A DNA stretch of 64,000 nucleotides from NCBI RefSeq assembly GCF_000739375.1, contig NZ_CP006704.1, forward strand, positions 5,518,001-5,582,000, in the 5' to 3' direction. The notes beneath the pieces were generated by a model. The model did no database searches and was not told the origin of the DNA. It was given only the letters and a program-made list of their open reading frames with translations. Origin of the DNA: Comamonas testosteroni TK102 (GTDB taxonomy: Bacteria; Pseudomonadota; Gammaproteobacteria; Burkholderiales; Burkholderiaceae_C). Both the position numbers and the translations under genes were made by a program. This document shows positions 1 to 64,000 of this stretch, piece by piece (within the stretch, counting starts at the first letter, position 1; each line of letters begins with the position of its first letter).

Positions 1-561
1 CACTGCCTCAACGACCTGCTGTTCCGCTGGAAGTCGGGTCTGCTGCCCATCGAGATCAAGGCCATCATCAGCAACCACCGCGAGTTCTATCAGCTGGCGG
101 CCAGCTACAACATTCCCTTCCATCACATTCCCGTGACTGCCGCGACCAAGGCCCAGGCCGAAGAGCGCCAGTACGAGATCATCGAGGAAGAAGGCGCCGA
201 GCTGGTAGTGCTGGCCCGCTACATGCAGGTGCTGTCCAACGATCTGTGCAAAAAGCTGGCCGGTCGCGCCATCAATATCCACCACAGCTTCCTGCCCAGC
301 TTCAAGGGTGCCAAGCCTTACTACCAGGCGCATGACCGCGGCGTGAAGCTGATCGGTGCCACCGCCCACTATGTGACCGCCGACCTCGACGAAGGCCCGA
401 TCATCGAACAGGACGTGGCGCGCGCCGACCATACCGACACCGTCGAAGACCTGACGGCCCGCGGCCGCGACACCGAGAGCCAGGTACTGGCACGTGCCGT
501 GAAATGGCATAGCGAGCGACGCGTCATTCTCAACGGTCACAAGACCGTGGTGTTCCGCTAA
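1..561 (+). CDS. purU: Formyltetrahydrofolate deformylase, C-terminal part (5' end outside window)
   Basis: PurU hydrolyses 10-formyl-tetrahydrofolate to tetrahydrofolate and formate in the cytoplasm. The reading frame is open from base 1 and gives 186 residues, so roughly the first third, including the N-terminal ACT domain, lies upstream. The formyltransferase-fold catalytic region is visible: [14 protein letters not shown] carries the conserved Asn and His, and [13 protein letters not shown] carries the conserved Asp. The C-terminus ([11 protein letters not shown]) is typical of the family. A LysR-type regulator follows 24 bp downstream on the same strand, but nothing links the two functionally. 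Confident by motif and length. Confidence 0.95.
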
Positions 562-585
562 ATCCCTGGGCTTGGGATTGACCAT

Positions 586-1488
586 ATGACCCGCAGCCCC
601 GGCTCCTTGAACAGCATTACGGCCAGGCGGATTCCGCCAATACAGTGCCTGCTCACTTTCGAGGCGCTGGCGCGGCTGCGCTCGGTCACGTTGACGGCGG
701 AGGAACTGTGTGTCACGCCCAGCGCCGTCAGCCACCGGGTCAAGCAGCTGGAGCAGATTCTGGGCGCGCGCCTGTTTGGCCGCACGGATTTCTCGCTGAC
801 CACGGACGGCAGCTCCTATCTGGCCCATGTGCGCGAAGGCCTGGGCGCCTTGCAGCGCTTCCCCGGAGCATCGGCCTCGCCCGGACGCAGACGCCTGAAA
901 CTGGCCGTCACCCCCACATTTGCGCGCGTGATCCTGATTCCACGCCTGCGCCAGTTCACCGAGGCCTATCCCGAAATCGACATTGCGCTGCAGGTTTCGA
1001 TTCCGCTGCTGGATGTGATCGGTGAGGACGCCGACCTGATGGTGCGCTTCGGCGCCGGCCACTATGCCGACGTGGAGCATATCGAACTGGCCCGCGACAC
1101 CGTCACACCGCTGGCCTCACCCAGCTTCATCCGCGAGCACGGACCGTTCGAGCGCCCGGACGACCTGGAAGGCATGCCGCTGCTGCGCAGCCCGCTGGAG
1201 CCCTGGCGCACCTGGTTCGCCGCGACCGGCCTCGACATGGCCGAACCCAACGAAGGCTCTCAGTTCAACGACATCGGCCTGATGTGCGACGCCGCATCGG
1301 CCAGCATGGGGATTGCCCTGGTACGCCACAAGCTCGGAGCCCCCTGGCTGGAAAACGGCACACTGGTGCGCCTGTTCGATGTCGATGCTCCCAGCCCCCA
1401 CGCACACTATCTGTGCTGGAAGACCGGCATCATGGATCGCTGGGAATGCGCAGCCTTCGCAGAGTGGCTGCGCAAGGCCATGGGCTGA
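586..1488 (+). CDS. LysR-family transcriptional regulator (GcvA-like)
   Basis: A 300-residue DNA-binding regulator. The N-terminal winged helix-turn-helix spans about residues 18-75, with TPSAVSHRVKQLEQILGARL as recognition helix and wing. The substrate-binding domain follows from about residue 95 (LKLAVTPTFARVILIPRLRQF). Length and the FxRP-less GcvA-style layout fit LysR proteins that act on divergent or nearby genes. No divergent gene is adjacent: purU lies upstream on the same strand and a helicase follows 80 bp downstream. The target and inducer cannot be deduced. The ATG at 586 gives a complete N-terminus. Confidence 0.88.
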   Translation: MTRSPGSLNSITARRIPPIQCLLTFEALARLRSVTLTAEELCVTPSAVSHRVKQLEQILGARLFGRTDFSLTTDGSSYLAHVREGLGALQRFPGASASPGRRRLKLAVTPTFARVILIPRLRQFTEAYPEIDIALQVSIPLLDVIGEDADLMVRFGAGHYADVEHIELARDTVTPLASPSFIREHGPFERPDDLEGMPLLRSPLEPWRTWFAATGLDMAEPNEGSQFNDIGLMCDAASASMGIALVRHKLGAPWLENGTLVRLFDVDAPSPHAHYLCWKTGIMDRWECAAFAEWLRKAMG

Positions 1489-1568
1489 GCGGCGACCCGT
1501 CGGCTGCGCTGCGGCGCAGCCCGTTGCACAGGCCGCGCGATGGATAACGAAGATGGAGCACTCACGGC

Positions 1569-3488
1569 ATGAACCTGCAGCCCAGGCTGTACCCCGGCCT
1601 TGACCAGAACCAGGCACTCAACAGCGAAGCGTCGTCGCTGCTCATCCGCGCCCTGGCCGGCACGGGCAAGACGACCACGCTGGCCATCAAGGCCGTCGAC
1701 CTGATCCGCACCCAGGGCGCGCGCAAGGTGCTGATGCTGGCCTACTCCGAGGCCGGCATCAAGGCCATTCAGGCACGCCTGGACCGGCTCACCGCCGTCC
1801 ACCTCGAAGGCCTGCACCTGCTCACTCTGGAGCAGTTTTGCGCCCGCCTACTCGAAGAGCAGGGCGACCCCGTGCCCATGCTCTCCTCTGCCCTGGAGAA
1901 GAACCTGCTCATCCAGCAGGCGCATGAGGCGCTGTTGCAAGAGGCCGAACGGCATGCCGAGCTCGACATCCCCGAGCTGTCCGACTATTTCGCACGCCCG
2001 CTGGACATCAGCGCCTTCCTCGCCTTCGAGGCCCAGGCCAAGCAGCGCATGCTGGAACTCGACATCGACGCCAGCGGCCTCGGAGCGCTGGCATATTGCC
2101 GCGACAACGCTCTGGACTACGGCCTGTACCGGCTGCTGCGCAGCTATGAGCGGCTGCGCTCGGGCCCCACCCAGGAGCCGCTGTTCTATGCACCCGGCGA
2201 CTGCACCTACGCGCTGGCCTGCCAGCTGGCCGCACTGGACTTCGATGCCGGCTTTACGCTGCTGCAGGGCCGCTTCGAGGCCGTGCTGTTCGACGAGCTG
2301 CAGGACCTGGACGAGGCAGCGCTGCTGGTGCTGCGGCATCTGGCACGCGGCAACGGCCGCTTCATCGGTGTCGGCGACTTCAACCAGCACATTCTGCCGG
2401 GCGCTTCCTCCATCTTTGGCGACAGCGCCCAACGCATACTGCAGGAGCTGCCCGCAGGCACCGGCCAGGCCACGCTCAACACCACCTATCGCTTCGGCCC
2501 CCTCATCTGCCAGGAACTGAACCGTCTCTTCGGCGTGGAGTTCGAAGCCCATTACCGCAATGCCTCGGCCTGGTTCGAACATCGCCGTGGCGATGATGAG
2601 GACTGCGCGCGGCAGTTGCTGGACATCCATGCCACCGTGGCCCGTCTGCCCCGCAAACCGCAGGACCCGCCCGCCGTGCTGCGCGTCATCCTGCGCTCGC
2701 CCGAAGATTCGATACGGCTTGAATGGCTGTTCGCCCACGAAGGCGTGCACTATGCCTGCAAAGGCATGCAGCGTTTCTACCAGCGCCGTGAAATCGCCCT
2801 GGTGCTGGCCATGCTGTGGGCCATGCCCGGCTGCAGCGGTACCGCCCGGCTCTCGCAAGGCATTCTGAACAGCGCCGCCGAAGGCCTGATGCGCTATGTG
2901 CGCCATGCCAGTCCACCTGACCGGGATCTGCTGGCCAACGGCCTGTTCGACATGAGTGCATTGGGCGAAGCCCCGCCGGAGTCCGACACGCTGCGCATCG
3001 CAGCCGAACTGATGGGACGGCAGAGTGCCATGCGCCGTTTCCTTGCCGTCCAGATCGCACCGGACTCTGCCGCTGCCCGCTTGCTGGCCCTTCCCGCCGA
3101 GCAGTGCGCCGATGCTGGACAGCTGTGCCGCCATCCGCTGCTGCAGCAGTTCTTTGCCCAGGCCGCCATCAGCCGGGAGGAGCTGCGCCAATGCCTGGCC
3201 AGCCTGCAAGCGCTGTCGCAGATCTGCGCCGGGCTTACCGTCGATGAATTCCTGGGCCGTCTCAGCCTCATGGTCCAGTCGAGCATCGCACAGCATCAGC
3301 GCCAGGAAAAACCCAGCCTGCAGCTGCTCACGGTGGAGCGCAGCAAAGGCCATGAATACGACTATGTGGCCGTGCCCTTCGTCCATGCCAGGCATTTCTC
3401 CTCCGATGCGAACGACCCGCAGCGCAATCTGCTCTATGTCGCCATGACCCGCGCCAGCAAGCGGCTGTGGGTACTGGAAAGCAGCTGA
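1569..3488 (+). CDS. UvrD/Rep-like superfamily I DNA helicase, short form
   Basis: A 639-residue ATP-dependent helicase of the UvrD superfamily. Walker A is GTGKTTT at residues 31-37, Walker B is LFDELQDLDEAALL near residue 240, motif III is VGDFNQHI near 266, motif IV is TTYRFGP near 303, and the C-terminal motifs V/VI are LTVERSKGHEYDYVAV and NLLYVAMTRASKRLWVL. It is shorter than UvrD or Rep (about 670-720 residues) and lacks an obvious nuclease domain, so it is not RecB or AddA. The start follows the LysR gene by 80 bp. Its physiological role (repair, or conflict with replication) is unknown. Confidence 0.85.
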   Translation: MNLQPRLYPGLDQNQALNSEASSLLIRALAGTGKTTTLAIKAVDLIRTQGARKVLMLAYSEAGIKAIQARLDRLTAVHLEGLHLLTLEQFCARLLEEQGDPVPMLSSALEKNLLIQQAHEALLQEAERHAELDIPELSDYFARPLDISAFLAFEAQAKQRMLELDIDASGLGALAYCRDNALDYGLYRLLRSYERLRSGPTQEPLFYAPGDCTYALACQLAALDFDAGFTLLQGRFEAVLFDELQDLDEAALLVLRHLARGNGRFIGVGDFNQHILPGASSIFGDSAQRILQELPAGTGQATLNTTYRFGPLICQELNRLFGVEFEAHYRNASAWFEHRRGDDEDCARQLLDIHATVARLPRKPQDPPAVLRVILRSPEDSIRLEWLFAHEGVHYACKGMQRFYQRREIALVLAMLWAMPGCSGTARLSQGILNSAAEGLMRYVRHASPPDRDLLANGLFDMSALGEAPPESDTLRIAAELMGRQSAMRRFLAVQIAPDSAAARLLALPAEQCADAGQLCRHPLLQQFFAQAAISREELRQCLASLQALSQICAGLTVDEFLGRLSLMVQSSIAQHQRQEKPSLQLLTVERSKGHEYDYVAVPFVHARHFSSDANDPQRNLLYVAMTRASKRLWVLESS

Positions 3489-3507
3489 CGACGCAAGGCC
3501 GTGGGCT

Positions 3508-3528
3508 GATACAGGTCAAGCCTGTATC
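3508..3528. terminator. Hairpin after helicase gene, weak terminator candidate
   Basis: An 8-bp perfect stem (GATACAGG/CCTGTATC) with a 5-nt loop lies 20 bp past the helicase stop codon. No T-run follows, so it may be a pause or stability element rather than a full rho-independent terminator. Confidence 0.35.
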
Positions 3529-3644
3529 CCGCATGCGAGTCAAAACTGCGTAACGTCGCTGCGTGCAGACATTGCCGCAGTTGCCCTCTATCGCCGGCCT
3601 GCTCCCCCTCCCACCATGGGCTCACAACAACGAGGAGGAGACCT

Positions 3645-4763
3645 ATGCCAACCCCAATGCGCTGCGCCTGGCTTCTGGCCGCCGGCATTGCCGCCCTGCC
3701 CCTGCATGCGCAGGACAGCCCCGTCACCATCGGTGCCAGCCTGCCGCTGTCCGGTGCACAGGCCGAGGCCGGCAAGGAAGGGCTGAGCATCATGCAGGCC
3801 CAGGTGGAGGCTTTCAACAAGCTCGGCGGACTGGGGGGCAAGCCTCTGACGCTCAAAGTACTGGACGATGGCTACGAACCGCAGCGCGCCGCCGGCAATG
3901 CACGCCAGCTGATCCAGGAAGGGGCCGTGGCCCTGCTCAACTGCTGGGGAACGGCCAGCTGCGCCGCCATGCAGCCCGAGATACAGCAGGGCCAGACCGC
4001 CCTGGTGGGGGTGATTGCAGGGGCCGGCAGCATGCGCCAGCAGCCAAGCCAATTCGTCTACCCGCTGCGCGCCAGCACTCAGGCCGAAATTGCGGCCATG
4101 TTGCAGCAAATGCAGACCATAGGTCTGCGACGAGTCGCCATCGTTCATCAGAACGACGGCTTCGGCAAAGACAGTCTGCAGATTGCCCTGACCGCCTTTG
4201 CCGCCAAGGACCTCAAACCCGTCATCACACTGGCCGTGGAAGCATCGGGCGCCAATACCCCGGAGCTGGCCAGGCAGCTGGCCGCCCAGCCCGATCTCCA
4301 GGGCGTCATCGTGCTGGCGGGCGCTCCGGCCACCATAGGTCTGATCAGCATGGCCAGGCAGGCCCATGTCACCGCACCGTTCTACAACCTGGCCGCTCAG
4401 GCCAATCGCGCCGTGGTGCAAGGGCTGGGGCCGTATACGCGCGGCATCGCCTTCACCACCCTGGTGCCCAGTCCCTGGAAGGGCGCGATCCCGGCCATCA
4501 GGGACTACCAGCAACTCGTCGGCCAGCCAGGCATGCCGCCAGCCTCCTGCCTGGGGCTGGAAGTCTTTCTCAACACCCGCACCCTGCTCGATGCGCTGCG
4601 CAAGGCCACGCCCTCCAATCAGCGTGCGAGCCTGACTGCCGCACTCGACGCCATGGGGGAGGTTCGCTACGGCGCCATGCACCTGCGCTTCACGCCGCCA
4701 CGCAGCGGCTCCAGCTATGTCGGGTTGACCATGATCGACGCAGGCGGCCATTTCAGAGAATAA
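3645..4763 (+). CDS. Branched-chain amino acid-type ABC transporter substrate-binding protein (orphan)
   Basis: A 372-residue periplasmic binding protein of the LivJ/LivK (Peripla_BP_6) family. A Sec signal peptide occupies about residues 1-22 (LHA just before the mature protein), followed by the typical VTIGASLPLSGAQAEAGKEG start. A strong ribosome-binding site (GAGGAGG) lies just upstream of the ATG. No permease or ATPase genes are nearby, so it either feeds a transporter encoded elsewhere or serves as a sensor or scavenger. The ligand is unknown; this family also binds amides, aromatic acids and other small acids. Confidence 0.85.
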   Translation: MPTPMRCAWLLAAGIAALPLHAQDSPVTIGASLPLSGAQAEAGKEGLSIMQAQVEAFNKLGGLGGKPLTLKVLDDGYEPQRAAGNARQLIQEGAVALLNCWGTASCAAMQPEIQQGQTALVGVIAGAGSMRQQPSQFVYPLRASTQAEIAAMLQQMQTIGLRRVAIVHQNDGFGKDSLQIALTAFAAKDLKPVITLAVEASGANTPELARQLAAQPDLQGVIVLAGAPATIGLISMARQAHVTAPFYNLAAQANRAVVQGLGPYTRGIAFTTLVPSPWKGAIPAIRDYQQLVGQPGMPPASCLGLEVFLNTRTLLDALRKATPSNQRASLTAALDAMGEVRYGAMHLRFTPPRSGSSYVGLTMIDAGGHFRE

Positions 4764-4771
4764 ATCGTCTC

Positions 4772-4808
4772 AATCGCTTACCCATAAAGCGTTTAATGCT
4801 CTCATTTC
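4772..4808 (-). repeat. Short intergenic repeat, family 3 copy a
   Basis: Read on the minus strand this stretch (core CGCTTTATGGGTAAGCGATT) resembles 31816-31850 on the plus strand, which carries GCGCTTTATGGGT followed by GAGATT, with the same flanking ATGAG. The surrounding 138-bp gap (4764-4901) is AT-richer than the genes beside it. Homology between the two stretches is my own alignment by eye. Confidence 0.45.
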
Positions 4809-4901
4809 AAAAGCTTTCATGACTGTCATCGCAAAGCATTTCAAGCAGCTTTGCAATAAAGCTCACACCAAGGCGCGGGCGCATCCCCTACATTTGCAGG
4901 C

Positions 4902-6449
4902 ATGACGTCCGCCAGCACATTCACCGATCTCGTCGCCACCTCCAGCACGGCGGCCAACGCAGCACATCACCTGCCCGAGCCGTCCGAGCGCGCCACGCGC
5001 CAGGCCGAGGTGCTGGCGGCACTGCGCCCCCATGTGCCGGCGCATGCCCTGCTCTATCAGAGCGAAGACACCACGCCCTATGAATGCGACGGACTGACGG
5101 CCTACCGCCAGCGCCCGCTGCTGGTCTGCCTGCCCGAGACTTATGCACAGGTGCAGGCCGTGCTCAAGGCCTGCCATGCCATCGCGGCTCCCGTCATTGC
5201 GCGCGGCGCGGGCACCGGACTTTCGGGCGGCGCCATGCCCCACCCCATGGGCGTGACGCTGTCGCTGGCCAAGTTCAACAAAATCCTCGGCGTCGATGCC
5301 TACAGCCGCACGGCCCTGGTTCAATGCGGCGTTCGCAACCTTGCCATCAGCGAAGCCGCTGCCCCCTACGGTCTGTACTATGCGCCCGACCCCAGCAGCC
5401 AGATCGCCTGCACCATCGGTGGCAATGTGGCCGAGAACTCGGGCGGCGTGCACTGCCTCAAATACGGACTCACGGTGCACAACGTGCTCAAGGTCAAGGG
5501 CTTCAGCATCGAAGGCGAGCCCGTCGAATTCGGCTCGGATGCACTCGACACCCCCGGACTGGACTTGCTGGCCGTCATGATAGGCAGCGAAGGCATGCTG
5601 GCCGTGGTAACCGAGGTCACGGTCAAGCTCGTGCCCAAGCCCCAGCTGGCGCGCTGCATCATGGCCAGCTTCGACGATGTGCGCAAAGCCGGCGACGCAG
5701 TGGCCGCAGTGATCGCGGCCGGCATCATTCCGGCCGGGCTGGAAATGATGGACAAGCCCATGACGGCCGCCGTGGAGGATTTTGTGCGTGCCGGCTATGA
5801 CCTCACGGCGGAAGCTATCTTGCTGTGCGAGAGCGACGGCACGCCCGAGGAGGTGGAAGAAGAGATCGCCCGCATGAGCGAAGTGCTGCGCCACGCCGGA
5901 GCCACGGCCATCACCGTGAGCGAGAGCGAGGAAGAGCGCCTGCGCTTCTGGAGCGGGCGCAAGAATGCCTTTCCCGCCAGCGGGCGCATCAGCCCCGACT
6001 ACATGTGCATGGACTCAACCATTCCACGCAAGCGCCTGGCCGACATCCTGCTCGCGATCCAGGAGATGGAGAAGAAGTACCAGCTGCGCTGCGCCAATGT
6101 GTTCCACGCGGGCGACGGCAATCTGCATCCCCTGATCCTGTTCGATGCCAACAACCCCGACGAGCTGCACCGCTGCGAGCTGTTCGGTGCCGACATTCTG
6201 GAAACCAGCGTGGCCATGGGCGGCACGGTGACAGGCGAGCATGGTGTCGGAGTGGAAAAGCTCAACAGCATGTGCACCCAGTTCACCACGGCCGAGAACG
6301 CTCAGATGTTCGCGCTCAAGGCAGCGTTTGATCCGCAATCCCTGCTCAACCCCGGCAAGGTGATTCCAACGCTCAACCGCTGCGCAGAGTACGGCAAGAT
6401 GCTGGTGCGCGGCGGCCAGATCGCCCATCCCGAGCTGCCGCGATTCTGA
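4902..6449 (+). CDS. FAD-linked oxidase, glycolate oxidase GlcD / D-lactate dehydrogenase family
   Basis: A 515-residue flavoprotein of the VAO/PCMH fold that oxidises a D-2-hydroxyacid. The FAD-binding loop is seen at about residues 97-125 (VIARGAGTGLSGGAMPHP), with further FAD contacts in SSQIACTIGGNVAENSGG. The C-terminal FAD-oxidase domain has the conserved VFHAGDGNLHPLI near residue 400 and TGEHGVGVEKL near 444. The length equals GlcD and D-lactate dehydrogenase proteins without iron-sulfur fusions. GlcE and GlcF partners are not adjacent, so the exact substrate (glycolate, D-lactate or another hydroxyacid) and electron acceptor are open. Confidence 0.88.
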   Translation: MTSASTFTDLVATSSTAANAAHHLPEPSERATRQAEVLAALRPHVPAHALLYQSEDTTPYECDGLTAYRQRPLLVCLPETYAQVQAVLKACHAIAAPVIARGAGTGLSGGAMPHPMGVTLSLAKFNKILGVDAYSRTALVQCGVRNLAISEAAAPYGLYYAPDPSSQIACTIGGNVAENSGGVHCLKYGLTVHNVLKVKGFSIEGEPVEFGSDALDTPGLDLLAVMIGSEGMLAVVTEVTVKLVPKPQLARCIMASFDDVRKAGDAVAAVIAAGIIPAGLEMMDKPMTAAVEDFVRAGYDLTAEAILLCESDGTPEEVEEEIARMSEVLRHAGATAITVSESEEERLRFWSGRKNAFPASGRISPDYMCMDSTIPRKRLADILLAIQEMEKKYQLRCANVFHAGDGNLHPLILFDANNPDELHRCELFGADILETSVAMGGTVTGEHGVGVEKLNSMCTQFTTAENAQMFALKAAFDPQSLLNPGKVIPTLNRCAEYGKMLVRGGQIAHPELPRF

Positions 6450-6718
6450 GAACGTGCTTGCGATCTCCTCGCGCCACGACAGAGGCTTTGCGGGATGGGA
6501 TGCCAGGCGCGATACCGCAGCAATAGTTCTGCTATTGCGAGGATTCGCAACGCCGCAGACCGCCCGCAAAGACACTGTCCCGAAGGGTTGGAGCGCAATC
6601 GGGCGATTTCTACGCGCTGTCTCTTGCTTGCACCCCGGTGCAAGCGGCGGGCCATCGCTTCGAACTCATCCCGATTGCGCTCCAACGTGGCTGCGTAGAG
6701 ACCGCAAACACGTTCTGA
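6447..6718. repeat. Structured non-coding element with nested inverted repeats
   Basis: This 272-bp element fills the gap between the FAD oxidase and the sugar dehydrogenase. Its ends form an imperfect 22-bp inverted repeat (6447-6468 with 6697-6718, about 18 matches). Inside are a perfect 17-bp inverted repeat (6587-6603 with 6670-6686, GTTGGAGCGCAATCGGG), a 9-bp-stem hairpin at 6626-6645 and a 7-bp-stem hairpin at 6520-6538. No plausible gene is present. It looks like a MITE or complex palindromic repeat; a structured RNA is the alternative. The left end overlaps the oxidase stop codon. Confidence 0.6.
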
Positions 6719-6770
6719 AGTCCGGCCATGGCAAGATCACGGCTGCTGAATGCATTTGTGGAGCCGTTCG

Positions 6771-8042
6771 ATGATCTCTTCCATCGGTAAGACGCTGGGC
6801 CTGCTGCTGGCCCCGGCACTGCTGACGCTGGCTGCGCCCCAGCCCGCACAGGCGCGTGGCTACACCTCCACCGGCAAATGCGGCATCTATCCGCGCCTGG
6901 CCATCACCAGCCCCGCCGGCACCTGCGTGGGCCTGATTGCCGACGAAGCCCACGGCCTGCGCTTTCCGCGTCGCGTGCTGGAAATTGCGCCTGGCCGCAT
7001 CTGGGTGCTGGACATGGGCAACTGGATGCCCCATGTGGGCCAGCTGATCGAGCTTCGGCTGCCTCCTGACTCCGCCACTGCCGCCAATGCCAACACCACG
7101 GCCAAGGCCGTGGAAGCCCGGGTGCTGCTGAGCAGGCTCAACTATCCTTCGGGCATGGTGCGCGGACCTGACGGTAAGGTCTATATCGGCGAGGCCGACA
7201 AGATATGGCGGGCTGCAGTGCCCGCTCTCGGCCAGACGCCGCAGCCCGAGATGCTGGCCAGCGGCCTGCCAGCCGACGGCGCCCATCTGCTCAAGGAGCT
7301 GGCGTTTGCGCCGGACGGCAGCCTCTACGTGAACATGGGCTCGGCCACCGACGCCTGCCGGAGTGAGGACCAGAAGCAACCCGTTCCCTGCCCCGAGCGC
7401 AGCGCGGCCATGCCGCGCGCTGCGGTCTGGCGCATGGTGCTGCAGCCTGGCCCGCAGAGCGTCAAGGAATTCAAGCCATTTGCCAGCGGCTTGCGCAATT
7501 CCATGGCGCTGGCCGTGATGCCCGATGGCCCAGCGGCGGGCACGATCTGGCAGGGCGAGAACAATATCGACTACCGCGATCCCAAGCAGCCGCCCGAGGA
7601 GCTCAACCTGCTGCGCGCAGGTGCCGACTATGGCTGGCCTTATTGCATAGGCGCACGCCAGAGCGCGCAAGGCTATGAAAAGCGCTTCGACTGCAGCAAG
7701 ACCGAAGCACCGCACATGCTCTGGCCCGCCCATGTGGCTCCGCTGCAAATGCTGGCGACACCGATCGGCAGTGCATTTGGAGGGCAATTGCTGGTGGCCT
7801 GGCATGGACAGCGGGCCGAGGGCCAGCGCCTCGTGGGCTTTGCACGCGACGGCAAGGGCCGGCCCTCGGGCCAGCCCATTCAGTGGCTGAGCAACTGGGA
7901 TGCCAAACCCGGTCTGCGCCCCGCCGGGCGCCCCACGGGCATGGGTATCGACCATGCGGGCCGGCTGCTGGTGGTGGAGGACTTCAACCGCAGCCTGCTG
8001 GTGCTGATGAGCGAAGCAGGCATGGCGCCAAGGCCCAAATAA
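6771..8042 (+). CDS. PQQ-dependent sugar dehydrogenase-like secreted protein
   Basis: A 423-residue exported beta-propeller protein of the glucose/sorbosone dehydrogenase family. A signal peptide covers about residues 1-29 (ends near QPAQA). Propeller landmarks include NYPSGMVRGPDGKVYIGEADKIW, FAPDGSLYVNMGSATDAC and GWPYCIGARQSAQGYEKRFDC; the Cys residues in the latter two suggest disulfides. These enzymes oxidise aldoses or other alcohols with PQQ in the periplasm. The ATG at 6771 is preferred over an in-frame ATG at 6750 because GTGGAG sits 6 bp upstream and the signal peptide then begins correctly. The substrate is unknown. Confidence 0.82.
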   Translation: MISSIGKTLGLLLAPALLTLAAPQPAQARGYTSTGKCGIYPRLAITSPAGTCVGLIADEAHGLRFPRRVLEIAPGRIWVLDMGNWMPHVGQLIELRLPPDSATAANANTTAKAVEARVLLSRLNYPSGMVRGPDGKVYIGEADKIWRAAVPALGQTPQPEMLASGLPADGAHLLKELAFAPDGSLYVNMGSATDACRSEDQKQPVPCPERSAAMPRAAVWRMVLQPGPQSVKEFKPFASGLRNSMALAVMPDGPAAGTIWQGENNIDYRDPKQPPEELNLLRAGADYGWPYCIGARQSAQGYEKRFDCSKTEAPHMLWPAHVAPLQMLATPIGSAFGGQLLVAWHGQRAEGQRLVGFARDGKGRPSGQPIQWLSNWDAKPGLRPAGRPTGMGIDHAGRLLVVEDFNRSLLVLMSEAGMAPRPK

Positions 8043-8055
8043 CCCGGTAAGGCGC

Positions 8056-9387
8056 TCAGTTCGTCACATCGCGCCCGCGCGCCAGAAACCGGGCGTACTC
8101 ATCGCCCGGAACAAACAGGCCGCCCGTGGTCCAGACGATATGTGTGGCGTTCGCCATATGCGCCTGCAGCTTCTGGCGCTGCAGATAGTCCTGACCCGCA
8201 GCACTTTCCAGAAGGGCACGCGGACCGCCAAAGCCCGCTGCAGCCGATGGCTCGATCTGCAGCCCCTCGCTGTCCTGCAACAGGTACAGATGGCGAAACA
8301 GGGTCTCGTCCGCCACCGTGAACACGCCGCCGAGAAAACCACGCACCACGTCGGCAGCCAGCTCCGACGCACGCGGCACGGCCAGGCCGTCGGCCTCGGT
8401 CCGGTTGTTCAGGCCCAGCGCATAGACCGAGGGATGGGCGCCCAGGCCCGGCAGGGCCGAGGCACCGGCCAGCATCTCCACCATGAAGCAGGGCGACTGC
8501 ACGGGTTCGGCAAAAAAACAATGCACATGCGGCCCGAATGCCTGCTGCAGACCCAGCGCCACGCCGCCAGGCGCGCCTCCCACGCCGCAGGGGAGGTAGA
8601 CAAACAAGGGATGCGTCTCGTCCACGGCAAGCTGGTGCTGTGCAAGCTGCGCGACCAGGTATGGAGCCGCCGCCGCATAGCCCAGCAGCAGCGAGAGCGA
8701 ATGCTCGTCATCCACAAAGTGACAGTGAGGGTCCCGGTCGGCCAGCGCGCGGCCCGCAGCCACGGCCTGGGCATAGTCGCCGGCATGCTCCACCACCTGC
8801 ACGCCACGCGCACGCAGGCGCTGCTTTTTCCATTCCTTGGCATCGGCTGACATATGGACCACCGCCTCGAAGCCCAGGGCCGAGGCCATGATGCCGATCG
8901 ACAGGCCCAGGTTGCCCGTGGAGCCTACCGCCACCTGGTAGCGGGCAAACACCGCACGCGCGGCATCGGCGGCCAGTTGCAGATAGTCGCCATCAGCCAG
9001 CAGGCCGTGCTGCAAGGCGATCCGCTCCGCGTACTCCAGCACCTCGTGCACGCCACCGCGCGCCTTGATAGAGCCCGCCACCGGCAGGCTGTGATCGGCC
9101 TTGAGCCAGAGTCGGCCCATCTGCTCGGGCAGTTGCAACGCCCGCTGCATCTGCGGCACCGGCTGCAGCGCTGATTCAATGCGCCCGCCAGCCACCTGCA
9201 GCTCGGGAAACAGCCGCGCCAGCAGGGGCGCAAAACGCTCGAAGCGCTCTACGGCCTGCTGAACCTGGGCCGCGTCTATGACCTGCGAGGACTGTTCTGC
9301 ATCGCTGCGCCCGGCCCACAGCGTGGGCCGGGCATGGCGCAGATCTTCAACCAGGTCGTGCAGCACGGAGAAAGTCATGGCATGCAT
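8056..9387 (-). CDS. dsdA: D-serine ammonia-lyase (D-serine dehydratase)
   Basis: DsdA converts D-serine to pyruvate and ammonia with pyridoxal phosphate. The 443-residue length is typical. The PLP lysine is K108 in [20 protein letters not shown], the phosphate-binding Gly loop is [12 protein letters not shown], and the cofactor-ring loop is [14 protein letters not shown]. An alternative start is the in-frame ATG 9 bp downstream ([10 protein letters not shown]). It stands alone: the usual regulator DsdC and permease DsdX are absent. It converges with the sugar dehydrogenase gene, the two stops being 13 bp apart. Likely role: detoxification or use of D-serine. Confidence 0.93.
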
Positions 9388-9457
9388 CCATCGTCATACA
9401 AGACAGCCATGTTAGGGCCAATGGAGCATGCCGGACGGGACGGCCAAGGCGTGGCTG

Positions 9458-11692
9458 CTATGCCTCTCCCATGGCAGGGTCGCTGACCGTGTGCTGACCG
9501 GTTTCCACGCGGCCCGCAAAGCGCCGGTAGTACGCCGGATCGCTGTCGCAGGTCACGGCGAAGTCATACCACTGGCCGCTGGCCTTCAGCTCCCAGTGCC
9601 TCTCGGCACTGGCGGCGGCGCCAACTTCGACCGTCCACGGGCCGTCGCTGCGGTAGGCCATGGGCGTGATGGTGAACACCGCAGCCTGCGCGCCCTTGTT
9701 CATCAGATCCACATAGACATTGCCGTTGGCGATGTCGTAGCAGACCCGCACCTCGGGGGCGGCCTGCACACTGCCCAGGCGATTCAGGTCGCCCTTGAAG
9801 TGGCGATGGAATCCGTTGGGGCCCAGCACCCAGAGGTCGTACTTGCCGAAGTTGTCGCGCACGGCATCCCAGGTATCGGACAGCATCTTGCCCGCTTCGA
9901 CCATGTAGCGGCGAGGCGTGCGGTCCAGCTTGTAACGGTCATAGACATGGAAGACGGCTGCCTGCGTGCCGGTGTTGGCAAACACCAGCTCCACCGGGCC
10001 GTTGCTCTGGCAGCGCGCACTGGCATGCAGCTCGTAGGGCAAGGCCCGCGACGGACGTGTACCGCCGGCCTGCAAAGGCAGCTGCATATCGCGAGGCACG
10101 GGCACGGCGGGCAGCTTTTGCTGATCGGCACGCAGCTTGTCGGCAACATCGCGCGTGGAGCGGCCGGCCAGCACGGGCAGGGTCTCGTTGTTCGGCGTCT
10201 TGAAATTGAAGCTGCTCAGCAGATCGCCGCAAACCGCCCGGCGGAACGAGCTGATGTTGGGCTCCTTCACGCCAAAGCGGGCCTCCAGGAAGCGCAGCAC
10301 CGACGTATGGTCGAACACCTGCGAGTTGACCCAGCCGCCGCGGCTCCAGGGCGAGATCACATACAGCGGAACGCGCGGCCCGGGGCCGTAGACACGGCCA
10401 TCGGGGGCAGGCTGGCTACGGCTGCCGGCCGGTGCGCCATGCGTGAAGTATTCGGCCTGCAGATCGGCCTCCGGCAGCGTGGTCTTGCCTGCATAGCTCT
10501 TGTCGGCGTTCTGCGATGGTGCCAAGGGCGAAGGCATATGGTCGAAGTAGCCATCGTTCTCATCGAAGTTGACAAGCAGCACGGTCTTGCTCCAGACCTC
10601 GGGATTGGCCGTCAGCGCATCCAGCACTTCCTGCAGAAACCAGGCGCCCTGCACCGGGCTGGATGGGCCGGGGTGCTCGCAATAGATGGACGGCGCGTTG
10701 ACCCAGGACACCTGGGGCAGCTTGCCTTCGCGGATATCGCGCTTGAAGGCGTCCAGATACTCCTCGGGCTGATTGCCGGGCAAGGTGTTGGCCACGCCTT
10801 TGTACAGCGGGTTGGCAGCGTCGTCGCTGGCCGCGTCATAGGCATGGTAGGGCAAAGCCTGGCCGGTGTTGGTATACGGTGCATTGGGCGCGCCGCCACT
10901 GGAGACAGGAAAGCCCGAAGCCAGATTGGCGCGACGAAAGCTCTGGAACGCGCCCAGCATGTTGTCGCCCCACTCGTCAGGCATGTTCTGATAGCTGATC
11001 CAGCTCACTCCGGCCTCCTGCAGCCGCTCCGCATAGGTCTTCCATGTATAGCCGGTGGTGGCATCGCTGGTCACGCCATTGATGGCATCCCACTCGTTAT
11101 TCACGAAAGCCACGTTCTGGGGCATGGCCCCGTTGGTGCCCGTCATGTGGAAGGACCGGTTGGCATCGGTGCCGGTGTGCATGGCGCAGTGGTAGGCATC
11201 GCAGATCGTGAAGGCATTGGCCAGCGCGAACTGATAGGGCAGCTCCTGCTCCTTGAAATAGCCCATGGAGGTGTCCGTCTTGGCCACGGGCCAGCGCGAC
11301 ATGCGGCCGTTGTCCCAGGCCTGCTGACTGTCCAGCCAGGAATGGGGGGTGCCGGAAACGCGCTGCGCATTGTTGGCCGTACCGTCCAGGTGATAGGGGG
11401 TGATCACCGTGCCGTTGGCTCGCTCCTGCTGCCAGACCTTGCGGCCATTGGGAACGGGAATGGTCATGCGGTCGCCGAAGCCGCGCACCCCCTTGAGCGT
11501 GCCGAAGTACTGATCGAAGGAGCGGTTTTCCTGCATCAGGATCACCACATGCTGCACGTCCATGACCGTGCCCGTGACATTGTTGGCGGGAATGGCCAGC
11601 GCACGGCGGATGCTGGGAGGAAAGGCGGCCAGTGCGGCAGCTGAAAAGGCAGCGTTCTTGCCAGCCTGCAGAAGATTGCGTCGCGAAATCAT
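9458..11692 (-). CDS. Tat-exported phosphocholine-specific phospholipase C
   Basis: A 744-residue phosphoesterase of the PlcH/PlcN family that cleaves the head group from phospholipids outside the cytoplasm. The start MISRRNLLQAGKNAAFSAAA carries a twin-arginine signal ending near residue 34. Catalytic-domain motifs are QENRSFDQYFGTLKG near residue 55 and NFDENDGYFDHMP near residue 385. Two C-terminal DUF756 modules follow (roughly residues 520-620 and 630-735), as in other members. The start at 11692 is chosen for the Tat signal; the frame extends 47 residues further upstream but that part is Arg/Pro shadow sequence overlapping the lipoprotein gene. Confidence 0.9.
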   Translation of the reverse strand: MISRRNLLQAGKNAAFSAAALAAFPPSIRRALAIPANNVTGTVMDVQHVVILMQENRSFDQYFGTLKGVRGFGDRMTIPVPNGRKVWQQERANGTVITPYHLDGTANNAQRVSGTPHSWLDSQQAWDNGRMSRWPVAKTDTSMGYFKEQELPYQFALANAFTICDAYHCAMHTGTDANRSFHMTGTNGAMPQNVAFVNNEWDAINGVTSDATTGYTWKTYAERLQEAGVSWISYQNMPDEWGDNMLGAFQSFRRANLASGFPVSSGGAPNAPYTNTGQALPYHAYDAASDDAANPLYKGVANTLPGNQPEEYLDAFKRDIREGKLPQVSWVNAPSIYCEHPGPSSPVQGAWFLQEVLDALTANPEVWSKTVLLVNFDENDGYFDHMPSPLAPSQNADKSYAGKTTLPEADLQAEYFTHGAPAGSRSQPAPDGRVYGPGPRVPLYVISPWSRGGWVNSQVFDHTSVLRFLEARFGVKEPNISSFRRAVCGDLLSSFNFKTPNNETLPVLAGRSTRDVADKLRADQQKLPAVPVPRDMQLPLQAGGTRPSRALPYELHASARCQSNGPVELVFANTGTQAAVFHVYDRYKLDRTPRRYMVEAGKMLSDTWDAVRDNFGKYDLWVLGPNGFHRHFKGDLNRLGSVQAAPEVRVCYDIANGNVYVDLMNKGAQAAVFTITPMAYRSDGPWTVEVGAAASAERHWELKASGQWYDFAVTCDSDPAYYRRFAGRVETGQHTVSDPAMGEA

Positions 11693-11717
11693 GTTGAAGC
11701 CTTGTCTGTCACCGTGC

Positions 11718-11900
11718 TCAGGGAGCACAGCGCATCTCCGGCTTGGCCGGCTCGGTGGGGTTCGTGGGGTTCGTGGGGTTCGTGGGATTGGTCGGGTTCG
11801 TGGGAGCAGGCGGGCTGTCATCGCTGCCACCACAGGCGGCCAGCGTGGCGGCCGTCAGGCAGACGAGCGCCAGCGCCTTGATCAAACGCTTGTTTTGCAT
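11718..11900 (-). CDS. Small lipoprotein with Pro-Thr-Asn tandem repeat
   Basis: A 60-residue lipoprotein. The signal peptide MQNKRLIKALALVCLTAATL ends in lipobox LAAC (Cys at residue 22). The mature part is GGSDDSPPAP, then five or so PTN triplets, then EPAKPEMRCAP. The tandem unit at DNA level is 9 bp (CCCACGAAC in the gene sense, about 11756-11806), so the number of copies can change without a frameshift. It sits 25 bp upstream of the phospholipase C gene and is probably co-transcribed. No family is recognised. It may be a surface spacer or a leader for the phospholipase operon. Confidence 0.72.
   Translation of the reverse strand: MQNKRLIKALALVCLTAATLAACGGSDDSPPAPTNPTNPTNPTNPTNPTEPAKPEMRCAP
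11756..11806 (-). repeat. 9-bp tandem repeat encoding Pro-Thr-Asn
   Basis: About five units of a 9-bp sequence (plus strand GTTCGTGGG) run head to tail inside the small lipoprotein gene, with one variant unit near 11787. Since the unit is a multiple of three, copy-number slippage would only lengthen or shorten the proline-rich stalk. Confidence 0.8.
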
Positions 11901-11959
11901 GGAGTCTTTCGCTTGGATGTCGACAGGTTTCGACCGGCAAGAATCTAGGAAAAGCTCAT

Positions 11960-11973
11960 GTCATCCCGATGAC
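11960..11973. promoter_or_regulatory. Palindrome upstream of lipoprotein-phospholipase C operon
   Basis: GTCATC-CC-GATGAC is a 6-2-6 bp inverted repeat about 60 bp upstream of the lipoprotein start. It may be an operator. GTCAT-type half-sites recall Pho boxes, and phospholipase C genes are often phosphate-controlled, but the spacing does not match a standard direct-repeat Pho box. Confidence 0.3.
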
Positions 11974-12051
11974 GTCCGTGTTTCAGTCCGTTTGCTCGCA
12001 TGGCTCCGGCGTTCGAAGCTCGCGAGCCCTCTTCAGCGCGAAGCCCCACGC

Positions 12052-12081
12052 AAAAAGGGCCGACGCACCCACGTCGGCCCT
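12052..12081 (-). terminator. Rho-independent terminator of the metal efflux operon
   Basis: A 10-bp perfect stem (AGGGCCGACG at 12056-12065 with CGTCGGCCCT at 12072-12081) and a 6-nt loop lie 48 bp past the RND pump stop codon. On the minus strand it is followed by TTTTT. This ends the three-gene efflux operon. Confidence 0.8.
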
Positions 12082-12128
12082 CTGCAAGAAACATCGCAAC
12101 GCCAGTCAGAACGCTGGCGCTTGCGCGG

Positions 12129-15100
12129 CTATTGCCGCTTTCCGTATCCCAGCCGATACAGCAACGGCAGCACCAGCAAGGTCAGCACGGTGGACGAGAG
12201 AATGCCGCCGATCACCACCGTGGCAAGCGGGCGCTGCACCTCGGCCCCTGTGCCCGTGGCAATCGCCATGGGCACAAAGCCCAGCGACGCCACCAGGGCC
12301 GTCATCAGTACGGGGCGCAGGCGCGTGAGCGCCCCTTCGGTCACGGCCTGTTCCAGATCCATGCCCTGCTCGCGCAAGCTGCGAATGTAGGAGATCATGA
12401 CCAGGCCGTTGAGCACGGCCACACCGCATAGGGCGATAAAGCCGATGGCCGCCGAAATGGACAGTGGAATGCCGCGCAGCCACAGCGCTGCAATACCGCC
12501 CGTCAAGGCAAACGGAATGCCGGTAAAGACGATGAGACCGTCGCGCACGTTGCCGAACATGGCAAACAGCAGCGTGAACACCAGGGCCAGCGCCACGGGC
12601 ACCACGATCATCAGGCGCTTGCGTGCGGACTCCAGGTTCTCGAAGGTTCCGCCCCAGCGCGTCCAGTAGCCGGCCGGCAGCGCAATGCCTTCGAGCTCCT
12701 GCTGGGCCTGGGCCACGAAGGAGCCGATATCGCGACCGCGCACATTGGCGCTGACCACGATGCGGCGCTTGCCGTCCTCGCGGCTGACCTGGTTGGGCCC
12801 CGGCGCCAGCTCCACCGTCGCCACGGATGACAGGGGCACAAAGCCCAGACGCCCGTCGCCGCCGCGCGGCAGCGCAATCGGCAGGCGGCCTATGCCGTCC
12901 ACATCGCTGCGCATGGCCTCGGGCAGGCGCACCTGGATGGCGAAACGTCTGTCGCCCTCGAATACCGTGCCGGCCTCGCGTCCGCCAAAAGCCGTGCTGA
13001 TGGCGTCTTGCACATCCCCCATGTTCAGGCCGTAGCGTGAGGCTTTCTCGCGATCGATCTGCACCGTGAGCATGGGCAGGCCCGTGGTCTGCTCGACCTT
13101 GACCTCGGAGGCACCGGGGATCTTCTGCAGCATCGCGGCCACGGCCTGCGCAGACTTCTCCAGCTGGGCCATGTCATCGCCGAAGATCTTGACGGCCACA
13201 TCGCTGCGCACGCCAGAGATCAGCTCGTTGAAGCGCAGCTGGATCGGCTGCGAGAACTCGTAGTTGCTGCCCGGAATCCCTTCCACGGCCTCCTGCACGG
13301 CGCTCAGCAGATCGTCGCGCGAGCGCGCCGGATCCGGCCATTGCTCGCGCGGCTTGAGCATGATGTAGCCATCCGAGATATTGGGCGGCATCGGGTCCGA
13401 TGCGATCTCGGCCGTTCCAGTCCGCGCGAACACGCGCTCGATTTCGGGGAACTGCTTCTTGAGCTCGCTCTCGAGCTGCATCTGCATCTGCACCGACTGC
13501 GTAAGGCTGGTGCCCGGTATGCGCAGCGCCTGGATCGCGAAGTCGCCTTCGTTGAGATTGGGCGCGAATTCGCTGCCCATGCGTGTGGCCAGCAGCAGGC
13601 TCAGCGCGACGATGACACCTGCCGCCGTCAGCACCACGGCTGGCGCATGCATGACTTTTTCGAGCACCGGTGCATAGGCACGGCGTGCCCAGCCCATGAG
13701 GCGGTTTTCCTTCTCGGCCACCTTGTCGCCCATGAACAGCGCAATCGCGGCGGGAATGAAGGTGATGGACAGCAGCATGGCACCCAGCAGCGCAATCACC
13801 ACCGTCAGCGCCATCGGGTGGAACATCTTTCCTTCCACGCCGGTGAGCGCAAAAATGGGCAGATAGACCACCATGATGATGAGCTGGCCGAACAGCAGCG
13901 GGCGCCGGGCCTCGCGGGCTGCCGCAAATACCTCCTCGAAGCGTTCGCTGCGGCTCAGCGGCCGGCCTGCTGCCGCCTGTGCATGGGCCAGACGGCGCAC
14001 GCAGTTCTCCACGATCACCACCGCGCCGTCGATGATGATGCCGAAGTCCAGCGCCCCCAGACTCATCAGATTGGCGCTGACGCGCATCTGCACCATGCCC
14101 GTGAAGGTGAACAGCATGGAAAGCGGAATGATGAGCGCCGTGATCAGTGCGGCGCGCAGATTGCCCAGGAACAGGAACAGGATCGCCACCACCAGCGCCG
14201 CTCCTTCGATCAGGTTCCTCTTGACCGTGGCAATCGCCTTGTCCACCAGATTCGTGCGGTCGTAGACCGTCACGGCCTTCACGCCGGGCGGCAGGCTTTT
14301 GTTGATCACCTGCATGCGCTCGTGAACGGCCTGGGCCACGGCACGGCTGTTCTCGCCAATCAGCATGAACACCGTACCCAGCACCACTTCGCGGCCGTTG
14401 TCCGTGGCTGCACCGGTGCGCAGCTCGCGGCCCAGGCCCACGTCGGCCAGATCGCGCACGCGGATGGGCTGGCCTTGCGCCGAGCCCACGATGACTTCGC
14501 GAATATCGGCAATGCCGCCCACCTGTCCCGGTGCGCGGATCAGATACTGCTCGCCCTGGCGCTCGATATAGCCGGCGCCCACATTGGCGTTGTTGCGCTC
14601 CAGCGCTGCAACGATATCGGCCAGCGTGAAACCATAGGCCGCGAGCTTCTGAGGCTGGGGTGCCACCAGGTATTCCTTGGCAAAGCCGCCAATGGAGTTG
14701 ATCTCGGTCACGCCCGCAACATTGCGCAGCTGGGGCTTGATGACCCAGTCCTGGATCTCGCGCAAATCCATGGGCGTATAGGGCGATCCGTCGGGCTTGG
14801 TGGCACCGTCATCGGCCTCCACGGTCCACAGGTAGATCTCGCCCAGTCCCGTGGAAATAGGCCCCAGCGCGGGAGCCACACCCGCCGGCAGCGCATCGCG
14901 TGCCTGCTGCATGCGCTCGTTCACCAACTGGCGCGCGAAGTAGATGTCCGTGCCGTCCTTGAACACCACGGTCACCTGGGACAGGCCGTAGCGCGAGAGC
15001 GAGCGCGTCTGGTCCAGCCCCGGCAGGCCGGCCATCAGAGTCTCGATGGGGAAGGTGACGCGCTGCTCGGTCTCCAGCGGTGAATAGCCGGGCGCCGAGG

Positions 15101-15251
15101 TATTGATCTGCACCTGCACATTGGTGATGTCGGGCACGGCATCGATGGGCAGGCGCTGGTAGTTGTAGATACCCAGGCCCACCAGGGCAAGCGTGGCCAG
15201 CATGACCAGCCAGCGCTGGGCAATGGCAAAGCGGATGATGCGCTCAAACAT
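12129..15251 (-). CDS. czcA: Heavy-metal efflux RND transporter, CzcA/CusA family
   Basis: A 1040-residue inner-membrane proton/metal antiporter that, as a trimer, exports metal ions through the tripartite complex. The N-terminal transmembrane helix starts at MFERIIRFAIAQRWLVMLAT. Membrane segment IV has LDFGIIIDGAVVIVENCVRR near residue 400; this DFG...D...EN pattern belongs to divalent-cation pumps (CzcA, CnrA type) rather than the Cu/Ag pump CusA. Large periplasmic loops flank it and the last helices are near residues 860-1030. GGAG precedes the ATG. The gene is last in the C-B-A operon, 133 bp after the adaptor gene. The exact metal is not certain. Confidence 0.9.
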   Translation of the reverse strand: MFERIIRFAIAQRWLVMLATLALVGLGIYNYQRLPIDAVPDITNVQVQINTSAPGYSPLETEQRVTFPIETLMAGLPGLDQTRSLSRYGLSQVTVVFKDGTDIYFARQLVNERMQQARDALPAGVAPALGPISTGLGEIYLWTVEADDGATKPDGSPYTPMDLREIQDWVIKPQLRNVAGVTEINSIGGFAKEYLVAPQPQKLAAYGFTLADIVAALERNNANVGAGYIERQGEQYLIRAPGQVGGIADIREVIVGSAQGQPIRVRDLADVGLGRELRTGAATDNGREVVLGTVFMLIGENSRAVAQAVHERMQVINKSLPPGVKAVTVYDRTNLVDKAIATVKRNLIEGAALVVAILFLFLGNLRAALITALIIPLSMLFTFTGMVQMRVSANLMSLGALDFGIIIDGAVVIVENCVRRLAHAQAAAGRPLSRSERFEEVFAAAREARRPLLFGQLIIMVVYLPIFALTGVEGKMFHPMALTVVIALLGAMLLSITFIPAAIALFMGDKVAEKENRLMGWARRAYAPVLEKVMHAPAVVLTAAGVIVALSLLLATRMGSEFAPNLNEGDFAIQALRIPGTSLTQSVQMQMQLESELKKQFPEIERVFARTGTAEIASDPMPPNISDGYIMLKPREQWPDPARSRDDLLSAVQEAVEGIPGSNYEFSQPIQLRFNELISGVRSDVAVKIFGDDMAQLEKSAQAVAAMLQKIPGASEVKVEQTTGLPMLTVQIDREKASRYGLNMGDVQDAISTAFGGREAGTVFEGDRRFAIQVRLPEAMRSDVDGIGRLPIALPRGGDGRLGFVPLSSVATVELAPGPNQVSREDGKRRIVVSANVRGRDIGSFVAQAQQELEGIALPAGYWTRWGGTFENLESARKRLMIVVPVALALVFTLLFAMFGNVRDGLIVFTGIPFALTGGIAALWLRGIPLSISAAIGFIALCGVAVLNGLVMISYIRSLREQGMDLEQAVTEGALTRLRPVLMTALVASLGFVPMAIATGTGAEVQRPLATVVIGGILSSTVLTLLVLPLLYRLGYGKRQ

Positions 15252-15305
15252 TCAAACTCCAAATATCTTCATCTGCCCTGTCACACTGGCGCAATCCAAA
15301 CCAGA

Positions 15306-15381
15306 GACACCGAGCAAGAGCCGCCTCGCAGCGGGGCCTCGTCCCCCTTGGGGGAAGGCGCGCCGCGCCTCAGGGGGTGGC
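15306..15381 (-). repeat. Comamonadaceae-type GC-rich intergenic repeat (family 1, copy A)
   Basis: Read on the minus strand it begins CCCCCTGAGGCG, passes CTTCCCCCAAGGGGGACGAG and ends GCGAGGCGGCTCTTGCTCGG. It closely matches 41058-41132 (plus) and, less well, copies at 26905-26990, 39139-39252 and 46141-46214. It fills most of the gap between the adaptor and pump genes of the efflux operon, so it is transcribed within the operon mRNA and can fold through CCCCC/GGGGG pairing. Confidence 0.75.
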
Positions 15382-15384
15382 TAA

Positions 15385-16680
15385 TCAGTGCACATGCTCG
15401 GCCGTAGCCTTGCCCAGCTCGGACTTGAGCACGAAAGCCCCGTCCTTCACATAGCGCTGGCCTGTGCTCAGGCCCTGCAGCACTTCGGTGCTCTGGCCGT
15501 CGGCCTTGCCCAGCTTCACAGCCTGAGCCTTGAAGCCGCCGGCTACCGGCACAAACACCACGGGCTTGTCGCCGTCGATCTTCTGGATGGCCGCATTGGC
15601 CACCGCCACCGCCGCCTGCTGGCCCGCTGCCGTCAGTTCCACATTCACAAACAGGCCCGGGCGCCAGATGCCGTCCGGGTTGTCCAGCGTGATGCGCGCA
15701 GGGGCGGTGCGGGTTTCCTGCCCGATCAACGCGCCCACATAGGCCACGACTCCCGTGGCCCGGGATTCGAAGGCCGTTGCGTGCACGGTGGCCTTTTCGC
15801 CCACGCGCACAAACGGCAGATCGCTGGCCGCGACCTTCATTTCGGCCCAGACCGAGCGCAGATCGGAGATGGTGAACACGGCCGTGCTGTCCTGCACGGC
15901 CTCGCCCACGGCAAGGTGCTTTTCCACCACCACGCCATCGAAGGGCGCGCGCAGCTCGAAGCGGTTCAAAGCCCCGGCAGTGCCCGATCCGGCACCGATC
16001 GCAGCCAGCTTCTGCTGCGCATTGGCGGATGCGATCTCGGCCTCGCGCAATGCCTGCTGAGCCTGCAGATAGTCCTGCTCAGCCGAGATCTTTTCCTGCC
16101 ACAGCTGCTTTTCGCGCTGATAGGTGGTGCGTGCCAGCGCCAGGCGCTTTTGCGCCGCCATCAGCTCGCTGCGCTGCTCGGATACCGCAGGGCTGGTCAA
16201 AGTGGCCAGCAACTGGCCCTTTTTCACCAGCTGTCCCAGATTGGCCGCCACGCTTTCGGCCACGCCCGCCACACGGGGCACCACATGGGCCGTCCGGTCC
16301 TCGTTGAAGCGAATCTCGCCGGGCAGCTGCAGCGTGCCGGCAATCAATGCAGGGCTGGCCTCGGCCAGGCTCACGCCCGCCGCCCGGGCCCGCTCGGCAT
16401 CGAGCTTGAGCAGGCCTTCTTCCTCATCGGCATGGTCGGCCTCGGCAGCGGCTTTGCCCTTGCCCGGGCTCTGCTCGGCATGCCCGGCTTCGCTGCCATG
16501 GTCATGCTCTTTTTCTTCATGGGAATGGCCTTTTTCTGCAGCGCCATGTTCATGGCCTTGGCCTTCCACGGCCGCTGGCCGGGTGCCGTAGACGATGGCG
16601 GCGGCAGCTGCCGCGCCCAGCGCCAGAATGATGGCAATCGCAATCGCCGTGCGACGGGGCTTTGGGGAGGTGGAATTCAT
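15385..16680 (-). CDS. czcB: Heavy-metal efflux membrane-fusion (adaptor) protein, CzcB/CusB family
   Basis: A 431-residue periplasmic adaptor joining the RND pump to the outer-membrane channel. One N-terminal membrane anchor spans about residues 10-31 (IAIAIILALGAAAAAAIVYG). A His/Glu-rich stretch at about residues 42-90 (HEHGAAEKGHSHEEKEHDHG) is a likely metal-binding segment. A barrel-sandwich/lipoyl half, an alpha-helical hairpin (about residues 185-260) and the second half (FDGVVVEKHLAVGEAVQDST) follow. Its place between the channel and pump genes confirms the role. The His-rich head is typical of divalent metal systems. Confidence 0.9.
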   Translation of the reverse strand: MNSTSPKPRRTAIAIAIILALGAAAAAAIVYGTRPAAVEGQGHEHGAAEKGHSHEEKEHDHGSEAGHAEQSPGKGKAAAEADHADEEEGLLKLDAERARAAGVSLAEASPALIAGTLQLPGEIRFNEDRTAHVVPRVAGVAESVAANLGQLVKKGQLLATLTSPAVSEQRSELMAAQKRLALARTTYQREKQLWQEKISAEQDYLQAQQALREAEIASANAQQKLAAIGAGSGTAGALNRFELRAPFDGVVVEKHLAVGEAVQDSTAVFTISDLRSVWAEMKVAASDLPFVRVGEKATVHATAFESRATGVVAYVGALIGQETRTAPARITLDNPDGIWRPGLFVNVELTAAGQQAAVAVANAAIQKIDGDKPVVFVPVAGGFKAQAVKLGKADGQSTEVLQGLSTGQRYVKDGAFVLKSELGKATAEHVH

Positions 16681-16691
16681 GATGCGTGTTC

Positions 16692-17954
16692 TTACTCAAG
16701 ACCGGGCACATCGCCCAGCTGGCGGGTGATGTCGGCGGCCGCCTGGTGGGTGGCCACCAGTTGCTCCAGATAGAGGCTGCGTGCCTCGGCCAGCGTGCGC
16801 TGGGCATCCAGCACTTCCAGATAGCTGAACTTGCCCAGGGCAAAGCCCTTGGCAGCGACTTCGTAAGCGGATTCGGCGGCCGGCAAGACCTGCTGCGCGA
16901 GCTGCTCGGCCTGGGCCCGGCTGGTCTGCAGCTGCTCGCGCTGCTGCTGCAGCAGCGCATGCATCTGCTGGCGGGTGGCCAGCAGTTCGTCCTCGGCCTT
17001 GTCGGCCAGACGCAACGCCTGCAGCTGATTGCCGCGGTTGCTGTCCAGAATCGGCAGCGGCACCGAGATACCCACCACCAGCTGATTGCGGCCCACTTCC
17101 TGCGCACGCTTCATGCCCAGACTCACGCTGGGATCGGGCAGACGCTTGGCACGCTCGAGCTCTGCGACGGACCTGGCCTGAAAGACGGCCTGCTGCGCAC
17201 GCAGCATCTGCGGCGAATGCTCCAGCCTTTGCAGCATCGGGCCTTCATCGGGCAGTACCGGCAGCTGCGCCAGCTCACCCACCGCGCTGCCAAATGCCGC
17301 AGGCTGCGCTCCCCACAGCGCTGCCAGTTGCTGACGCGCCACACGCAGACCGGAGCGCGCCTGGGCCAGCGCCAGCTCGGCACTGCTCTCGGCCACACGG
17401 GCCTTGGTTTCCTCCAGCGGCGCCACCTTGCCCGCCTGCACGCGCTTGGCCGCGGCATCGCGGGCACTGCTGGCGATCTCCAGCGTCTTCTGATGCAGCT
17501 GCACGCGTTGCTGGCCAGCCAGCACATTGGCAAAAGCCGTGCGCACATCGGCACGCAGGCCAGCCTGGGCGGCCTCCAGCTCGGCCCGGGCCAGCTCGCG
17601 GCCATGTTCGGCCGCCTTCATACGGGCCTCGCGCTTGCCGCCGATTTCTATGGACTGGTTCCACTGCAGCGTCATGGAGCGGGTTTCGCGGCGCATGTCT
17701 TCCTGCGAATAGGCCAGCTCGGGATTGGGTCTGGCACGGCTCTGAATCAATGCCCCTTCGCTGGCCGCCAGGGCCTGGGCCGCCGCCCGCAGACCGGGGT
17801 TGCGCTCCATGGCCAGTGCCAGCGCGGCCTGCAGGCTGATGGGGGCGGCAGCCACTGCCGTGACGGGCGCAGGCTGTTGCGCCCAGCTGCAGGGCACGAA
17901 AAGGCCCAGGCCGCTGCCCAGCAACGCAGCGGCCGCCTTGGTGATGAATGTCAT
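16692..17954 (-). CDS. czcC: Heavy-metal efflux outer-membrane channel, CzcC/CusC family
   Basis: A 420-residue TolC-like outer-membrane factor. A signal peptide at about residues 1-25 (MTFITKAAAALLGSG...SWAQ) precedes two repeated outer-membrane efflux domains, which are Ala/Gln/Arg-rich amphipathic helices (about residues 40-230 and 240-415). GGAG lies just upstream of the ATG. It is the first gene of the efflux operon, 11 bp ahead of the adaptor gene, with a divergent response-regulator gene 148 bp upstream. The shared upstream palindrome at 18048-18069 is the likely control site. Confidence 0.87.
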   Translation of the reverse strand: MTFITKAAAALLGSGLGLFVPCSWAQQPAPVTAVAAAPISLQAALALAMERNPGLRAAAQALAASEGALIQSRARPNPELAYSQEDMRRETRSMTLQWNQSIEIGGKREARMKAAEHGRELARAELEAAQAGLRADVRTAFANVLAGQQRVQLHQKTLEIASSARDAAAKRVQAGKVAPLEETKARVAESSAELALAQARSGLRVARQQLAALWGAQPAAFGSAVGELAQLPVLPDEGPMLQRLEHSPQMLRAQQAVFQARSVAELERAKRLPDPSVSLGMKRAQEVGRNQLVVGISVPLPILDSNRGNQLQALRLADKAEDELLATRQQMHALLQQQREQLQTSRAQAEQLAQQVLPAAESAYEVAAKGFALGKFSYLEVLDAQRTLAEARSLYLEQLVATHQAAADITRQLGDVPGLE

Positions 17955-18047
17955 GGTGATGCTCCGCCTGCATGCCAGCCCCTCGGTTGGCAGTCCTGTA
18001 CAGGCGGGGCAAATCTAGCGTGGTGGCCCCCACAGGGTTCTGACCTC

Positions 18048-18069
18048 AAGATGACAAATTTGTCATCTT
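18048..18069. promoter_or_regulatory. 22-bp perfect palindrome, CusR/CopR-type box
   Basis: AAGATGACAAA followed directly by its reverse complement forms a perfect 22-bp palindrome. It differs from the published E. coli CusR/PcoR copper box (AAAATGACAA-N2-TTGTCATTTT) only at the third base of each arm. It lies 33 bp upstream of the response-regulator start and 93 bp upstream of the channel gene start. It is therefore placed to control both divergent units. Confidence 0.85.
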
Positions 18070-18102
18070 CGCCAGCGGCCGACTTGCTCGACAATCTGCG
18101 GC

Positions 18103-18792
18103 ATGAAGCTTCTAGTCATCGAAGACGAAACCAAGCTCGCCGAGTACCTGCAAAAAGGCCTGGGCGAGGAAGGCTTTGTGGTCGATGCCGCGCACAACGG
18201 CATCGACGGCCTGCACCTGGCCACGGAGCAGCCCTACGATCTCATCATTCTGGACGGCATGCTGCCCGGCATCGATGGTCTGGCCGTGCTGGCCGCCCTG
18301 CGCCAGTCGCGCCAGACGCCGGTACTCATGCTCACGGCCCGCGCCCAGGTGGAAGACCGCGTCAGAGGCCTGCAGGCAGGCGCCGACGACTATCTGGTCA
18401 AGCCTTTCGCATTTTCGGAACTGGTGGCCCGCATTCATGCGTTGCTGCGCCGCGGCCTTCAGGCCCAGGCCACGCCCGAGGCCACGGTGCTGCGCATGGC
18501 CGATCTGGAGCTGGATCTGCTGCGCCACCGCGCCACGCGTGCGGGACAGAGGCTGGACCTGACGGCCAAGGAGTTCAATCTGCTGAGCCTGCTGCTGCGG
18601 CGCCAGGGCGAGGTGCTGTCGCGCACCGAACTGGCTTCCCAGGTCTGGGACATGAACTTCGACAGCGAAACCAATGTCGTCGAGGTCGCCGTGCGCCGCC
18701 TGCGCCTCAAGCTCGACGCGCCCTTCGAGCAGCCCCTGCTGCACACGGTGCGCGGCATGGGCTATGTGCTGGAGCTGCGCCCCGAGGCCTGA
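18103..18792 (+). CDS. czcR: Heavy-metal response regulator, OmpR/PhoB family (CusR/CzcR type)
   Basis: A 229-residue two-component regulator. The receiver domain (about 1-115) has the acidic pocket E7-D8, phospho-acceptor D51 in [13 protein letters not shown], and the conserved Lys in [14 protein letters not shown]. The C-terminal winged helix (about 130-225) ends in VRRLRLKLD...[13 protein letters not shown]. It is divergent from the efflux operon and downstream of the copper-box palindrome it probably binds. Its kinase lies about 400 bp further on, beyond an opposite-strand gene, so regulator and kinase are not in a simple operon. Confidence 0.9.
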
Positions 18793-18802
18793 GCCCCGGC
18801 GC

Positions 18803-19144
18803 CTACCATTCGCGTGGGGCGATCAGCTCTTGCACATCCGCATCTGCAAATCCATAAGCCCTGGCAATGGCCTCGAAATCAGCCGCAATGCATTCACGTG
18901 CCGCCGTCTCCATCTCGCTGCCCTGCTCTTCGAACGCCTGCTGCAGATCGTTGAAGCGCTCGGTCGCCGCATGGCTCAAGCGATACAGCTGCTCCAGATT
19001 CTGCGGCTTTTGCTGATCGATCTGCAGACACAGTTCTCGCAGAATATCCTCCCCCTTGCGCACCAGCTCCTCGGGGAAATAGCTGTCCTCGTACATCTCC
19101 TGCAAGAAGGCATGGTGGTTCAGGATGGCATTGGCAGGACTCAT
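18803..19144 (-). CDS. DUF5713 family protein
   Basis: A 113-residue soluble protein of unknown function. Family hallmarks are FLQEMYEDSYFPEELVRKGE, QLYRLSHAATERFNDLQ, SEMETAARECIAADFEAIAR and a C-terminal ELIAPREW. The start at 19144 (MSPANAILNH) is preferred over an ATG 21 bp upstream because GAGGAA lies 8 bp before it. The gene runs opposite to, and between, the response regulator (stop 10 bp away) and the sensor kinase (start about 46 bp away, divergent). Nothing ties it to metal handling except position. Confidence 0.75.
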   Translation of the reverse strand: MSPANAILNHHAFLQEMYEDSYFPEELVRKGEDILRELCLQIDQQKPQNLEQLYRLSHAATERFNDLQQAFEEQGSEMETAARECIAADFEAIARAYGFADADVQELIAPREW

Positions 19145-19190
19145 GGTTTCTTCCTCCGCAAACAATCAATCGTCCAGCATAGCAGCCACC

Positions 19191-20612
19191 ATGACCACTG
19201 ATTCCACTCCTTCCTGCGCAGCCCGGATCCCGAACCTGAGCCGGCGGCTGTCACGCTCGCTGGCCCTGCAGACCATGCTGGGCCTGGGTCTGGTCTGCGT
19301 GGCCGTGTACTGGGGCAGCTGGCTGGCCCTGGCACAGCGCCAGCAGGAAAGCCTGGAGCAAAAGCAGGTCACGGTCACCCATCTTCTGCAACAGGCGCGT
19401 GCCAATCGCTCCGCCTCCAGCATGCAGCACATGCTGTCCGACTTCCTCACAGGCCACGAGGATATGTCGATCCGCGTCAGCTATACCGACGGCACGCTGC
19501 TGTTCGAGAAACTGCACCAGCCCCTCGACGATGTTCACAGCGCCCGGCGCAGCTTCAGCGTCGTGCTGCCAGCCCATGTGGATCAGCAGGAGCAGCAGGT
19601 CGTGCAGGTACTGCTGATGCTGGACCGCCGCCCCGACGATGCCCTGCTGCGCCAGCTGGCCTGGATTCTGGGCCTGGCTGCCGTCAGCGGTGCGCTGCTG
19701 GTGTCGATGTTCAGCGCCTGGCTGGTGCGCCGCGGGCTGGCGCCTCTGCATTCGCTGGTGGAGCAGACCCGGCAACTGGGTGCCAAGGATCTGAGCCGTG
19801 ACTGGCAGACCAGACTCGACGACAGCAACCAGCCCCAGGAGCTGCGTCCGCTGATTGCCCAGTTCAACGCGCTGCTGGAGCGGCTGGCCGTGGCCTACCG
19901 CCAGATGGAAGCCTTCAACGCCGATGTGGCCCATGAGCTCAACACCCCGCTGACCACGCTCATCAGCAGCTGCGAGCTGGCTCTGCGCAAGCCCCGCGAT
20001 GCGGGCGAGCTGCGCGACATCCTGGCTTCCAATCTGGAGGATCTGCAGCGCATGGCCGGCATCGTGGCGGACATGCTGTTTCTCTCTCACGCCGATCGCG
20101 GCGAAAGCGCGCACCGCATCCAGGTGGCCAGCCTGGCCAGCCTCGCGGACGAAGTGGTGGAGTACCACGAGGCCGCGCTGCAGGAGGCCGATCTGCAGGT
20201 GCGGGTGCAGGGCGATGCGCAGGCTCAGGTCGATGCGCGATTGCTGCGCCGGGCACTGTCCAATCTGCTGGGCAATGCCACGCGCTATGCCACGCCGGGC
20301 AGCTGCATAGAGATTCAGATCAGCATGCCGCAGGCCGGCCAGGTCACGCTGGCGGTGCAGAACCAGGGCCAGGCCATTGCCGCAGAACATCTGCCCAGAC
20401 TGTTTGACCGCTTCTACCGCTCGGACGCAGCCCGCAGCCAGGCCGATCGCAACCACGGCCTGGGCCTGTCCATCGTGGCCGCGATCGCGCGCATGCATGG
20501 CGGACAGGCGTTTGCGTACTCCGACCGCTCTGTCACCAGCATCGGGCTGAGCCTGCCTGCGGGCCAGGATGCACAAGCACCGGCGCCTGTTTCATCCGGC
20601 AACCGGGCGTAA
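19191..20612 (+). CDS. czcS: Heavy-metal sensor histidine kinase (CusS/CzcS type)
   Basis: A membrane sensor kinase of 473 residues from the ATG at 19191. A longer frame from 19125 is possible but would overlap the DUF5713 start. Transmembrane helix 1 is at about residues 22-44 (TMLGLGLVCVAVYWGSWLAL), a periplasmic sensor loop follows, helix 2 is near 150-172, then a HAMP domain. The H-box is FNADVAHELNTPLTTLISS and the ATPase has the N-box LLGNATRYA and the G-box NHGLGLSIVAAI. It should phosphorylate the regulator at 18103-18792 in response to periplasmic metal. Confidence 0.87.
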   Translation: MTTDSTPSCAARIPNLSRRLSRSLALQTMLGLGLVCVAVYWGSWLALAQRQQESLEQKQVTVTHLLQQARANRSASSMQHMLSDFLTGHEDMSIRVSYTDGTLLFEKLHQPLDDVHSARRSFSVVLPAHVDQQEQQVVQVLLMLDRRPDDALLRQLAWILGLAAVSGALLVSMFSAWLVRRGLAPLHSLVEQTRQLGAKDLSRDWQTRLDDSNQPQELRPLIAQFNALLERLAVAYRQMEAFNADVAHELNTPLTTLISSCELALRKPRDAGELRDILASNLEDLQRMAGIVADMLFLSHADRGESAHRIQVASLASLADEVVEYHEAALQEADLQVRVQGDAQAQVDARLLRRALSNLLGNATRYATPGSCIEIQISMPQAGQVTLAVQNQGQAIAAEHLPRLFDRFYRSDAARSQADRNHGLGLSIVAAIARMHGGQAFAYSDRSVTSIGLSLPAGQDAQAPAPVSSGNRA

Positions 20613-20711
20613 AAGCCGATGAGGCCCACACGCAGCGCCGAGCAGGGATGACATGGAGCTGCGCGGTCAGGCCGCAAGATGGCCGCCCGTGTATCGCTGA
20701 AAGGAAACACC

Positions 20712-21116
20712 ATGCATTGCTTGAGAAACGCTGCCTGCCTGGTTCTGGCCGCCAGTGCCGGTCTCGGCCTGCCCGCCCTGGCTCAAGGCCGGATTCCCGA
20801 TATGCAGCAGGCCGGCGCGCTGCGCTACAGCTGCGGCGGCATCGGCGAGGACGAATCCACGCTCATGCGCGCCGCGATGAAGGATTACCCGCTGTCGCTG
20901 CTGTTTGCGCAAAAGGACGGCGCCTATCTGGCCAATGTGGCGGTCGAGGTCAGCTCCGGCAAGGACAGCAGCCGCTTCACGGCCAACGGCCCGGTCTGCC
21001 TGGTACAGCTGCCTGCCGGCAGCTACAAGATCACCGCCACCACCAGGGAGGGCGTAAGCAAGACCCAGGCGGCAGAGATCGGCAAGGGCCCGCATCAGCT
21101 GGACTTCCGCTACTAG
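20712..21116 (+). CDS. Secreted protein with carboxypeptidase regulatory-like fold
   Basis: A 134-residue exported protein. The signal peptide spans about residues 1-25 (ends GLPALAQ). The mature part shows YSCGGIGEDESTLMRAAMKD, then a beta-sandwich pattern, PLSLLFAQKDGAYLANVAVEV and VCLVQLPAGSYKITATTREG, as in carboxypeptidase regulatory-like domains. The start at 20712 is set by AAAGGA 7 bp upstream. It follows the sensor kinase by 99 bp on the same strand. The function is unknown; a link with the metal system is possible but unsupported. Confidence 0.65.
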   Translation: MHCLRNAACLVLAASAGLGLPALAQGRIPDMQQAGALRYSCGGIGEDESTLMRAAMKDYPLSLLFAQKDGAYLANVAVEVSSGKDSSRFTANGPVCLVQLPAGSYKITATTREGVSKTQAAEIGKGPHQLDFRY

Positions 21117-21206
21117 CGGCAAGCCGGCGGCAATGCCCCGGGGCCGTCCAGGGGAGATGCGCACGGTCGCGCTCCGCAAGGCCAGGCAATGAGGACAATA
21201 AGCGCC

Positions 21207-21638
21207 ATGTCCCAAGATCAAGACGCATCCACCTATCAGGCCCATCTGCAGGCCGGCAACGCGCTGGTGCAGCAGGCCCAGAAGATTGCCACACAGGACT
21301 TCGAGCAGGCCCGCGCATTCTGGCAGGCCGCCGGCAAGGAGTTCTATCTGGCGCACAAGGCCGACATGAACGAGCCGGAAGCCGCCTTTCGTCTGGCACA
21401 GGCCTGGATGGCCGAGGCCCATGCCTTGCAGAAGGAAGAAAACCGCAGCGCATTGCTGATGTGGGCCAACGCCGCAGCGCAATGCGAGCTGGCCTTTGAC
21501 CTGGAGCCCGAAAATGGCCGCATCGCCATGACTGCCGCCAGCTGCCATCTGTTCGCAGGCCAGGCCGATGCCGCCAAGGCCTGGCAGTTGATTGGCAAGC
21601 AGCTGCTGCCGCCCGAGCCTTCGGAGCCCGCTGCCTGA
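21207..21638 (+). CDS. Conserved hypothetical protein, TPR-like helices
   Basis: A 143-residue soluble, helix-rich protein (MSQDQDASTYQAHLQAGNALV). Ala- and Gln-rich helical pairs (FEQARAFWQAAGKEFYLAHK, ALLMWANAAAQCELAFDLEP, GQADAAKAWQLIGKQ) recall tetratricopeptide repeats, but no confident family is named. An in-frame ATG 18 bp upstream (21189) is an alternative start. It ends at a large palindromic repeat that also marks the end of the convergent iron-binding-protein gene. Confidence 0.55.
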   Translation: MSQDQDASTYQAHLQAGNALVQQAQKIATQDFEQARAFWQAAGKEFYLAHKADMNEPEAAFRLAQAWMAEAHALQKEENRSALLMWANAAAQCELAFDLEPENGRIAMTAASCHLFAGQADAAKAWQLIGKQLLPPEPSEPAA

Positions 21639-21740
21639 TACTTTTGATAGCTTGCTGCGCATGAAAACAAAGGGTTTCAATGCTTTTATGCATTGAAACC
21701 CTTTGTTTATTGGCCAAAGCAGCTATTAAATTGATGCTCT
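21638..21740. repeat. Large AT-rich palindromic repeat (family 2, copy R1)
   Basis: The core is a perfect 19-bp stem (21665-21683 with 21690-21708) around a 6-nt loop, nested inside outer arms GATAGCTTGCTGCGC (from 21646) and GCAGCTATTAAA (to 21730). It lies between two convergent genes and could terminate transcription from both sides. The core AGGGTTTCAA-TGCTTT is shared with 27037-27053, and the overall plan with 33701-33795 inside the acyl-CoA carboxylase gene. Confidence 0.8.
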
Positions 21741-21750
21741 CTCAAAAAGC

Positions 21751-22719
21751 CTAGCGTTCGAGCGCGGCGCGAATCTGCTGCGCATTGGCCTGCATGGCCT
21801 GGGGGCCGCTGCTGCCCAGCAAATACCAAAGCTGCGGATCGACAAACACCAGTTGCTGCTTGCGGCCTGCACGGGTGTTTTTGATGGTGTCGTTGTCGAA
21901 CAGCTCACGCGACGGCACGACCGGCTTGCCGTCCTTGTCCTTGGTGCTGCCCGTGCCCGCATTGCGGTCGATCACGAACAGCCATTCGGGGTCAATCCTG
22001 GCGATATCTTCCATCTTCAGCGCAATGCCGCGCGCCTGCGCCGGATCTGCGGGCAGGGCAGGCTTGATGCCCAGCACGTCATGCAGCAGACCGAAGCGCG
22101 AACCCGGCGTCTGTCCGCTCATATTCCGGTTGACGGCCAGCACCAGCAGGCCTGGCGCGGCCTTGGCCGCGGCAGCGCGGGTGGCGTCCACGTCGCTGCG
22201 CACCTGCTGCATGAGCTGCGCGCCCTGCACCTGCTTGCCCCACAGGCTGGCCAGTGCGGTCACATTGCGCTGCATATCGCCCAGCAAGTCATGACCCGAG
22301 GTGCTCAGGTCCAGCGTGGGCGCGATACGGCTCAGCGTTTCGTATTTGCCGGCCGAGCGGCCGGCCACCACGATCAGATCGGGGCGGATGCGGCTCAGCG
22401 CCTCGTAGTCCGGCTCGAACAGCGAGCCCGCCACCTGGTAACGGGCATCGGCATAGCTGGCCAGATAGGTGGGGAAATGGGCCCTGGGCACGCCCGTCAC
22501 CGGCAGCTTGAGCGCCTGCATGGTGTCCAGCGAAGCCAGGTCGTACACCACCACGCGCCGGGGAGCCTGGGGCAGCTCGGTCACGCCCCGGGCATGCTGG
22601 ACCTGGATTCGGGCGGGCAGGGTCGCAGACGACAGGGCCTGCGGCGTTTGCGCCCAGGCGGCGCCGGCCATCATCAGCAGGGCCACGGTGGTGGCGCGAC
22701 GGCTGGTTAGTGGTTGCAT
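21751..22719 (-). CDS. Iron-siderophore ABC transporter substrate-binding protein, FatB/CeuE-like
   Basis: A 322-residue periplasmic binding protein. The signal peptide is at about residues 1-23 (ends AGAAWA). The class III binding-protein start RVVVYDLASLDTMQALKLPV is followed by PDYEALSRIRPDLIVVAGRS and APTLDLS, as in FatB, YclQ and CeuE, which bind ferric siderophores. It follows the TonB receptor gene by 81 bp on the same strand and should receive the ferric complex delivered by that receptor. No permease or ATPase genes are adjacent; they would be elsewhere. Confidence 0.85.
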   Translation of the reverse strand: MQPLTSRRATTVALLMMAGAAWAQTPQALSSATLPARIQVQHARGVTELPQAPRRVVVYDLASLDTMQALKLPVTGVPRAHFPTYLASYADARYQVAGSLFEPDYEALSRIRPDLIVVAGRSAGKYETLSRIAPTLDLSTSGHDLLGDMQRNVTALASLWGKQVQGAQLMQQVRSDVDATRAAAAKAAPGLLVLAVNRNMSGQTPGSRFGLLHDVLGIKPALPADPAQARGIALKMEDIARIDPEWLFVIDRNAGTGSTKDKDGKPVVPSRELFDNDTIKNTRAGRKQQLVFVDPQLWYLLGSSGPQAMQANAQQIRAALER

Positions 22720-22755
22720 GAAGTACCTTGAAAAGCGGAGACAGAGGAAAGACCG

Positions 22756-22789
22756 GCAGCCCTTGCCGCGGATTGCGGCAACGGGCTGC
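22756..22789 (-). promoter_or_regulatory. Strong hairpin between TonB receptor and binding-protein genes
   Basis: A 14-bp stem with a single bulge (arms from 22756 and to 22789, TTGCCGC/GCGGCAA at the top, 5-nt loop) sits in the 81-bp intercistronic gap. No T-run follows on the minus strand. It is better read as an mRNA-processing or stability element, or a partial terminator that lowers the second gene, than as an operon end. Confidence 0.55.
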
Positions 22790-22800
22790 GATGACCAGGA

Positions 22801-24822
22801 TCAGAACTTGACGTTCATGCCCAGCCAGTAGCGGCGGCCATCAAGCACGGTGTCGTAATTGACGCCGTCATAGATGACCTGCTTGTCCATCAGGTTGTAG
22901 ATGCCCGCGTACAGCGTGACAGTCTTGTTGAGCTTGTAGGAGCCGCCCAAATCCAGCATGGTGTAGCTCTTCTGGGTGAAGCTGCCCGAGGACGCTCCGC
23001 CCGTGGGGGCGCTTTCCTCGCCGCGGTAGGAAGCCTTGAGCCAGCCGTTGAGCTGGGCCGTGGGGCTCCAGTCCAGCGAGACATTGAACAGATGGCGTGG
23101 CAGCTGGTTCAGCGGCATGCCGGCAAACTCGCCGCTCTTTTGCTCGGATTTGGTGAAGGTGTAGTTGGTCTTCAGGCGCAGCGCCCGGCTCAGCTGGGTG
23201 CCCAGCGAAGCCTCCAGGCCGCGCGTGATGGCGTTGTCCACATTGATGTTCGTGGTGGGCACGCGGCCCGAGCTGTTGAGCGGGCCGCAGCTGGGGCAGG
23301 CCACGCGGGTGATCTTGTCCTCGAACTTGTTGTCGAACACCGTCAGCCCTGCCGTGGTGCCGGCGCCGCTGTCGTAGAGCACGCCGATTTCCTTGGTCAG
23401 CGAGGTTTCGGGCTTCAGGTCGGGGTTGCCGTAGATATTGCCGCCACGGCTGCTCTGACCCCAGTCACCCACGGTCTGACGCAGCGACGGCGCACGAAAG
23501 CCCGTGGAGACACCGCCCTTGACCGTCCACTGCGGGGCCAGATTCCACACGCCATACAGGCGCGGGCTGACCTGGCCGCCGGCCTGGCTGTCATGGTCGT
23601 AGCGCAGGCCGCCGGTCAGTGCGAAGTCCTTGAGCAGACGCCATTCGTCCTCGGCAAACACGGCCCACTGGCTGCGGTTGATGTGGGTGCGGCTGGCATT
23701 GGGCAAGGTGTTGGTGGTGGTGTCCGTCAGGTCCTGCTCGTTGTAGCTCACGCCCGTGGTCATCAGATGGCTGGCCCCCAGCGGCGCCACCCAGCTGCTG
23801 TTGAAGACCGTGTTCTTGATGGTCATGTCGCGCGACAGATTGCGCGTCTTCTCCTGCTGCAGATAGGTGTCCGAAGATGCCCAGCCCCAGCGTCCCTTGT
23901 GCTGCAGCGAGAAGTTGTCGCGCTCGAATTGGCGGTCGCTGAGTGCAGCCGTGGCCGCCAGCGTCTTGCCCGGCGTCGAGGTGTAGTGCTGCTTGCCCGT
24001 GCCCAGCTCGGCAATGATGTCGTGGTCCTTGTTGGGCGTCAGCGCCAGCTTGACGTTGAGCGCGCGGTTGTCGTAGTCGTTGTAGCCGTTGAGGATGTTG
24101 TCCTCGCCGCGCTTGTTGTAGTTGCCGTAGATGCTCAGGCCCAGCAGATCGGTCTGTACGGGGCCGGACAGATAGAAATTGCTCTGGTAGATATTGCCCG
24201 AGGACGAGCGCTCCTGCAGCGTGGCTTCGGTGCGGATGGAGCCCATCCACTCTTTGGCCACCTTGCGCGTGATGATGTTGATCACGCCGCCCATGGCGTC
24301 CGAGCCGTAGAGCGAGGACATGGGGCCGCGCACCACCTCGATGCGCTCGATCGCCTCCAGCGGCGGCACCCAGCTCTGGTCGGTGCCGGTGGAGCCGTTG
24401 GCCTGCGTTTCGCGGGTATTGGTGCGCTTGCCGTCCACCAGGATCAGGGTGTAGTTCACGCCCATGCCGCGCAGGCTGATGTCGTTGGAATTGTTGTCCG
24501 AAGGCACCAGATTCACGCCGGGCACATCGCGCAGCGCATCATGCAGATTGTTGTAGCTGCCTTTTTCCAGCTCTTCGCGCGTGATGACGGAAATCGATGC
24601 CGGCGCATCCTTGATCTCCTGCTCGAAGCCCGAGGCCGTCACCACCACCGTCTCCAGCGATTTTTCCTGCGCCGCTGTCAGCCCGTGGGTCAGCAGGCCG
24701 GCAGCCGCCAGCGCCATGCCCAGCATGGGGCGCAGCGACCGGCGGACGGTGATCAGAGGACGGGAAGATGAAGAGGCGCAGGCCGTGGCGAAGCCTGCAG
24801 CAGCGGCTGCATGAATTTGCAT
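22801..24822 (-). CDS. TonB-dependent outer-membrane receptor (FepA/CirA-like)
   Basis: A 673-residue siderophore receptor. The start MQIHAAAAAGFATACASSSS at 24822 precedes a long signal region ending near LTAAQ (residue about 52). The TonB box is ETVVVTA, the plug begins EIKDAPASISVITREEL with DALRDVPGVNL and VRGPMSSLYGSDAMGGVIN, and the barrel ends in YWLGMNVKF with a terminal Phe. The length and plug motifs match catecholate-type receptors. A Fur box about 230 bp upstream indicates iron repression. The frame continues 58 residues upstream of 24822 but that part has no receptor features. Confidence 0.88.
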   Translation of the reverse strand: MQIHAAAAAGFATACASSSSRPLITVRRSLRPMLGMALAAAGLLTHGLTAAQEKSLETVVVTASGFEQEIKDAPASISVITREELEKGSYNNLHDALRDVPGVNLVPSDNNSNDISLRGMGVNYTLILVDGKRTNTRETQANGSTGTDQSWVPPLEAIERIEVVRGPMSSLYGSDAMGGVINIITRKVAKEWMGSIRTEATLQERSSSGNIYQSNFYLSGPVQTDLLGLSIYGNYNKRGEDNILNGYNDYDNRALNVKLALTPNKDHDIIAELGTGKQHYTSTPGKTLAATAALSDRQFERDNFSLQHKGRWGWASSDTYLQQEKTRNLSRDMTIKNTVFNSSWVAPLGASHLMTTGVSYNEQDLTDTTTNTLPNASRTHINRSQWAVFAEDEWRLLKDFALTGGLRYDHDSQAGGQVSPRLYGVWNLAPQWTVKGGVSTGFRAPSLRQTVGDWGQSSRGGNIYGNPDLKPETSLTKEIGVLYDSGAGTTAGLTVFDNKFEDKITRVACPSCGPLNSSGRVPTTNINVDNAITRGLEASLGTQLSRALRLKTNYTFTKSEQKSGEFAGMPLNQLPRHLFNVSLDWSPTAQLNGWLKASYRGEESAPTGGASSGSFTQKSYTMLDLGGSYKLNKTVTLYAGIYNLMDKQVIYDGVNYDTVLDGRRYWLGMNVKF

Positions 24823-25181
24823 GATGAGTTCGGAAAAAAAGGCACATCGACCAGGCAAGGCTGCGCCCCATGGCCAGGGCCACGGAAAGCAGGTACCGGT
24901 CAGCGAAGCATTCGCGCTGTTGGAGTGATGAAGAAGGCAATCACGATCTGCGCAGAGATCGTCCTGGCTACACCATGCGGCGGGGCATGGCGGCATGCGG
25001 CCATTCGATGGGCATGCCTGGCTGAGTCAAAGATTGCAGCAAGGTCTTCTTGTTGCGAATAATTCTCATTGTAACCACAACCAACAGGCCTTCCAAAGAA
25101 TTTTTACTGTTAAGTACTTTGGCATGACCTCAAACCAGCATCGCCCGGCAGCGGCATGCGCGGTCTGGTCGTGAAAAGGCT
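24823..25181. other. Intergenic region upstream of the TonB receptor
   Basis: A 359-bp gap between the receptor start and the DUF445 stop codon (both genes on the minus strand). It holds a Fur box at 25052-25070 and an AT-rich stretch to about 25120 that probably contains the receptor promoter. The remainder, nearer the receptor, would be a leader of roughly 200 nt. I see no gene or riboswitch that I can name. Confidence 0.5.
25052..25070. promoter_or_regulatory. Fur box
   Basis: GTTGCGAAT-A-ATTCTCATT matches the 19-bp palindrome AATGAGAAT-N-ATTCTCATT at 15 of 18 positions, with the right half perfect. It sits upstream of the TonB receptor and FatB-like genes and fits iron-dependent repression of that pair. 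Confidence 0.75.
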
Positions 25182-26507
25182 TTAGCCCAGCCAGGCCAGC
25201 ATGCTGCGCCACAGGGCAGCGGCATGCGAGATCAGAAACAGCAGCAAGCCGATGGCCCCGCCCACCAGCGTGCCGTTGATGCGTATGTACTGCAGGTCCT
25301 TGCCGATATGCGCCTCGATCAGCGTGGCCAGCTGCCCGGCATCCCAGCGCTGCACCGTGTCGGCAATATGGCGGGCGATGAACTGCGAGACATCGGGCGC
25401 CAGCGTCGTCGCCCAGCGCTTGAGGCGCTCGTTCATGGAGCTGCGCAGTGCCTCGTCATGCGCCAGCGCCTGGCCCAGCCAGCGCCCCATCACGGCGGCG
25501 CGGCGCGCCATGGCCGAATTCTCGTCGGCCAGATCGCGCTCCAGCCGTGCGCGCCAGCCGGTCCATAGCTCGCGCAGGTAGACGGCCAGCTTCTCGTCAT
25601 GCAGCAGATAGTTGCGCAGCTTTTCCACACGCTCGGCGTAGACGGGATCGTTCTGCAGCCCGTCGATCAGGCGCTGTATCGAGTTGTCGAACGCCTGGCG
25701 CAAACGGTGGCCGGGGTTCTGGGCCACGTCCTGCAGCAGGCTGTCCAGAGCGCTGGCAATCACGCTGGCGCCCTTGTCGCTGAGCCAGTCCGTGGGCAGC
25801 ATTTTTTCCTTGATCGGGTGCTCTCGCTTGAGCCAGACCACGATGGTCTGCGCGATCATCACATGGGTCTGCTCCTGGCGCAGCACGCGGCTGATGCGCG
25901 CCAGCACATCGTCCAGCACCTCCTGGTGGCGCCCGCCCGCCGTCAGCCCCGACAGCAGCGATGCCGCCGCACGCGACAGATCCACATGCTGCATTACGGC
26001 CTTGAGCGACTGGGTCAGAAACTTCTCGACCTGCTTGTCCTGCACCATCTCCAGCGCGGCCAGTGCCAGCCGCGCCACCTGCCTGCCCAGCAGTTGGCTG
26101 TTGGCGGGAGCCGTCAGCCAGTCGGCCAGCGCCTGGGCCGGATTGTTGCGCTCGATCAGCGCCACCAGCGAAGGCGCGTCCAGAAACTTGTCGCGCACGA
26201 AAGTGGCCAGGTTGTTCCCTATGCGATCCTTGTTGCGCGGGATGATGGCCGTGTGCCGCCCCACCAGCGGCAGCGGAATGTGGCGAAACAGCGCCGAGAC
26301 CGCAAACCAGTCGGCCAGCGCCCCCACCATGGCGGCCTCGCAGATGGCCCGCAGGCACACCAGCCACAGCGGCACGGCCTGGCCCTCCAGTCCCCAGCGC
26401 GAGCCCGCCAGCGCCGTGGCGATGAAGCCGGCCGTCACCAGCAGCAGCAAAATCAGCGGCAGCCGCTTGGCGCGCTGCAGGGACAGGCGTTGTTCTTCGG
26501 TGAGCAT
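25182..26507 (-). CDS. DUF445 family inner-membrane protein (YjiN-like)
   Basis: A 441-residue protein. The start MLTEEQRLSLQRAKRLPLIL leads straight into a transmembrane helix (about residues 15-35), with a second near 45-70, family motif EAAMVGALADWFAVSALFRH, a long charged and probably coiled central part, and a C-terminal helix (about 415-437). Both ends are thus in the membrane with a large soluble domain between. The start at 26507 is preferred to 26585 because the extra 26 residues lack the family pattern. The function is unknown. Confidence 0.8.
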   Translation of the reverse strand: MLTEEQRLSLQRAKRLPLILLLLVTAGFIATALAGSRWGLEGQAVPLWLVCLRAICEAAMVGALADWFAVSALFRHIPLPLVGRHTAIIPRNKDRIGNNLATFVRDKFLDAPSLVALIERNNPAQALADWLTAPANSQLLGRQVARLALAALEMVQDKQVEKFLTQSLKAVMQHVDLSRAAASLLSGLTAGGRHQEVLDDVLARISRVLRQEQTHVMIAQTIVVWLKREHPIKEKMLPTDWLSDKGASVIASALDSLLQDVAQNPGHRLRQAFDNSIQRLIDGLQNDPVYAERVEKLRNYLLHDEKLAVYLRELWTGWRARLERDLADENSAMARRAAVMGRWLGQALAHDEALRSSMNERLKRWATTLAPDVSQFIARHIADTVQRWDAGQLATLIEAHIGKDLQYIRINGTLVGGAIGLLLFLISHAAALWRSMLAWLG

Positions 26508-26659
26508 GGCGCAAGCATAGGCGAGTCGGGCCGGCTCGCCTATGCCTGCGGCCCCGATGGCCGCGCATGGCCTGCGCTGCGCCATTGCAGCGACAGGCGG
26601 CAGGCTTTTGCAATTGCACCGAAAATAGCGCTCCTGTATTCCCTGACTCTCGAGAAATC

Positions 26660-26905
26660 ATGACCGAAGCCACCCGCCCCGAACTGCCCGACCATCTGTC
26701 CGTTGACCCTCGCAGCCCCCACCATGTGGCCGCCGTGTTCGAGCACGATATCGGCATCCGCTTCAACGGCAAGGATCGCTTCGACGTCGAGGAATACTGC
26801 GTCAGCGAAGGCTGGGTCAAGGTGCCCGCCGGCAAGACCCTGGACCGCAAGGGCAAGCCCCTGCTGATCAAGCTCAAGGGCACGGTCGAAGCGTATTACC
26901 GTTGA
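26660..26905 (+). CDS. DUF3297 family small protein
   Basis: An 81-residue soluble protein (MTEATRPELPDHLSVDPRSP). The conserved core reads HHVAAVFEHDIGIRFNGKDR, VEEYCVSEGWVKVPAGKTLD and GKPLLIKLKGTVEAYY, typical of DUF3297. The start at 26660 follows CGAGAAATC. The function is unknown. It diverges from the DUF445 gene and is followed by two repeat elements before hmp. Confidence 0.8.
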   Translation: MTEATRPELPDHLSVDPRSPHHVAAVFEHDIGIRFNGKDRFDVEEYCVSEGWVKVPAGKTLDRKGKPLLIKLKGTVEAYYR

Positions 26906-26990
26906 CCCCTGAGGCGCTTGCGCGCCCGGGCGGCCCCCGCCTTCCACGGCCTCGCTGCGGGGTGTCATGCCCCTGGCCTGCCGACACCGA
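26905..26990 (+). repeat. Degenerate GC-rich intergenic repeat (family 1, copy B)
   Basis: CCCCTGAGGCGCTTGCGCGCC at the DUF3297 stop codon and CGGCCTCGCTGCGGGG at about 26947-26962 match the two conserved halves of the family seen at 41058-41132. The middle has diverged. Confidence 0.5.
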
Positions 26991-27004
26991 CTCGGGCCGT
27001 GCTC

Positions 27005-27100
27005 CAATAAAAAGAGCTGTTTGCGCTTTATTTACAAGGGTTTCAAATGCTTTCAGCGATGAAACCAAGTAATACATGCGCTAACAGCTCTTTTTTAATG
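27005..27100. repeat. AT-rich palindromic repeat (family 2, copy R2), probable bidirectional terminator
   Basis: The outer arms pair over about 18 bp with one mismatch (AAAAAGAGCTGTTTGCGC at 27009-27026 with 27078-27096), and an inner GGTTTCA/TGAAACC pair lies near the centre. A-runs on the left and T-runs on the right suit termination in both directions between the convergent DUF3297 and hmp genes. The core is shared with 21638-21740. Confidence 0.75.
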
Positions 27101-27113
27101 AGCATTCACTCAA

Positions 27114-28292
27114 TCAAGCCAGGGCTTCTGCCGGGCCGAAGAACTCGTAGTGCACCTGGGCGTCGGGCACGCCCAGCTCGCGCAGCGACTGCTTGACGCT
27201 GCGCATGAAGCCGCGCGGCCCCAGGAAGTAGACATCGGCATCGCGCGACGCGGGCAACCACTGGGCCAGTCGGTCGGTGCTCAGCAGGCCCTGGGCATCG
27301 ACCTCGTCGCCGGCATCCGCCTGGTCGTAGCAATAGCGGCGCGTGAGCTGCTCGTGGCGGCTGGCCAGCGCATCGATCTTCTCGCGGAAGGCATGCACGC
27401 CGCGATCGCGCGCGCAGTGGATAAAGGTGATCTCGCGACCCGTGGGCAGCGCGGCCTGCAGCATGGGCAGCGTGGGCGTGATGCCCACGCCGCCGCTGAT
27501 CAGCACCAGAGGCCTGGCGCCGGCCTGCAGGGTGAAATGGCCGGCCGGCGGAAACAGCTCCAGCGTATCGCCCACGTGCAACTGGTCGTGCAGATGGCTG
27601 GAGACCTTGCCTCCGGCCTCGCGCTTGACGCTGATGCGATAGCTCCTGCCGTTCGCAGCTGCCGACAGCGAATAGTTGCGGCGCTGCTCCAGGCCGTCGA
27701 CCACCACGCGCAAGCCGATGTACTGGCCGGGCTGATGGGTGATCACCGCGCCGCCGTCCGCAGGCTCCAGATAGAACGAGGTGATCTCGGCCGATTCGAC
27801 CTGCTTTTGCACCAGCTTGAAGGCGCGCGCACCGCGCCAGCCGCCTTCGGCCGCCGCCGTCTGCTCGTACACGCTGCGCTCGGCCGCGATCAGGATGTCG
27901 GCCAGCTGTTGATAGGCCGCCGCCCAGGCAGCGATCACCTCGTCCGTGGCAATCTCGGCACCCAGCACTTCGCGAATGGCGCGCAGCAGACAGGCCCCCA
28001 CGATGGGGTAATGCTCGGCCTGCACCTGCAGTGCCACATGCTTGTTGATGATCTGGGCGGGCAGATTGCCCAGGTTTTCCAGGCGGTCGATGTTCTTGGC
28101 ATACATCAGCACGCTGTGCGCCAGAGCACGCGGCTGGGCACCGCTTTGCTGGTGCGCCTGGTTGAACAGCGGGCGCACCTCGGGGTATTCGCCCAGCATG
28201 GTCTGGTAGAAATGCGTGATCAGCGCCTCGCCGCCGGTTTCCAGCAGCGGCACGGTGGCCTTGACGATCTCGCGTTGACGTTCGGTAAGCAT
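27114..28292 (-). CDS. hmp: Flavohemoglobin (nitric oxide dioxygenase)
   Basis: Hmp oxidises nitric oxide to nitrate with O2 and NAD(P)H in the cytoplasm. The 392-residue length is standard. The globin domain (about 1-138) has the proximal heme His in INKHVALQVQAEHYPIVG. The FAD domain (about 150-255) has RNYSLS and VSSHLHDQLHVGD, and the NAD domain (about 265-390) has ISGGVGITPTLPMLQ. AGGAG precedes the ATG. A consensus sigma-54 promoter and three NorR sites lie upstream, next to divergent norR, so expression should be induced by nitric oxide. Confidence 0.95.
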   Translation of the reverse strand: MLTERQREIVKATVPLLETGGEALITHFYQTMLGEYPEVRPLFNQAHQQSGAQPRALAHSVLMYAKNIDRLENLGNLPAQIINKHVALQVQAEHYPIVGACLLRAIREVLGAEIATDEVIAAWAAAYQQLADILIAAERSVYEQTAAAEGGWRGARAFKLVQKQVESAEITSFYLEPADGGAVITHQPGQYIGLRVVVDGLEQRRNYSLSAAANGRSYRISVKREAGGKVSSHLHDQLHVGDTLELFPPAGHFTLQAGARPLVLISGGVGITPTLPMLQAALPTGREITFIHCARDRGVHAFREKIDALASRHEQLTRRYCYDQADAGDEVDAQGLLSTDRLAQWLPASRDADVYFLGPRGFMRSVKQSLRELGVPDAQVHYEFFGPAEALA

Positions 28293-28342
28293 GCAAATCT
28301 CCTGGTTGCTGCCTTGCCAGCTGCAAGGCTTGTACCAGTGAG

Positions 28343-28358
28343 TGCAAGCGGCGTGCCA
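28343..28358 (-). promoter_or_regulatory. Sigma-54 (-24/-12) promoter of hmp
   Basis: On the minus strand the sequence is TGGCAC-GCCGC-TTGCA, an exact match to the sigma-54 consensus TGGCAC-N5-TTGCA. It lies about 50 bp upstream of the hmp start codon and downstream of the NorR sites, the expected order for enhancer-dependent activation. Confidence 0.92.
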
Positions 28359-28399
28359 GCCTCAATACCACTGCAAAACAATGGCTTGCAGAAGTATGC

Positions 28400-28456
28400 G
28401 TCAATATGACATTGCTCAATTGATGTCTTTTTGACACCTAACGCTGTCGTTATGAC
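28400..28456. promoter_or_regulatory. Three NorR enhancer sites
   Basis: Three GT-N7-AC motifs occur at 28400-28410 (GTCAATATGAC), 28425-28435 (GTCTTTTTGAC) and 28446-28456 (GTCGTTATGAC). All fit GTC-N5-GAC, close to the known NorR site. As in E. coli norVW there are three. Site 3 covers the norR start codon at 28452, which suggests autoregulation. Confidence 0.9.
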
Positions 28457-30038
28457 AACCTCCCATATTCTCAACGCTGTCAGCCCGCTGATCGCCGATC
28501 TGGCCCAGGACCTACCCGAGCGCGAACGCCTGCGCCGTCTGCTGGCCGCGCTGCGCAATCTGCTGCCCGCCGATGCCGTCGCCCTGCTGAAGCTGGAAGG
28601 CGAATGGCTGCGCCCCATGGCGATCGACGGCCTGATGCCGGACACGCTGGGCCGACGCTTTCGCCTCGCCGAGCATCCGCGCTTTGCCCAGCTGCTGGCG
28701 GCCGGCCAGGCCATGCGCTTCGAGCCCGACAGCCCCCTGCCCGACCCCTATGACGGGCTGGTAGCGCACAAGGGCCAGGCCATCAGCGAGCTGCATGTGC
28801 ATGACTGCATGGGCTGCGTGCTGCAGCTGGGCGGCCTGCCCTGGGGCCTGCTGACGCTGGACGCGCTGGAGCCGCGCCGCTTTGCCGACCCTGCGGCCCT
28901 GGCCATGCTGCAGGCCTTCAGCAATCTGGCTGCGGCCACCGTGGCCACGGCCGAGCGCGTGCACCAGCTGTCCCAGCTCGCGCGCGGCGCCGCCGGCTCG
29001 GGTAGCCCCGCCGCACCGCCGGAACGCGGACTGCAGGGCGCAAGCCCTGTCATGCGCCAGCTGCAGAAAGACATTGCCCTGGTCGCCGCCAGCGATCTTT
29101 GCGTGCTCATCACCGGCGAAACCGGCACCGGCAAGGAGCTGGTGGCCCAGGCCGTGCATGCGCAGTCGGGCCGGGCCGGCAAGCCCATGATCAGCATCAA
29201 CTGCGCGGCCCTGCCCGACAACCTGGTCGAGAGCGAGCTGTTCGGCCATGTGCGCGGGGCCTTCACGGGAGCGCTGAGCGAGCGCAGCGGCAAGTTCGAG
29301 CAGGCGCATCAGGGCACGCTGTTTCTGGACGAGGTCGGCGAACTATCGCTGCCCGTGCAGGCCAAGCTGCTGCGCGTGCTGCAAAGCGGCCAGCTGCAGC
29401 GCCTGGGTTCGGACCGGGAGCATCATGTGGATGTACGCGTGATCGCCGCCACCAACCGCGACCTGGCTGCGGAAGTCAGCGCCGGGCGCATGCGCGCGGA
29501 CTTCTATCACCGCCTCAACGTCTATCCGCTCAATGTGCCGCCGCTGCGCGAGCGCGACAGCGATGTGCTGCAGCTGGCGGGCTATTTCCTCGAGGAGAAC
29601 CGCTCCAGGCTCAGGCTGGGAGGCCTGCGCCTCGATGCAGCCGCACAGGCAGCCTTGCTCAATCGCAGCTGGCCCGGCAATGTGCGCGAGCTTGAACACT
29701 GCATCAGCCGTGCCGTGCTCAGGGCCCTGAGCCGCCATGACGGCAGCGCCAGCCGCGCCGGCGCCCGGCTGCGCATCGTGACGCTGGGGCTTGCCGATCT
29801 CTGGGAGCGGACCGAGGCGCCTGCCCCCGGACAGACTGCGGCCGCCAGCGACCCGGCCACACCGGCAGCGGCGCCCGAGGCCGGCCTGCGCGCCGCCGTC
29901 AGCGCCTATGAGCGCCATCTGGTCAGCGCCAGCCTGGCCCGCCACCGGGGCAGCTGGGCCGCCGCAGCGCGCGAGCTGCAGCTCGATCGCGCCAATCTCC
30001 AGCGCCTGGCCAGGCGGCTGGAGATAGACAGGCCTTGA
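28452..30038 (+). CDS. norR: Nitric oxide-responsive sigma-54-dependent activator
   Basis: A 528-residue enhancer-binding protein. The N-terminal GAF domain (about 15-175) would hold the non-heme iron that senses NO. The central AAA+ domain (about 195-430) has Walker A GETGTGKE, the sigma-54 contact loop GAFTGALSERSGKFEQAHQG and Walker B LFLDEVGEL. The C-terminal Fis-type helix-turn-helix is AARELQLDRANLQRLARRL. The start at 28452 is chosen over 28431, where the frame would run through NorR site 2. It is divergent from hmp, its evident target. The stop abuts the FKBP gene stop. Confidence 0.92.
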   Translation: MTTSHILNAVSPLIADLAQDLPERERLRRLLAALRNLLPADAVALLKLEGEWLRPMAIDGLMPDTLGRRFRLAEHPRFAQLLAAGQAMRFEPDSPLPDPYDGLVAHKGQAISELHVHDCMGCVLQLGGLPWGLLTLDALEPRRFADPAALAMLQAFSNLAAATVATAERVHQLSQLARGAAGSGSPAAPPERGLQGASPVMRQLQKDIALVAASDLCVLITGETGTGKELVAQAVHAQSGRAGKPMISINCAALPDNLVESELFGHVRGAFTGALSERSGKFEQAHQGTLFLDEVGELSLPVQAKLLRVLQSGQLQRLGSDREHHVDVRVIAATNRDLAAEVSAGRMRADFYHRLNVYPLNVPPLRERDSDVLQLAGYFLEENRSRLRLGGLRLDAAAQAALLNRSWPGNVRELEHCISRAVLRALSRHDGSASRAGARLRIVTLGLADLWERTEAPAPGQTAAASDPATPAAAPEAGLRAAVSAYERHLVSASLARHRGSWAAAARELQLDRANLQRLARRLEIDRP

Positions 30039-30449
30039 TCAGCGGCCCTGGATGCCCAGCAGCTCCACGTCGAAGTTCAGCGTGGCATTGGGCGGCACGG
30101 CTCGACCCGCGCCGCGTGTGCCGTAGGCAATGGCTGGCGGGCAGGTGAACTTGGCCTTGCCGCCGACCTTCATCTTCTGCACGCCCTCGGTCCAGCAGGG
30201 GATCACGCCATTGAGCGGGAACTCGATGGGCTGCTTGCGGGCATAGGAGCTGTCGAACTCCTTGCCGGTATCGGGGAAGTAGCCGCGGTAGTGCACCTTG
30301 ACGGTGTCCGTCGCCTTGGGGCTGGGGCCCGTGCCTTCGACCTGGCTTTCATAGACCAGCCCGCTGGCAGTGGTGACCGGCGCAGCATGAACCGCTGCGC
30401 CAGCACCCATGGCCCATACAAGCCCGATCACGGTGATTGCGTTTTTCAT
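30039..30449 (-). CDS. FKBP-type peptidyl-prolyl cis-trans isomerase, exported
   Basis: A 136-residue single-domain FKBP with a signal peptide (about residues 1-22, ends AAVHA). The FKBP fold shows KVHYRGYFPDTGKEFDSSYA, PIEFPLNGVIPCWTEGVQKM, GKAKFTCPPAIAYGTRGAG and PNATLNFDVELLGI, with active-site aromatic and Asp positions intact. It probably assists folding in the periplasm. The gene converges with norR with no intervening base and lies 90 bp downstream of the class V aminotransferase gene, separated by a hairpin. Confidence 0.9.
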   Translation of the reverse strand: MKNAITVIGLVWAMGAGAAVHAAPVTTASGLVYESQVEGTGPSPKATDTVKVHYRGYFPDTGKEFDSSYARKQPIEFPLNGVIPCWTEGVQKMKVGGKAKFTCPPAIAYGTRGAGRAVPPNATLNFDVELLGIQGR

Positions 30450-30470
30450 ATCGGATGCGCTGAATGAACA

Positions 30471-30496
30471 AAACCCGACTTTAGTACGAAGTCGGG
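30471..30496 (-). terminator. Terminator-like hairpin after the class V aminotransferase gene
   Basis: CCCGACTT (30474-30481) pairs with AAGTCGGG (30489-30496) across a 7-nt loop. On the minus strand it is followed by TTTTG. It lies 43 bp past the aminotransferase stop codon, just upstream of the FKBP gene. Confidence 0.55.
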
Positions 30497-30538
30497 CCGG
30501 AAAAATGTCACGGCAGCCATGCTGCCGGCTGCATTGAC

Positions 30539-31681
30539 TCAGATCAGGGCAATGCCGATATCGTCCAGCGCCTTGGACAGATGCGCCACGGAGCGATCCG
30601 AGTCATGCCATTTGTCCAGGCCGAACAGGCCGATGCGGAAGGTCTTGAAGTCCGGGCCTTCATCGCATTGCAGCGGCACGCCCGAGGCGGTCTGCAGGCC
30701 GACCTTGAGAAAGGCGCGCCCGCTCTGGATTTCCGCATCCGTGGTGTAGCTGACAACCACGCCGGGAGCCTTGTAGCCCTCGGCCGCCACGCTGGGAAAG
30801 CCGCGCGACTGCAGCAGCTCGCGCACCTTGCGCCCCAGCTCCATCTGTTCTTCGCGCACCTTGGCAAAGCCGTACTCGCGCGTCTCCAGCATCACGTCAC
30901 GCAGGCGCAGCAGCGCATCCGTGGGCATGGTGGTGTGATAGGCATGCTGGCCTTTTTCGTAACCCTCGGCAATCTGCATCCACTTCTTCAGATCGCAGGA
31001 GAAGCTGGAGCTTTGCGTGTGCTCTATGGCCTCGCGGGCACGCGCCGAGAGCATGACCATGGCGCAGCAAGGCGAGCTGCTCCAGCCCTTTTGCGGCGCC
31101 GAGATCAGCACGTCCACGCCGGTTTTCTCCATATCGACCCACATGGCGCCCGAGGCGACGCAATCCAGCACGAACAGCGCGCCGACCTCGTGCGCGGCAT
31201 CGGCGACGGTGCGCAGGTATTCGTCGGGCAGCATGATGCCGCTGGCCGTTTCCACATGCGGGGCAAACACCACCTTGGGGCGCTCCACGCGAATGGTCTC
31301 GGCCACATCCTCCGCCGGGCATGGCGCCCAGGGATCCTGGCTGCCCTCGCCCTGCTTGCGCGCCTTGCAGACCACGGAGCCGCCGCCCAGGCCTGCATCG
31401 GCATCGAAGATCTGCGTCCAGCGGTAGCTGAACCAGCCGTTGCGCACGATCAGCACCCGCTCGCGGTTGGCGAACTGGCGCGCCACGGCTTCCATGCCGA
31501 AAGTGCCGCTGCCAGGAATCAGCACGGCCGTGTTGGCGTGATAGACATCCTTGAGCATGCCCAGGATGTCCTGCATCACACCCACGAACTTCTTGGACAT
31601 GTGGTTGAGCGCTCGGTCGGTGTAGACCACCGAGAATTCAAGCAGGCCATCGGGATCGACGTCGGGCAAAAGTCCGGGCAT
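30539..31681 (-). CDS. Class V aminotransferase (serine-glyoxylate / alanine-glyoxylate type)
   Basis: A 380-residue PLP enzyme. The start MPGLLPDVDPDGLLEFSVVY at 31681 has GGAG 7 bp upstream. The cofactor Lys is in DVLISAPQKGWSSSPCCAMV near residue 195, preceded by FVLDCVASGAMWVDM with the PLP-contacting Asp. The fold and length match serine-glyoxylate and alanine-glyoxylate aminotransferases; 2-aminoethylphosphonate transaminase is a related alternative. The next gene upstream on the same strand is the acyl-CoA carboxylase (gap 211 bp), but separate promoters are likely. Confidence 0.8.
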   Translation of the reverse strand: MPGLLPDVDPDGLLEFSVVYTDRALNHMSKKFVGVMQDILGMLKDVYHANTAVLIPGSGTFGMEAVARQFANRERVLIVRNGWFSYRWTQIFDADAGLGGGSVVCKARKQGEGSQDPWAPCPAEDVAETIRVERPKVVFAPHVETASGIMLPDEYLRTVADAAHEVGALFVLDCVASGAMWVDMEKTGVDVLISAPQKGWSSSPCCAMVMLSARAREAIEHTQSSSFSCDLKKWMQIAEGYEKGQHAYHTTMPTDALLRLRDVMLETREYGFAKVREEQMELGRKVRELLQSRGFPSVAAEGYKAPGVVVSYTTDAEIQSGRAFLKVGLQTASGVPLQCDEGPDFKTFRIGLFGLDKWHDSDRSVAHLSKALDDIGIALI

Positions 31682-31815
31682 GGGATATCTCCAATCGCAA
31701 ATACTGGGCAATCAAAAACACCCCGGAGCAGCCGTTGGGCCGCCGGGGCGCTGGTGCAAGACATTCAGCTTAGCATGAGCCGGAATATGGTTTTGCGTAT
31801 GCAGTTCATATCAAA

Positions 31816-31850
31816 AACATGAGCTGAAAGCGCTTTATGGGTCGGAGATT
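31816..31850 (+). repeat. Short intergenic repeat, family 3 copy b
   Basis: GAGCTGAAAGCGCTTTATGG and the following GTCGGAGATT resemble the minus strand of 4772-4808. It lies in the 211-bp gap between the carboxylase and aminotransferase genes, which also has a GC-rich hairpin candidate near 31722-31750. No gene is seen in this gap. Confidence 0.45.
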
Positions 31851-31892
31851 GCAACCGATTAAACGTTGAAATTTCGATGCCCCCATCAGCGT

Positions 31893-34800
31893 TTACCATG
31901 TGTCCACAAAGCGGCTGCCTTCCTCGCGCAGGCGCGCACCGGCCAGGCCGCGCACCAGCCAGGCGCGGGTCTCCGCGGGGTCGATGACGGCATCGACTTC
32001 CAGCGTGGCCGCCATGTGCATGGCCTCGCCATGTGCGTATTGCTGGGCCAGCAGCTTCTCGAACAGCGACTCGCGCTGCGCGCCCTCGGGCAGGGCTTCG
32101 AGCTCCTTGCGAAAGCCCAGCCGCACTGCCCCTTCCAGCCCCATGGCGCCGAACTCGCCCGTGGGCCAGGCCACATTGAAGATGGGCGCATGGAAGCTGC
32201 CCGCCGTCATGCCCATGGCGCCCAGGCCGTAGCCCTTGCGCAGCACCACGCTGAAGTACGGGACGCGCAGCTTGGCCGCCATGACGAACAGCCGGCTGAC
32301 ATGGCGCACCTGGGCGGTTTTCTCGATCTCCGGCCCCACCATGAAGCCGGGCGTGTCGACCAGGCTGACGATGGCGATGCCGTGGGCATTGCACAGCTGC
32401 ATGAAGCGCGCCGCCTTGTCCGCCGCATCGGCATCGATGGCACCGCCCAGATGGCCCGGGTTGTTGGCCATCAGCCCCACGGGCCGGCCCTCGATGCGCG
32501 CCAGCGCCGTGTGGATGCCGACGCCGAAGCCGACTCTCAGCATCAGCAGGCTGCCCTCGTCCACCAGCCCGGCCATGGCGGCGCGGGTGTCGTAGGCACG
32601 CAGGCGATTCTCGGGCACGACGTGGCGCAGCAGACGCTGGTCGGGCTCGGACCATTGGTCGATGCGCCCCTGGAAGAAGGACAGATAGTGCCTGGCCGCC
32701 GCCACGGCCTGGGCCTCGTCGTCGACCAGGATGTCGATCACGCCATTCGCATGCTGCACGCTGGCGGGGCCGACTTCCTCGGGCCGGAAGACACCCAGGC
32801 CGCCGCCCTCGATCATGGCCGGTCCGCCCATGCCGATATTGCTGCTGCGCGTGGCGATGATCACATCGCTGCAACCCAGCAGCGCGGCATTGCCTGCAAA
32901 GCAGCGGCCGTGGGTGATGCCCACCACGGGCACCTGACCCGAAAGCGCCGCATAGGCCGCGAAGGTATGCACATGCAGGCCCGCAACCACGGGGGTATCG
33001 GTATCGCCGGGCCTGCCGCCGCCGCCTTCGGCAAACAGCACCACGGGCAGCTTCTGCTGCAGCGCGATGCCCAGCATGCGGTCGGTCTTGGCGTGATTGC
33101 GCGCCCCCTGGGTGCCGGCCAGCACCGTGGCGTCATAGGACATGACCACGGCGCGCGACCGTTCCGCGCCGAACTGGGCTGCATTGATGGAGCCCATGCC
33201 CGTCACCATGCCGTCGGCCGGTGTGTTGGCCACCAGATCGTCGAGGCTGCGCCTGCGTGTCTGCGCAGCAATCGCCAGCGCCCCGTACTCGATGAAGCTG
33301 CCTTCATCACAGAGATCAGCAATGTTTTCGCGCGCGCTGCGGCTGCCCTGGCCGTGGCGCCTGGCCATGGCCTCGGGCCGCGCGGCATCGAGCGTGAAGG
33401 CATGGCGATCCTTGACACGCTGCAGATCGACCCGGATGTGGCCCGGGTCCTGCCGCTGCGCCGCCACCTCGGCATGCGCCGCATCGCCCTGAACGGGCGC
33501 GAGCACCAGCAAGGCCTGGTCCTGCGCCACATAGCTGCCGGCCTCCGCCAACAGCACCTGGACCCGGCCCGCAGCCTGCGCGAACAACACATGCTGCATC
33601 TTCATGGCTTCGAGAATACCCAGCTCGGCGCCCTTGGCCACCGTCTCGCCCACCGCCACAGACCACTGCACGACCCTGGCGGGCATGGGAGCCAGCACTG
33701 CATTTTCAGGAGCTTGATGCGCTTGGTATACATTGTTTTCAGACTCAAAAGTATCTGAATTCTTTGAATGACTTGCGCTTGAAGCTATCTTTTCTGCAGC
33801 CTCCACCAGCTGCGGCAGGACCTCTTCGAGCCAGCGCGTGTGCACGGTCTGCTCCCGCATCTCGGGCCGCCGGGCCAGGGCCTGCAGCAGCGGCAGATTG
33901 GTGGCAAGGCCCGCAATGCGGCAGTCGGCCAGCGCGCGCCGGGAGCGGCGCAGCACATCCTCGAAACGCGGCGCGTGGCTGTGCACGACGAGCTTGGCCA
34001 GCAAGGTGTCGTAGTGCGGCGACGGACTGGCCCCCTGCTGCGCATGACCGTCCAGGCGTATGCCCGGCCCTTGCGGCCAGTGCAGCTCGGCAATGCGGCC
34101 GCCGCCGGGGCGGGAGTGGCCCTGGGCATCCAGGGTTTCGGCATTGATGCGCCACTGCATGGCATAGCCTCGCGGCCTGGGCGGGGCATTCACATTCAGG
34201 CCCAGGTCGGCAAAGTGCTCGCCCGCCGCAATGCGGATCTGGGCCTGCACCAGATCGACGCCAAAGACCTCTTCGGTAATCGTGTGCTCCACCTGCAGAC
34301 GCGGGTTGGCCTCGATGAACACATAGGGCAGGGACTCGGACTGCAGATCGACCAGAAACTCGAACGTGCCCAGACTTTCGTAGCGCAGCCTGGCTGCCAT
34401 GCGCAGCGCGTCCTCGGTGATGCGCTCGCGCAGCGGCTGCGTCAGGCTGGGGCTGGGTGCAATCTCCACCAGCTTCTGAAAGCGCCGCTGCAGCGTGCAT
34501 TCGCGCTCGCCCAGCGCCATCGGCCATTCGCTGCCGTCGCCCAGCAGCTGAATCTCGATATGGCGCGCGCCGCTCATCAGCCGCTCGACATAGACGCCGT
34601 CCACGCCGAAGGCTGCCTGGGCCTCGCTGCGGCAGCGCTGGTAGGCGGCCGCCACTTCTGCAGCCTCGGTGACTGCTCGCATGCCGCGCCCGCCGCCACC
34701 GCCGATGGCCTTGATCATGATGCCGCTGGCCCCGTCGGCCTGCTGGCGCGCAAAGAACTGCTGGGCCTGCTCCAGCGTCACGGCCTCGGGGCTGCCGGGC

Positions 34801-35189
34801 ATCAGGGGCACGCCGCATTGCTGCGCCAGCGCACGGGCCCTGGCCTTGTCGCCGAGAAGCGCCAGCTGCTCTGGCGTCGGGCCGATAAAGCGCAGGCCCG
34901 CTGCCGCACAGGCGCGCGCAAAGTCTGCGTTCTCGCTGAGAAAGCCATAGCCCGGGTGCAGCGCATCGCAACCGTGCTGCTGCGCAATCCGCAGCAGCTG
35001 CGCACCATCGAGATAGGCAGCCGGTCCGCTGGCGCCCAGTGCCTGCGCCTCGTCAGCGGCCTGCACATGCGCGGCCGCCGCATCATCGGCGGCGTACACC
35101 GCCAGGCTGGCAATGCCCAGCTCCTGCAGCGCTCGGATGATGCGCAGGGCGATTTCACCGCGGTTGGCGATCAGGACTTTCTTGAACAT
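31893..35189 (-). CDS. Single-chain acyl-CoA carboxylase (biotin carboxylase, BCCP, carboxyltransferase)
   Basis: A 1098-residue biotin-dependent carboxylase acting on an acyl-CoA. The biotin carboxylase half (about 1-455) starts [20 protein letters not shown] and has the ATP-grasp loop [14 protein letters not shown]. The biotin carrier (about 500-570) has the biotinyl Lys in [10 protein letters not shown]. The carboxyltransferase (about 610-1095) has [28 protein letters not shown] and [15 protein letters not shown]. The linker at residues 466-496 is Ser/Asn-rich, AT-rich at DNA level, and matches an intergenic repeat. Next to an acyl-CoA ligase and a TetR regulator, it probably carboxylates the ligase product. 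The substrate is unknown (acetyl-, propionyl- or a longer acyl-CoA). Confidence 0.9.
33701..33795 (-). repeat. Palindromic repeat (family 2) inserted in frame in the carboxylase gene
   Basis: In gene sense it reads AAAAGATAGCTTCAAGCGCA at the left end and AAGCGCATCAAGCTC near the right end, with TTCAGA/TCTGAA pairing in the centre. Aligned with 27005-27100 it shares CAA-G--TTCA-AT-CTTT, then TGAAA-CAA-GTA-TAC and GCGC with AGCTC, in the same order. It is about 93 bp (31 codons) of low-GC sequence in a GC-rich gene and encodes the linker [20 protein letters not shown] and following residues just before the biotin carrier domain. Confidence 0.75.
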
Positions 35190-35200
35190 AGGACTCTCGT

Positions 35201-35258
35201 TTTAGTAGCTTTTAGCGCTCACCAATCAATGGTCACAACCACTTTTGATGCAAAAAAT
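35201..35258. repeat. Partial family 2 repeat between ligase and carboxylase genes
   Basis: TTTTAGTAGCTTTTAGCGCT resembles one arm of the AT-rich palindromic family (compare 21641-21660), followed by AT-rich sequence to the ligase stop codon. The second arm is not clear. It fills the 69-bp gap between two genes that are probably co-transcribed. Confidence 0.45.
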
Positions 35259-36857
35259 TCAGGGGATATCTCGCAGCAAACGGCGCAGCACCTTTCCTGC
35301 GCCCGTGGCCGGTAGCGCATCGATGAAGCGCACCTCGCGCGGAGCCTTGTAGCTGGCCATGTTTTCCTTGCTCCAGGCCAGCAGCCCGTCCGCCTCCAGG
35401 CTTTGCCCCGGCTTGCGCACGATGAAGGCGCGCACGACCTCGCCTTTCTGGGCATCGGCAACACCGATCACGGCAGCCTGGGCGATGGCCGGATGCTTGA
35501 TCAGAATCGTCTCCACCTCTTCGGGGAAGACGCTGTAGCCCGAGACCTTGATCATTTCCTTGAAGCGGCCGATGAAGGTCAGATAGCCGTCCGCATCGAA
35601 TTTGCCCATATCGCCGGTATGCACCCAGCCGTCCTTGAGCGTCTTGGCCGTGGCCTCGGGCTTGTTCCAGTAGCCCTTGAAGTTGCCCGGGCCGCGAATG
35701 ATGATCTCGCCCACCTCGCCTGCCGCCAGCGGCGCGCCGGTCTCCGGATCTATCACCCGGATCTCGTTGCCCGGCGCAGGTTTGCCATGCGTGCCCCAGC
35801 GGATGGCATCGCCCGGCATGAAGGTATCCATGGTGTGGGTTTCGGACAGGCCGTAGGCCGCCTCGCTGGAGATGGCGTTGGGTGCGAACCTGCGCCATTG
35901 CTGCGCCAGATCCTCGGTATAGGTGATGCCGAAGCTGGTGACGGTGTTGCGGCGCAGCGCACTGAAATCCATCTTCTCCACGCCGGGCACCTGCATCAGA
36001 GCCACATTCATGGGCGCGATGCTGTACCACCAGCTGACGCGGTAGCGCTCCAGCGCCTGCGCCACGGCCAGCGGATCGAAGCGATGCAGCAGCACGCAGG
36101 TCGCCCCAGAATGCACGGGCATGTTCACCCCCATGGACATGCCGGCGATGTGATAGAGCGGGGCCACAGCCAGCAACACATCCTCGGCGCTGACGCCGGT
36201 CACCCGGGACGCGCCGGCCGTCTTGTAGGCGGCCGCGCCAAAACTCAGCATGGCGCCCTTGGGCAGGCCCGTGGTGCCCGAGGTATAGGTCATCAGCGCC
36301 ACATCGTCCATGCCCACCTCGACTGGCGCGGGCCTGGCACCGCTGTGCATGAGATCCCAGAAGGATGTCACATTGCCGGGCAGCGGCTGCACGGGGGCCT
36401 GCAGTTCGGCAGGCAGGGGCAGCGTGGCTCTGGCGGGCAGCCAGTCACCGTAGCGCACGGCCAGCACATGCTGCAGCGCGGTGCTGCCGCGCACCTTGTC
36501 GACCACGGGCAGCAGCACATCGGCCGCGATGATGATCCGCGCCTGCAGATCGTTGAGCTGGTATTCGAGCTCGTGCTCCTTGTTCAGCGGCCCGCAGGGG
36601 CAGACGATGGCTCCGATCTTCTGCACCGCGTAGTGCGCAACGATGTACTGCGGGCAGTTGCTCATGAACAGGGCGACGGGCTCGCCGGGCTTCACGCCCA
36701 GCTGCTGCAGATGCGCGGCCACGGCATCGCTGGCCTCATCCACCTGGCGCCAGCTGATGTGCTGTCCGTACCAGATATAGGCATCGCGCTCGGGATGCTG
36801 GCGCGCATTGCGGCGCAAGGCCTCATGCAGGGGAATGAGGATTTCGGATTCAGCCAT
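35259..36857 (-). CDS. AMP-dependent acyl-CoA synthetase / ligase
   Basis: A 532-residue adenylate-forming enzyme that activates a carboxylic acid to its CoA thioester. Motifs are the P-loop-like MTYTSGTTGLPKGAML near residue 190, the A5-type YGLSETHTMD near 335, the hinge TGDMGKFDADGYLTFIGRFK near 415, KVSGYSVFPEEVE, and the C-terminal catalytic Lys in GAGKVLRRLLR. AGGAGA precedes the ATG. It is the first gene of the unit with the acyl-CoA carboxylase and is divergent from the TetR regulator, so the two enzymes probably act in sequence. The substrate is not deducible. Confidence 0.9.
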   Translation of the reverse strand: MAESEILIPLHEALRRNARQHPERDAYIWYGQHISWRQVDEASDAVAAHLQQLGVKPGEPVALFMSNCPQYIVAHYAVQKIGAIVCPCGPLNKEHELEYQLNDLQARIIIAADVLLPVVDKVRGSTALQHVLAVRYGDWLPARATLPLPAELQAPVQPLPGNVTSFWDLMHSGARPAPVEVGMDDVALMTYTSGTTGLPKGAMLSFGAAAYKTAGASRVTGVSAEDVLLAVAPLYHIAGMSMGVNMPVHSGATCVLLHRFDPLAVAQALERYRVSWWYSIAPMNVALMQVPGVEKMDFSALRRNTVTSFGITYTEDLAQQWRRFAPNAISSEAAYGLSETHTMDTFMPGDAIRWGTHGKPAPGNEIRVIDPETGAPLAAGEVGEIIIRGPGNFKGYWNKPEATAKTLKDGWVHTGDMGKFDADGYLTFIGRFKEMIKVSGYSVFPEEVETILIKHPAIAQAAVIGVADAQKGEVVRAFIVRKPGQSLEADGLLAWSKENMASYKAPREVRFIDALPATGAGKVLRRLLRDIP

Positions 36858-36951
36858 GGTTGTCTCCTGGGTGTCTCGTATAGACCGAACAGCGGCGCCA
36901 CTTTCTCAGGGATTGCCTTAGGGCAATCTGCTGCTCGGCGTCTTGTCAATG

Positions 36952-36988
36952 TATACCTGCCGGTAGAACAATGCTACCCATTGGTATA
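36952..36988. promoter_or_regulatory. Two-part operator for the TetR regulator
   Basis: TATACC-TGCC-GGTAG (36952-36966) and CTACC-CATT-GGTATA (36974-36988) are inverted copies of each other, each itself built as ACC-N4-GGT. Their centres are 21 bp apart, about two helical turns. The pair sits in the divergent promoter region, 5 bp from the more upstream TetR start and 95 bp from the ligase start. It suits binding by two TetR dimers. Confidence 0.8.
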
Positions 36989-36992
36989 ACGA

Positions 36993-37784
36993 ATGCGACA
37001 CACGCAAACCCTCATGCCCGCCACAACCAGAAAGACCGAGAAAAAGCCGGCTGCGCCCGTGGCGCCGCGCGGCCGCCAGCGCCTGCCCACCGCTGGCTCC
37101 GACGAGAAGCGCGAGCGCATTCTCAAGGCCGCCGAAGCCCTGTTCGACCGCTATGGCTATGCCAACACCACCATCGAGCAGATCGTGCAGGCGCTGGGCG
37201 TGACCAAGCCGTTTGTCTACTACTACTTTCGCAACAAGCAGGAGATCTTTGAAACCCTTTGCTGGGCACCGACCGAGGCCTGCTTCACGGTGCTCGACTT
37301 TGCGGTCGACGACCCGCGCCCCGCGCATGAAAAGGCCATCGACGGCCTTCAGCGACTGATTGCCGCCACCATTGCGCACTACCCGGCGGGCTTCTTCCCC
37401 TACCGCGAGCCACAGGCCTTCAGCCCCGCCTATCTCAAGGCCTCGCGCAATGTGGCCCAGCAGTTCTACAAGCAGTTCTGCGCCCTGCTCGACGAAGGCC
37501 GCGCCAGCGGGCATTTCGATTTCCGCGACACCCGCATCACTGCCCAGGCGGCCTGCAGCCTGCCCGGATTTCTCTACAACTGGTATCAGCCTGGCGGCAA
37601 GCTGGGCCCGGCCGAGATGGTGGTCGAGCTCACCGATCTGGCCTCGCGCGTGCTGGGCCTGCGCACTGCGGCGGCCCCTGCGCGAAAGCGTGCGGCCAGG
37701 GCCGCACCGGCGCCGGCAGCGCAGACCTCTTCGCCTCCCAGGCGCCGCAAGAGCGCTTCATCCACCACCAACAGCGCCAGCTGA
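36993..37784 (+). CDS. TetR-family transcriptional regulator
   Basis: A 263-residue repressor (256 if the ATG at 37014 is used). A basic N-terminal tail precedes the helix-turn-helix at about residues 38-85: ILKAAEALFDRYGYANTTIE, then QALGVTKPFVYYYFRNKQEI. The C-terminal ligand domain is of ordinary size with an Ala/Arg/Lys-rich tail (about 225-263). It is divergent from the acyl-CoA ligase and carboxylase genes and lies 46 bp ahead of a Liv-type binding-protein gene. It probably senses the acyl-CoA or acid of that pathway. Confidence 0.85.
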   Translation: MRHTQTLMPATTRKTEKKPAAPVAPRGRQRLPTAGSDEKRERILKAAEALFDRYGYANTTIEQIVQALGVTKPFVYYYFRNKQEIFETLCWAPTEACFTVLDFAVDDPRPAHEKAIDGLQRLIAATIAHYPAGFFPYREPQAFSPAYLKASRNVAQQFYKQFCALLDEGRASGHFDFRDTRITAQAACSLPGFLYNWYQPGGKLGPAEMVVELTDLASRVLGLRTAAAPARKRAARAAPAPAAQTSSPPRRRKSASSTTNSAS

Positions 37785-37830
37785 GAGCCTCGAAGGCCAA
37801 GGCGCCATTCCAACTCCTGGAGACAAAACC

Positions 37831-39078
37831 ATGTCAGTTCGCTTCTCAGCCCTTGCGCTGGCCGCCGGCCTTTGTGCCGGCACCGTATCCGCCCAGACGG
37901 CAGAGCCGTTCAAGATCGCGTTCATCGACCCTCTCTCCGGCCCGTTTGCCAATGTGGGGGAAGTCATGCGCAACCATGTGCTCTATGCCGTCGATGACGT
38001 GAATGCCAAGGGCGGCCTCTACAACGGAGCCAAGTTCCAGCTGCTGCAGTTCGACAGCAAGCTCTCGGCCCAGGAAAGCCAGAGCGCGCTGCAGGCCGCC
38101 ATAGACCAGGGCGCACGCGTGGTGGTGACGGGGGGCTCGGGCTCCTCGGTGGTCACGGCGCTGGTGCAGGCGGCGGCGCGCTACAACCAGCGCAATCCGG
38201 GCAAGGAGGTGCTGATACTCAACCACAGCTCCATCGATCCCGAGCTGACCGGCAAGTCCTGCAGCTTCTGGCATTTCATGTTCGACGCCAACACGGCCAT
38301 GCGCATGCAGGCCATTGCGAACTACATCAAGACCCAGCCCGAGATCGGCAAGGTCTTTCTGCTCAACCAGGACTATGCCCACGGCAAGCAATGGGCCAGC
38401 TTCGGCCGCAGCATGGTTGCCAAGGCAAGACCGGATATCCAGTTCGTGGGCGAGACCCTGCACCCCATGGGTCGCATCAAGGACTTTGCGCCCTATGTGG
38501 CCAAGATCAAGGAGGTCGGCACCGATTCGGTCATCACCGGCAACTGGGGCCAGGATCTGGCCCTGCTGCTCAAGTCGGCCGGCGACTCGGGCTACAACCT
38601 GCGCTACTTCAACCACAGCGCAGGCGGCTTCCCGGGCACCGTGACCTCCATTTCCCAGGCAAAGATAGGCCAGGTGACCTGGGTCGCGGAATGGCACCCC
38701 GGCATGGCCGACCGCGCCCAGGCCGACGCCCGGGCCAGGGAGTACAAGGCCAGGATGAACCAGGACTTTCTGGCCCCGCGCATGGACCTGGTGCCGCGCA
38801 TGCTGGCCGCTGCCATGGCCAAGGCCCAGTCCACCGAGCCCGTGAAAATTGCCAAGGCCATGGAGGACATGTCCATGGACACCGTATTCGGCCCCGTCAA
38901 GATGCGCGGCAAGGACCATCAGTTGCTGCTGCCCCAGGTCGTCAACACCATCGCACCCGTGGACGGCAAGCTGGTCAAGACCGGCTGGGAAGGCACGAAC
39001 TACGGTTTCAGAACCGACGCCGTCTATTCCGCCCAGCAGCTTGATCTACCCACGGAGTGCCAGATGAAACGGCCGTAA
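37831..39078 (+). CDS. Liv-type ABC transporter substrate-binding protein
   Basis: A 415-residue periplasmic binding protein (Peripla_BP_6). The signal peptide is at about residues 1-21 (ends GTVSA). The mature start FKIAFIDPLSGPFANVGEVM, VVVTGGSGSSVVTALVQAAA and VFLLNQDYAHGKQWASFGRS are family features; it is longer than LivJ. GGAG lies about 10 bp before the ATG. It follows the TetR gene by 46 bp and is probably co-transcribed with it. No permease or ATPase is adjacent. Context suggests it binds the acid that the neighbouring ligase activates. Confidence 0.85.
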   Translation: MSVRFSALALAAGLCAGTVSAQTAEPFKIAFIDPLSGPFANVGEVMRNHVLYAVDDVNAKGGLYNGAKFQLLQFDSKLSAQESQSALQAAIDQGARVVVTGGSGSSVVTALVQAAARYNQRNPGKEVLILNHSSIDPELTGKSCSFWHFMFDANTAMRMQAIANYIKTQPEIGKVFLLNQDYAHGKQWASFGRSMVAKARPDIQFVGETLHPMGRIKDFAPYVAKIKEVGTDSVITGNWGQDLALLLKSAGDSGYNLRYFNHSAGGFPGTVTSISQAKIGQVTWVAEWHPGMADRAQADARAREYKARMNQDFLAPRMDLVPRMLAAAMAKAQSTEPVKIAKAMEDMSMDTVFGPVKMRGKDHQLLLPQVVNTIAPVDGKLVKTGWEGTNYGFRTDAVYSAQQLDLPTECQMKRP

Positions 39079-39138
39079 AAATGAGGACGGGTCTTCGACT
39101 CTGTCGCTAGGCTTGCAGCGGGCGTGGCCCCACACCAG

Positions 39139-39252
39139 AGACAGCAAGCAAGGGCCGCCCCGCCGCGAAGCTGTCGTCCCCCTCCCATAGCGCGCAGCGC
39201 GCAGAGAGAGGGGCGCCCGGCCAGGGGGAAGCCGCGTAGCGGCTCAGGGGGT
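39139..39252 (-). repeat. GC-rich intergenic repeat (family 1, copy C) with internal insert
   Basis: On the minus strand it starts CCCCCTGAGCCGCTACGCGG and ends CGGGGCGGCCCTTGCTTGCT, matching the family. About 37 bp of extra GC-rich sequence (about 39187-39222, containing GCGCGCAGCGCGC) separates the two halves. It fills the gap between the binding-protein gene and yggS. Confidence 0.7.
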
Positions 39253-39975
39253 TGGGGTACTGTAAGTACGCCGTCCAAACACTCCGCTGCCCACGCGCAC
39301 CATGGTGCTGCCTGCCGCCACGGCGGCTTCCAGATCGCCGGTCATGCCCATGGACAGCGTGTCGAAATGCTCCAGCCCCGCGAGAGCGCTGGACTTTATG
39401 GCATCAAAAATGGATGCCGCCCTTTTATGGACTGCGCATTGCGCTTCGAAATCAGGAGTTTCGTCGGGAATGCTCATGATGCCGCGCAGCTGCAGATTGG
39501 GCAGTTTCACCATGGCTTCGGCCAGCTCCAGCGCTTGCTCGGCCAGGACGCCGGACTTGGTGGCGCCGCCATCCACATTGACCTGAATGCAGACATTGAG
39601 CCGTGCCATGCCCTGGGGACGCTGGGCCGAAAGACGCTCGGCGATCTTGAGCCGGTCCACGGTCTGGGCCCAGTCGAAATTCTCAGCCACCAGCCGCGTC
39701 TTGTTGCTCTGGATGGGGCCTATGCAATGCCATTGCAGCGCCTCGGCGCCGGCCAGCTGCATGGCGCGCACGGCGGCGATCTTCTCCACGGCCTCCTGGA
39801 TATAGTTCTCGCCAAAGCTGCGCTGGCCGGCCAGCATTGCCTCGCGCACCGCATCCGCGCCGAAGGTCTTGGAAACGGCCAGCAGTTGCAGCGATGTCAC
39901 GGGCCGGCTTGCACTGGCGCAAGCGGCTGCAATGCGGGCATGAATCTGCCCCAGATTGTTTTCAATCGTCGTCAT
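39244..39975 (-). CDS. yggS: YggS/PLPBP family pyridoxal phosphate homeostasis protein
   Basis: A 243-residue PLP-binding protein of the alanine-racemase N-terminal fold, without racemase activity in known members, that keeps free PLP balanced. The start MTTIENNLGQIHARIAAACA at 39975 is chosen because the longer upstream frame runs into the pilT gene. The PLP Lys is in LLAVSKTFGADAVREAM near residue 36, followed by SFGENYIQEAVEKI, ALQWHCIGPIQSNKTRL, VNVDGGATKSGV and LSMGMTGDLEAAV. It is divergent from pilT with 37 bp between starts, a pairing common in proteobacteria. Confidence 0.92.
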   Translation of the reverse strand: MTTIENNLGQIHARIAAACASASRPVTSLQLLAVSKTFGADAVREAMLAGQRSFGENYIQEAVEKIAAVRAMQLAGAEALQWHCIGPIQSNKTRLVAENFDWAQTVDRLKIAERLSAQRPQGMARLNVCIQVNVDGGATKSGVLAEQALELAEAMVKLPNLQLRGIMSIPDETPDFEAQCAVHKRAASIFDAIKSSALAGLEHFDTLSMGMTGDLEAAVAAGSTMVRVGSGVFGRRTYSTPTP

Positions 39976-40012
39976 AATTGGCGCCAGAGTACCAAACCAG
40001 AGAGGGATCTCC

Positions 40013-41056
40013 GTGGATATCACGCAATTGCTGGCATTCAGTGTCAAGAACAAGGCTTCGGACTTGCATTTGTCGGCAGGCCTGCCCCCCATGATTCGCG
40101 TCCACGGCGATGTGCGTCGCATCAACATCGATCCGCTGGACCACAAGACCGTGCACGCCATGGTCTACGACATCATGAGCGATGCCCAGCGCAAACAGTA
40201 CGAAGAGTTTCTGGAAGTGGACTTTTCGTTCGAAATTGAAGGCCTGGCGCGGTTTCGTGTCAACGCCTTCAACCAGAACCGCGGCGCGGCGGCCGTGTTC
40301 CGTACCATTCCCAGCAAGATCCTGACGCTGGAGCAGCTCAACGCCCCCAAGATCTTCTCCGACCTGGCACTGAAGCCGCGCGGCCTGGTGCTGGTGACGG
40401 GCCCCACGGGCTCGGGCAAGTCCACCACGCTGGCGGCCATGGTCAACTATCTCAACGAGACCGAGTACGGCCACATCCTGACGGTGGAAGACCCCATCGA
40501 ATTCGTGCACGAGTCCAAGAAATGCCTGATCAACCAGCGCGAAGTCGGCCCCATGACGCTGTCGTTCGCGGCAGCGCTGAAGTCCGCGCTGCGTGAAGAC
40601 CCGGACGCGATTCTGGTTGGCGAAATGCGCGACCTGGAAACCATCCGCCTGGCCATGACGGCGGCCGAGACCGGTCACCTGGTGTTCGGCACGCTGCACA
40701 CCTCGTCGGCCGCCAAGACCATCGACCGTATCATCGACGTGTTCCCGGCCGAGGAAAAGGAAATGGTGCGCGCCATGCTCTCAGAGTCGCTGCAGGCCGT
40801 GATCTCGCAGACGCTGTGCAAGACCAAGGACGGCCAGGGCCGCGTGGCCGCGCACGAGATCATGCTGGGCACGCCCGCCATCCGCAACCTGATTCGCGAG
40901 GCCAAGGTGGCACAGATGTACTCCACCATCCAGACCAGCCAGAACATGGGCATGCAGACCCTGGACCAGAACCTGACCGATCTGGTGCGCCGCAACCTCA
41001 TCAGCCCGGCCGAAGCGCGCAGCAAGGCCAAGATTCCCGAGAACTTTCCGGGATAA
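40013..41056 (+). CDS. pilT: Type IV pilus retraction ATPase PilT
   Basis: PilT is the hexameric ATPase that depolymerises type IV pili for twitching motility and DNA uptake. From the GTG at 40013 the protein has 347 residues, the usual length, starting (M)DITQLLAFSVKNKASDLHLS. GAGGGA sits 5 bp upstream, whereas the ATG at 39956 would lie inside the yggS start. Walker A is GPTGSGKSTTLAAMV near residue 131, the Asp box TVEDPIEFVH, Walker B ILVGEMRDLETIRLAMTAAE, and the AIRNLIRE motif is present. pilU follows, separated by a repeat. Confidence 0.95.
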   Translation: MDITQLLAFSVKNKASDLHLSAGLPPMIRVHGDVRRINIDPLDHKTVHAMVYDIMSDAQRKQYEEFLEVDFSFEIEGLARFRVNAFNQNRGAAAVFRTIPSKILTLEQLNAPKIFSDLALKPRGLVLVTGPTGSGKSTTLAAMVNYLNETEYGHILTVEDPIEFVHESKKCLINQREVGPMTLSFAAALKSALREDPDAILVGEMRDLETIRLAMTAAETGHLVFGTLHTSSAAKTIDRIIDVFPAEEKEMVRAMLSESLQAVISQTLCKTKDGQGRVAAHEIMLGTPAIRNLIREAKVAQMYSTIQTSQNMGMQTLDQNLTDLVRRNLISPAEARSKAKIPENFPG

Positions 41057-41057
41057 G

Positions 41058-41132
41058 GCGCCCCCTGAGCGGCGTTGCCGCTTCCCCCCAGGGGGATGAC
41101 GCCCTCGCCGCGAGGCGGCTCTTGCTCGGCGT
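41058..41132 (+). repeat. GC-rich intergenic repeat (family 1, copy D)
   Basis: This is the best-preserved copy: CCCCCTGAGCGGCGTTGCCG, then CTTCCCCCCAGGGGGATGAC, then CGCGAGGCGGCTCTTGCTCG. It lies between pilT and pilU, which are otherwise likely co-transcribed. CCCCC/GGGGG and GCGGC/GCCGC pairing allow a folded RNA. Confidence 0.78.
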
Positions 41133-41179
41133 CTCTCACTTGGGCTCTGCCAATTTTGACGCTGCATCAAGGAACGATC

Positions 41180-42316
41180 ATGGAACGCGGTCAGGCCAGT
41201 AAATTCATCAACGATCTGCTCAAGCTCATGGTCAGCCGCAACGGCAGCGACCTGTTCATCACGGCGGAGTTTCCGCCCGCCATCAAGATTGACGGCAAAG
41301 TCACCAAGGTCTCGCCCCAGCCGCTGAGCCCGCTGCATACGCTGGCCCTGGCACGCTCCATCATGAACGACAGGCAGGTGGCGGACTTCGAGCACACCAA
41401 GGAGTGCAACTTCGCCATCTCGCCGGCCGGCGTGGGTCGCTTCCGCGTCAATGCCTTCATGCAGCAGGGCAAGGTCGGCATGGTGCTGCGTACCATTCCC
41501 ACCACCCTGCCCACGATTGACGGCCTGGGCGTGCCGCAGGTGCTCAAGGAAGTGACCATGACCAAGCGCGGCCTGTGCGTCCTGGTGGGCGCGACGGGCT
41601 CGGGCAAGTCCACCACGCTGGCTGCCATGGTGGACTGGCGCAATGAGAACTCCTTCGGCCACATCATCACGGTGGAAGACCCCGTGGAATTCGTGCACCC
41701 GCACAAGAACTGCGTAGTCACGCAACGCGAGGTGGGGCTGGATACGGACAGCTGGGAAGCGGCACTCAAGAACACGCTGCGCCAGGCTCCCGATGTGATT
41801 TTGATGGGCGAAATCCGCGACCGTGAAACCATGGAGCACGCGATTGCGTTCTCGGAAACCGGTCACCTGTGCCTGGCCACGCTGCATGCCAACAGTGCCA
41901 ACCAGGCGCTGGACCGCATCGTCAACTTCTTTCCCGAAGAACGCCGTCCACAGCTGCTGATGGATGTGTCGCTGAACCTGCGGGCCATCATCTCCCAGCG
42001 TCTGATTCCCAAGCAGGACAGCAAGGGCCGTGTCGCCGCCATCGAGGTGATGCTCAACTCTCCGCTGATTGCCGACCTGATCTTCAAGGGCGAGGTCGTC
42101 GAGATCAAGGAGATCATGAAGAAAAGCCGCAATATCGGCATGCAGACCTTCGATCAGGCGCTGTTCGACCTGTTCGAATCCAATCTCATCACCTACGAAG
42201 ATGCGCTGCGCAATGCAGACTCGGTCAACGACCTGCGTCTGCAGATCAAGCTCAACAGCCAGCGCGCCCGGACTCTGGACCTGGCAGCCGGCACCGAACA
42301 TCTGACCATCGTCTAA
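41180..42316 (+). CDS. pilU: PilT-like retraction accessory ATPase PilU
   Basis: A 378-residue paralogue of PilT that supports pilus retraction together with PilT. The start MERGQASKFINDLLKLMVSR at 41180 has AAGGA just upstream. Walker A is GATGSGKSTTLAAMVDW, with VEDPVEFVHPHKNC, the Walker B region ILMGEIRDRETMEHAIAFSE and the C-terminal IKEIMKKSRNIGMQTFDQAL. PilU-specific wording and its place after pilT settle the name. It is separated from pilT by a 123-bp gap holding a repeat. Confidence 0.94.
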   Translation: MERGQASKFINDLLKLMVSRNGSDLFITAEFPPAIKIDGKVTKVSPQPLSPLHTLALARSIMNDRQVADFEHTKECNFAISPAGVGRFRVNAFMQQGKVGMVLRTIPTTLPTIDGLGVPQVLKEVTMTKRGLCVLVGATGSGKSTTLAAMVDWRNENSFGHIITVEDPVEFVHPHKNCVVTQREVGLDTDSWEAALKNTLRQAPDVILMGEIRDRETMEHAIAFSETGHLCLATLHANSANQALDRIVNFFPEERRPQLLMDVSLNLRAIISQRLIPKQDSKGRVAAIEVMLNSPLIADLIFKGEVVEIKEIMKKSRNIGMQTFDQALFDLFESNLITYEDALRNADSVNDLRLQIKLNSQRARTLDLAAGTEHLTIV

Positions 42317-42464
42317 CCCCAAGGCGCCGGCATCTCCTCCCACAGGTGGAGCGCTGACTTTGCTGGGGTGCGGCAGGGCCGGCCAGGACCCTGCGCTCCG
42401 CCACGGCCATGCACTGCGGCGCTACCATGATCGAACTGTTCCGTACCAAGTCTTAGAGGATTTC

Positions 42465-43376
42465 ATGAGCACAGCCACCATCGCCTCCCGCAGCTACGCA
42501 CCCTGCACTTCCACGCCCGTGGCCTTTCTGGGTCTGGGTGTCATGGGTTCCCCCATGGCCGGGCATCTGGCTGCCGCAGGCCATCAGGTCACGGTCTACA
42601 ACCGCACCGCTGCCAAGGCCGAAGCCTGGGTCGAGGAATTTGTCGGCGGCCGCCGTGGGGCCACGCCCCGCGAAGCCGTCAAGGGCGCACGCATGGTCTT
42701 TTGCTGCGTGGGCAACGATGACGACCTGCGCTCGATTGCGCTGGGAGACGACGGTGCTTTCGCCGGCATGGAGCCTGGGGCCATCTTTGTAGATCACACC
42801 ACAGCCTCGGCGCAGGTGGCACGCGAGCTGTATGCACAGGCCCGCCAGCGCGGCCTGCACTTCATGGACGCCCCGGTATCGGGCGGTCAGGCCGGTGCGG
42901 TCAACGGCCAGCTCACCGTCATGTGCGGCGGCGATCAGGAGGTATTCGACCAGGTTGCCCCGGTGGCTGACGCCTTCTCGCGCGCCTTTACCTATATGGG
43001 TGCATGCGGCAACGGACAACTGACCAAGATGGTCAATCAGATCTGCATTGCGGGCCTGGTCCAGGGACTGTCCGAAGCCATTGCCTTTGGTCTGCGTGCC
43101 GACCTGGATGTGGAGAAGGTCCTCGACGTGATCGGCAAGGGCGCCGCCCAGAGCTGGCAGATGGACAATCGCGGCAAGACCATGGCCGTGGGCAAGTTCG
43201 ACTTCGGCTTTGCCGTGGACTGGATGCGCAAGGATCTGGGACTGGTTCTGGCCGAGGCCCAGCGCAATGGCGCACGCCTGCCCGTCACCGCGCTGGTGGA
43301 CCAGTTCTATGCCGATGTGCAGGCCATGGGCGGCAATCGCTGGGATACCTCCAGCCTGATCCAGCGCCTGCGCTAA
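42465..43376 (+). CDS. NAD(P)-dependent beta-hydroxyacid dehydrogenase (3-hydroxyisobutyrate dehydrogenase family)
   Basis: A 303-residue oxidoreductase. The start MSTATIASRSYAPCTSTPVA has AGAGGA upstream. The Rossmann motif is VAFLGLGVMGSPMAGHLAAA near residue 20, the substrate loop FMDAPVSGGQAGAVNGQLTV near 130, and the catalytic Lys in GNGQLTKMVNQICIAGLVQG near 185. The family includes 3-hydroxyisobutyrate, tartronate-semialdehyde and related dehydrogenases; sequence reading alone does not choose among them. A strong terminator follows. Confidence 0.87.
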   Translation: MSTATIASRSYAPCTSTPVAFLGLGVMGSPMAGHLAAAGHQVTVYNRTAAKAEAWVEEFVGGRRGATPREAVKGARMVFCCVGNDDDLRSIALGDDGAFAGMEPGAIFVDHTTASAQVARELYAQARQRGLHFMDAPVSGGQAGAVNGQLTVMCGGDQEVFDQVAPVADAFSRAFTYMGACGNGQLTKMVNQICIAGLVQGLSEAIAFGLRADLDVEKVLDVIGKGAAQSWQMDNRGKTMAVGKFDFGFAVDWMRKDLGLVLAEAQRNGARLPVTALVDQFYADVQAMGGNRWDTSSLIQRLR

Positions 43377-43388
43377 GCGCCGGCCCAT

Positions 43389-43420
43389 GAAAAAAGCCGG
43401 ACCTGGGTCCGGCTTTTTTC
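43389..43420. terminator. Bidirectional rho-independent terminator
   Basis: GAAAAAAGCCGGACC pairs perfectly with GGTCCGGCTTTTTTC around a 2-nt centre. A-runs and T-runs on both sides allow it to stop the dehydrogenase transcript (plus) and the convergent dolP transcript (minus). Confidence 0.93.
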
Positions 43421-43437
43421 ATGCCTGTAGATCCGCT

Positions 43438-44091
43438 TCAGTTCATGCTGGAGCGGTCTTCGACCACCGGTGCAGCCCTGGATGTCGACGCGGCCAGTTC
43501 CTCTTCGGAGAAGACTTCGAACAGGCGCACAACCTTGCTCACATCGTTGACGCCACGGGCAATCTCGGCAGCCCGCTTGGATTCGCGCGGCGTGACTATG
43601 CCCATCAGATAGACCACGTTGTTCTCGGTCACGACCTTGATGGCCGAGGATGAAATGTCCTTGGCATTGACCAGACTGGCCTTGACCTTGGTCGTGATCA
43701 GAGAGTCCTGGGAGCGCTGACCCAGAGTGGCCGTGAAAGGCGCGACCTCGATCTCGTTATAGACCTGGCGTACGGTGGATTGTTCGCGCACCAGTTTCTC
43801 GATAGTCGCCTTGTCCGTCGCATTGCCTGCCTGGCCGGTCAGCAGCACTACACGGTTGTAGCTGGTGGCACTGACACGGGCCTTGTCACCCATCACCTCG
43901 CTGATGCGATTGCCGGCACGCAGCTCGATGCCCTGGTCCTCAACCTGAGTGCCGGTGGTGCGCCTGTCCACTGCCGACATGCCCGCCACAGCGGCACCGC
44001 CACCCACCAGAGCCACGCAACCGCTCAAGGCACCGCCCAGAGCGGCAACGGTCAGGGCCGCACATGCAACACGGGTCCACTTCAACTTCAT
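43438..44091 (-). CDS. dolP: BON-domain outer-membrane lipoprotein (DolP/YraP)
   Basis: A 217-residue lipoprotein with signal and lipobox LGGALSGC (Cys near residue 25), followed by a Gly/Ala-rich linker and two BON domains (about 55-120 and 135-205; SATSYNRVVLLTGQAGNATD and VVTENNVVYLMGIVTPRESK). DolP supports outer-membrane integrity. The start overlaps the diaA stop (ATGA), showing translational coupling. The order yraN-diaA-dolP beside rsmI matches E. coli, which supports the name. Confidence 0.9.
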   Translation of the reverse strand: MKLKWTRVACAALTVAALGGALSGCVALVGGGAAVAGMSAVDRRTTGTQVEDQGIELRAGNRISEVMGDKARVSATSYNRVVLLTGQAGNATDKATIEKLVREQSTVRQVYNEIEVAPFTATLGQRSQDSLITTKVKASLVNAKDISSSAIKVVTENNVVYLMGIVTPRESKRAAEIARGVNDVSKVVRLFEVFSEEELAASTSRAAPVVEDRSSMN

Positions 44092-44696
44092 AAAGGCATC
44101 TCCTGGTCACCAAGCAGTTGAGAGTCCACACCGTCGGCGAGACAGTGCAGGATCAAGGTATGGGTTTCACGCACGCGCGCCGCACGGTCGTGGGGCACGC
44201 AGATCAGTACATCGGTCTCGCGCACGGCGGTGGCCAGATTGCCGCCGGTGCGGCCTGTCAAGACCACGGCCATCATGTCGCGCTCGTGGGCGGCTTCCAG
44301 GGCATCCAGCACGGCCGTGTCGTTGCCGGTCACCGACATGAGCAGCAGCAGATCGCCGGGCTGCCCCAGCGCCCGCACCTGGCGCGCCAGATACTGGCTG
44401 GCATTGCCGCCGGAGCCCGTGGCTCCCACGCTGCCCAGCAGGCCGCCATCGGAAGTCAGGGCCACGGCCGCCAGCTCGGGACGATCGCGTTCGAACCCTG
44501 TCACGCACAGGGAGGCAAATAACTGGGCATCGCTGGCCGAGACGCCCGTACCGCAGGCCAGCACCTTGCCGCCGCCCGTCACGCAGGCCAGCATGGCCTG
44601 TACGGCGGAAGCAATAGGTTGGCTCAGCGCCTGGGCGGCCTGGTACTTCAGGTCGGCACTGTCGATGAAATGCTGTTGAATTCGTTGCTCTAGCAT
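44088..44696 (-). CDS. diaA: SIS-domain protein DiaA (GmhA-like)
   Basis: A 202-residue SIS-domain protein. In E. coli DiaA binds DnaA and promotes initiation at oriC; GmhA, a sedoheptulose-7-phosphate isomerase, is the close relative. Visible features are GGGKVLACGTGVSASDAQLF near residue 42, LLLLMSVTGNDTAVLDALEA near 115 and THTLILHCLADGVDSQLLGD at the end. Gene context (yraN upstream, dolP overlapping downstream, rsmI divergent) favours DiaA over GmhA, though enzymatic activity is not excluded. Confidence 0.85.
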   Translation of the reverse strand: MLEQRIQQHFIDSADLKYQAAQALSQPIASAVQAMLACVTGGGKVLACGTGVSASDAQLFASLCVTGFERDRPELAAVALTSDGGLLGSVGATGSGGNASQYLARQVRALGQPGDLLLLMSVTGNDTAVLDALEAAHERDMMAVVLTGRTGGNLATAVRETDVLICVPHDRAARVRETHTLILHCLADGVDSQLLGDQEMPL

Positions 44697-44785
44697 GGAG
44701 GCCCGATGATACCCGCCACCTGTTATCTCTTTGGTAGCAAACCGTTATTTGCGCATCAGTGTTGCGCACAACCATGACGCGGCGA

Positions 44786-45187
44786 CTAAAGTGCCTCGAA
44801 TGCCGCTTGGAGCCACTCGATGCGCATCTGGTTCCCGGAGCTGTCGACCAGCACCACATCAAAGCGGCATGGCGGCGCTGCCGCAAGCCTCATCAGATAG
44901 TATCTGGCGGCCAGCACAATGCGCTGCTGCTTGAGGCGGCCGATGCTGCCGCCAGCACCGCCGAAGCGCTCGGTGTTGCGGCTGCGGACTTCGACGAACA
45001 CCAAAGACCCGTCGCGGTCACGCAGGATCAGGTCGATTTCGCCACCACCACGGCCCGGCGTCCGATAATTGCGCTCGACAAGCTTCAGGCCCCGCGCCTG
45101 CAAATGGGCCAACGCGGCATCCTCGCCCTGCTGCCCGCGTGCGGTTGTGCTTTGCGCCGGCTTGGGCCGCTTTCCAAGGAAATCCAT
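44786..45187 (-). CDS. yraN: YraN/UPF0102 family putative nuclease
   Basis: A 133-residue protein with a restriction-endonuclease-like fold. The core is GQQGEDAALAHLQARGLKLV, then GEIDLILRDRDGSLVFVEVR, holding the putative catalytic Asp and Glu; the usual Lys of the EVK motif is Arg here. The biochemical role is unsettled. The ATG at 45187 shares one base with the TTG start of divergent rsmI. It is first in the minus-strand unit yraN-diaA-dolP. Confidence 0.9.
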   Translation of the reverse strand: MDFLGKRPKPAQSTTARGQQGEDAALAHLQARGLKLVERNYRTPGRGGGEIDLILRDRDGSLVFVEVRSRNTERFGGAGGSIGRLKQQRIVLAARYYLMRLAAAPPCRFDVVLVDSSGNQMRIEWLQAAFEAL

Positions 45188-46110
45188 TGACTACCTCTTT
45201 CGCCTCTGCACTGACTGCCGCACATGACGCGGCCGCTTCCCAGCATTATCCGCAGGGAACCCTGTATGTGGTGGCGACGCCGATTGGCAATCTGGCCGAC
45301 ATCAGCCTGCGCTCGCTGCATGTGCTGCAGATCGTGGACTGCATAGCCTGCGAAGACACGCGCCACACCCAGGGCCTGCTGCGCAGCTATGGGCTGGACC
45401 GACCCGGCAGCCAGTTGCTGGCCGTGCATCAGCACAACGAGGCAGAAGCCGCCCAGCAGGTGATCGGGCGTCTGCAGCAAGGCCAGCGCATCGCCTATGT
45501 CAGCGATGCAGGCACGCCCGGCGTCAGCGACCCGGGTGCGCGCCTGTGCGCGGCGCTGCAGGCCGTGGGTCTGCGCAGCATTCCGCTGCCCGGAGCCAGC
45601 AGCGTGACATCGGCCATCAGCGTGGCGGGTGCCGTCACGCCAGCACAGGGCGAAAACGGTTTTGTGTTTGCCGGCTTCCTGCCCACCAAGAATGCTGAAC
45701 GACTGGCCGCCGTGCAAAAGCTGGCCGACCAGCCGCGTTGCACCGTGCTGCTGGAAGCCCCGCACCGGATCATCGAGCTGGCCCAAGCCCTGGCCTTGCT
45801 GGGCGAGCGTCGCGTCACGCTGGCGCGCGAAATCACCAAGCAGTTTGAAGATATCGCGAGCATGCCGGCCCACGAGCTGGCAGCCTGGCTGCAGGCCTCG
45901 CCACAGCGAGTCAAGGGCGAGTTCGCCATCGTGCTGCACCCCGTGGCGGTGCAGCAAGAGTCGGGCGAGGCCGAGCGTGTGCTCAAGCTGCTGCTGGCCG
46001 AGTTGCCGACCAAGACGGCCGTGAAGCTGGCCGCCGAAATCACGGGAGCCAGTCGCAACACGCTCTACGACCGTGCGCTGGAGCTCAAGCGAGCCGCCGA
46101 AGAGGAATAA
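45187..46110 (+). CDS. rsmI: 16S rRNA 2'-O-ribose C1402 methyltransferase
   Basis: RsmI methylates C1402 of 16S rRNA with S-adenosylmethionine. The tetrapyrrole-methylase fold begins GTLYVVATPIGNLADISLRS and continues DTRHTQGLL, YVSDAGTPGVSDPG and PGASSVTSAISVAG, ending TGASRNTLYDRALELK. I choose the TTG at 45187 because AAGGA lies 6 bp upstream, giving 307 residues. The ATG at 45139 lacks a clear ribosome site and would run through the start of yraN. Confidence 0.92.
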   Translation: MTTSFASALTAAHDAAASQHYPQGTLYVVATPIGNLADISLRSLHVLQIVDCIACEDTRHTQGLLRSYGLDRPGSQLLAVHQHNEAEAAQQVIGRLQQGQRIAYVSDAGTPGVSDPGARLCAALQAVGLRSIPLPGASSVTSAISVAGAVTPAQGENGFVFAGFLPTKNAERLAAVQKLADQPRCTVLLEAPHRIIELAQALALLGERRVTLAREITKQFEDIASMPAHELAAWLQASPQRVKGEFAIVLHPVAVQQESGEAERVLKLLLAELPTKTAVKLAAEITGASRNTLYDRALELKRAAEEE

Positions 46111-46140
46111 GCACGTCAACCGGGCGCGGTACAAACCGCA

Positions 46141-46214
46141 GACGCCTGGCAAGGGCCGCCTCGCAGCGCAGGTGTTATCACCCACGGGAGAAGCCGCGGA
46201 GCGGCTCAGGGGGC
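46141..46214 (-). repeat. GC-rich intergenic repeat (family 1, copy E)
   Basis: The minus strand reads CCCCCTGAGCCGCTCCGCGG at one end and GCGAGGCGGCCCTTGCCAGG at the other, matching the family, while the centre has drifted. It occupies the gap between the convergent rsmI and Hsp70-like genes. Confidence 0.65.
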
Positions 46215-46221
46215 TTCAAGC

Positions 46222-47472
46222 TCAGGCATAGGCCAGACCGGTTGCCACCCCACCAAACAGGTCGCCTTCAACCTGCGGCACATCGGGGAAAGCGACGCGC
46301 AGCGCATCGCGCAGGGTCCGCAGGGCCGACGAGCCGCCGGTCAGATAGATGGCGTCTGGTGCCGCCACGCCGGCCTGGCGCACACAGTCCTGCGCGCATT
46401 CAACGACCTGCAGCAGCAAGGCCTGCAACTGTTCCTGCAACACCTCCGGGGTGATGGCCGCAGGCAGGTCTTGCTCCAGCCAGTCCAGCGCTATGGCCGA
46501 GGCCGCATGGCTTTGCGAAGCCGCAATCTTGGCCTGCTCCACCGCATCGGCCAGCCTGTGGCCTTCACGCCAATCCAGCACCTTCATCAGGCGCTGGTGC
46601 AGTTGCAGATCGCTGTAATCGCTCTTGAGACCGCGTGCCGAAGCCAGGGCCTTGGCCGTGTACAGCCACTGGATCAGATGCCAGGTGGAGAGATCGAAGA
46701 ACACGCTGCTGGGTACCTCACGCCCGCTGGGGCCGATGTGCTTGTAGCCCAGCAGCGGCATGACCTGGGCCACATTGAGGCGATGGTCGAAATCCGTGCC
46801 CCCGATATGCACGCCGGTGGTGGCAAGAATGTCCTGAGTACGGTCTGCATGTCCGGCCTGTTGCGGGCCCAGACGCACCACCGTGAAGTCCGAGGTGCCA
46901 CCGCCGATATCGACCACCAGCACCAGTTGCTCCTCGCTCAGGCGCTGTTCGTAGTCCAGTGCCGCCGCAATCGGCTCCAGCTGAAAGCTGACTTCGCCCA
47001 GGCCGGCGGCGCGCGCCGCAGCGGCCAAGGCGTCCTGCGCCTGACGGTCTCGCTGCGGGTGCTCGTCGACAAAATGCACGGGACGCCCCAGCACCACACG
47101 CTCGGGCAGACGTCCGTCCAGCGCCTGGCGCGCCTGATCGGCCACGCGCTTGAGAAAGATCGCGATGATGTCCTGGTAGCTGACAAGCTGCTCGTGCACC
47201 GCGGTCTTTTCCAGCAACAGGCTGCTGCCCAGCAGGCTTTTGAGGGAGCGCATCAGACGCCCCTCCTCGCCGGCCAGATACTGCTGCATGGCATCGCGGC
47301 CGAAATGCGTGCTGTGCTCTTCGGTATTGAAGAACAGCGCCGTGGGCATGCCGGTAGCCGCCCCTTCCAGGGGCAGCAAAGCGGCGGTCTTGCCAGGCAG
47401 GCGATAGGCAGCGGCAGAGTTGGACGTTCCGAAATCGATGCCCAGAGTGGCAGGCGTGAGAGCTGTGGTCAT
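46222..47472 (-). CDS. Hsp70 family protein (YegD-like)
   Basis: A 416-residue protein with the actin/Hsp70 ATPase fold but too short for the full peptide-binding domain of DnaK (about 640). The start MTTALTPATLGIDFGTSNSA carries phosphate-1 motif LGIDFGTSNS, phosphate-2 is LVLVVDIGGGTSDFTVVRLG, and the adenosine motif is AIYLTGGSSALRTLRDAL near the end. YegD-type proteins are putative atypical chaperones without a known client. The start at 47472 removes 81 upstream residues that lack family features. Confidence 0.85.
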   Translation of the reverse strand: MTTALTPATLGIDFGTSNSAAAYRLPGKTAALLPLEGAATGMPTALFFNTEEHSTHFGRDAMQQYLAGEEGRLMRSLKSLLGSSLLLEKTAVHEQLVSYQDIIAIFLKRVADQARQALDGRLPERVVLGRPVHFVDEHPQRDRQAQDALAAAARAAGLGEVSFQLEPIAAALDYEQRLSEEQLVLVVDIGGGTSDFTVVRLGPQQAGHADRTQDILATTGVHIGGTDFDHRLNVAQVMPLLGYKHIGPSGREVPSSVFFDLSTWHLIQWLYTAKALASARGLKSDYSDLQLHQRLMKVLDWREGHRLADAVEQAKIAASQSHAASAIALDWLEQDLPAAITPEVLQEQLQALLLQVVECAQDCVRQAGVAAPDAIYLTGGSSALRTLRDALRVAFPDVPQVEGDLFGGVATGLAYA

Positions 47473-47529
47473 GAAAGGCAGCGCTGCACCGCGCCGGCCC
47501 GCAAAGGCTGCCGCGGCCGCAACGAAAAC

Positions 47530-47578
47530 GCCCACCGAAGTGGGCATGGGTGTCAGCGGGGGCGCTATTCTAGCGCCC
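47530..47578 (-). terminator. Paired hairpins, terminator of glyoxalase-like/OsmC unit
   Basis: Two hairpins follow the glyoxalase-like gene on the minus strand. GGGCGCTA/TAGCGCCC (47560-47578, 3-nt loop) comes first, then GCCCAC-TTCG-GTGGGC (47530-47545), followed by GTTTTCGTT. The second, with a stable TTCG loop and T-rich tail, is a good terminator. Confidence 0.75.
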
Positions 47579-47590
47579 CTGTTATTGGAC

Positions 47591-48412
47591 CTAGGCGGCG
47601 GCGGTTTCCACCTCGGTCCCGGAATGCTGTTCCAGTTCAATGCGCACCCCGTGGGTAGCAACTTCGTCCAGTCCCCCTGCTGCTGCCTGCTGCGGCACTG
47701 ACAGCACGACCGCATAAGGGCCTTCGCCGCGCGCGGCCAGTCTTTGGGCCAGGGGGCCCGCAGCCTGTATGGGTGCGGCCAGCACCAGCTCGGTGGCGCC
47801 CAGACCCAGCGACACCTGCTGCGTGTTGCCGTCGGCCGAGACCCGCAGCGGGCCGACGCTCACTGCATCGCCGAGCAATGCCCGCCAGCGCGCCAGGCTG
47901 GCCTGCAGGTCCTGCACCGCCACCTCCAGACGGGCCACTCCGGTCGCGCCATTGGGATGCACACGGGCCTGGCCTTCGGGCACGCGCAAGACACGCGGCG
48001 TCAGGTCGCCGCACAGAAACGGCAGATCCTGACTTGGAGGGCGTGCATTGCGCCAGCGCAGCTGCTCTCCGTCGGGACGCAGACGTCCGCCCTCATAAGG
48101 GGCTTCATAGTCCAGGCCGCGCGCCTGGGCCGCCGCCACCACGGCGCCAGTCTCAGTGGGCAGCAGCGCGAAGTCGACCAGCCCTTCGCCGTGCTGATGC
48201 AGTTGCTGCCACCAGCGCTCCTCGGGCGCGGCAGCACGCCAGGCAATGAGTTCGAAATAAGCGCCGTCGGCAAAAACCACCAGGGCGTTGTGCGTGGAGC
48301 GACCCGGGTGCTCGCCGCCGCGCAGCACATTGAAACCCAGGGACTGGTAGTCGGCAATCGTGCGTTCCAGGTCCTGGACCGCGATAACGATATGGTCGAG
48401 TGGCAAGCTCAT
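47591..48412 (-). CDS. VOC-superfamily / glyoxalase-like domain protein
   Basis: A 273-residue protein starting MSLPLDHIVIAVQDLERTIA, a typical vicinal-oxygen-chelate module start with a metal-ligand His. The large glyoxalase-like (Glyoxalase_3) layout continues with EHPGRSTHNALVVFADGAYF and ELIAWR (a probable metal-ligand Glu), and a second half from ARLEVAVQDLQASLARWRAL. The catalytic type (dioxygenase, isomerase or resistance protein) is not evident. It follows the OsmC-like gene by 23 bp on the same strand and is probably co-transcribed with it. Confidence 0.75.
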   Translation of the reverse strand: MSLPLDHIVIAVQDLERTIADYQSLGFNVLRGGEHPGRSTHNALVVFADGAYFELIAWRAAAPEERWWQQLHQHGEGLVDFALLPTETGAVVAAAQARGLDYEAPYEGGRLRPDGEQLRWRNARPPSQDLPFLCGDLTPRVLRVPEGQARVHPNGATGVARLEVAVQDLQASLARWRALLGDAVSVGPLRVSADGNTQQVSLGLGATELVLAAPIQAAGPLAQRLAARGEGPYAVVLSVPQQAAAGGLDEVATHGVRIELEQHSGTEVETAAA

Positions 48413-48435
48413 GCAAAAGTCTTTCCAAAAGGTTC

Positions 48436-48987
48436 TCAGGCCGCCAGGCGCTCGGGCGCGCTGGAGTCGGTATGGCGCACCTCGGCGCGGATGGACTGGG
48501 GGTTGCGCAGCAGGTTCAGGATGGGGCAGGTTCTCTCCACGGCCTCGAACAGTGCATCGATCTCGGCACGGCTGGCCGGCGAATCGATATGCACGGTATA
48601 GCCGATATCGTGCGGCCAGATCGGCGTCGCCCCGTGGCCGGGCTTGCCACCGCGCGGGTCGATGACGCCCGTGACCTCGACCTCCAGGCTCTCCAGCGGT
48701 ACCTGACGCTCGGCCGCCTGGATCAGAAAGATATGGGTCACGCAGGTGCCCAGCACGCCCAGTTGCAGCTCGGGCGAGCTCGGCCCCAGGTTGTAGCCTG
48801 CGAAGTCGGGCGGGCTGTCGCTGATGACCTGGTGCTCGCGGATGCGCAGGCGGCGCACGCCGCTGCGCCCCTCGGCACGCACGCTGGCCTTGAGTCTGGC
48901 GGCCTGGGCCGTGCCCGCCGCAATGGCGGCGCTGCGTGCCAGCACGGCCGCGCGTTTTTCGGATAGATATTCGTTGAGATGACTCAT
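48436..48987 (-). CDS. OsmC family protein
   Basis: A 183-residue protein (MSHLNEYLSEKRAAVLARSA). The OsmC fold is shown by SPPDFAGYNLGPSSPELQLG, LGTCVTHIFLIQAAERQVPL and VERTCPILNLLRNP; the two Cys residues (in GTCVTH and RTCPI) match the peroxidatic pair of OsmC/Ohr proteins, which reduce organic hydroperoxides. The start at 48987 is preferred to 49050 by family length. The divergent neighbour is the ABC/luciferase-like operon, which also encodes AhpD-fold proteins, so a shared peroxide theme is possible. Confidence 0.78.
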   Translation of the reverse strand: MSHLNEYLSEKRAAVLARSAAIAAGTAQAARLKASVRAEGRSGVRRLRIREHQVISDSPPDFAGYNLGPSSPELQLGVLGTCVTHIFLIQAAERQVPLESLEVEVTGVIDPRGGKPGHGATPIWPHDIGYTVHIDSPASRAEIDALFEAVERTCPILNLLRNPQSIRAEVRHTDSSAPERLAA

Positions 48988-49225
48988 GAGCGGGCTTTCA
49001 ATGAAGGAATGCCTGGCCATTGTTGTGAGAGCGGCCTGCCGGACCAACAAAGGAATTCGTCTGCGCTTATGCGCTTTGCAAATATGCGGCCTCGCACCGC
49101 TTAGTTGTTTTTCGAATAACGATGCTACTCAATATATGAACACGAATATTTGGCGTCGATAGCATGAGAACCATGAATCCGGTCGGTCGCTGCGCGATGC
49201 GTCCGGAACCTGAGTTTTCAACGCC

Positions 49226-50953
49226 ATGTGGCGACGAGGTATGAACGTGTTTTTCCCTTCGCAGACGCATCCGTCGATCAAACAGCCAGTGAACAAGTCG
49301 GCCAAACGCCAGACTCTATGGGCCGCAGTGGCAGTGCTGACGGGCAGCATGCTGCTGGCTGGCTGCTCCAGGCAATCCGGCACGGCCCAGGCCGATGCCT
49401 CGGCCAAGCCGGCTCAGGGCGGCACCCTGGTCTACCTGGAACAGCAGGCACATACCAACCTCTATCCGCCTGCCGGGGGCTTTTATCCCAACGGTGGCGT
49501 GCTCAACCAGATCACGGACAAGCTGACCTACCAGGACCCCGAAACACTGGAGATCCAGCCCTGGATCGCCGAGTCCTGGACCGTGAACGCCGATGCCACC
49601 GAGTACAGCTTCAAGCTGCGCTCCGGCGTGAGCTTCTCGGACGGATCGCCGCTGGACGCGGCCGCCGTGGCGCGCAACTTCGACACCTACGGTCTGGGCA
49701 ACAAGGCGCTCAAGCAGCCGGTTTCCGAGGTCATCAACAATTACGAGCGCAGCGAAGTCGTCGATCCGCTGACTGTGAAGTTCTTCTTCAAAAAGCCCTC
49801 ACCGGGCTTTCTCCAGGGCACTTCGGTGATCGGCTCGGGCCTGGTCTCGCCGGCCACGCTGGATCGTCCATTCGAGGAGCTGGGCGACGCCACGCGCATC
49901 ATCGGTTCGGGCCCCTTCGTGGTGGCCAGCGAGACCCTGGGCAAGGAGCTGGTGCTCAAGGCGCGCCAGGACTACCGCTGGGGTCCGGCCAAGCTGGCCC
50001 ACCAGGGCCGCGCACGCCTGGATGAAGTCAAGTTCATCGTCACCCCCGAGGACAGCGTGCGCATAGGTGCGCTGCTGGCCGGCCAGGCCGGCTTCATCCG
50101 CCAGGTCCAGGCCTATGACGAAAAGCGCGTGGAGCAGCAGAAGTTCACCATCTACGCACCATCCACGCGCGGTGTGAACAACAGCATCGCGATCCGCCCC
50201 GACAACGCCCTGGTGGCCGACCTCAAGGTGCGCCAGGCCCTGCTGCATGGCACCAATACCAAGGAGATTGTGGAGACCCTGTTCTCGCCGCGCTACCCTC
50301 AGGCACGTTCGGTGATCGCCTCCACGGCAGCCGGCTATGTGGACCTGTCGGCCAAGCTGGTCTTTGACGAGGCCAGGGCCAGGCAATTGCTCGACGAGGC
50401 CGGCTGGAGCCTGGGCGCCAACGGCCTGCGCCAGAAGAACGGCCAGGACTTCGTGCTCTCGACCTACGAATCCCTGCCCCAGCCGCAGAACAAGGAGACC
50501 TTGCAGCTGGTGGCCCAGCAATGGGCCAGGCTGGGCATCAAGCTCAATGTGCTGGCCGGAGACTCGGGCAGCCGCACGGTGGACACGCTGGACCCCGACA
50601 AGACCGGCGTACTGCCGGGCATGGTGGGCCGCGCCGATCCCGACGTGATCAAGAGCAATTACTACCCGAGCAATCGCAATGTGCTGCTGCAAAAAGGCGG
50701 TGTGAGCCAGAAGGTCAAGTCCTTCGAGGACAGCAAGCTCAACCACCTGTTCGATGCCATTGCGGCCGAGACCGATGCCAACCGGCGCCTGGCGCTGACC
50801 GGCGAGGTGCAGAACTATCTGATCGACCAGGCCTATGTGATCCCGATCTTCGAGGAGCCCCAGGCCTTCGCGGGTGCGACCTGGGTGCGTGAAGTGGGCT
50901 TCGAGGCCGTGGGCCGCCCCAGCTTCTACAGCACCTGGCTGACCAAGCGCTGA
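49226..50953 (+). CDS. ABC transporter substrate-binding lipoprotein, peptide/nickel family (KPN_01854/TIGR04028-like)
   Basis: A 575-residue family 5 solute-binding protein. The lipobox is GSMLLAGC, with the mature part starting SRQSGTAQADASAKPAQGGT. Family motifs are LVYLEQQAHTNLYPPAGGFY, DPETLEIQPWIAESWTVNAD, YSFKLRSGVSFSDGSPLDAA and DLKVRQALLHGTNTKEIVET. The true start is uncertain: ATG 49226, ATG 49241 or GTG 49289 (which gives the neatest lipoprotein signal). It heads an overlapping operon with two permeases, a double ATPase, a luciferase-like monooxygenase and two AhpD-fold proteins. The ligand is unknown. Confidence 0.87.
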   Translation: MWRRGMNVFFPSQTHPSIKQPVNKSAKRQTLWAAVAVLTGSMLLAGCSRQSGTAQADASAKPAQGGTLVYLEQQAHTNLYPPAGGFYPNGGVLNQITDKLTYQDPETLEIQPWIAESWTVNADATEYSFKLRSGVSFSDGSPLDAAAVARNFDTYGLGNKALKQPVSEVINNYERSEVVDPLTVKFFFKKPSPGFLQGTSVIGSGLVSPATLDRPFEELGDATRIIGSGPFVVASETLGKELVLKARQDYRWGPAKLAHQGRARLDEVKFIVTPEDSVRIGALLAGQAGFIRQVQAYDEKRVEQQKFTIYAPSTRGVNNSIAIRPDNALVADLKVRQALLHGTNTKEIVETLFSPRYPQARSVIASTAAGYVDLSAKLVFDEARARQLLDEAGWSLGANGLRQKNGQDFVLSTYESLPQPQNKETLQLVAQQWARLGIKLNVLAGDSGSRTVDTLDPDKTGVLPGMVGRADPDVIKSNYYPSNRNVLLQKGGVSQKVKSFEDSKLNHLFDAIAAETDANRRLALTGEVQNYLIDQAYVIPIFEEPQAFAGATWVREVGFEAVGRPSFYSTWLTKR

Positions 50954-50980
50954 GCGCGCACCGACAAAGGAGGCGCACCC

Positions 50981-51928
50981 ATGTCACGCCGCTATCTGCT
51001 TGGCCGCATCGCACAGGCCGCCCTGGTGCTGTGGGCCGCTTTCACGGCTTCTTTCATCCTGCTGCAGCTGCTGCCGGGCGACGCCGTGCTGATCAAGTTC
51101 CTGAACCCCGAGCTGGGCCTGGGCCCGCAGGAGATCGCCGACATCCGCGCCGCCTATGGGGCCGATCAGCCCGTCTGGCAGCAATACCTGCACACCCTGG
51201 GGCAGTTCCTCACGGGCCATTTCGGCTACTCCTTGCAAGCCGGCGTGCCCGTGAGCCAGGGCCTGGCCACCAGTCTGCCGCCCACGCTGCGCCTGGCAGG
51301 CCTGGGCTTTTCCACGGCGGCGCTGCTGGCCATAGCGCTTGCGGCGGCGGCCAGCCTCGCGCCTCTGGCCTGGCTGCGCAATGCCCTGCAAGCCCTGCCC
51401 TCGGTCTTCGTCTCCGTGCCCGTTTTCTGGCTGGGCATCATGCTGATCCAGGTGCTGTCCTTCCGTCTGGGCTGGATTCCCGTCATCAATCCCGGCCCCT
51501 GGGAAGGCCTGGTCCTGCCCACGCTGACGCTGGCCATCCCAATTTCGGCGCCGCTGGCCCAGATCCTGCTGCGCAATATCGACACCGTGCTGGCCCAGCC
51601 TTTCGTGGCCGTAGCCCGCGCCAAGGGTGCCTCTCGCGCCTGGGTGCTGCTGCACCATGTGGCGCGCAATGCCTTGCTGCCGGCCTTGACGATTGCCGGC
51701 GTGCTGTTCGGCGAGCTGCTGGCCGGTGCCGTGGTGACGGAGGCCGTGTTCGGCCTCAACGGCCTGGGCACGCTGACCCAGCAGGCCGTGGGCAACCAGG
51801 ACACGGCCGTGCTCCAGGCGGTGGTCGTGGTCTCGGCCGCCGCCTTCGTGCTCATCAACCTCGCCGTGGACCTGCTCTACCCGCTGCTCGATCCTCGTTT
51901 GCGTCATTCTGTGGAGAACCGGGCATGA
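50981..51928 (+). CDS. ABC transporter permease, DppB type
   Basis: A 315-residue inner-membrane permease with about six membrane segments. It starts MSRRYLLGRIAQAALVLWAA, with a very strong ribosome site (AAAGGAGG) 8 bp upstream. The DppB/OppB pattern is clear: FITGHFGYS-like FLTGHFGYSLQAG, a central membrane block, and the cytoplasmic EAA loop AVARAKGASRAWVLLHHVAR. It pairs with the next permease, whose start overlaps its stop by four bases (ATGA). Confidence 0.9.
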   Translation: MSRRYLLGRIAQAALVLWAAFTASFILLQLLPGDAVLIKFLNPELGLGPQEIADIRAAYGADQPVWQQYLHTLGQFLTGHFGYSLQAGVPVSQGLATSLPPTLRLAGLGFSTAALLAIALAAAASLAPLAWLRNALQALPSVFVSVPVFWLGIMLIQVLSFRLGWIPVINPGPWEGLVLPTLTLAIPISAPLAQILLRNIDTVLAQPFVAVARAKGASRAWVLLHHVARNALLPALTIAGVLFGELLAGAVVTEAVFGLNGLGTLTQQAVGNQDTAVLQAVVVVSAAAFVLINLAVDLLYPLLDPRLRHSVENRA

Positions 51929-52857
51929 ACACCGCCGTCTCGACCATCATTCCCAAGCCTCAGGCTTCCAGCGTCGCGTCCTCCGCAGCGCCCAGGCAAG
52001 CCCCCTCGCCGGCAGCGGCCGCCAAAAACCTTCGCCCCGTCCTCATCGATCTGCAAAGGCTCAGGCGCCTGTCGCCCACGCTGGCCCTGGCCTGGCTGGT
52101 GATTGCCGCGGCCGCACTGTGGGCACTGGTTCCGGGCTGGTTTGCACATCAGAATCCCGTCGTCGGCCAAGCCGGTCAGCAGTTGCTGGCGCCCGGCCTC
52201 GCGCACTGGCTGGGCACGGATGCGCTGGGGCGTGATCTCTGGGCCCGCGTGGTGCATGGCTCCGTGCACTCACTGTCTGGCGCTTTCCTGGCCGTGGCCG
52301 TGGGCCTGGTGGCGGGCACGCTGATCGGCCTGCTGGCCGGAGCCACGGGCGGCCGCGTCGATGACGCGCTGATGCGCCTGGTCGACGTGCTGCTGGCCGT
52401 GCCCTCGCTGCTGCTGTCGCTGACCATCATCATCTTGCTGGGCTTTGGCACCATCAATGCGGCCATCGCCGTGGGGGTGGCATCCGTGGCCGGCTTCGCG
52501 CGCCTGGTGCGCTCCGAAGTGGTACGCGTGCGACGCTCTGACTATGTGGAGGCGGCCTTCGGCAGCGGCGGACGCTTTGCCGCCGTGCTGTGGCGCCATG
52601 TGCTGCCCAATTCGCTGACTTCGGTGGTGGCCCTGGCCGCACTGCAGTTCGGCTCGGCCATCCTGTCGATTTCCACGCTGGGCTTTCTGGGCTACGGAGC
52701 GCCACCGCCCACGCCCGAATGGGGCTTGCTGATCGCCGAAGGGCGCAACTACATCGCCACCGCATGGTGGATGACCACGGCACCGGGCCTGGTCGTGGTG
52801 GCCGTGGTGCTGGCAGCCAACCGCATCGGCACCTCATTCGCGCGGAGGCCGGCATGA
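51925..52857 (+). CDS. ABC transporter permease, DppC type
   Basis: A 310-residue permease, the partner of the preceding one. An N-terminal Ala/Ser/Pro-rich tail (about 1-40) precedes the first membrane helix. DppC features are HWLGTDALGRDLWARVVHGS near residue 95, the EAA loop RSDYVEAAFGSGGRFAAVLW and the C-terminal PPPTPEWGLLIAEGRNYIA. It overlaps both neighbours by ATGA, so translation is coupled. The substrate is probably peptide-like or another small organic molecule, following the binding protein. Confidence 0.9.
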   Translation: MNTAVSTIIPKPQASSVASSAAPRQAPSPAAAAKNLRPVLIDLQRLRRLSPTLALAWLVIAAAALWALVPGWFAHQNPVVGQAGQQLLAPGLAHWLGTDALGRDLWARVVHGSVHSLSGAFLAVAVGLVAGTLIGLLAGATGGRVDDALMRLVDVLLAVPSLLLSLTIIILLGFGTINAAIAVGVASVAGFARLVRSEVVRVRRSDYVEAAFGSGGRFAAVLWRHVLPNSLTSVVALAALQFGSAILSISTLGFLGYGAPPPTPEWGLLIAEGRNYIATAWWMTTAPGLVVVAVVLAANRIGTSFARRPA

Positions 52858-54539
52858 GCGCCCTGCTGCAAGACCGCCCCACCACGACAATCCCTGCCGC
52901 TGCTGCCGCCCCGCTGCTCGAAGTCCAGGACCTGATCATCGCCTACCGTGACCACGGCGGCCAGGAGCAGCGCGTGGTCCACGGCCTGTCGTTTTCGATA
53001 GCACCAGGCGAAGTCGTGGCACTGGTCGGCGAATCGGGTTCGGGCAAGACCACCACGGCCCAGGCCGTGATCGGCTTGCTGGCGGACAACGGGCGCCGCG
53101 AGCAAGGCAGCATCCGGCTGCAGGGCACCGATGTTTCGGACTGGAGTGCTGCGCGCTGGAACAGCATTCGTGGCCGCGTGCTCAGCCTGGTGCCCCAGGA
53201 TCCGACCACCTCGCTCAACCCCGTGCGCACCGTGGGCGACCAGGTCGGCGAAATCCTGCGCATTCACGGCCTGCGCGACCGCTCCGCCATCGAGGCGCGC
53301 GTGATCGACCTGCTGACACGCGTGGGCCTGTCCCAGCCCGCCCTGCGGGCGCGCCAGTATCCGCACGAGCTGTCGGGCGGCATGCGCCAGCGCGTGCTGA
53401 TCGCCATCGCCATCGCGCTGCGGCCTGCGCTGATCATCGCCGACGAACCCACCAGCGCGCTGGATGTCACGGTGCAGCGGCGCATCCTGGATCTGATCGA
53501 CGAGCTGCGCCGCGAAACCGGCACCGCTGTGCTGCTGGTCACCCACGACCTGGGCGTGGCGGCCGACCGCGCGCATCGCCTCATCGTCATGCAGGACGGG
53601 CGCATCCAGGAACAAGGCCCGACACTGGAGCTTCTGCGCAATCCGCAAAGCGCCTATACGCGCCGCTTGCTGTCCAACGCTCCCTCTCTCACGCCCGCGC
53701 CTCGTCGCACTGCGCCATCGGCGGCGGCCGCTGCCCAAGACTGGGCCATTGAGGTCGAGGACCTGATCCACGACTTCCATGCCCCCGGCCAGGGGCGCGG
53801 CGTTTTCCGCGCCGTGGACGGCGTGTCGCTGCGCCTGCGCCGTGGCTCCACGCATGCCATCGTCGGCGAGTCGGGCTCGGGCAAGACCACGACCATACGC
53901 GACATCGTGGGCCTGGGGCGCCCTACATCGGGACGCATCCGCATCGCCGGCGCCGAACTCACAGGCCTGCGCGGCGAGGCCCTGCGCCAGCTGCGGCGCA
54001 AGGTCCAGCTGGTCTACCAGAACCCGTTCAGCTCGCTGGACCCGCGCCAGCGTGTCTTCGACATCATCGAGGAGCCGCTGCTCAACTTCGAGCCGCTGCA
54101 GCCCCAGGAACGCCGCCAGCGCGTGCTTGACATGCTCGAGCGCGTGGGCCTGCCGGCCGCCGTGCTCGAACGGCGCCCGCATGCGCTCTCGGGCGGCCAG
54201 CGCCAGCGCGTGGCGATTGCACGCGCCCTGGTGCTGCAACCGGAGGTGGTGGTGCTGGACGAGGCCGTTTCGGCCCTGGACGTGACCGTGCAGGCCCAGA
54301 TCCTCGCCCTGCTCGCACAGCTGCAACAGGACCTGGGCCTGAGCTATCTCTTCATCTCGCACGACCTTGCCGTGGTGCGCCAGATCGCCGACACGGTGTC
54401 GGTGCTGCGCGCAGGCAAGGTGGTGGACGCGGGCCGCGTCGAAGACGTGTTCCTGCGCCCCACCAGCGACTACACGCGCGAACTTATGGACGCCATTCCC
54501 GGCAAAAGGAGCATTGATTTTGTCCCCCACCCCGCCTGA
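52854..54539 (+). CDS. Fused double ABC ATPase (DppD-DppF type)
   Basis: A 561-residue protein with two complete ATPase domains that powers the permease pair. Domain 1 (about 18-270) has GESGSGKTTTAQAV, ELSGGMRQRVLIAIAIALRP and LIIADEPTSALDV; domain 2 (about 300-555) has GESGSGKTTTIRD, LSGGQRQRVAIARALVLQP and VVVLDEAVSALDV. Oligopeptide/nickel C-terminal motifs follow each half. It overlaps the preceding permease gene by ATGA and the following monooxygenase start by about 20 bp. Confidence 0.92.
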   Translation: MSALLQDRPTTTIPAAAAAPLLEVQDLIIAYRDHGGQEQRVVHGLSFSIAPGEVVALVGESGSGKTTTAQAVIGLLADNGRREQGSIRLQGTDVSDWSAARWNSIRGRVLSLVPQDPTTSLNPVRTVGDQVGEILRIHGLRDRSAIEARVIDLLTRVGLSQPALRARQYPHELSGGMRQRVLIAIAIALRPALIIADEPTSALDVTVQRRILDLIDELRRETGTAVLLVTHDLGVAADRAHRLIVMQDGRIQEQGPTLELLRNPQSAYTRRLLSNAPSLTPAPRRTAPSAAAAAQDWAIEVEDLIHDFHAPGQGRGVFRAVDGVSLRLRRGSTHAIVGESGSGKTTTIRDIVGLGRPTSGRIRIAGAELTGLRGEALRQLRRKVQLVYQNPFSSLDPRQRVFDIIEEPLLNFEPLQPQERRQRVLDMLERVGLPAAVLERRPHALSGGQRQRVAIARALVLQPEVVVLDEAVSALDVTVQAQILALLAQLQQDLGLSYLFISHDLAVVRQIADTVSVLRAGKVVDAGRVEDVFLRPTSDYTRELMDAIPGKRSIDFVPHPA

Positions 54540-55638
54540 CACTCTTGCTCGCGTGCGCCCGGCACCGCGCCTGGGCTTCTTCAGCCGCCTGCTCGATGAA
54601 GTACCGGCCGGCGAACGCTACCGCCTGGTCACCGAGCAGATCGCCCATGCCGAAGCCCAGGGCTTCGACTCGGCCTGGATCGCCCAGCATCATTTCCACG
54701 CAAGCGAGGGCGGCCTGCCCTCGCCCTTTGTCTTTCTCTCGCATGTCGCGGCCCGCACGCGGCGCATACGCCTGGGCACGGGCGTGGTCACGCTGCCGCC
54801 GGAAAACGCGCTGCGCGTGGCCGAGGATGCGGCCGTGCTGGACCTGCTGTCGGGCGGCCGCCTCGAAGTGGGCCTGGGCACGGGCGGCACGGCGGAGTCC
54901 TTCGAGGCCTTCGGCGTCACAGGCAGCGAGCGCGGCGCAGTCTTTGCGCGCAACTTCGCCGTGCTGAGGGATGCCTGGGCCGGGCGCGAGCTGGCAGGCG
55001 GCGTGCGCCTGTACCCCGCAGCCCCGCAGTTGCTGGAACGCGTCTGGCAGGCCACGTTCTCGGTCGAAGGCGGGGCACGCGCCGGCGCCAACGGGGACGG
55101 CTTGATGCTCTCGCGCACCCAGCCCCGACCCGAAGGCCGCCCCCGAACCACGCTGTCCGAGATACAGAACCCCATCATCGAGGCCTATCTCGCGGCCCTG
55201 CCCGCAGGACGCGCGCCACGCATCCTGGCGTCGCGCACCCTGCTCGTGTCCGACAAGCGCGCCCAGGCACTGCAATGGGCCGAGGCCGGCCTGCGCCGTT
55301 CGGCCCAGCGTCATGCGGCCCTGGCCTCATCCGCGTCCACGCAATGGGCAACGCGCGTCGATCCGCAGGCGCCGCTGCAGCAGCTCATTGAAGCCTATGA
55401 CGTGCATGTGGGCACACCCGAGGAGGTGATCGCCTCGCTGCGCGCCGACACGGCGCTGGCGCAAGCCAGCGACATCGTGTTCCAGGTCCACTCCATCGAC
55501 CCGCCGCACCAGGCCATTCTGCGCTCCATCGAGCTGACGGCAGCCGTCGTCGCGCCGGCTCTGGGCTGGCGCCGCAGCGAGGCCCCCACTGGCGCTTCCC
55601 AACCCCAAGTCCGGACCGAACTGCTTCAAACCGCATGA
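54520..55638 (+). CDS. Luciferase-like FMN-dependent monooxygenase (KPN_01858/TIGR04027-like)
   Basis: A 372-residue flavin monooxygenase of the bacterial luciferase fold, predicted to use reduced FMN and O2. Features are LGFFSRLLDEVPAGERYRLV, QGFDSAWIAQHHFHASEGGL, GTGVVTLPPENALRVAEDAA and SGGRLEVGLGTGGTAESFEA. The start is probably TTG 54520, with AAAAGGA 9 bp upstream inside the ATPase gene; TTG 54514 or GTG 54553 are alternatives. An ATGA overlap links it to the next gene. The substrate is unknown, presumably what the transporter brings in. Confidence 0.87.
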   Translation: MSPTPPDTLARVRPAPRLGFFSRLLDEVPAGERYRLVTEQIAHAEAQGFDSAWIAQHHFHASEGGLPSPFVFLSHVAARTRRIRLGTGVVTLPPENALRVAEDAAVLDLLSGGRLEVGLGTGGTAESFEAFGVTGSERGAVFARNFAVLRDAWAGRELAGGVRLYPAAPQLLERVWQATFSVEGGARAGANGDGLMLSRTQPRPEGRPRTTLSEIQNPIIEAYLAALPAGRAPRILASRTLLVSDKRAQALQWAEAGLRRSAQRHAALASSASTQWATRVDPQAPLQQLIEAYDVHVGTPEEVIASLRADTALAQASDIVFQVHSIDPPHQAILRSIELTAAVVAPALGWRRSEAPTGASQPQVRTELLQTA

Positions 55639-56330
55639 CCATGAGCAATACCGCACAGACCCGCTTTCCCGAAGATGTGATCGACCATCTCGCCGATATC
55701 GCTGCCGGCAGCACACTGGATCAGGTGCGCCGCCACCGCAGCGAGGCTCGCACCCAGGCCCAGCAAAGCTTTGCCGCGCTGTTCACCCCCGCCGAGCCCG
55801 TTGCAGGAACCGTCTCCCTGCGCGAGCGCCTGACGCTGGCCGCCTTCACGGCAGGCCTGCATGGCGAGCCTCGCAGCACGGCCTTCTACACACGCGCCCT
55901 GGCGGCCGAGGATGCCGATCTGGCCGATGCCGTGAGCTCGGAAGTGGTGCGCGGGCGCGCTGCCAGCCTGCAGGCCGGCAGCGGCCCGCACGGCCCCTAC
56001 GGGATCTATCCGCCCGGCCCCTTGAGCCGCGAGGACCAGAGCGGCCCCAGCTACGCCGTGGACCCGGCGCATGCGGCTTTGCTGGGCCCACGCCTGAGCG
56101 CCGCGCTGGCCCATGCCCATCTGCTGGCCTACCACCCACGCGATGCGAGTGCCCAGACCTTGCTGGCGCTGCAGCAGGCCGGCTGGAGCGAGACCGATAT
56201 CGTCATCCTGTCCCAGCTCGCCTCTTTCCTGTCCTTCCAGATCCGCCTCGTGGCGGGGCTGCGCGTGCTTGGCGCACGAGCTGCAGTCACCACGGCATCT
56301 CCCACCCTCGCCCTGCAAGCCCAGCCATGA
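55635..56330 (+). CDS. CMD-domain protein (Avi_7170/TIGR04029-like)
   Basis: A 231-residue all-helical protein of the carboxymuconolactone decarboxylase/AhpD superfamily. It starts MTMSNTAQTRFPEDVIDHLA, then ERLTLAAFTAGLHGEPRSTA, an extended loop (GPHGPYGIYPPGPLSREDQS) and a second helical half ending LSQLASFLSFQIRLVAGLRV. The CxxC of classic AhpD is absent, so it is unlikely to be a thiol peroxidase by itself. Starts and stops overlap both neighbours, so it is made together with the monooxygenase and the following AhpD-like protein. Confidence 0.8.
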   Translation: MTMSNTAQTRFPEDVIDHLADIAAGSTLDQVRRHRSEARTQAQQSFAALFTPAEPVAGTVSLRERLTLAAFTAGLHGEPRSTAFYTRALAAEDADLADAVSSEVVRGRAASLQAGSGPHGPYGIYPPGPLSREDQSGPSYAVDPAHAALLGPRLSAALAHAHLLAYHPRDASAQTLLALQQAGWSETDIVILSQLASFLSFQIRLVAGLRVLGARAAVTTASPTLALQAQP

Positions 56331-56917
56331 CCACCACGCACAACACCTCCCCCCAGGTCTTCACCCAGGAACAGCTAGACTGGCAGCCATGGATAGCTCC
56401 GCTGCAGGAGAGCGAGCTGAGCGAGCGCCACCATGCGGGACTGGTGGATGCGGCGCGCGCGCGTTCACCCTATTTCCGGCTGCTGGCGCGCGACCCCGAC
56501 ACGCTGGGAGCACGCACGCGCACCGACAAGGACATCTTCTACAACCCCGACGCGGGCCTTGCGCGTGCCGAGCGCGAGCTGGCAGCTGCTGCAACCTCAC
56601 GCACCAATGGCTGCATCTACTGCGCTTCGGTACATGCGCGCTTTGCCACACATTTCTCGCAACGCGCCGCCGATGTGCAGCGCCTGCTCGATGAAGGCCC
56701 GGGCAGCGATCTGGGTCCGCGCTGGAATGCCATCGTCGCCGCCGCCGTGGCCTTGACGCAGACGCCGCCCGCGCTGGAATCCAGTCATATCGATGCGCTG
56801 CGCGCCGCCGGGCTCGACGACGCCGCCATCTCCGATGCGCTTCACGGCACGGCTTTCTTCAACTGGGCCAACCGGCTCATGCTGTCGCTGGGCGAGCCCC
56901 TACATACGGCGACCTGA
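56327..56917 (+). CDS. Alkylhydroperoxidase-domain protein (Avi_7169/TIGR04030-like)
   Basis: A 196-residue AhpD-fold protein. The active-site motif is intact: SRTNGCIYCASVHARFATHF, i.e. Cys-x-x-Cys with a following His, as in AhpD peroxidases. It also has ERHHAGLVDAARARSPYFRL and a C-terminal AISDALHGTAFFNWANRLML. It overlaps the preceding gene by ATGA and is last in the operon. A role in reducing a peroxide or an oxidised intermediate of the monooxygenase reaction is an inference. It ends 10 bp from the convergent transporter gene. Confidence 0.83.
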   Translation: MTTTHNTSPQVFTQEQLDWQPWIAPLQESELSERHHAGLVDAARARSPYFRLLARDPDTLGARTRTDKDIFYNPDAGLARAERELAAAATSRTNGCIYCASVHARFATHFSQRAADVQRLLDEGPGSDLGPRWNAIVAAAVALTQTPPALESSHIDALRAAGLDDAAISDALHGTAFFNWANRLMLSLGEPLHTAT

Positions 56918-56926
56918 GGCCGTAGG

Positions 56927-58432
56927 TCACCACAGCCCCAGCAACTTCCACCAGGCAGCGCCGACGACAGCGAAGATCAGCAGCTCCAGCACGCACATGG
57001 CAGCACCTACGCGCCACCAGACGCCCAGAGTCACATAGCCACTGCCGAAGATGATGGGCGATGTTCCGGTCGCGTAGTGCGTCAGCGTCATCATGATGGC
57101 CGAGCCGGCCGTCATCATCAGCATGAAGGGCACGACGTAGTCGGCGGGGATCAGTTGCGCACCCACGGTCAGAAAGGCCAGCATCATGGCGCTGATATGG
57201 GCGGTGGTGCTGGCAAACAGATAGTGCGAGAAGACGAAGACGCCCACCAGAATGGCAGCCACAGGCAGCCAGTCCAGGCCGCTGGCGACGATGGCATTCT
57301 TCAGGCCCTCGGCAAACCAGGCGACCACCCCCAGTCTGTTGAGCTGCTCGGCCAGCATCACCAGGGCACCGAACCAGATCAGGGTGTCCCAGGCACTTTT
57401 CTCGGACAGCACATCATCCCAGTCGATGGTGCCTGTGATGATCAGGGCGAACAGGCCGAGAAACGCCACCACGGTCGGGTCCAGCGTGAAGGCCGGACCG
57501 AACAGCATCTGCGGCACATTGGCCCATAGCAGCAGCATCATGCCGAAGGTTCCCAGCATGACACGCTCCTTGCCCGACAGCGGCCCCATGCGGGTCATCT
57601 CGGCACGAGCGTACTCCACGGCATTGGGCGTGGCCTTGAGCTCGGGAGGCGACAGCAGATAGACCGCCAGCGGCATCAGCAGCAGACACAGCAGGCCTGG
57701 CAGCAGCATGTACAGCGCCCAGCTTGTCCAGCTCAGGTGCAGGGACTGGCCCGTGGCCTTGGCCACTAGGTCCACAACCAGAGGATTGGGCGCCGTCGCG
57801 GTCAGGAACATGGCCGGGGTGATCGGGTTGGAGTGGTAGTTGACCAGTGCCAGATAGGTCCCGACCTTGCCCTGGGTTCCCTTGGCCGGGTCCGACTCGA
57901 AGGCGTTGGCAATGGACTTCATGATCGGATGCACGATGCCGCCGCCACGCGCCGTGTTGCTGGGCGTGAATGGGGCCAGCACCAGCTCGCAGATCGCAAG
58001 TCCGTAACCTATGCCTATGGTGCGCTTGCCCAGCAGCGCAATGAACAGCAGACCGATGCGGTTGCCGAGCCCCGTCTTCTTGAGGCCGCGCGAGATCAGA
58101 ACCGCCACCACGATCAGCCAGATCAGGGGGTTTGCAAAGCTGCTCAGCGCATCCGTGATCGCGCCCTTGGATGAGCTGGAAGTGACCTGGGACAGCGACA
58201 CGATGACAATCGCCATCAGAGCCATCACACCTATGGGCATGACCTTGAGAATGATCGCCACGATGGTCGTCAGAAAGATGGCCACCAGTTGCCATGCCTT
58301 GGTATCCAGCCCGGCCGGCACCGGTGTCAGCAGCAGACCGATCAGCACCAGGGTGGCAATCAGTGCAGGCACCAGCCGAAACGGCACGGCTGCTTTGAAG
58401 TAGCGGAACATCGAGACGATTTTCTCGAACAT
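56927..58432 (-). CDS. DASS-family anion:sodium symporter (di/tricarboxylate-type)
   Basis: A 501-residue inner-membrane transporter with about 12-14 membrane segments. It starts MFEKIVSMFRYFKAAVPFRL at 58432 with GGAC upstream. Family signatures are LVLAPFTPSNTARGGGIVHP near residue 155, TATAPNPLVVDLVAKATGQS near 225, and VFVFSHYLFASTTAHISAMM near 415 as the second repeat's motif. Plant and bacterial relatives carry malate, 2-oxoglutarate, citrate or succinate; the cargo here is not determined. It converges with the ABC/luciferase-like operon. Confidence 0.87.
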   Translation of the reverse strand: MFEKIVSMFRYFKAAVPFRLVPALIATLVLIGLLLTPVPAGLDTKAWQLVAIFLTTIVAIILKVMPIGVMALMAIVIVSLSQVTSSSSKGAITDALSSFANPLIWLIVVAVLISRGLKKTGLGNRIGLLFIALLGKRTIGIGYGLAICELVLAPFTPSNTARGGGIVHPIMKSIANAFESDPAKGTQGKVGTYLALVNYHSNPITPAMFLTATAPNPLVVDLVAKATGQSLHLSWTSWALYMLLPGLLCLLLMPLAVYLLSPPELKATPNAVEYARAEMTRMGPLSGKERVMLGTFGMMLLLWANVPQMLFGPAFTLDPTVVAFLGLFALIITGTIDWDDVLSEKSAWDTLIWFGALVMLAEQLNRLGVVAWFAEGLKNAIVASGLDWLPVAAILVGVFVFSHYLFASTTAHISAMMLAFLTVGAQLIPADYVVPFMLMMTAGSAIMMTLTHYATGTSPIIFGSGYVTLGVWWRVGAAMCVLELLIFAVVGAAWWKLLGLW

Positions 58433-58696
58433 ACAAGTCCTTTTCTTTACCTGCAGCGCATCGAGACACCATACCTCAGCTCGGAGAAATTCAGGAGACA
58501 CGGACGGGCATTGGTGCTCAGGTCGCAGACTGGCATCATGATGCAGTGCCGCACGGCCTTGTCCCCAGGCCGACGTTCACCTTGTCGGCATTTGATAAGC
58601 ATCAAGACTTGTAGAAGCAAAACCGACGGCCTGGCCCAGGGTATGCCAGCATCCGGGTCTGAGATGTCCATGGATTGAGCAGGAGAGCCACCTTAT

Positions 58697-59014
58697 ATGC
58701 CAGCGAACCGATTCTTGCCCGATGAATGGGAAAACCGCCTTGAGGAAATAGACCTGGAGATCCTGCATCAGGCAGCTATCTGCAAGATCCGGCTGCTTGA
58801 GCCCGGAGCCGTGGAGCGTGTGCTGGCCAACGATGCCAGCATCTGCGGGGCCACACATGAGACGGCATTCCGGACCTTGCGCGGTCTGCTCTATCTGCAC
58901 TACACCGAAGTGCTGCATATCAGCGAGGTGCTGAGCCCGGAAATCGCCCAGGTGATCGCCGACCGCGTACGCGAGCACCTGCGCCGTCGCTCAGGCACAC
59001 AGTCAGGGGCATGA
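58697..59014 (+). CDS. Hypothetical protein, 105 residues
   Basis: A soluble, helix-rich protein (MPANRFLPDEWENRLEEIDL) with three Cys or Cys-adjacent sites (AICKI, SICGATH) and a basic C-terminus (ADRVREHLRRRSGTQSG). No family is recognised. CAGGAGAG lies about 11 bp upstream. It is flanked by a 264-bp gap on the left, where I see no gene or clear site, and by the tRNA terminator on the right. Confidence 0.55.
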   Translation: MPANRFLPDEWENRLEEIDLEILHQAAICKIRLLEPGAVERVLANDASICGATHETAFRTLRGLLYLHYTEVLHISEVLSPEIAQVIADRVREHLRRRSGTQSGA

Positions 59015-59062
59015 CGAGTTAAGGCGGGTGCAGCCTTCTGGCCCATGGAGAAAATGGACAAA

Positions 59063-59093
59063 AAAAAGGTCACGACAATGTCGTGACCTTTTT
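59063..59093 (-). terminator. Rho-independent terminator of the initiator tRNA
   Basis: A perfect 15-bp inverted repeat (AAAAAGGTCACGACA at 59063-59077 with 59079-59093) lies just past the tRNA 3' end. On the minus strand the stem is followed by a T-run. It may also stop the hypothetical gene on the plus strand. Confidence 0.9.
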
Positions 59094-59098
59094 CAATT

Positions 59099-59175
<77 letters not shown>

Positions 59176-59215
59176 GTATTTCCAAATTATAGCAGGCTTT
59201 TCAGCCCGCTCGGGC

Positions 59216-59599
59216 TTATTCAGCTGCTGCAGCGGCTTCTTCAGCGCGCTCAACCAGTTCCACATAGGCCATGGGAGCGTTGTCGCCCACGCGGAAGCCC
59301 ATCTTCAGGATACGTGTGTAGCCGCCAGGACGCTGAGCGTTGCGGGGACCCAGCACGTTGAACAGCTTGGTCACGCTGTCGCGGTCGCGCAGACGGTCAA
59401 AAGCCAGACGGCGGTTAGCCACGGTGTCAACCTTGGCCAGAGTGATCATGGGCTCGATGACGCGACGCAGTTCCTTGGCCTTGGGGACCGTGGTCTTGAT
59501 GGCTTCGTGCTCGATCAGCGAGTTCATCATGTTCTGCAGCATTGCCTTGCGGTGTGCAGAAGTGCGGTTCAGTTTGCGGAGGCCGTTGCCGTGACGCAT
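59216..59599 (-). CDS. rplQ: 50S ribosomal protein L17
   Basis: A 127-residue large-subunit protein starting [20 protein letters not shown], with [20 protein letters not shown] and [20 protein letters not shown], and an Ala/Glu tail. It is last in the alpha operon after rpoA, and AAGGAAAA precedes the ATG. Downstream lie a short GC hairpin without a T-run and then the initiator tRNA. Confidence 0.97.
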
Positions 59600-59735
59600 G
59601 GTGCTTTTCCTTTGCTCCCCGTTTTTATCCGGAGATCTTTTCTAAATTAAATCAGGCAGCCGTATCAGGTACTGCCCGAGGCACTTGGACTTTGCCAAAA
59701 CCGATCGATTTCAGCAAAGTCCTCTATTGTAGCGA

Positions 59736-60734
59736 TTAACGCTTTTCCAGGCCAGCTGGTGGCCAGTTCTCGAGCTTCATGCCCAGCGTCAGACCGCGGG
59801 AAGCCAGAACTTCCTTGATCTCGTTGAGCGACTTACGACCCAGGTTGGGAGTCTTGAGCAGCTCGTTTTCGGTACGCTGGATGAGGTCACCGATGTAGTA
59901 AATGTTCTCTGCCTTGAGGCAGTTGGCAGAACGTACGGTGAGCTCGAGCTCGTCCACGGGACGCAGCAGGATGGGATCGAACGAGGTGGCAGCACCGCGG
60001 CCACCGGCAGGAGCGTCGAACACGCTGGCGATATCGCCACCGTCGAGCTGGGCAAACACTGCCAGCTGCTCCACCAGGATCTTGGCGGATGCGCGCACTG
60101 CGTCTTCAGCGGTGATGGCACCGTTGGTTTCGATTTCCAGAACCAGCTTGTCCAGATCGGTACGCTGTTCCACACGTGCGGATTCGACAGCGTAGCTCAC
60201 GCGCTTGACGGGCGAGAACGAAGCGTCGAGCACGATACGGCCGATCGACTTGGTCGATTCGTCACCGTAGCGGCGCACGTTGCCGGGCACATAGCCGCGG
60301 CCCTTTTCCACCTTGATCTGCATGTCCAGCTTGCCGCCTTGCGACAGATGGGCGATCACATGATCAGGGTTGACGATTTCTACGTCGTGGGGGGTCTGAA
60401 TGTCACGGGCAGTGACAACACCTTCGCCATCCTTGCGCAGGCTCAGGGTGACTTCGTCACGATTGTGCAGCTTGAACACCACACCCTTGAGGTTCAGCAG
60501 GATGTTCGTCACATCTTCCTGGACACCGTCGATGGAGGAGTACTCATGCAGCACTCCAGCAATCGTCACTTCCGTCGCTGCGTAACCCACCATGGAGGAG
60601 AGCAGAACACGGCGCAGGGCATTGCCCAGCGTATGACCGTAGCCACGCTCAAACGGCTCCAGAACAACCTTGGCACGGTTGTGACCAAGTTGCTCGACAT
60701 TGATTGTCTTGGGCTTCAGCAAATTCGTTTGCAT
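59736..60734 (-). CDS. rpoA: DNA-directed RNA polymerase alpha subunit
   Basis: A 332-residue subunit that nucleates core polymerase assembly. The N-terminal domain (about 1-235) shows [20 protein letters not shown] and [13 protein letters not shown]; the C-terminal domain (about 250-325) shows [20 protein letters not shown] and [20 protein letters not shown] for UP-element and activator contacts. GAGAGGAAG precedes the ATG. It lies between rpsD and rplQ as usual. Confidence 0.98.
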
Positions 60735-60845
60735 GCAGACTTCCTCTCAATACCCTCGGCTCGTTACACCGGTAAGGCTGGTGAAGCACCCACGGCGCGA
60801 TGCCTCGCGCCGTGGGGACGGTTACAGAAATGTCGCTGCTAAAGA

Positions 60846-61469
60846 TTAACGCGAGTACAACTCAACGATCAGGGATTCGTTGATGTCAGCTGCGAATTCA
60901 TCGCGGTCAGGAGACTTCTTGAAAGTACCTTCTGCCTTGTCAGCAGACACTTCCACCCATGCGGGGAAGCCCACTTGAGCAGCCAGTTGCAGAGCCTCGA
61001 CCACGCGAGCTTGCTTCTTGGACTTTTCACGCAGGGCAACCACGTCGCCTTCCTTCACGGAGTAGGAAGGAATGTTCACGGACTGGCCGTTCACGGTGAT
61101 AGCCTTGTGCGACACCAGCTGACGTGCCTCAGCGCGAGTGGAGCCGAAGCCCATGCGGTACACAACGTTGTCCAGACGCGATTCCAGCAGGGACAGCAGG
61201 TTGGCACCAGTGTTGCCACGCTTGCGGTCAGCTGCTTCGAAGTAGCGGCGGAATTGCTTCTCCAGCACGCCGTACATGCGCTTGACCTTCTGCTTTTCGC
61301 GCAGTTGCAGACCGTAGTCCGAAGTGCGCTGACCGGAAGTGCGGCCATGCTGACCAGGCTTGGTGTCGAACTTAGCCTTGTCTGCGATGGAGCGACGAGC
61401 GCTCTTCAGGAACAGATCGGTGCCTTCGCGGCGGGAGAGTTTTGCCTTGGGGCCAATATAGCGTGCCAC
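60846..61469 (-). CDS. rpsD: 30S ribosomal protein S4
   Basis: A 207-residue protein starting [20 protein letters not shown]. The S4 RNA-binding domain is at about residues 96-160 ([38 protein letters not shown]). The N-terminal zinc-binding cysteines found in some bacteria are absent. In E. coli S4 represses this operon by binding its leader; whether that holds here is not visible. Confidence 0.98.
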
Positions 61470-61559
61470 TTGATTTCCTTTGTGTCATCTACCGTGCGCA
61501 AACACGGGAGCCGCCCGCGATGCAAATGCACCTGGGCGGCGGTGGGCTTGATAAAAAAA

Positions 61560-61964
61560 TTAGATACGACGACGCTTTTGAGGGCGGCAGCCGTTGTGGG
61601 GAACCGGTGTCACGTCCGAAATGGAAGTGATGCGGATACCCAGAGCACCCAGGGCGCGAACCGAGGATTCACGGCCAGGACCGGGACCCTTGATTTCGAC
61701 TTCCAGGTTCTTGATGCCCTGTTCGATAGCAGCACGACCGGCCACTTCCGAAGCAACCTGAGCAGCAAAGGGAGTCGACTTACGCGAACCCTTGAAGCCC
61801 TGGCCACCCGACGAAGCCCACGACAGAGCGTTGCCTTGACGGTCGGTGATGGTGATGATCGTGTTGTTGAACGAAGCGTGCACGTGCGCGATACCGTCAG
61901 AAATATTCTTACGGACCTTCTTGCGAACGCGAGCAGCTGCGTTGTTTGCGGGAGACTTAGCCAT
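61560..61964 (-). CDS. rpsK: 30S ribosomal protein S11
   Basis: A 134-residue small-subunit platform protein. It contains [40 protein letters not shown] and the C-terminal [18 protein letters not shown], all typical. It is located 17 bp after rpsM and 90 bp before rpsD. Confidence 0.98.
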
Positions 61965-61981
61965 AATGATCTTTCAATCTC

Positions 61982-62347
61982 TTATTTCTTCAGAGCCGCT
62001 GCACCCTTGCGCGGACCCTTGCGAGTACGGGCGTTCGTGCGGGTACGTTGACCGCGCATGGGCAGGCCGCGACGATGACGGAAACCGCGGTAGCAACCGA
62101 TGTCCATCAAACGCTTGATGTTCATGGTGGTTTCGCGACGCAGATCACCTTCCAGAGTCATGGGATTCAGGAAGTCACGGATCTTTTCCAGATCAGCGTC
62201 CGTCAGGTCCTTGACCTTCTTGGAATACTCGATACCGCATGCTTCGCAGATTTTGCGAGCTGTAGTGCGACCGATGCCAAAGATGGCAGTCAGGCCGATT
62301 TCAGCATGCTTGTGCGGCGGGATGTTAATGCCAGCAATACGTGCCAT
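61982..62347 (-). CDS. rpsM: 30S ribosomal protein S13
   Basis: A 121-residue head protein starting [20 protein letters not shown]. It contains [20 protein letters not shown] and the basic C-terminus [20 protein letters not shown] that contacts tRNA in the P site. It is located 22 bp after rpmJ. Confidence 0.98.
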
Positions 62348-62369
62348 ATTAGTCCTCTAATGCTTTCAA

Positions 62370-62483
62370 TCAACCTTGGCGCTGCTTGTGGCGCTGGTCA
62401 GTGCAGATCACGCGCACAACACCTTTGCGGCGGATGATCTTGCAGTTACGGCAGATTTTCTTGACCGAAGCCGAAACTCTCAT
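62370..62483 (-). CDS. rpmJ: 50S ribosomal protein L36
   Basis: A 37-residue zinc-ribbon protein starting [20 protein letters not shown]. Zinc ligands are C11, C14, C27 and H32 (CRNC, CTDQRH), so this is the zinc-containing type. It lies between secY and rpsM, and AGGAGAAAAG precedes the ATG. The 118 bp between it and secY (62484-62601) hold no gene; infA, found here in many relatives, is absent. Confidence 0.96.
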
Positions 62484-62601
62484 TCTTTTCTCCTAAAACT
62501 TTCCATCCACTATCGGCCTATCGACCGGGAAACAATGCCCGCGATAGATCGATGGGCGTCTACTAACTTTTGGCAGGCTGCCCCCTTGGGCAGCCTTGTC
62601 A

Positions 62602-63915
62602 TCAAATACCAGCCTTAAAGTTCGCTTTTTTCAGGAGCGACTCGTATTGCTGCGACATCACGTAGTTCTGCACTTGCGCCATGAAGTCCATTGTCACGAC
62701 CACAATGATCAGCAACGATGTACCACCGAAGTAGAACGGAACGTTGTACTTCAGGATCAGGAATTCGGGCAGCAAGCACACGAAGGTAATGTAGATCGCG
62801 CCAGCCAGGGTCAGGCGAACCAGAATCTTGTCAATGTAGCGGGCTGTCTGTTCGCCAGGACGAATCCCGGGGATGAAAGCGCCACTCTTCTTCAGGTTGT
62901 CGGCAGTTTCCCGGCTGTTGAAAACCAGGGCCGTATAGAAGAAGCAGAAGAAAATGATCGCGGCAGCATAAAGGATGACATAGATTGGCTGACCAGGGGT
63001 CAACGTGCTCGCAATATCCTTCAGCCAGCGCATGGATTCTCCTGCACTGAACCAATTCACCACCGTAGCGGGCAGCAAGATGATCGACGAAGCGAAGATG
63101 GGAGGAATCACACCTGCCATGTTCAGCTTCAGTGGCAAGTGCGAAGACTGACCACCGTACACCTTGTTGCCGACTTGTCGGCGTGCGTAATTCACCAAGA
63201 TCTTGCGTTGACCTCGTTCGACATACACGACGAAATACGTCACGGCTGCCACAACGAGAACAATGAAGATTGCCGCCAGAATGCTCATGGCACCGGTGCG
63301 CACCAGCTCCAGCAGACCGCCGATAGAGCTCGGCAGGCCTGCGGCGATACCGCCAAAAATCAGTATCGAGATACCGTTGCCCAGACCACGTTCAGTGATC
63401 TGTTCACCGAGCCACATCAGGAACAAGGTGCCGGCCGTGAGACTGACGACCGCAGTCATGCGGAAGCCAAAACCAGGGTTCAGAACCAAGCCTGCGGAGC
63501 TTTCCAGAGCAACAGCAATTCCCAAGGACTGAAACAGCGCCAGGCCCAGAGTGCCGTAGCGGGTGTACTGGGTAATCTTGCGACGACCCGCTTCACCTTC
63601 CTTTTTCATCTGCTCGAATGTCGGGACCACGTAGGTCATGAGCTGCATGATGATCGATGCCGAGATGTACGGCATGATCCCCAGTGCGAACACTGTGAAG
63701 CGCGAGAGCGCTCCACCCGAGAACATGTTGAACAGATTGAGAATGCCGCCCTGCTGGCCAGAGAACAGCTGCTGCAGCTGCGCTGGATCGATGCCCGGAA
63801 CGGGGATATGCGCCCCGATGCGGTATACGACCAGCGCAAGCAACAGAAAAACCAGACGACGACGCAGGTCGCCGAATTTTCCAGTCTTTGCAATTTGAGC
63901 TGCGCTAGTAGCCAC
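62602..63915 (-). CDS. secY: Protein translocase subunit SecY
   Basis: A 437-residue channel subunit of the SecYEG translocon with ten membrane segments. It contains [20 protein letters not shown] (segment 1), the plug region [40 protein letters not shown] and the C-terminal [20 protein letters not shown]. It directly follows rplO. Confidence 0.98.
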
Positions 63916-63939
63916 GGATGTCTTCTTTCAGAACTTTAA

Positions 63940-64000
63940 TCAGGCGATGCTGCCACCGGCAGCTTCGATGGCAGCCTTGGCACCGGCGGTAGCGCCGATA
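63940..64000 (-). CDS. rplO: 50S ribosomal protein L15, C-terminal end only
   Basis: The last 19 codons are in the window and translate IGATAGAKAAIEAAGGSIA before TGA. This is the usual L15 C-terminus, and the position upstream of secY agrees. The rest of the gene lies beyond the window edge. Confidence 0.9.
   Translation of the reverse strand, partial: IGATAGAKAAIEAAGGSIA

Follow-up and report, generated by a model that had tools for sequence, protein, structure and literature searches.

We report that a biotin-dependent acyl-CoA carboxylase gene of Comamonas testosteroni TK102 carries in frame, between two of its domains, a stretch of DNA that quite probably represents an old, inherited copy of a palindromic repeat family of the Comamonadaceae, the members of which are mostly intergenic and situated away from divergent promoters; that a founding copy entered this linker and was later remodelled we infer. 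The window, i.e., the whole stretch of DNA analysed, comprises 64,000 nucleotides of the 6.06-Mb TK102 genome (G000), and the features that the analysis builds on are (window coordinates):

31893..35189, minus strand: biotin-dependent acyl-CoA carboxylase of 1098 aa (biotin carboxylase, biotin carrier and carboxyltransferase domains), the host gene.
33704..33794, minus strand: coding copy of the palindromic element, carboxylase residues ~466-496 (nhmmer, E=7.7e-12 and E=4e-15; the interval merges two profile matches, 33704-33792 and 33706-33794).
33711..33786, minus strand: exact 76-bp core, AGCT...AGCT, of the carboxylase copy (sequence read directly).
27005..27099, minus strand: intergenic copy with a 75-bp core (27015-27089) and A/T tracts on both sides (RNA fold z -7.6).
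21639..21734, plus strand: intergenic copy with a strong hairpin (covariance search; RNA fold z -9.9).

A sequence-only reading of the window had placed an AT-rich insert, coding for residues 466-496, between the carboxylase and carrier domains, and this insert is present: its 76-bp core extends from the third base of Ile468 (ATA) to Ala493 (GCT), and the Pfam domains on either side of the element are Biotin_carb_C, ending at residue 456, and Biotin_lipoyl, starting at residue 498. The AT content over 120 bases around the element is 56% compared to a window mean of 35%, and carboxylase orthologues are conserved on both sides of the repeat linker. AlphaFold predicted pLDDT values <50 for residues 473-491, in a weak model (mean 65.3) where much of the C-terminal half is also <50, and at gathering scores no Rfam family was matched at the element. 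A degenerate element with a weak match (E=0.08) immediately precedes the carboxylase start codon (window 35198-35234), and many Acidovorax loci (L052, L053, L058, L063, L065, L068, L097 and L098) have copies of a shorter repeat type, described below, at the matching place.

The likeness to the intergenic palindromes at 27005 and 21639, which the same reading had noted, was borne out, since the carboxylase copy can be aligned end to end with both (27005-27099 and 21639-21734). In the surrounding 460 kb the pattern AGCT..GCGC..GCGC..AGCT with AT >48% occurs at seven places, six of them, including the carboxylase copy, exactly 76 bp long. A nucleotide profile built without the carboxylase copy from seven other copies, each in both orientations (one seed being the coding copy in RpoN), matched the carboxylase at model positions 4-92 with E=7.7e-12 (460 kb), and with a second profile, based on 78 copies lacking a through-reading frame, the carboxylase copy was found with E=4e-15 (1.69 Mb). 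The genome-wide covariance search that the reading had suggested as a check, made with a model of seven copies (the RpoN copy included, the carboxylase copy left out), detected the family rather than no similarity, and the carboxylase copy was among the matches (G000:5551701-5551796, E=5.3e-11). Chance likeness, i.e., an AT-rich linker rich in Ser, Ala, Asn and Glu that happens to resemble the repeat, might be entertained because linkers are free to drift, but we give it virtually no credence: it is refuted by the blind profile (E=8e-12) and by 5000 dinucleotide shuffles of the carboxylase copy, 332 of which gave any match and the best 9.8 bits compared to 44.1 for the real sequence, and four further genes have in-frame copies. 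At the sequence level, it is thereby confirmed that the linker stretch belongs, over its full length, to a palindromic family that is dispersed in the genome.

Members of this family share the core AGCT..GCGC..TTTCA..TGAAA..GCGC..AGCT, nearly fixed at 76 bp. With the covariance model, the 6.06-Mb genome yielded at least 150 matches (the best 150 of 1233 candidates), corresponding to at least ~90 places by hand count, and the matches listed all cover model positions 1-96. Among these matches, the places of this long (76-bp) type are by hand count sparse at ~1.6-3.9 Mb and dense elsewhere on the chromosome, an uneven spread that the distribution of core genes could explain. At E<1e-4 we found 107 places in 1.69 Mb of G000 (sequence enriched for matches). 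Core length was counted for the 103 places with E<1e-6, leaving out 24 that could not be anchored, and it is exactly 76 bp in 73 of the 79 anchored copies; the positions of AGCT, CGC and TTTCA, and of the mirror image of each, hardly vary, with much of the remaining repeat having diverged. According to a home-made gene caller, 68 of the 107 places are intergenic, 34 partly overlap a gene call and five are inside one; one of these five (2595896) probably reflects a misplaced start, and the copy in a TPR-repeat protein (see below) was missed by the caller. The genes flanking the 102 non-inside copies are in tandem in 59 cases, convergent in 38 and divergent in five, compared to 400, 135 and 153, respectively, among gaps 80-1500 bp long (Fisher tests: p=8e-6 for divergent gaps, where copies are rare, and p=2e-4 for convergent gaps).

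An open frame runs through the element at nine places, five of them in real genes, which encode the carboxylase, sigma-54 (RpoN), a CT_C_D/CT_A_B fusion, MurD and a TPR-repeat protein. The through-frames at 2862684, 4161179, 5675421 and 5742095 were judged by eye to be spurious antisense frames. In all five host proteins the element is located between or outside Pfam domains. Specifically, in RpoN it follows the activator-interacting domain, which extends to residue 48, and precedes the core-binding domain, which starts at residue 150; in the fusion, which is PxpB-PxpC-like without reaching the NCBIfam equivalog cut-offs for PxpB and PxpC, it lies between the CT_C_D and CT_A_B domains (194 and 268). 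The MurD copy (G000:C1:5224233-5226185) is part of an N-terminal extension of ~140 residues, the N-terminal domain starting at residue 139, and MurD extensions with the element are also present in related genomes. In the TPR-repeat protein, which we tentatively call TadD-like, the copy is in the C-terminal tail and degenerate at its 5' end. A codon-by-codon readout shows GCT in frame in all five coding copies, and this frame is open in 26 of the 140 strand-frames of 70 non-coding 76-mers. The resulting peptides resemble one another, e.g. the carboxylase linker and ENIASCADEATISDMKVPETIEQKAEQAPEN in MurD of another genome (L397). Within a contiguous and unselected 460 kb, three of the 22 matches at E<0.02 are in-frame gene copies; inspection by eye of the top 30 short-type loci of A. 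facilis revealed no convincing in-frame copy. Hence, in Comamonas, repeat DNA is turned into protein sequence within flexible linkers of several proteins.

Judged by description, the closest likeness is to the RPEs of Rickettsia, the best-known case of repeat DNA that has become protein. They are palindromic repeats of ~100 bp that are intergenic as well as coding and tolerated in frame in unrelated conserved proteins (PMC2229807, PMC10969869). The Comamonas family is likewise a multi-copy palindrome found both between and within genes, in several unrelated genes in one frame and in tolerated regions. It differs in that it belongs to free-living betaproteobacteria and has a near-fixed 76-bp core, and its coding copies are old, mostly of a lineage-specific type and have kept rare codons. 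Moreover, in-frame copies account for five of the 107 places in the sequence examined, whereas according to PMC10969869 genes hold nearly half of the RPEs found, from three of ten families.

Two observations suggest that the copies are old and inherited, i.e., the carboxylase copy is common to several genera and the corresponding sites in relatives are filled. In a tree of 60 carboxylases, computed with the linker left out, the repeat-bearing rows fall into two groups, Comamonas/Delftia (15 rows, SH-aLRT 100) and Acidovorax/Simplicispira/Giesbergeria (32 rows, SH-aLRT 97), and in the remaining 13 rows the linker is GC-rich, 31-72 aa long and free of the repeat. Across orthologues the linker ranges from 31 to 82 aa, and together with the 13 of 60 rows that lack the repeat this differs from the uniform linker that the sequence-only reading had named as evidence against an insert. 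The Roseateles linker has 31 aa compared to 54 and lacks the repeat; other linkers without it can be as long as those that have it (Burkholderia-type 51-55 aa, Variovorax soli 53). Within the two groups the repeat cannot be recognised in Delftia, in the sister row of Delftia or in the A. soli/CF316/Root219/A1169 subclade, and it is degenerate in others. The linker of L054 (Acidovorax sp. Root219), a member of this subclade without recognisable element, reaches 82 aa via EP/AP repeats.

The clean 90-95 bp presence/absence polymorphism that had been anticipated was not found: among the Comamonas carboxylase orthologues, the eight that gave a profile match and whose flanks could be aligned (8/8) all have an interval of 101 bp between these flanks, and in Delftia and L039 the interval is 98 bp, with no recognisable long-type repeat. 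Seven places were compared with relatives (the five genes and two intergenic places), and the element is present wherever the flanks match closely, with low element scores in some close relatives (L038 14.8, L321 10.6, L378 12.5 and L403 9.5 bits). At the site that corresponds to the intergenic 27005 copy, L036, L037, L044 and L067 each have a copy as well. In distant relatives the fusion linker is 58, 73 or 79 bp compared to 103 bp, which is not an exact gap, and none of the orthologues of the seven places (7/107) has an exact empty site; the insertion itself is therefore something we infer. A recent, MITE-like mobile insertion in TK102 or its species would agree with the high copy number and the family-wide form of the element, but it is strongly disfavoured and extremely unlikely, as the element occupies the same place across genera, as it is carried by the nearest carboxylase orthologues, the flanks of which are 88-93% identical, and as no exact empty site was seen at the places compared. 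Inheritance from a single entry into the carboxylase linker before the two groups split is instead likely; the fork joining both groups with two Burkholderia-type rows has an unsupported order, and two separate entries are for this reason also conceivable.

The repeat exists in two lineage-specific forms, a shorter one in Acidovorax genomes, ATAGCTGCTAGCGCTTATCCATCAAGCGCTAGCGGCC.., and the 76-bp form in Comamonas. In the A. facilis genome the short type gave at least 150 matches and the 76-bp form 23, with three full-length places; G000 has mostly the long form, and in 1.69 Mb the short form gave 10 matches at E<1e-3, two of which overlap long-type copies. The carboxylase linkers were scored with profiles of each type made from copies outside the linkers; the 14 seeds of the short profile were taken from the flanks of these loci, and several seeds are orthologous and one (L062) is situated in a long open frame. 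Eight of the 10 Comamonas rows score 33-61 bits with the long profile and ≤12.0 with the short, 20 of the 32 Acidovorax-side rows score 14-45 bits with the short profile and <18 with the long, and the other 13 rows score ≤3.0 bits with either. Two Comamonas linkers (L038 and L039) and eight Acidovorax-side linkers have low scores with both. In the genomes nearest to the window the long type is present in RpoN at 12/12 loci (L345-L356; 9.8-51.9 bits, nine above 30) and in the CT_C_D/CT_A_B fusion at 11/11 loci (L316-L326; 10.6-68.8 bits); the anchor pattern used for the fusion was missing in 14 of 37 loci, most of them covered by the flank comparison. Loci L224, L225 and L256, from other genera, have the short type in a weaker form, with E-values of 5e-8 to 2e-9 for the carboxylase-linker profile and just 10-12 bits for the profile from outside the linkers.

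As judged from these profile scores, the repeat type found in a linker is in most cases that of the lineage to which the linker belongs. Since linker lengths are roughly alike while the type differs, replacement in place fits better than a second insertion, and the repeat type of the linker would then have been exchanged in situ. A broader version of this reading, which we consider possible but put at somewhat less than an even chance, is that coding copies and the intergenic repeats of their genome undergo concerted evolution, such that a change of lineage type would rewrite the carboxylase, sigma-54 and fusion linkers in frame by conversion or replacement.

The ATAGCT site of the repeat shows an unusual codon choice. 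Wherever carboxylase orthologues have Ile there, its codon is ATA (37/37) and the following codon is GCT in 36/37, compared to 16 ATA among 1555 Ile codons (1%) and 188 GCT among 6224 Ala codons (3%) in the rest of the gene (background counts from 36 rows selected at the protein level). When 32 Ile and 123 Ala columns in other parts of the gene are ranked by their share of rare codons, Ala columns take the first eight places, the top one with a share of 0.29 (GCT). Other codons at the ATA site are non-synonymous (GTA in L097, ATG in L075). Codon changes at the Ile/Ala site are few and their number is within the range of other columns, as 2/8 Ile and 7/59 Ala columns change as little, and the oddity is thus which codon is kept rather than the rate of change. 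Conservation of the whole element does not exceed that of 4-fold sites (0.70 vs 0.73; 91 pairs, 14 chosen rows), which together with the kept ATA and GCT suggests that the core motif is kept and not the entire repeat. Selection for a translational pause between the domains, with ATA and GCT acting as rare codons and the repeat likeness being secondary, would account for ATA being universal at a site in genes where it makes up ~1% of Ile codons; it leaves unexplained both the ~90-bp match to intergenic copies and the lineage-specific types, and we consider it highly unlikely. Selection, conversion and slow decay would each fit the persistence of ATA GCT.

Non-coding 76-mers are predicted to form strong RNA folds (mean z -6.2, n=70, mononucleotide shuffles). 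Coding 76-mers, from which L227 and L353 were left out as probably not being the element, have weaker folds (mean z -3.8, n=26; p=1.5e-4), and for the carboxylase copy in the window dinucleotide shuffles gave a z of -1.36, which is not significant (23/200 shuffles as good). Non-coding copies have some excess of pairing (0.624 vs 0.581 shuffled, sd 0.006); in nine Comamonas carboxylase linkers pairing does not exceed that of shuffled partners (108/1000 shuffles reach it). Given the weaker folds and pairing not kept above shuffles, the hairpin is probably relaxed in the coding copies. Of the features of an intrinsic terminator, i.e., a hairpin and a T run after it, the non-coding copies, rare in divergent gaps, show a strong hairpin; on the coding strand no T run follows the hairpin of the carboxylase copy.

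These data bear on whether the coding copies are kept as functional DNA or RNA sites, for protein binding, RNA processing or as an antisense terminator hairpin, rather than as tolerated selfish DNA. The near-fixed spacing of 76 bp, the near-invariant AGCT, CGC and TTTCA among otherwise diverged copies, the kept ATA GCT, and coding 76-mers that as a group (26 copies) fold better than mononucleotide shuffles are all in keeping with such a role. We regard it as rather unlikely, because the element is unrecognisable in Delftia and the A. soli subclade and degenerate in eight further Acidovorax-side linkers, because hairpins of coding copies are weaker than those of non-coding ones, and because the window copy does not stand out from dinucleotide shuffles.

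The reading that we prefer, an old and inherited copy, can be laid out as a series of steps. A founding copy would have entered the flexible carboxylase linker before the genera split, and its insertion would have been tolerated for two reasons: one frame (ATA GCT ... GCT) can be free of stops, and the linker is without fixed structure. Later, dispersed copies may have converted or replaced the linker copies, or selection may have acted on the DNA motif, so that the linker copies were remodelled towards the current family form of the lineage. Candidates for the first spread of copies would be a transposase acting in trans or template copying. Mobilisation by a RAYT was considered and set aside: there is one Y1_Tnp gene (G000:C1:832907-833203), which does not adjoin a family copy, and the nearest copy found, at 822861, is ~10 kb away and the sole family match in 815001-835000. 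The proposal of the sequence-only reading, that a mobile or spreading repeat entered a tolerated linker, hence stands with respect to a family copy in frame in a tolerated linker, such copies being present in four other genes too, and found no support with respect to mobility.

Relatives of the short type are in print. Two potential novel motifs are given in PMC5217627 (Table 7): GCTTAT(N)5AAGCG, with 114 copies in Acidovorax ebreus, five of which are in genes (44 with convergent, 59 with co-oriented and 4 with divergent neighbours), and ATAGCT(N)22CAAAAG, with 125 copies in Polaromonas naphthalenivorans, 18 of which are in genes. The short type holds GCTTAT-N5-AAGCG exactly, both in the A. 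facilis linker and in intergenic copies, and by its letters corresponds to the A. ebreus motif, the neighbour counts of which are much like those of the long type reported here; the Polaromonas motif resembles the short type. In the sections of that source drawn on here the motifs are unexplained and mostly intergenic, in-gene copies being counted and not treated as protein insertions, and the 76-bp Comamonas form is absent from its Table 7; the long-type copy of the window is a different form. An open-licence literature search turned up no description of palindromes used in frame in Comamonadaceae, whereas the short intergenic form is in print for this family (PMC5217627).

Other known repeats are set apart mainly by description. 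The BRE of Bordetella is ~90 bp, mostly intergenic with some copies wholly within coding sequence, and has also been reported from Comamonadaceae, but according to the data given in PMC3110155 its GC content is 69% on average and it is often in tandem, whereas seven copies here are 53-63% AT (the search required AT >48%). REP/RAYT systems and MITEs (ERIC, YPAL, NEMIS) are palindromic repeats near gene ends as well, with in-frame fusions of ERIC and YPAL being described in PMC2229807; compared to REPs, the Comamonas family is longer and its copies do not flank the RAYT-like Y1_Tnp gene. Acidovorax, Comamonas and Delftia are not named in the portion of PMC3733652 drawn on here, and VeiPR1 is another palindromic repeat, in Verminephrobacter (PMC3975124).

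Our findings extend protein-coding palindromic repeats to free-living betaproteobacteria, and to important genes (sigma-54, MurD and the carboxylase). They also provide a test system for whether such repeats are selfish or carriers of DNA signals, for which the rare codons kept by the motif offer a direct handle, and for whether dispersed repeats can homogenise copies within coding genes. Moreover, AT-rich linkers in Comamonadaceae proteins should not be taken as ordinary protein evolution and, if concerted change is true, a pool of non-coding repeats would keep rewriting parts of proteins.
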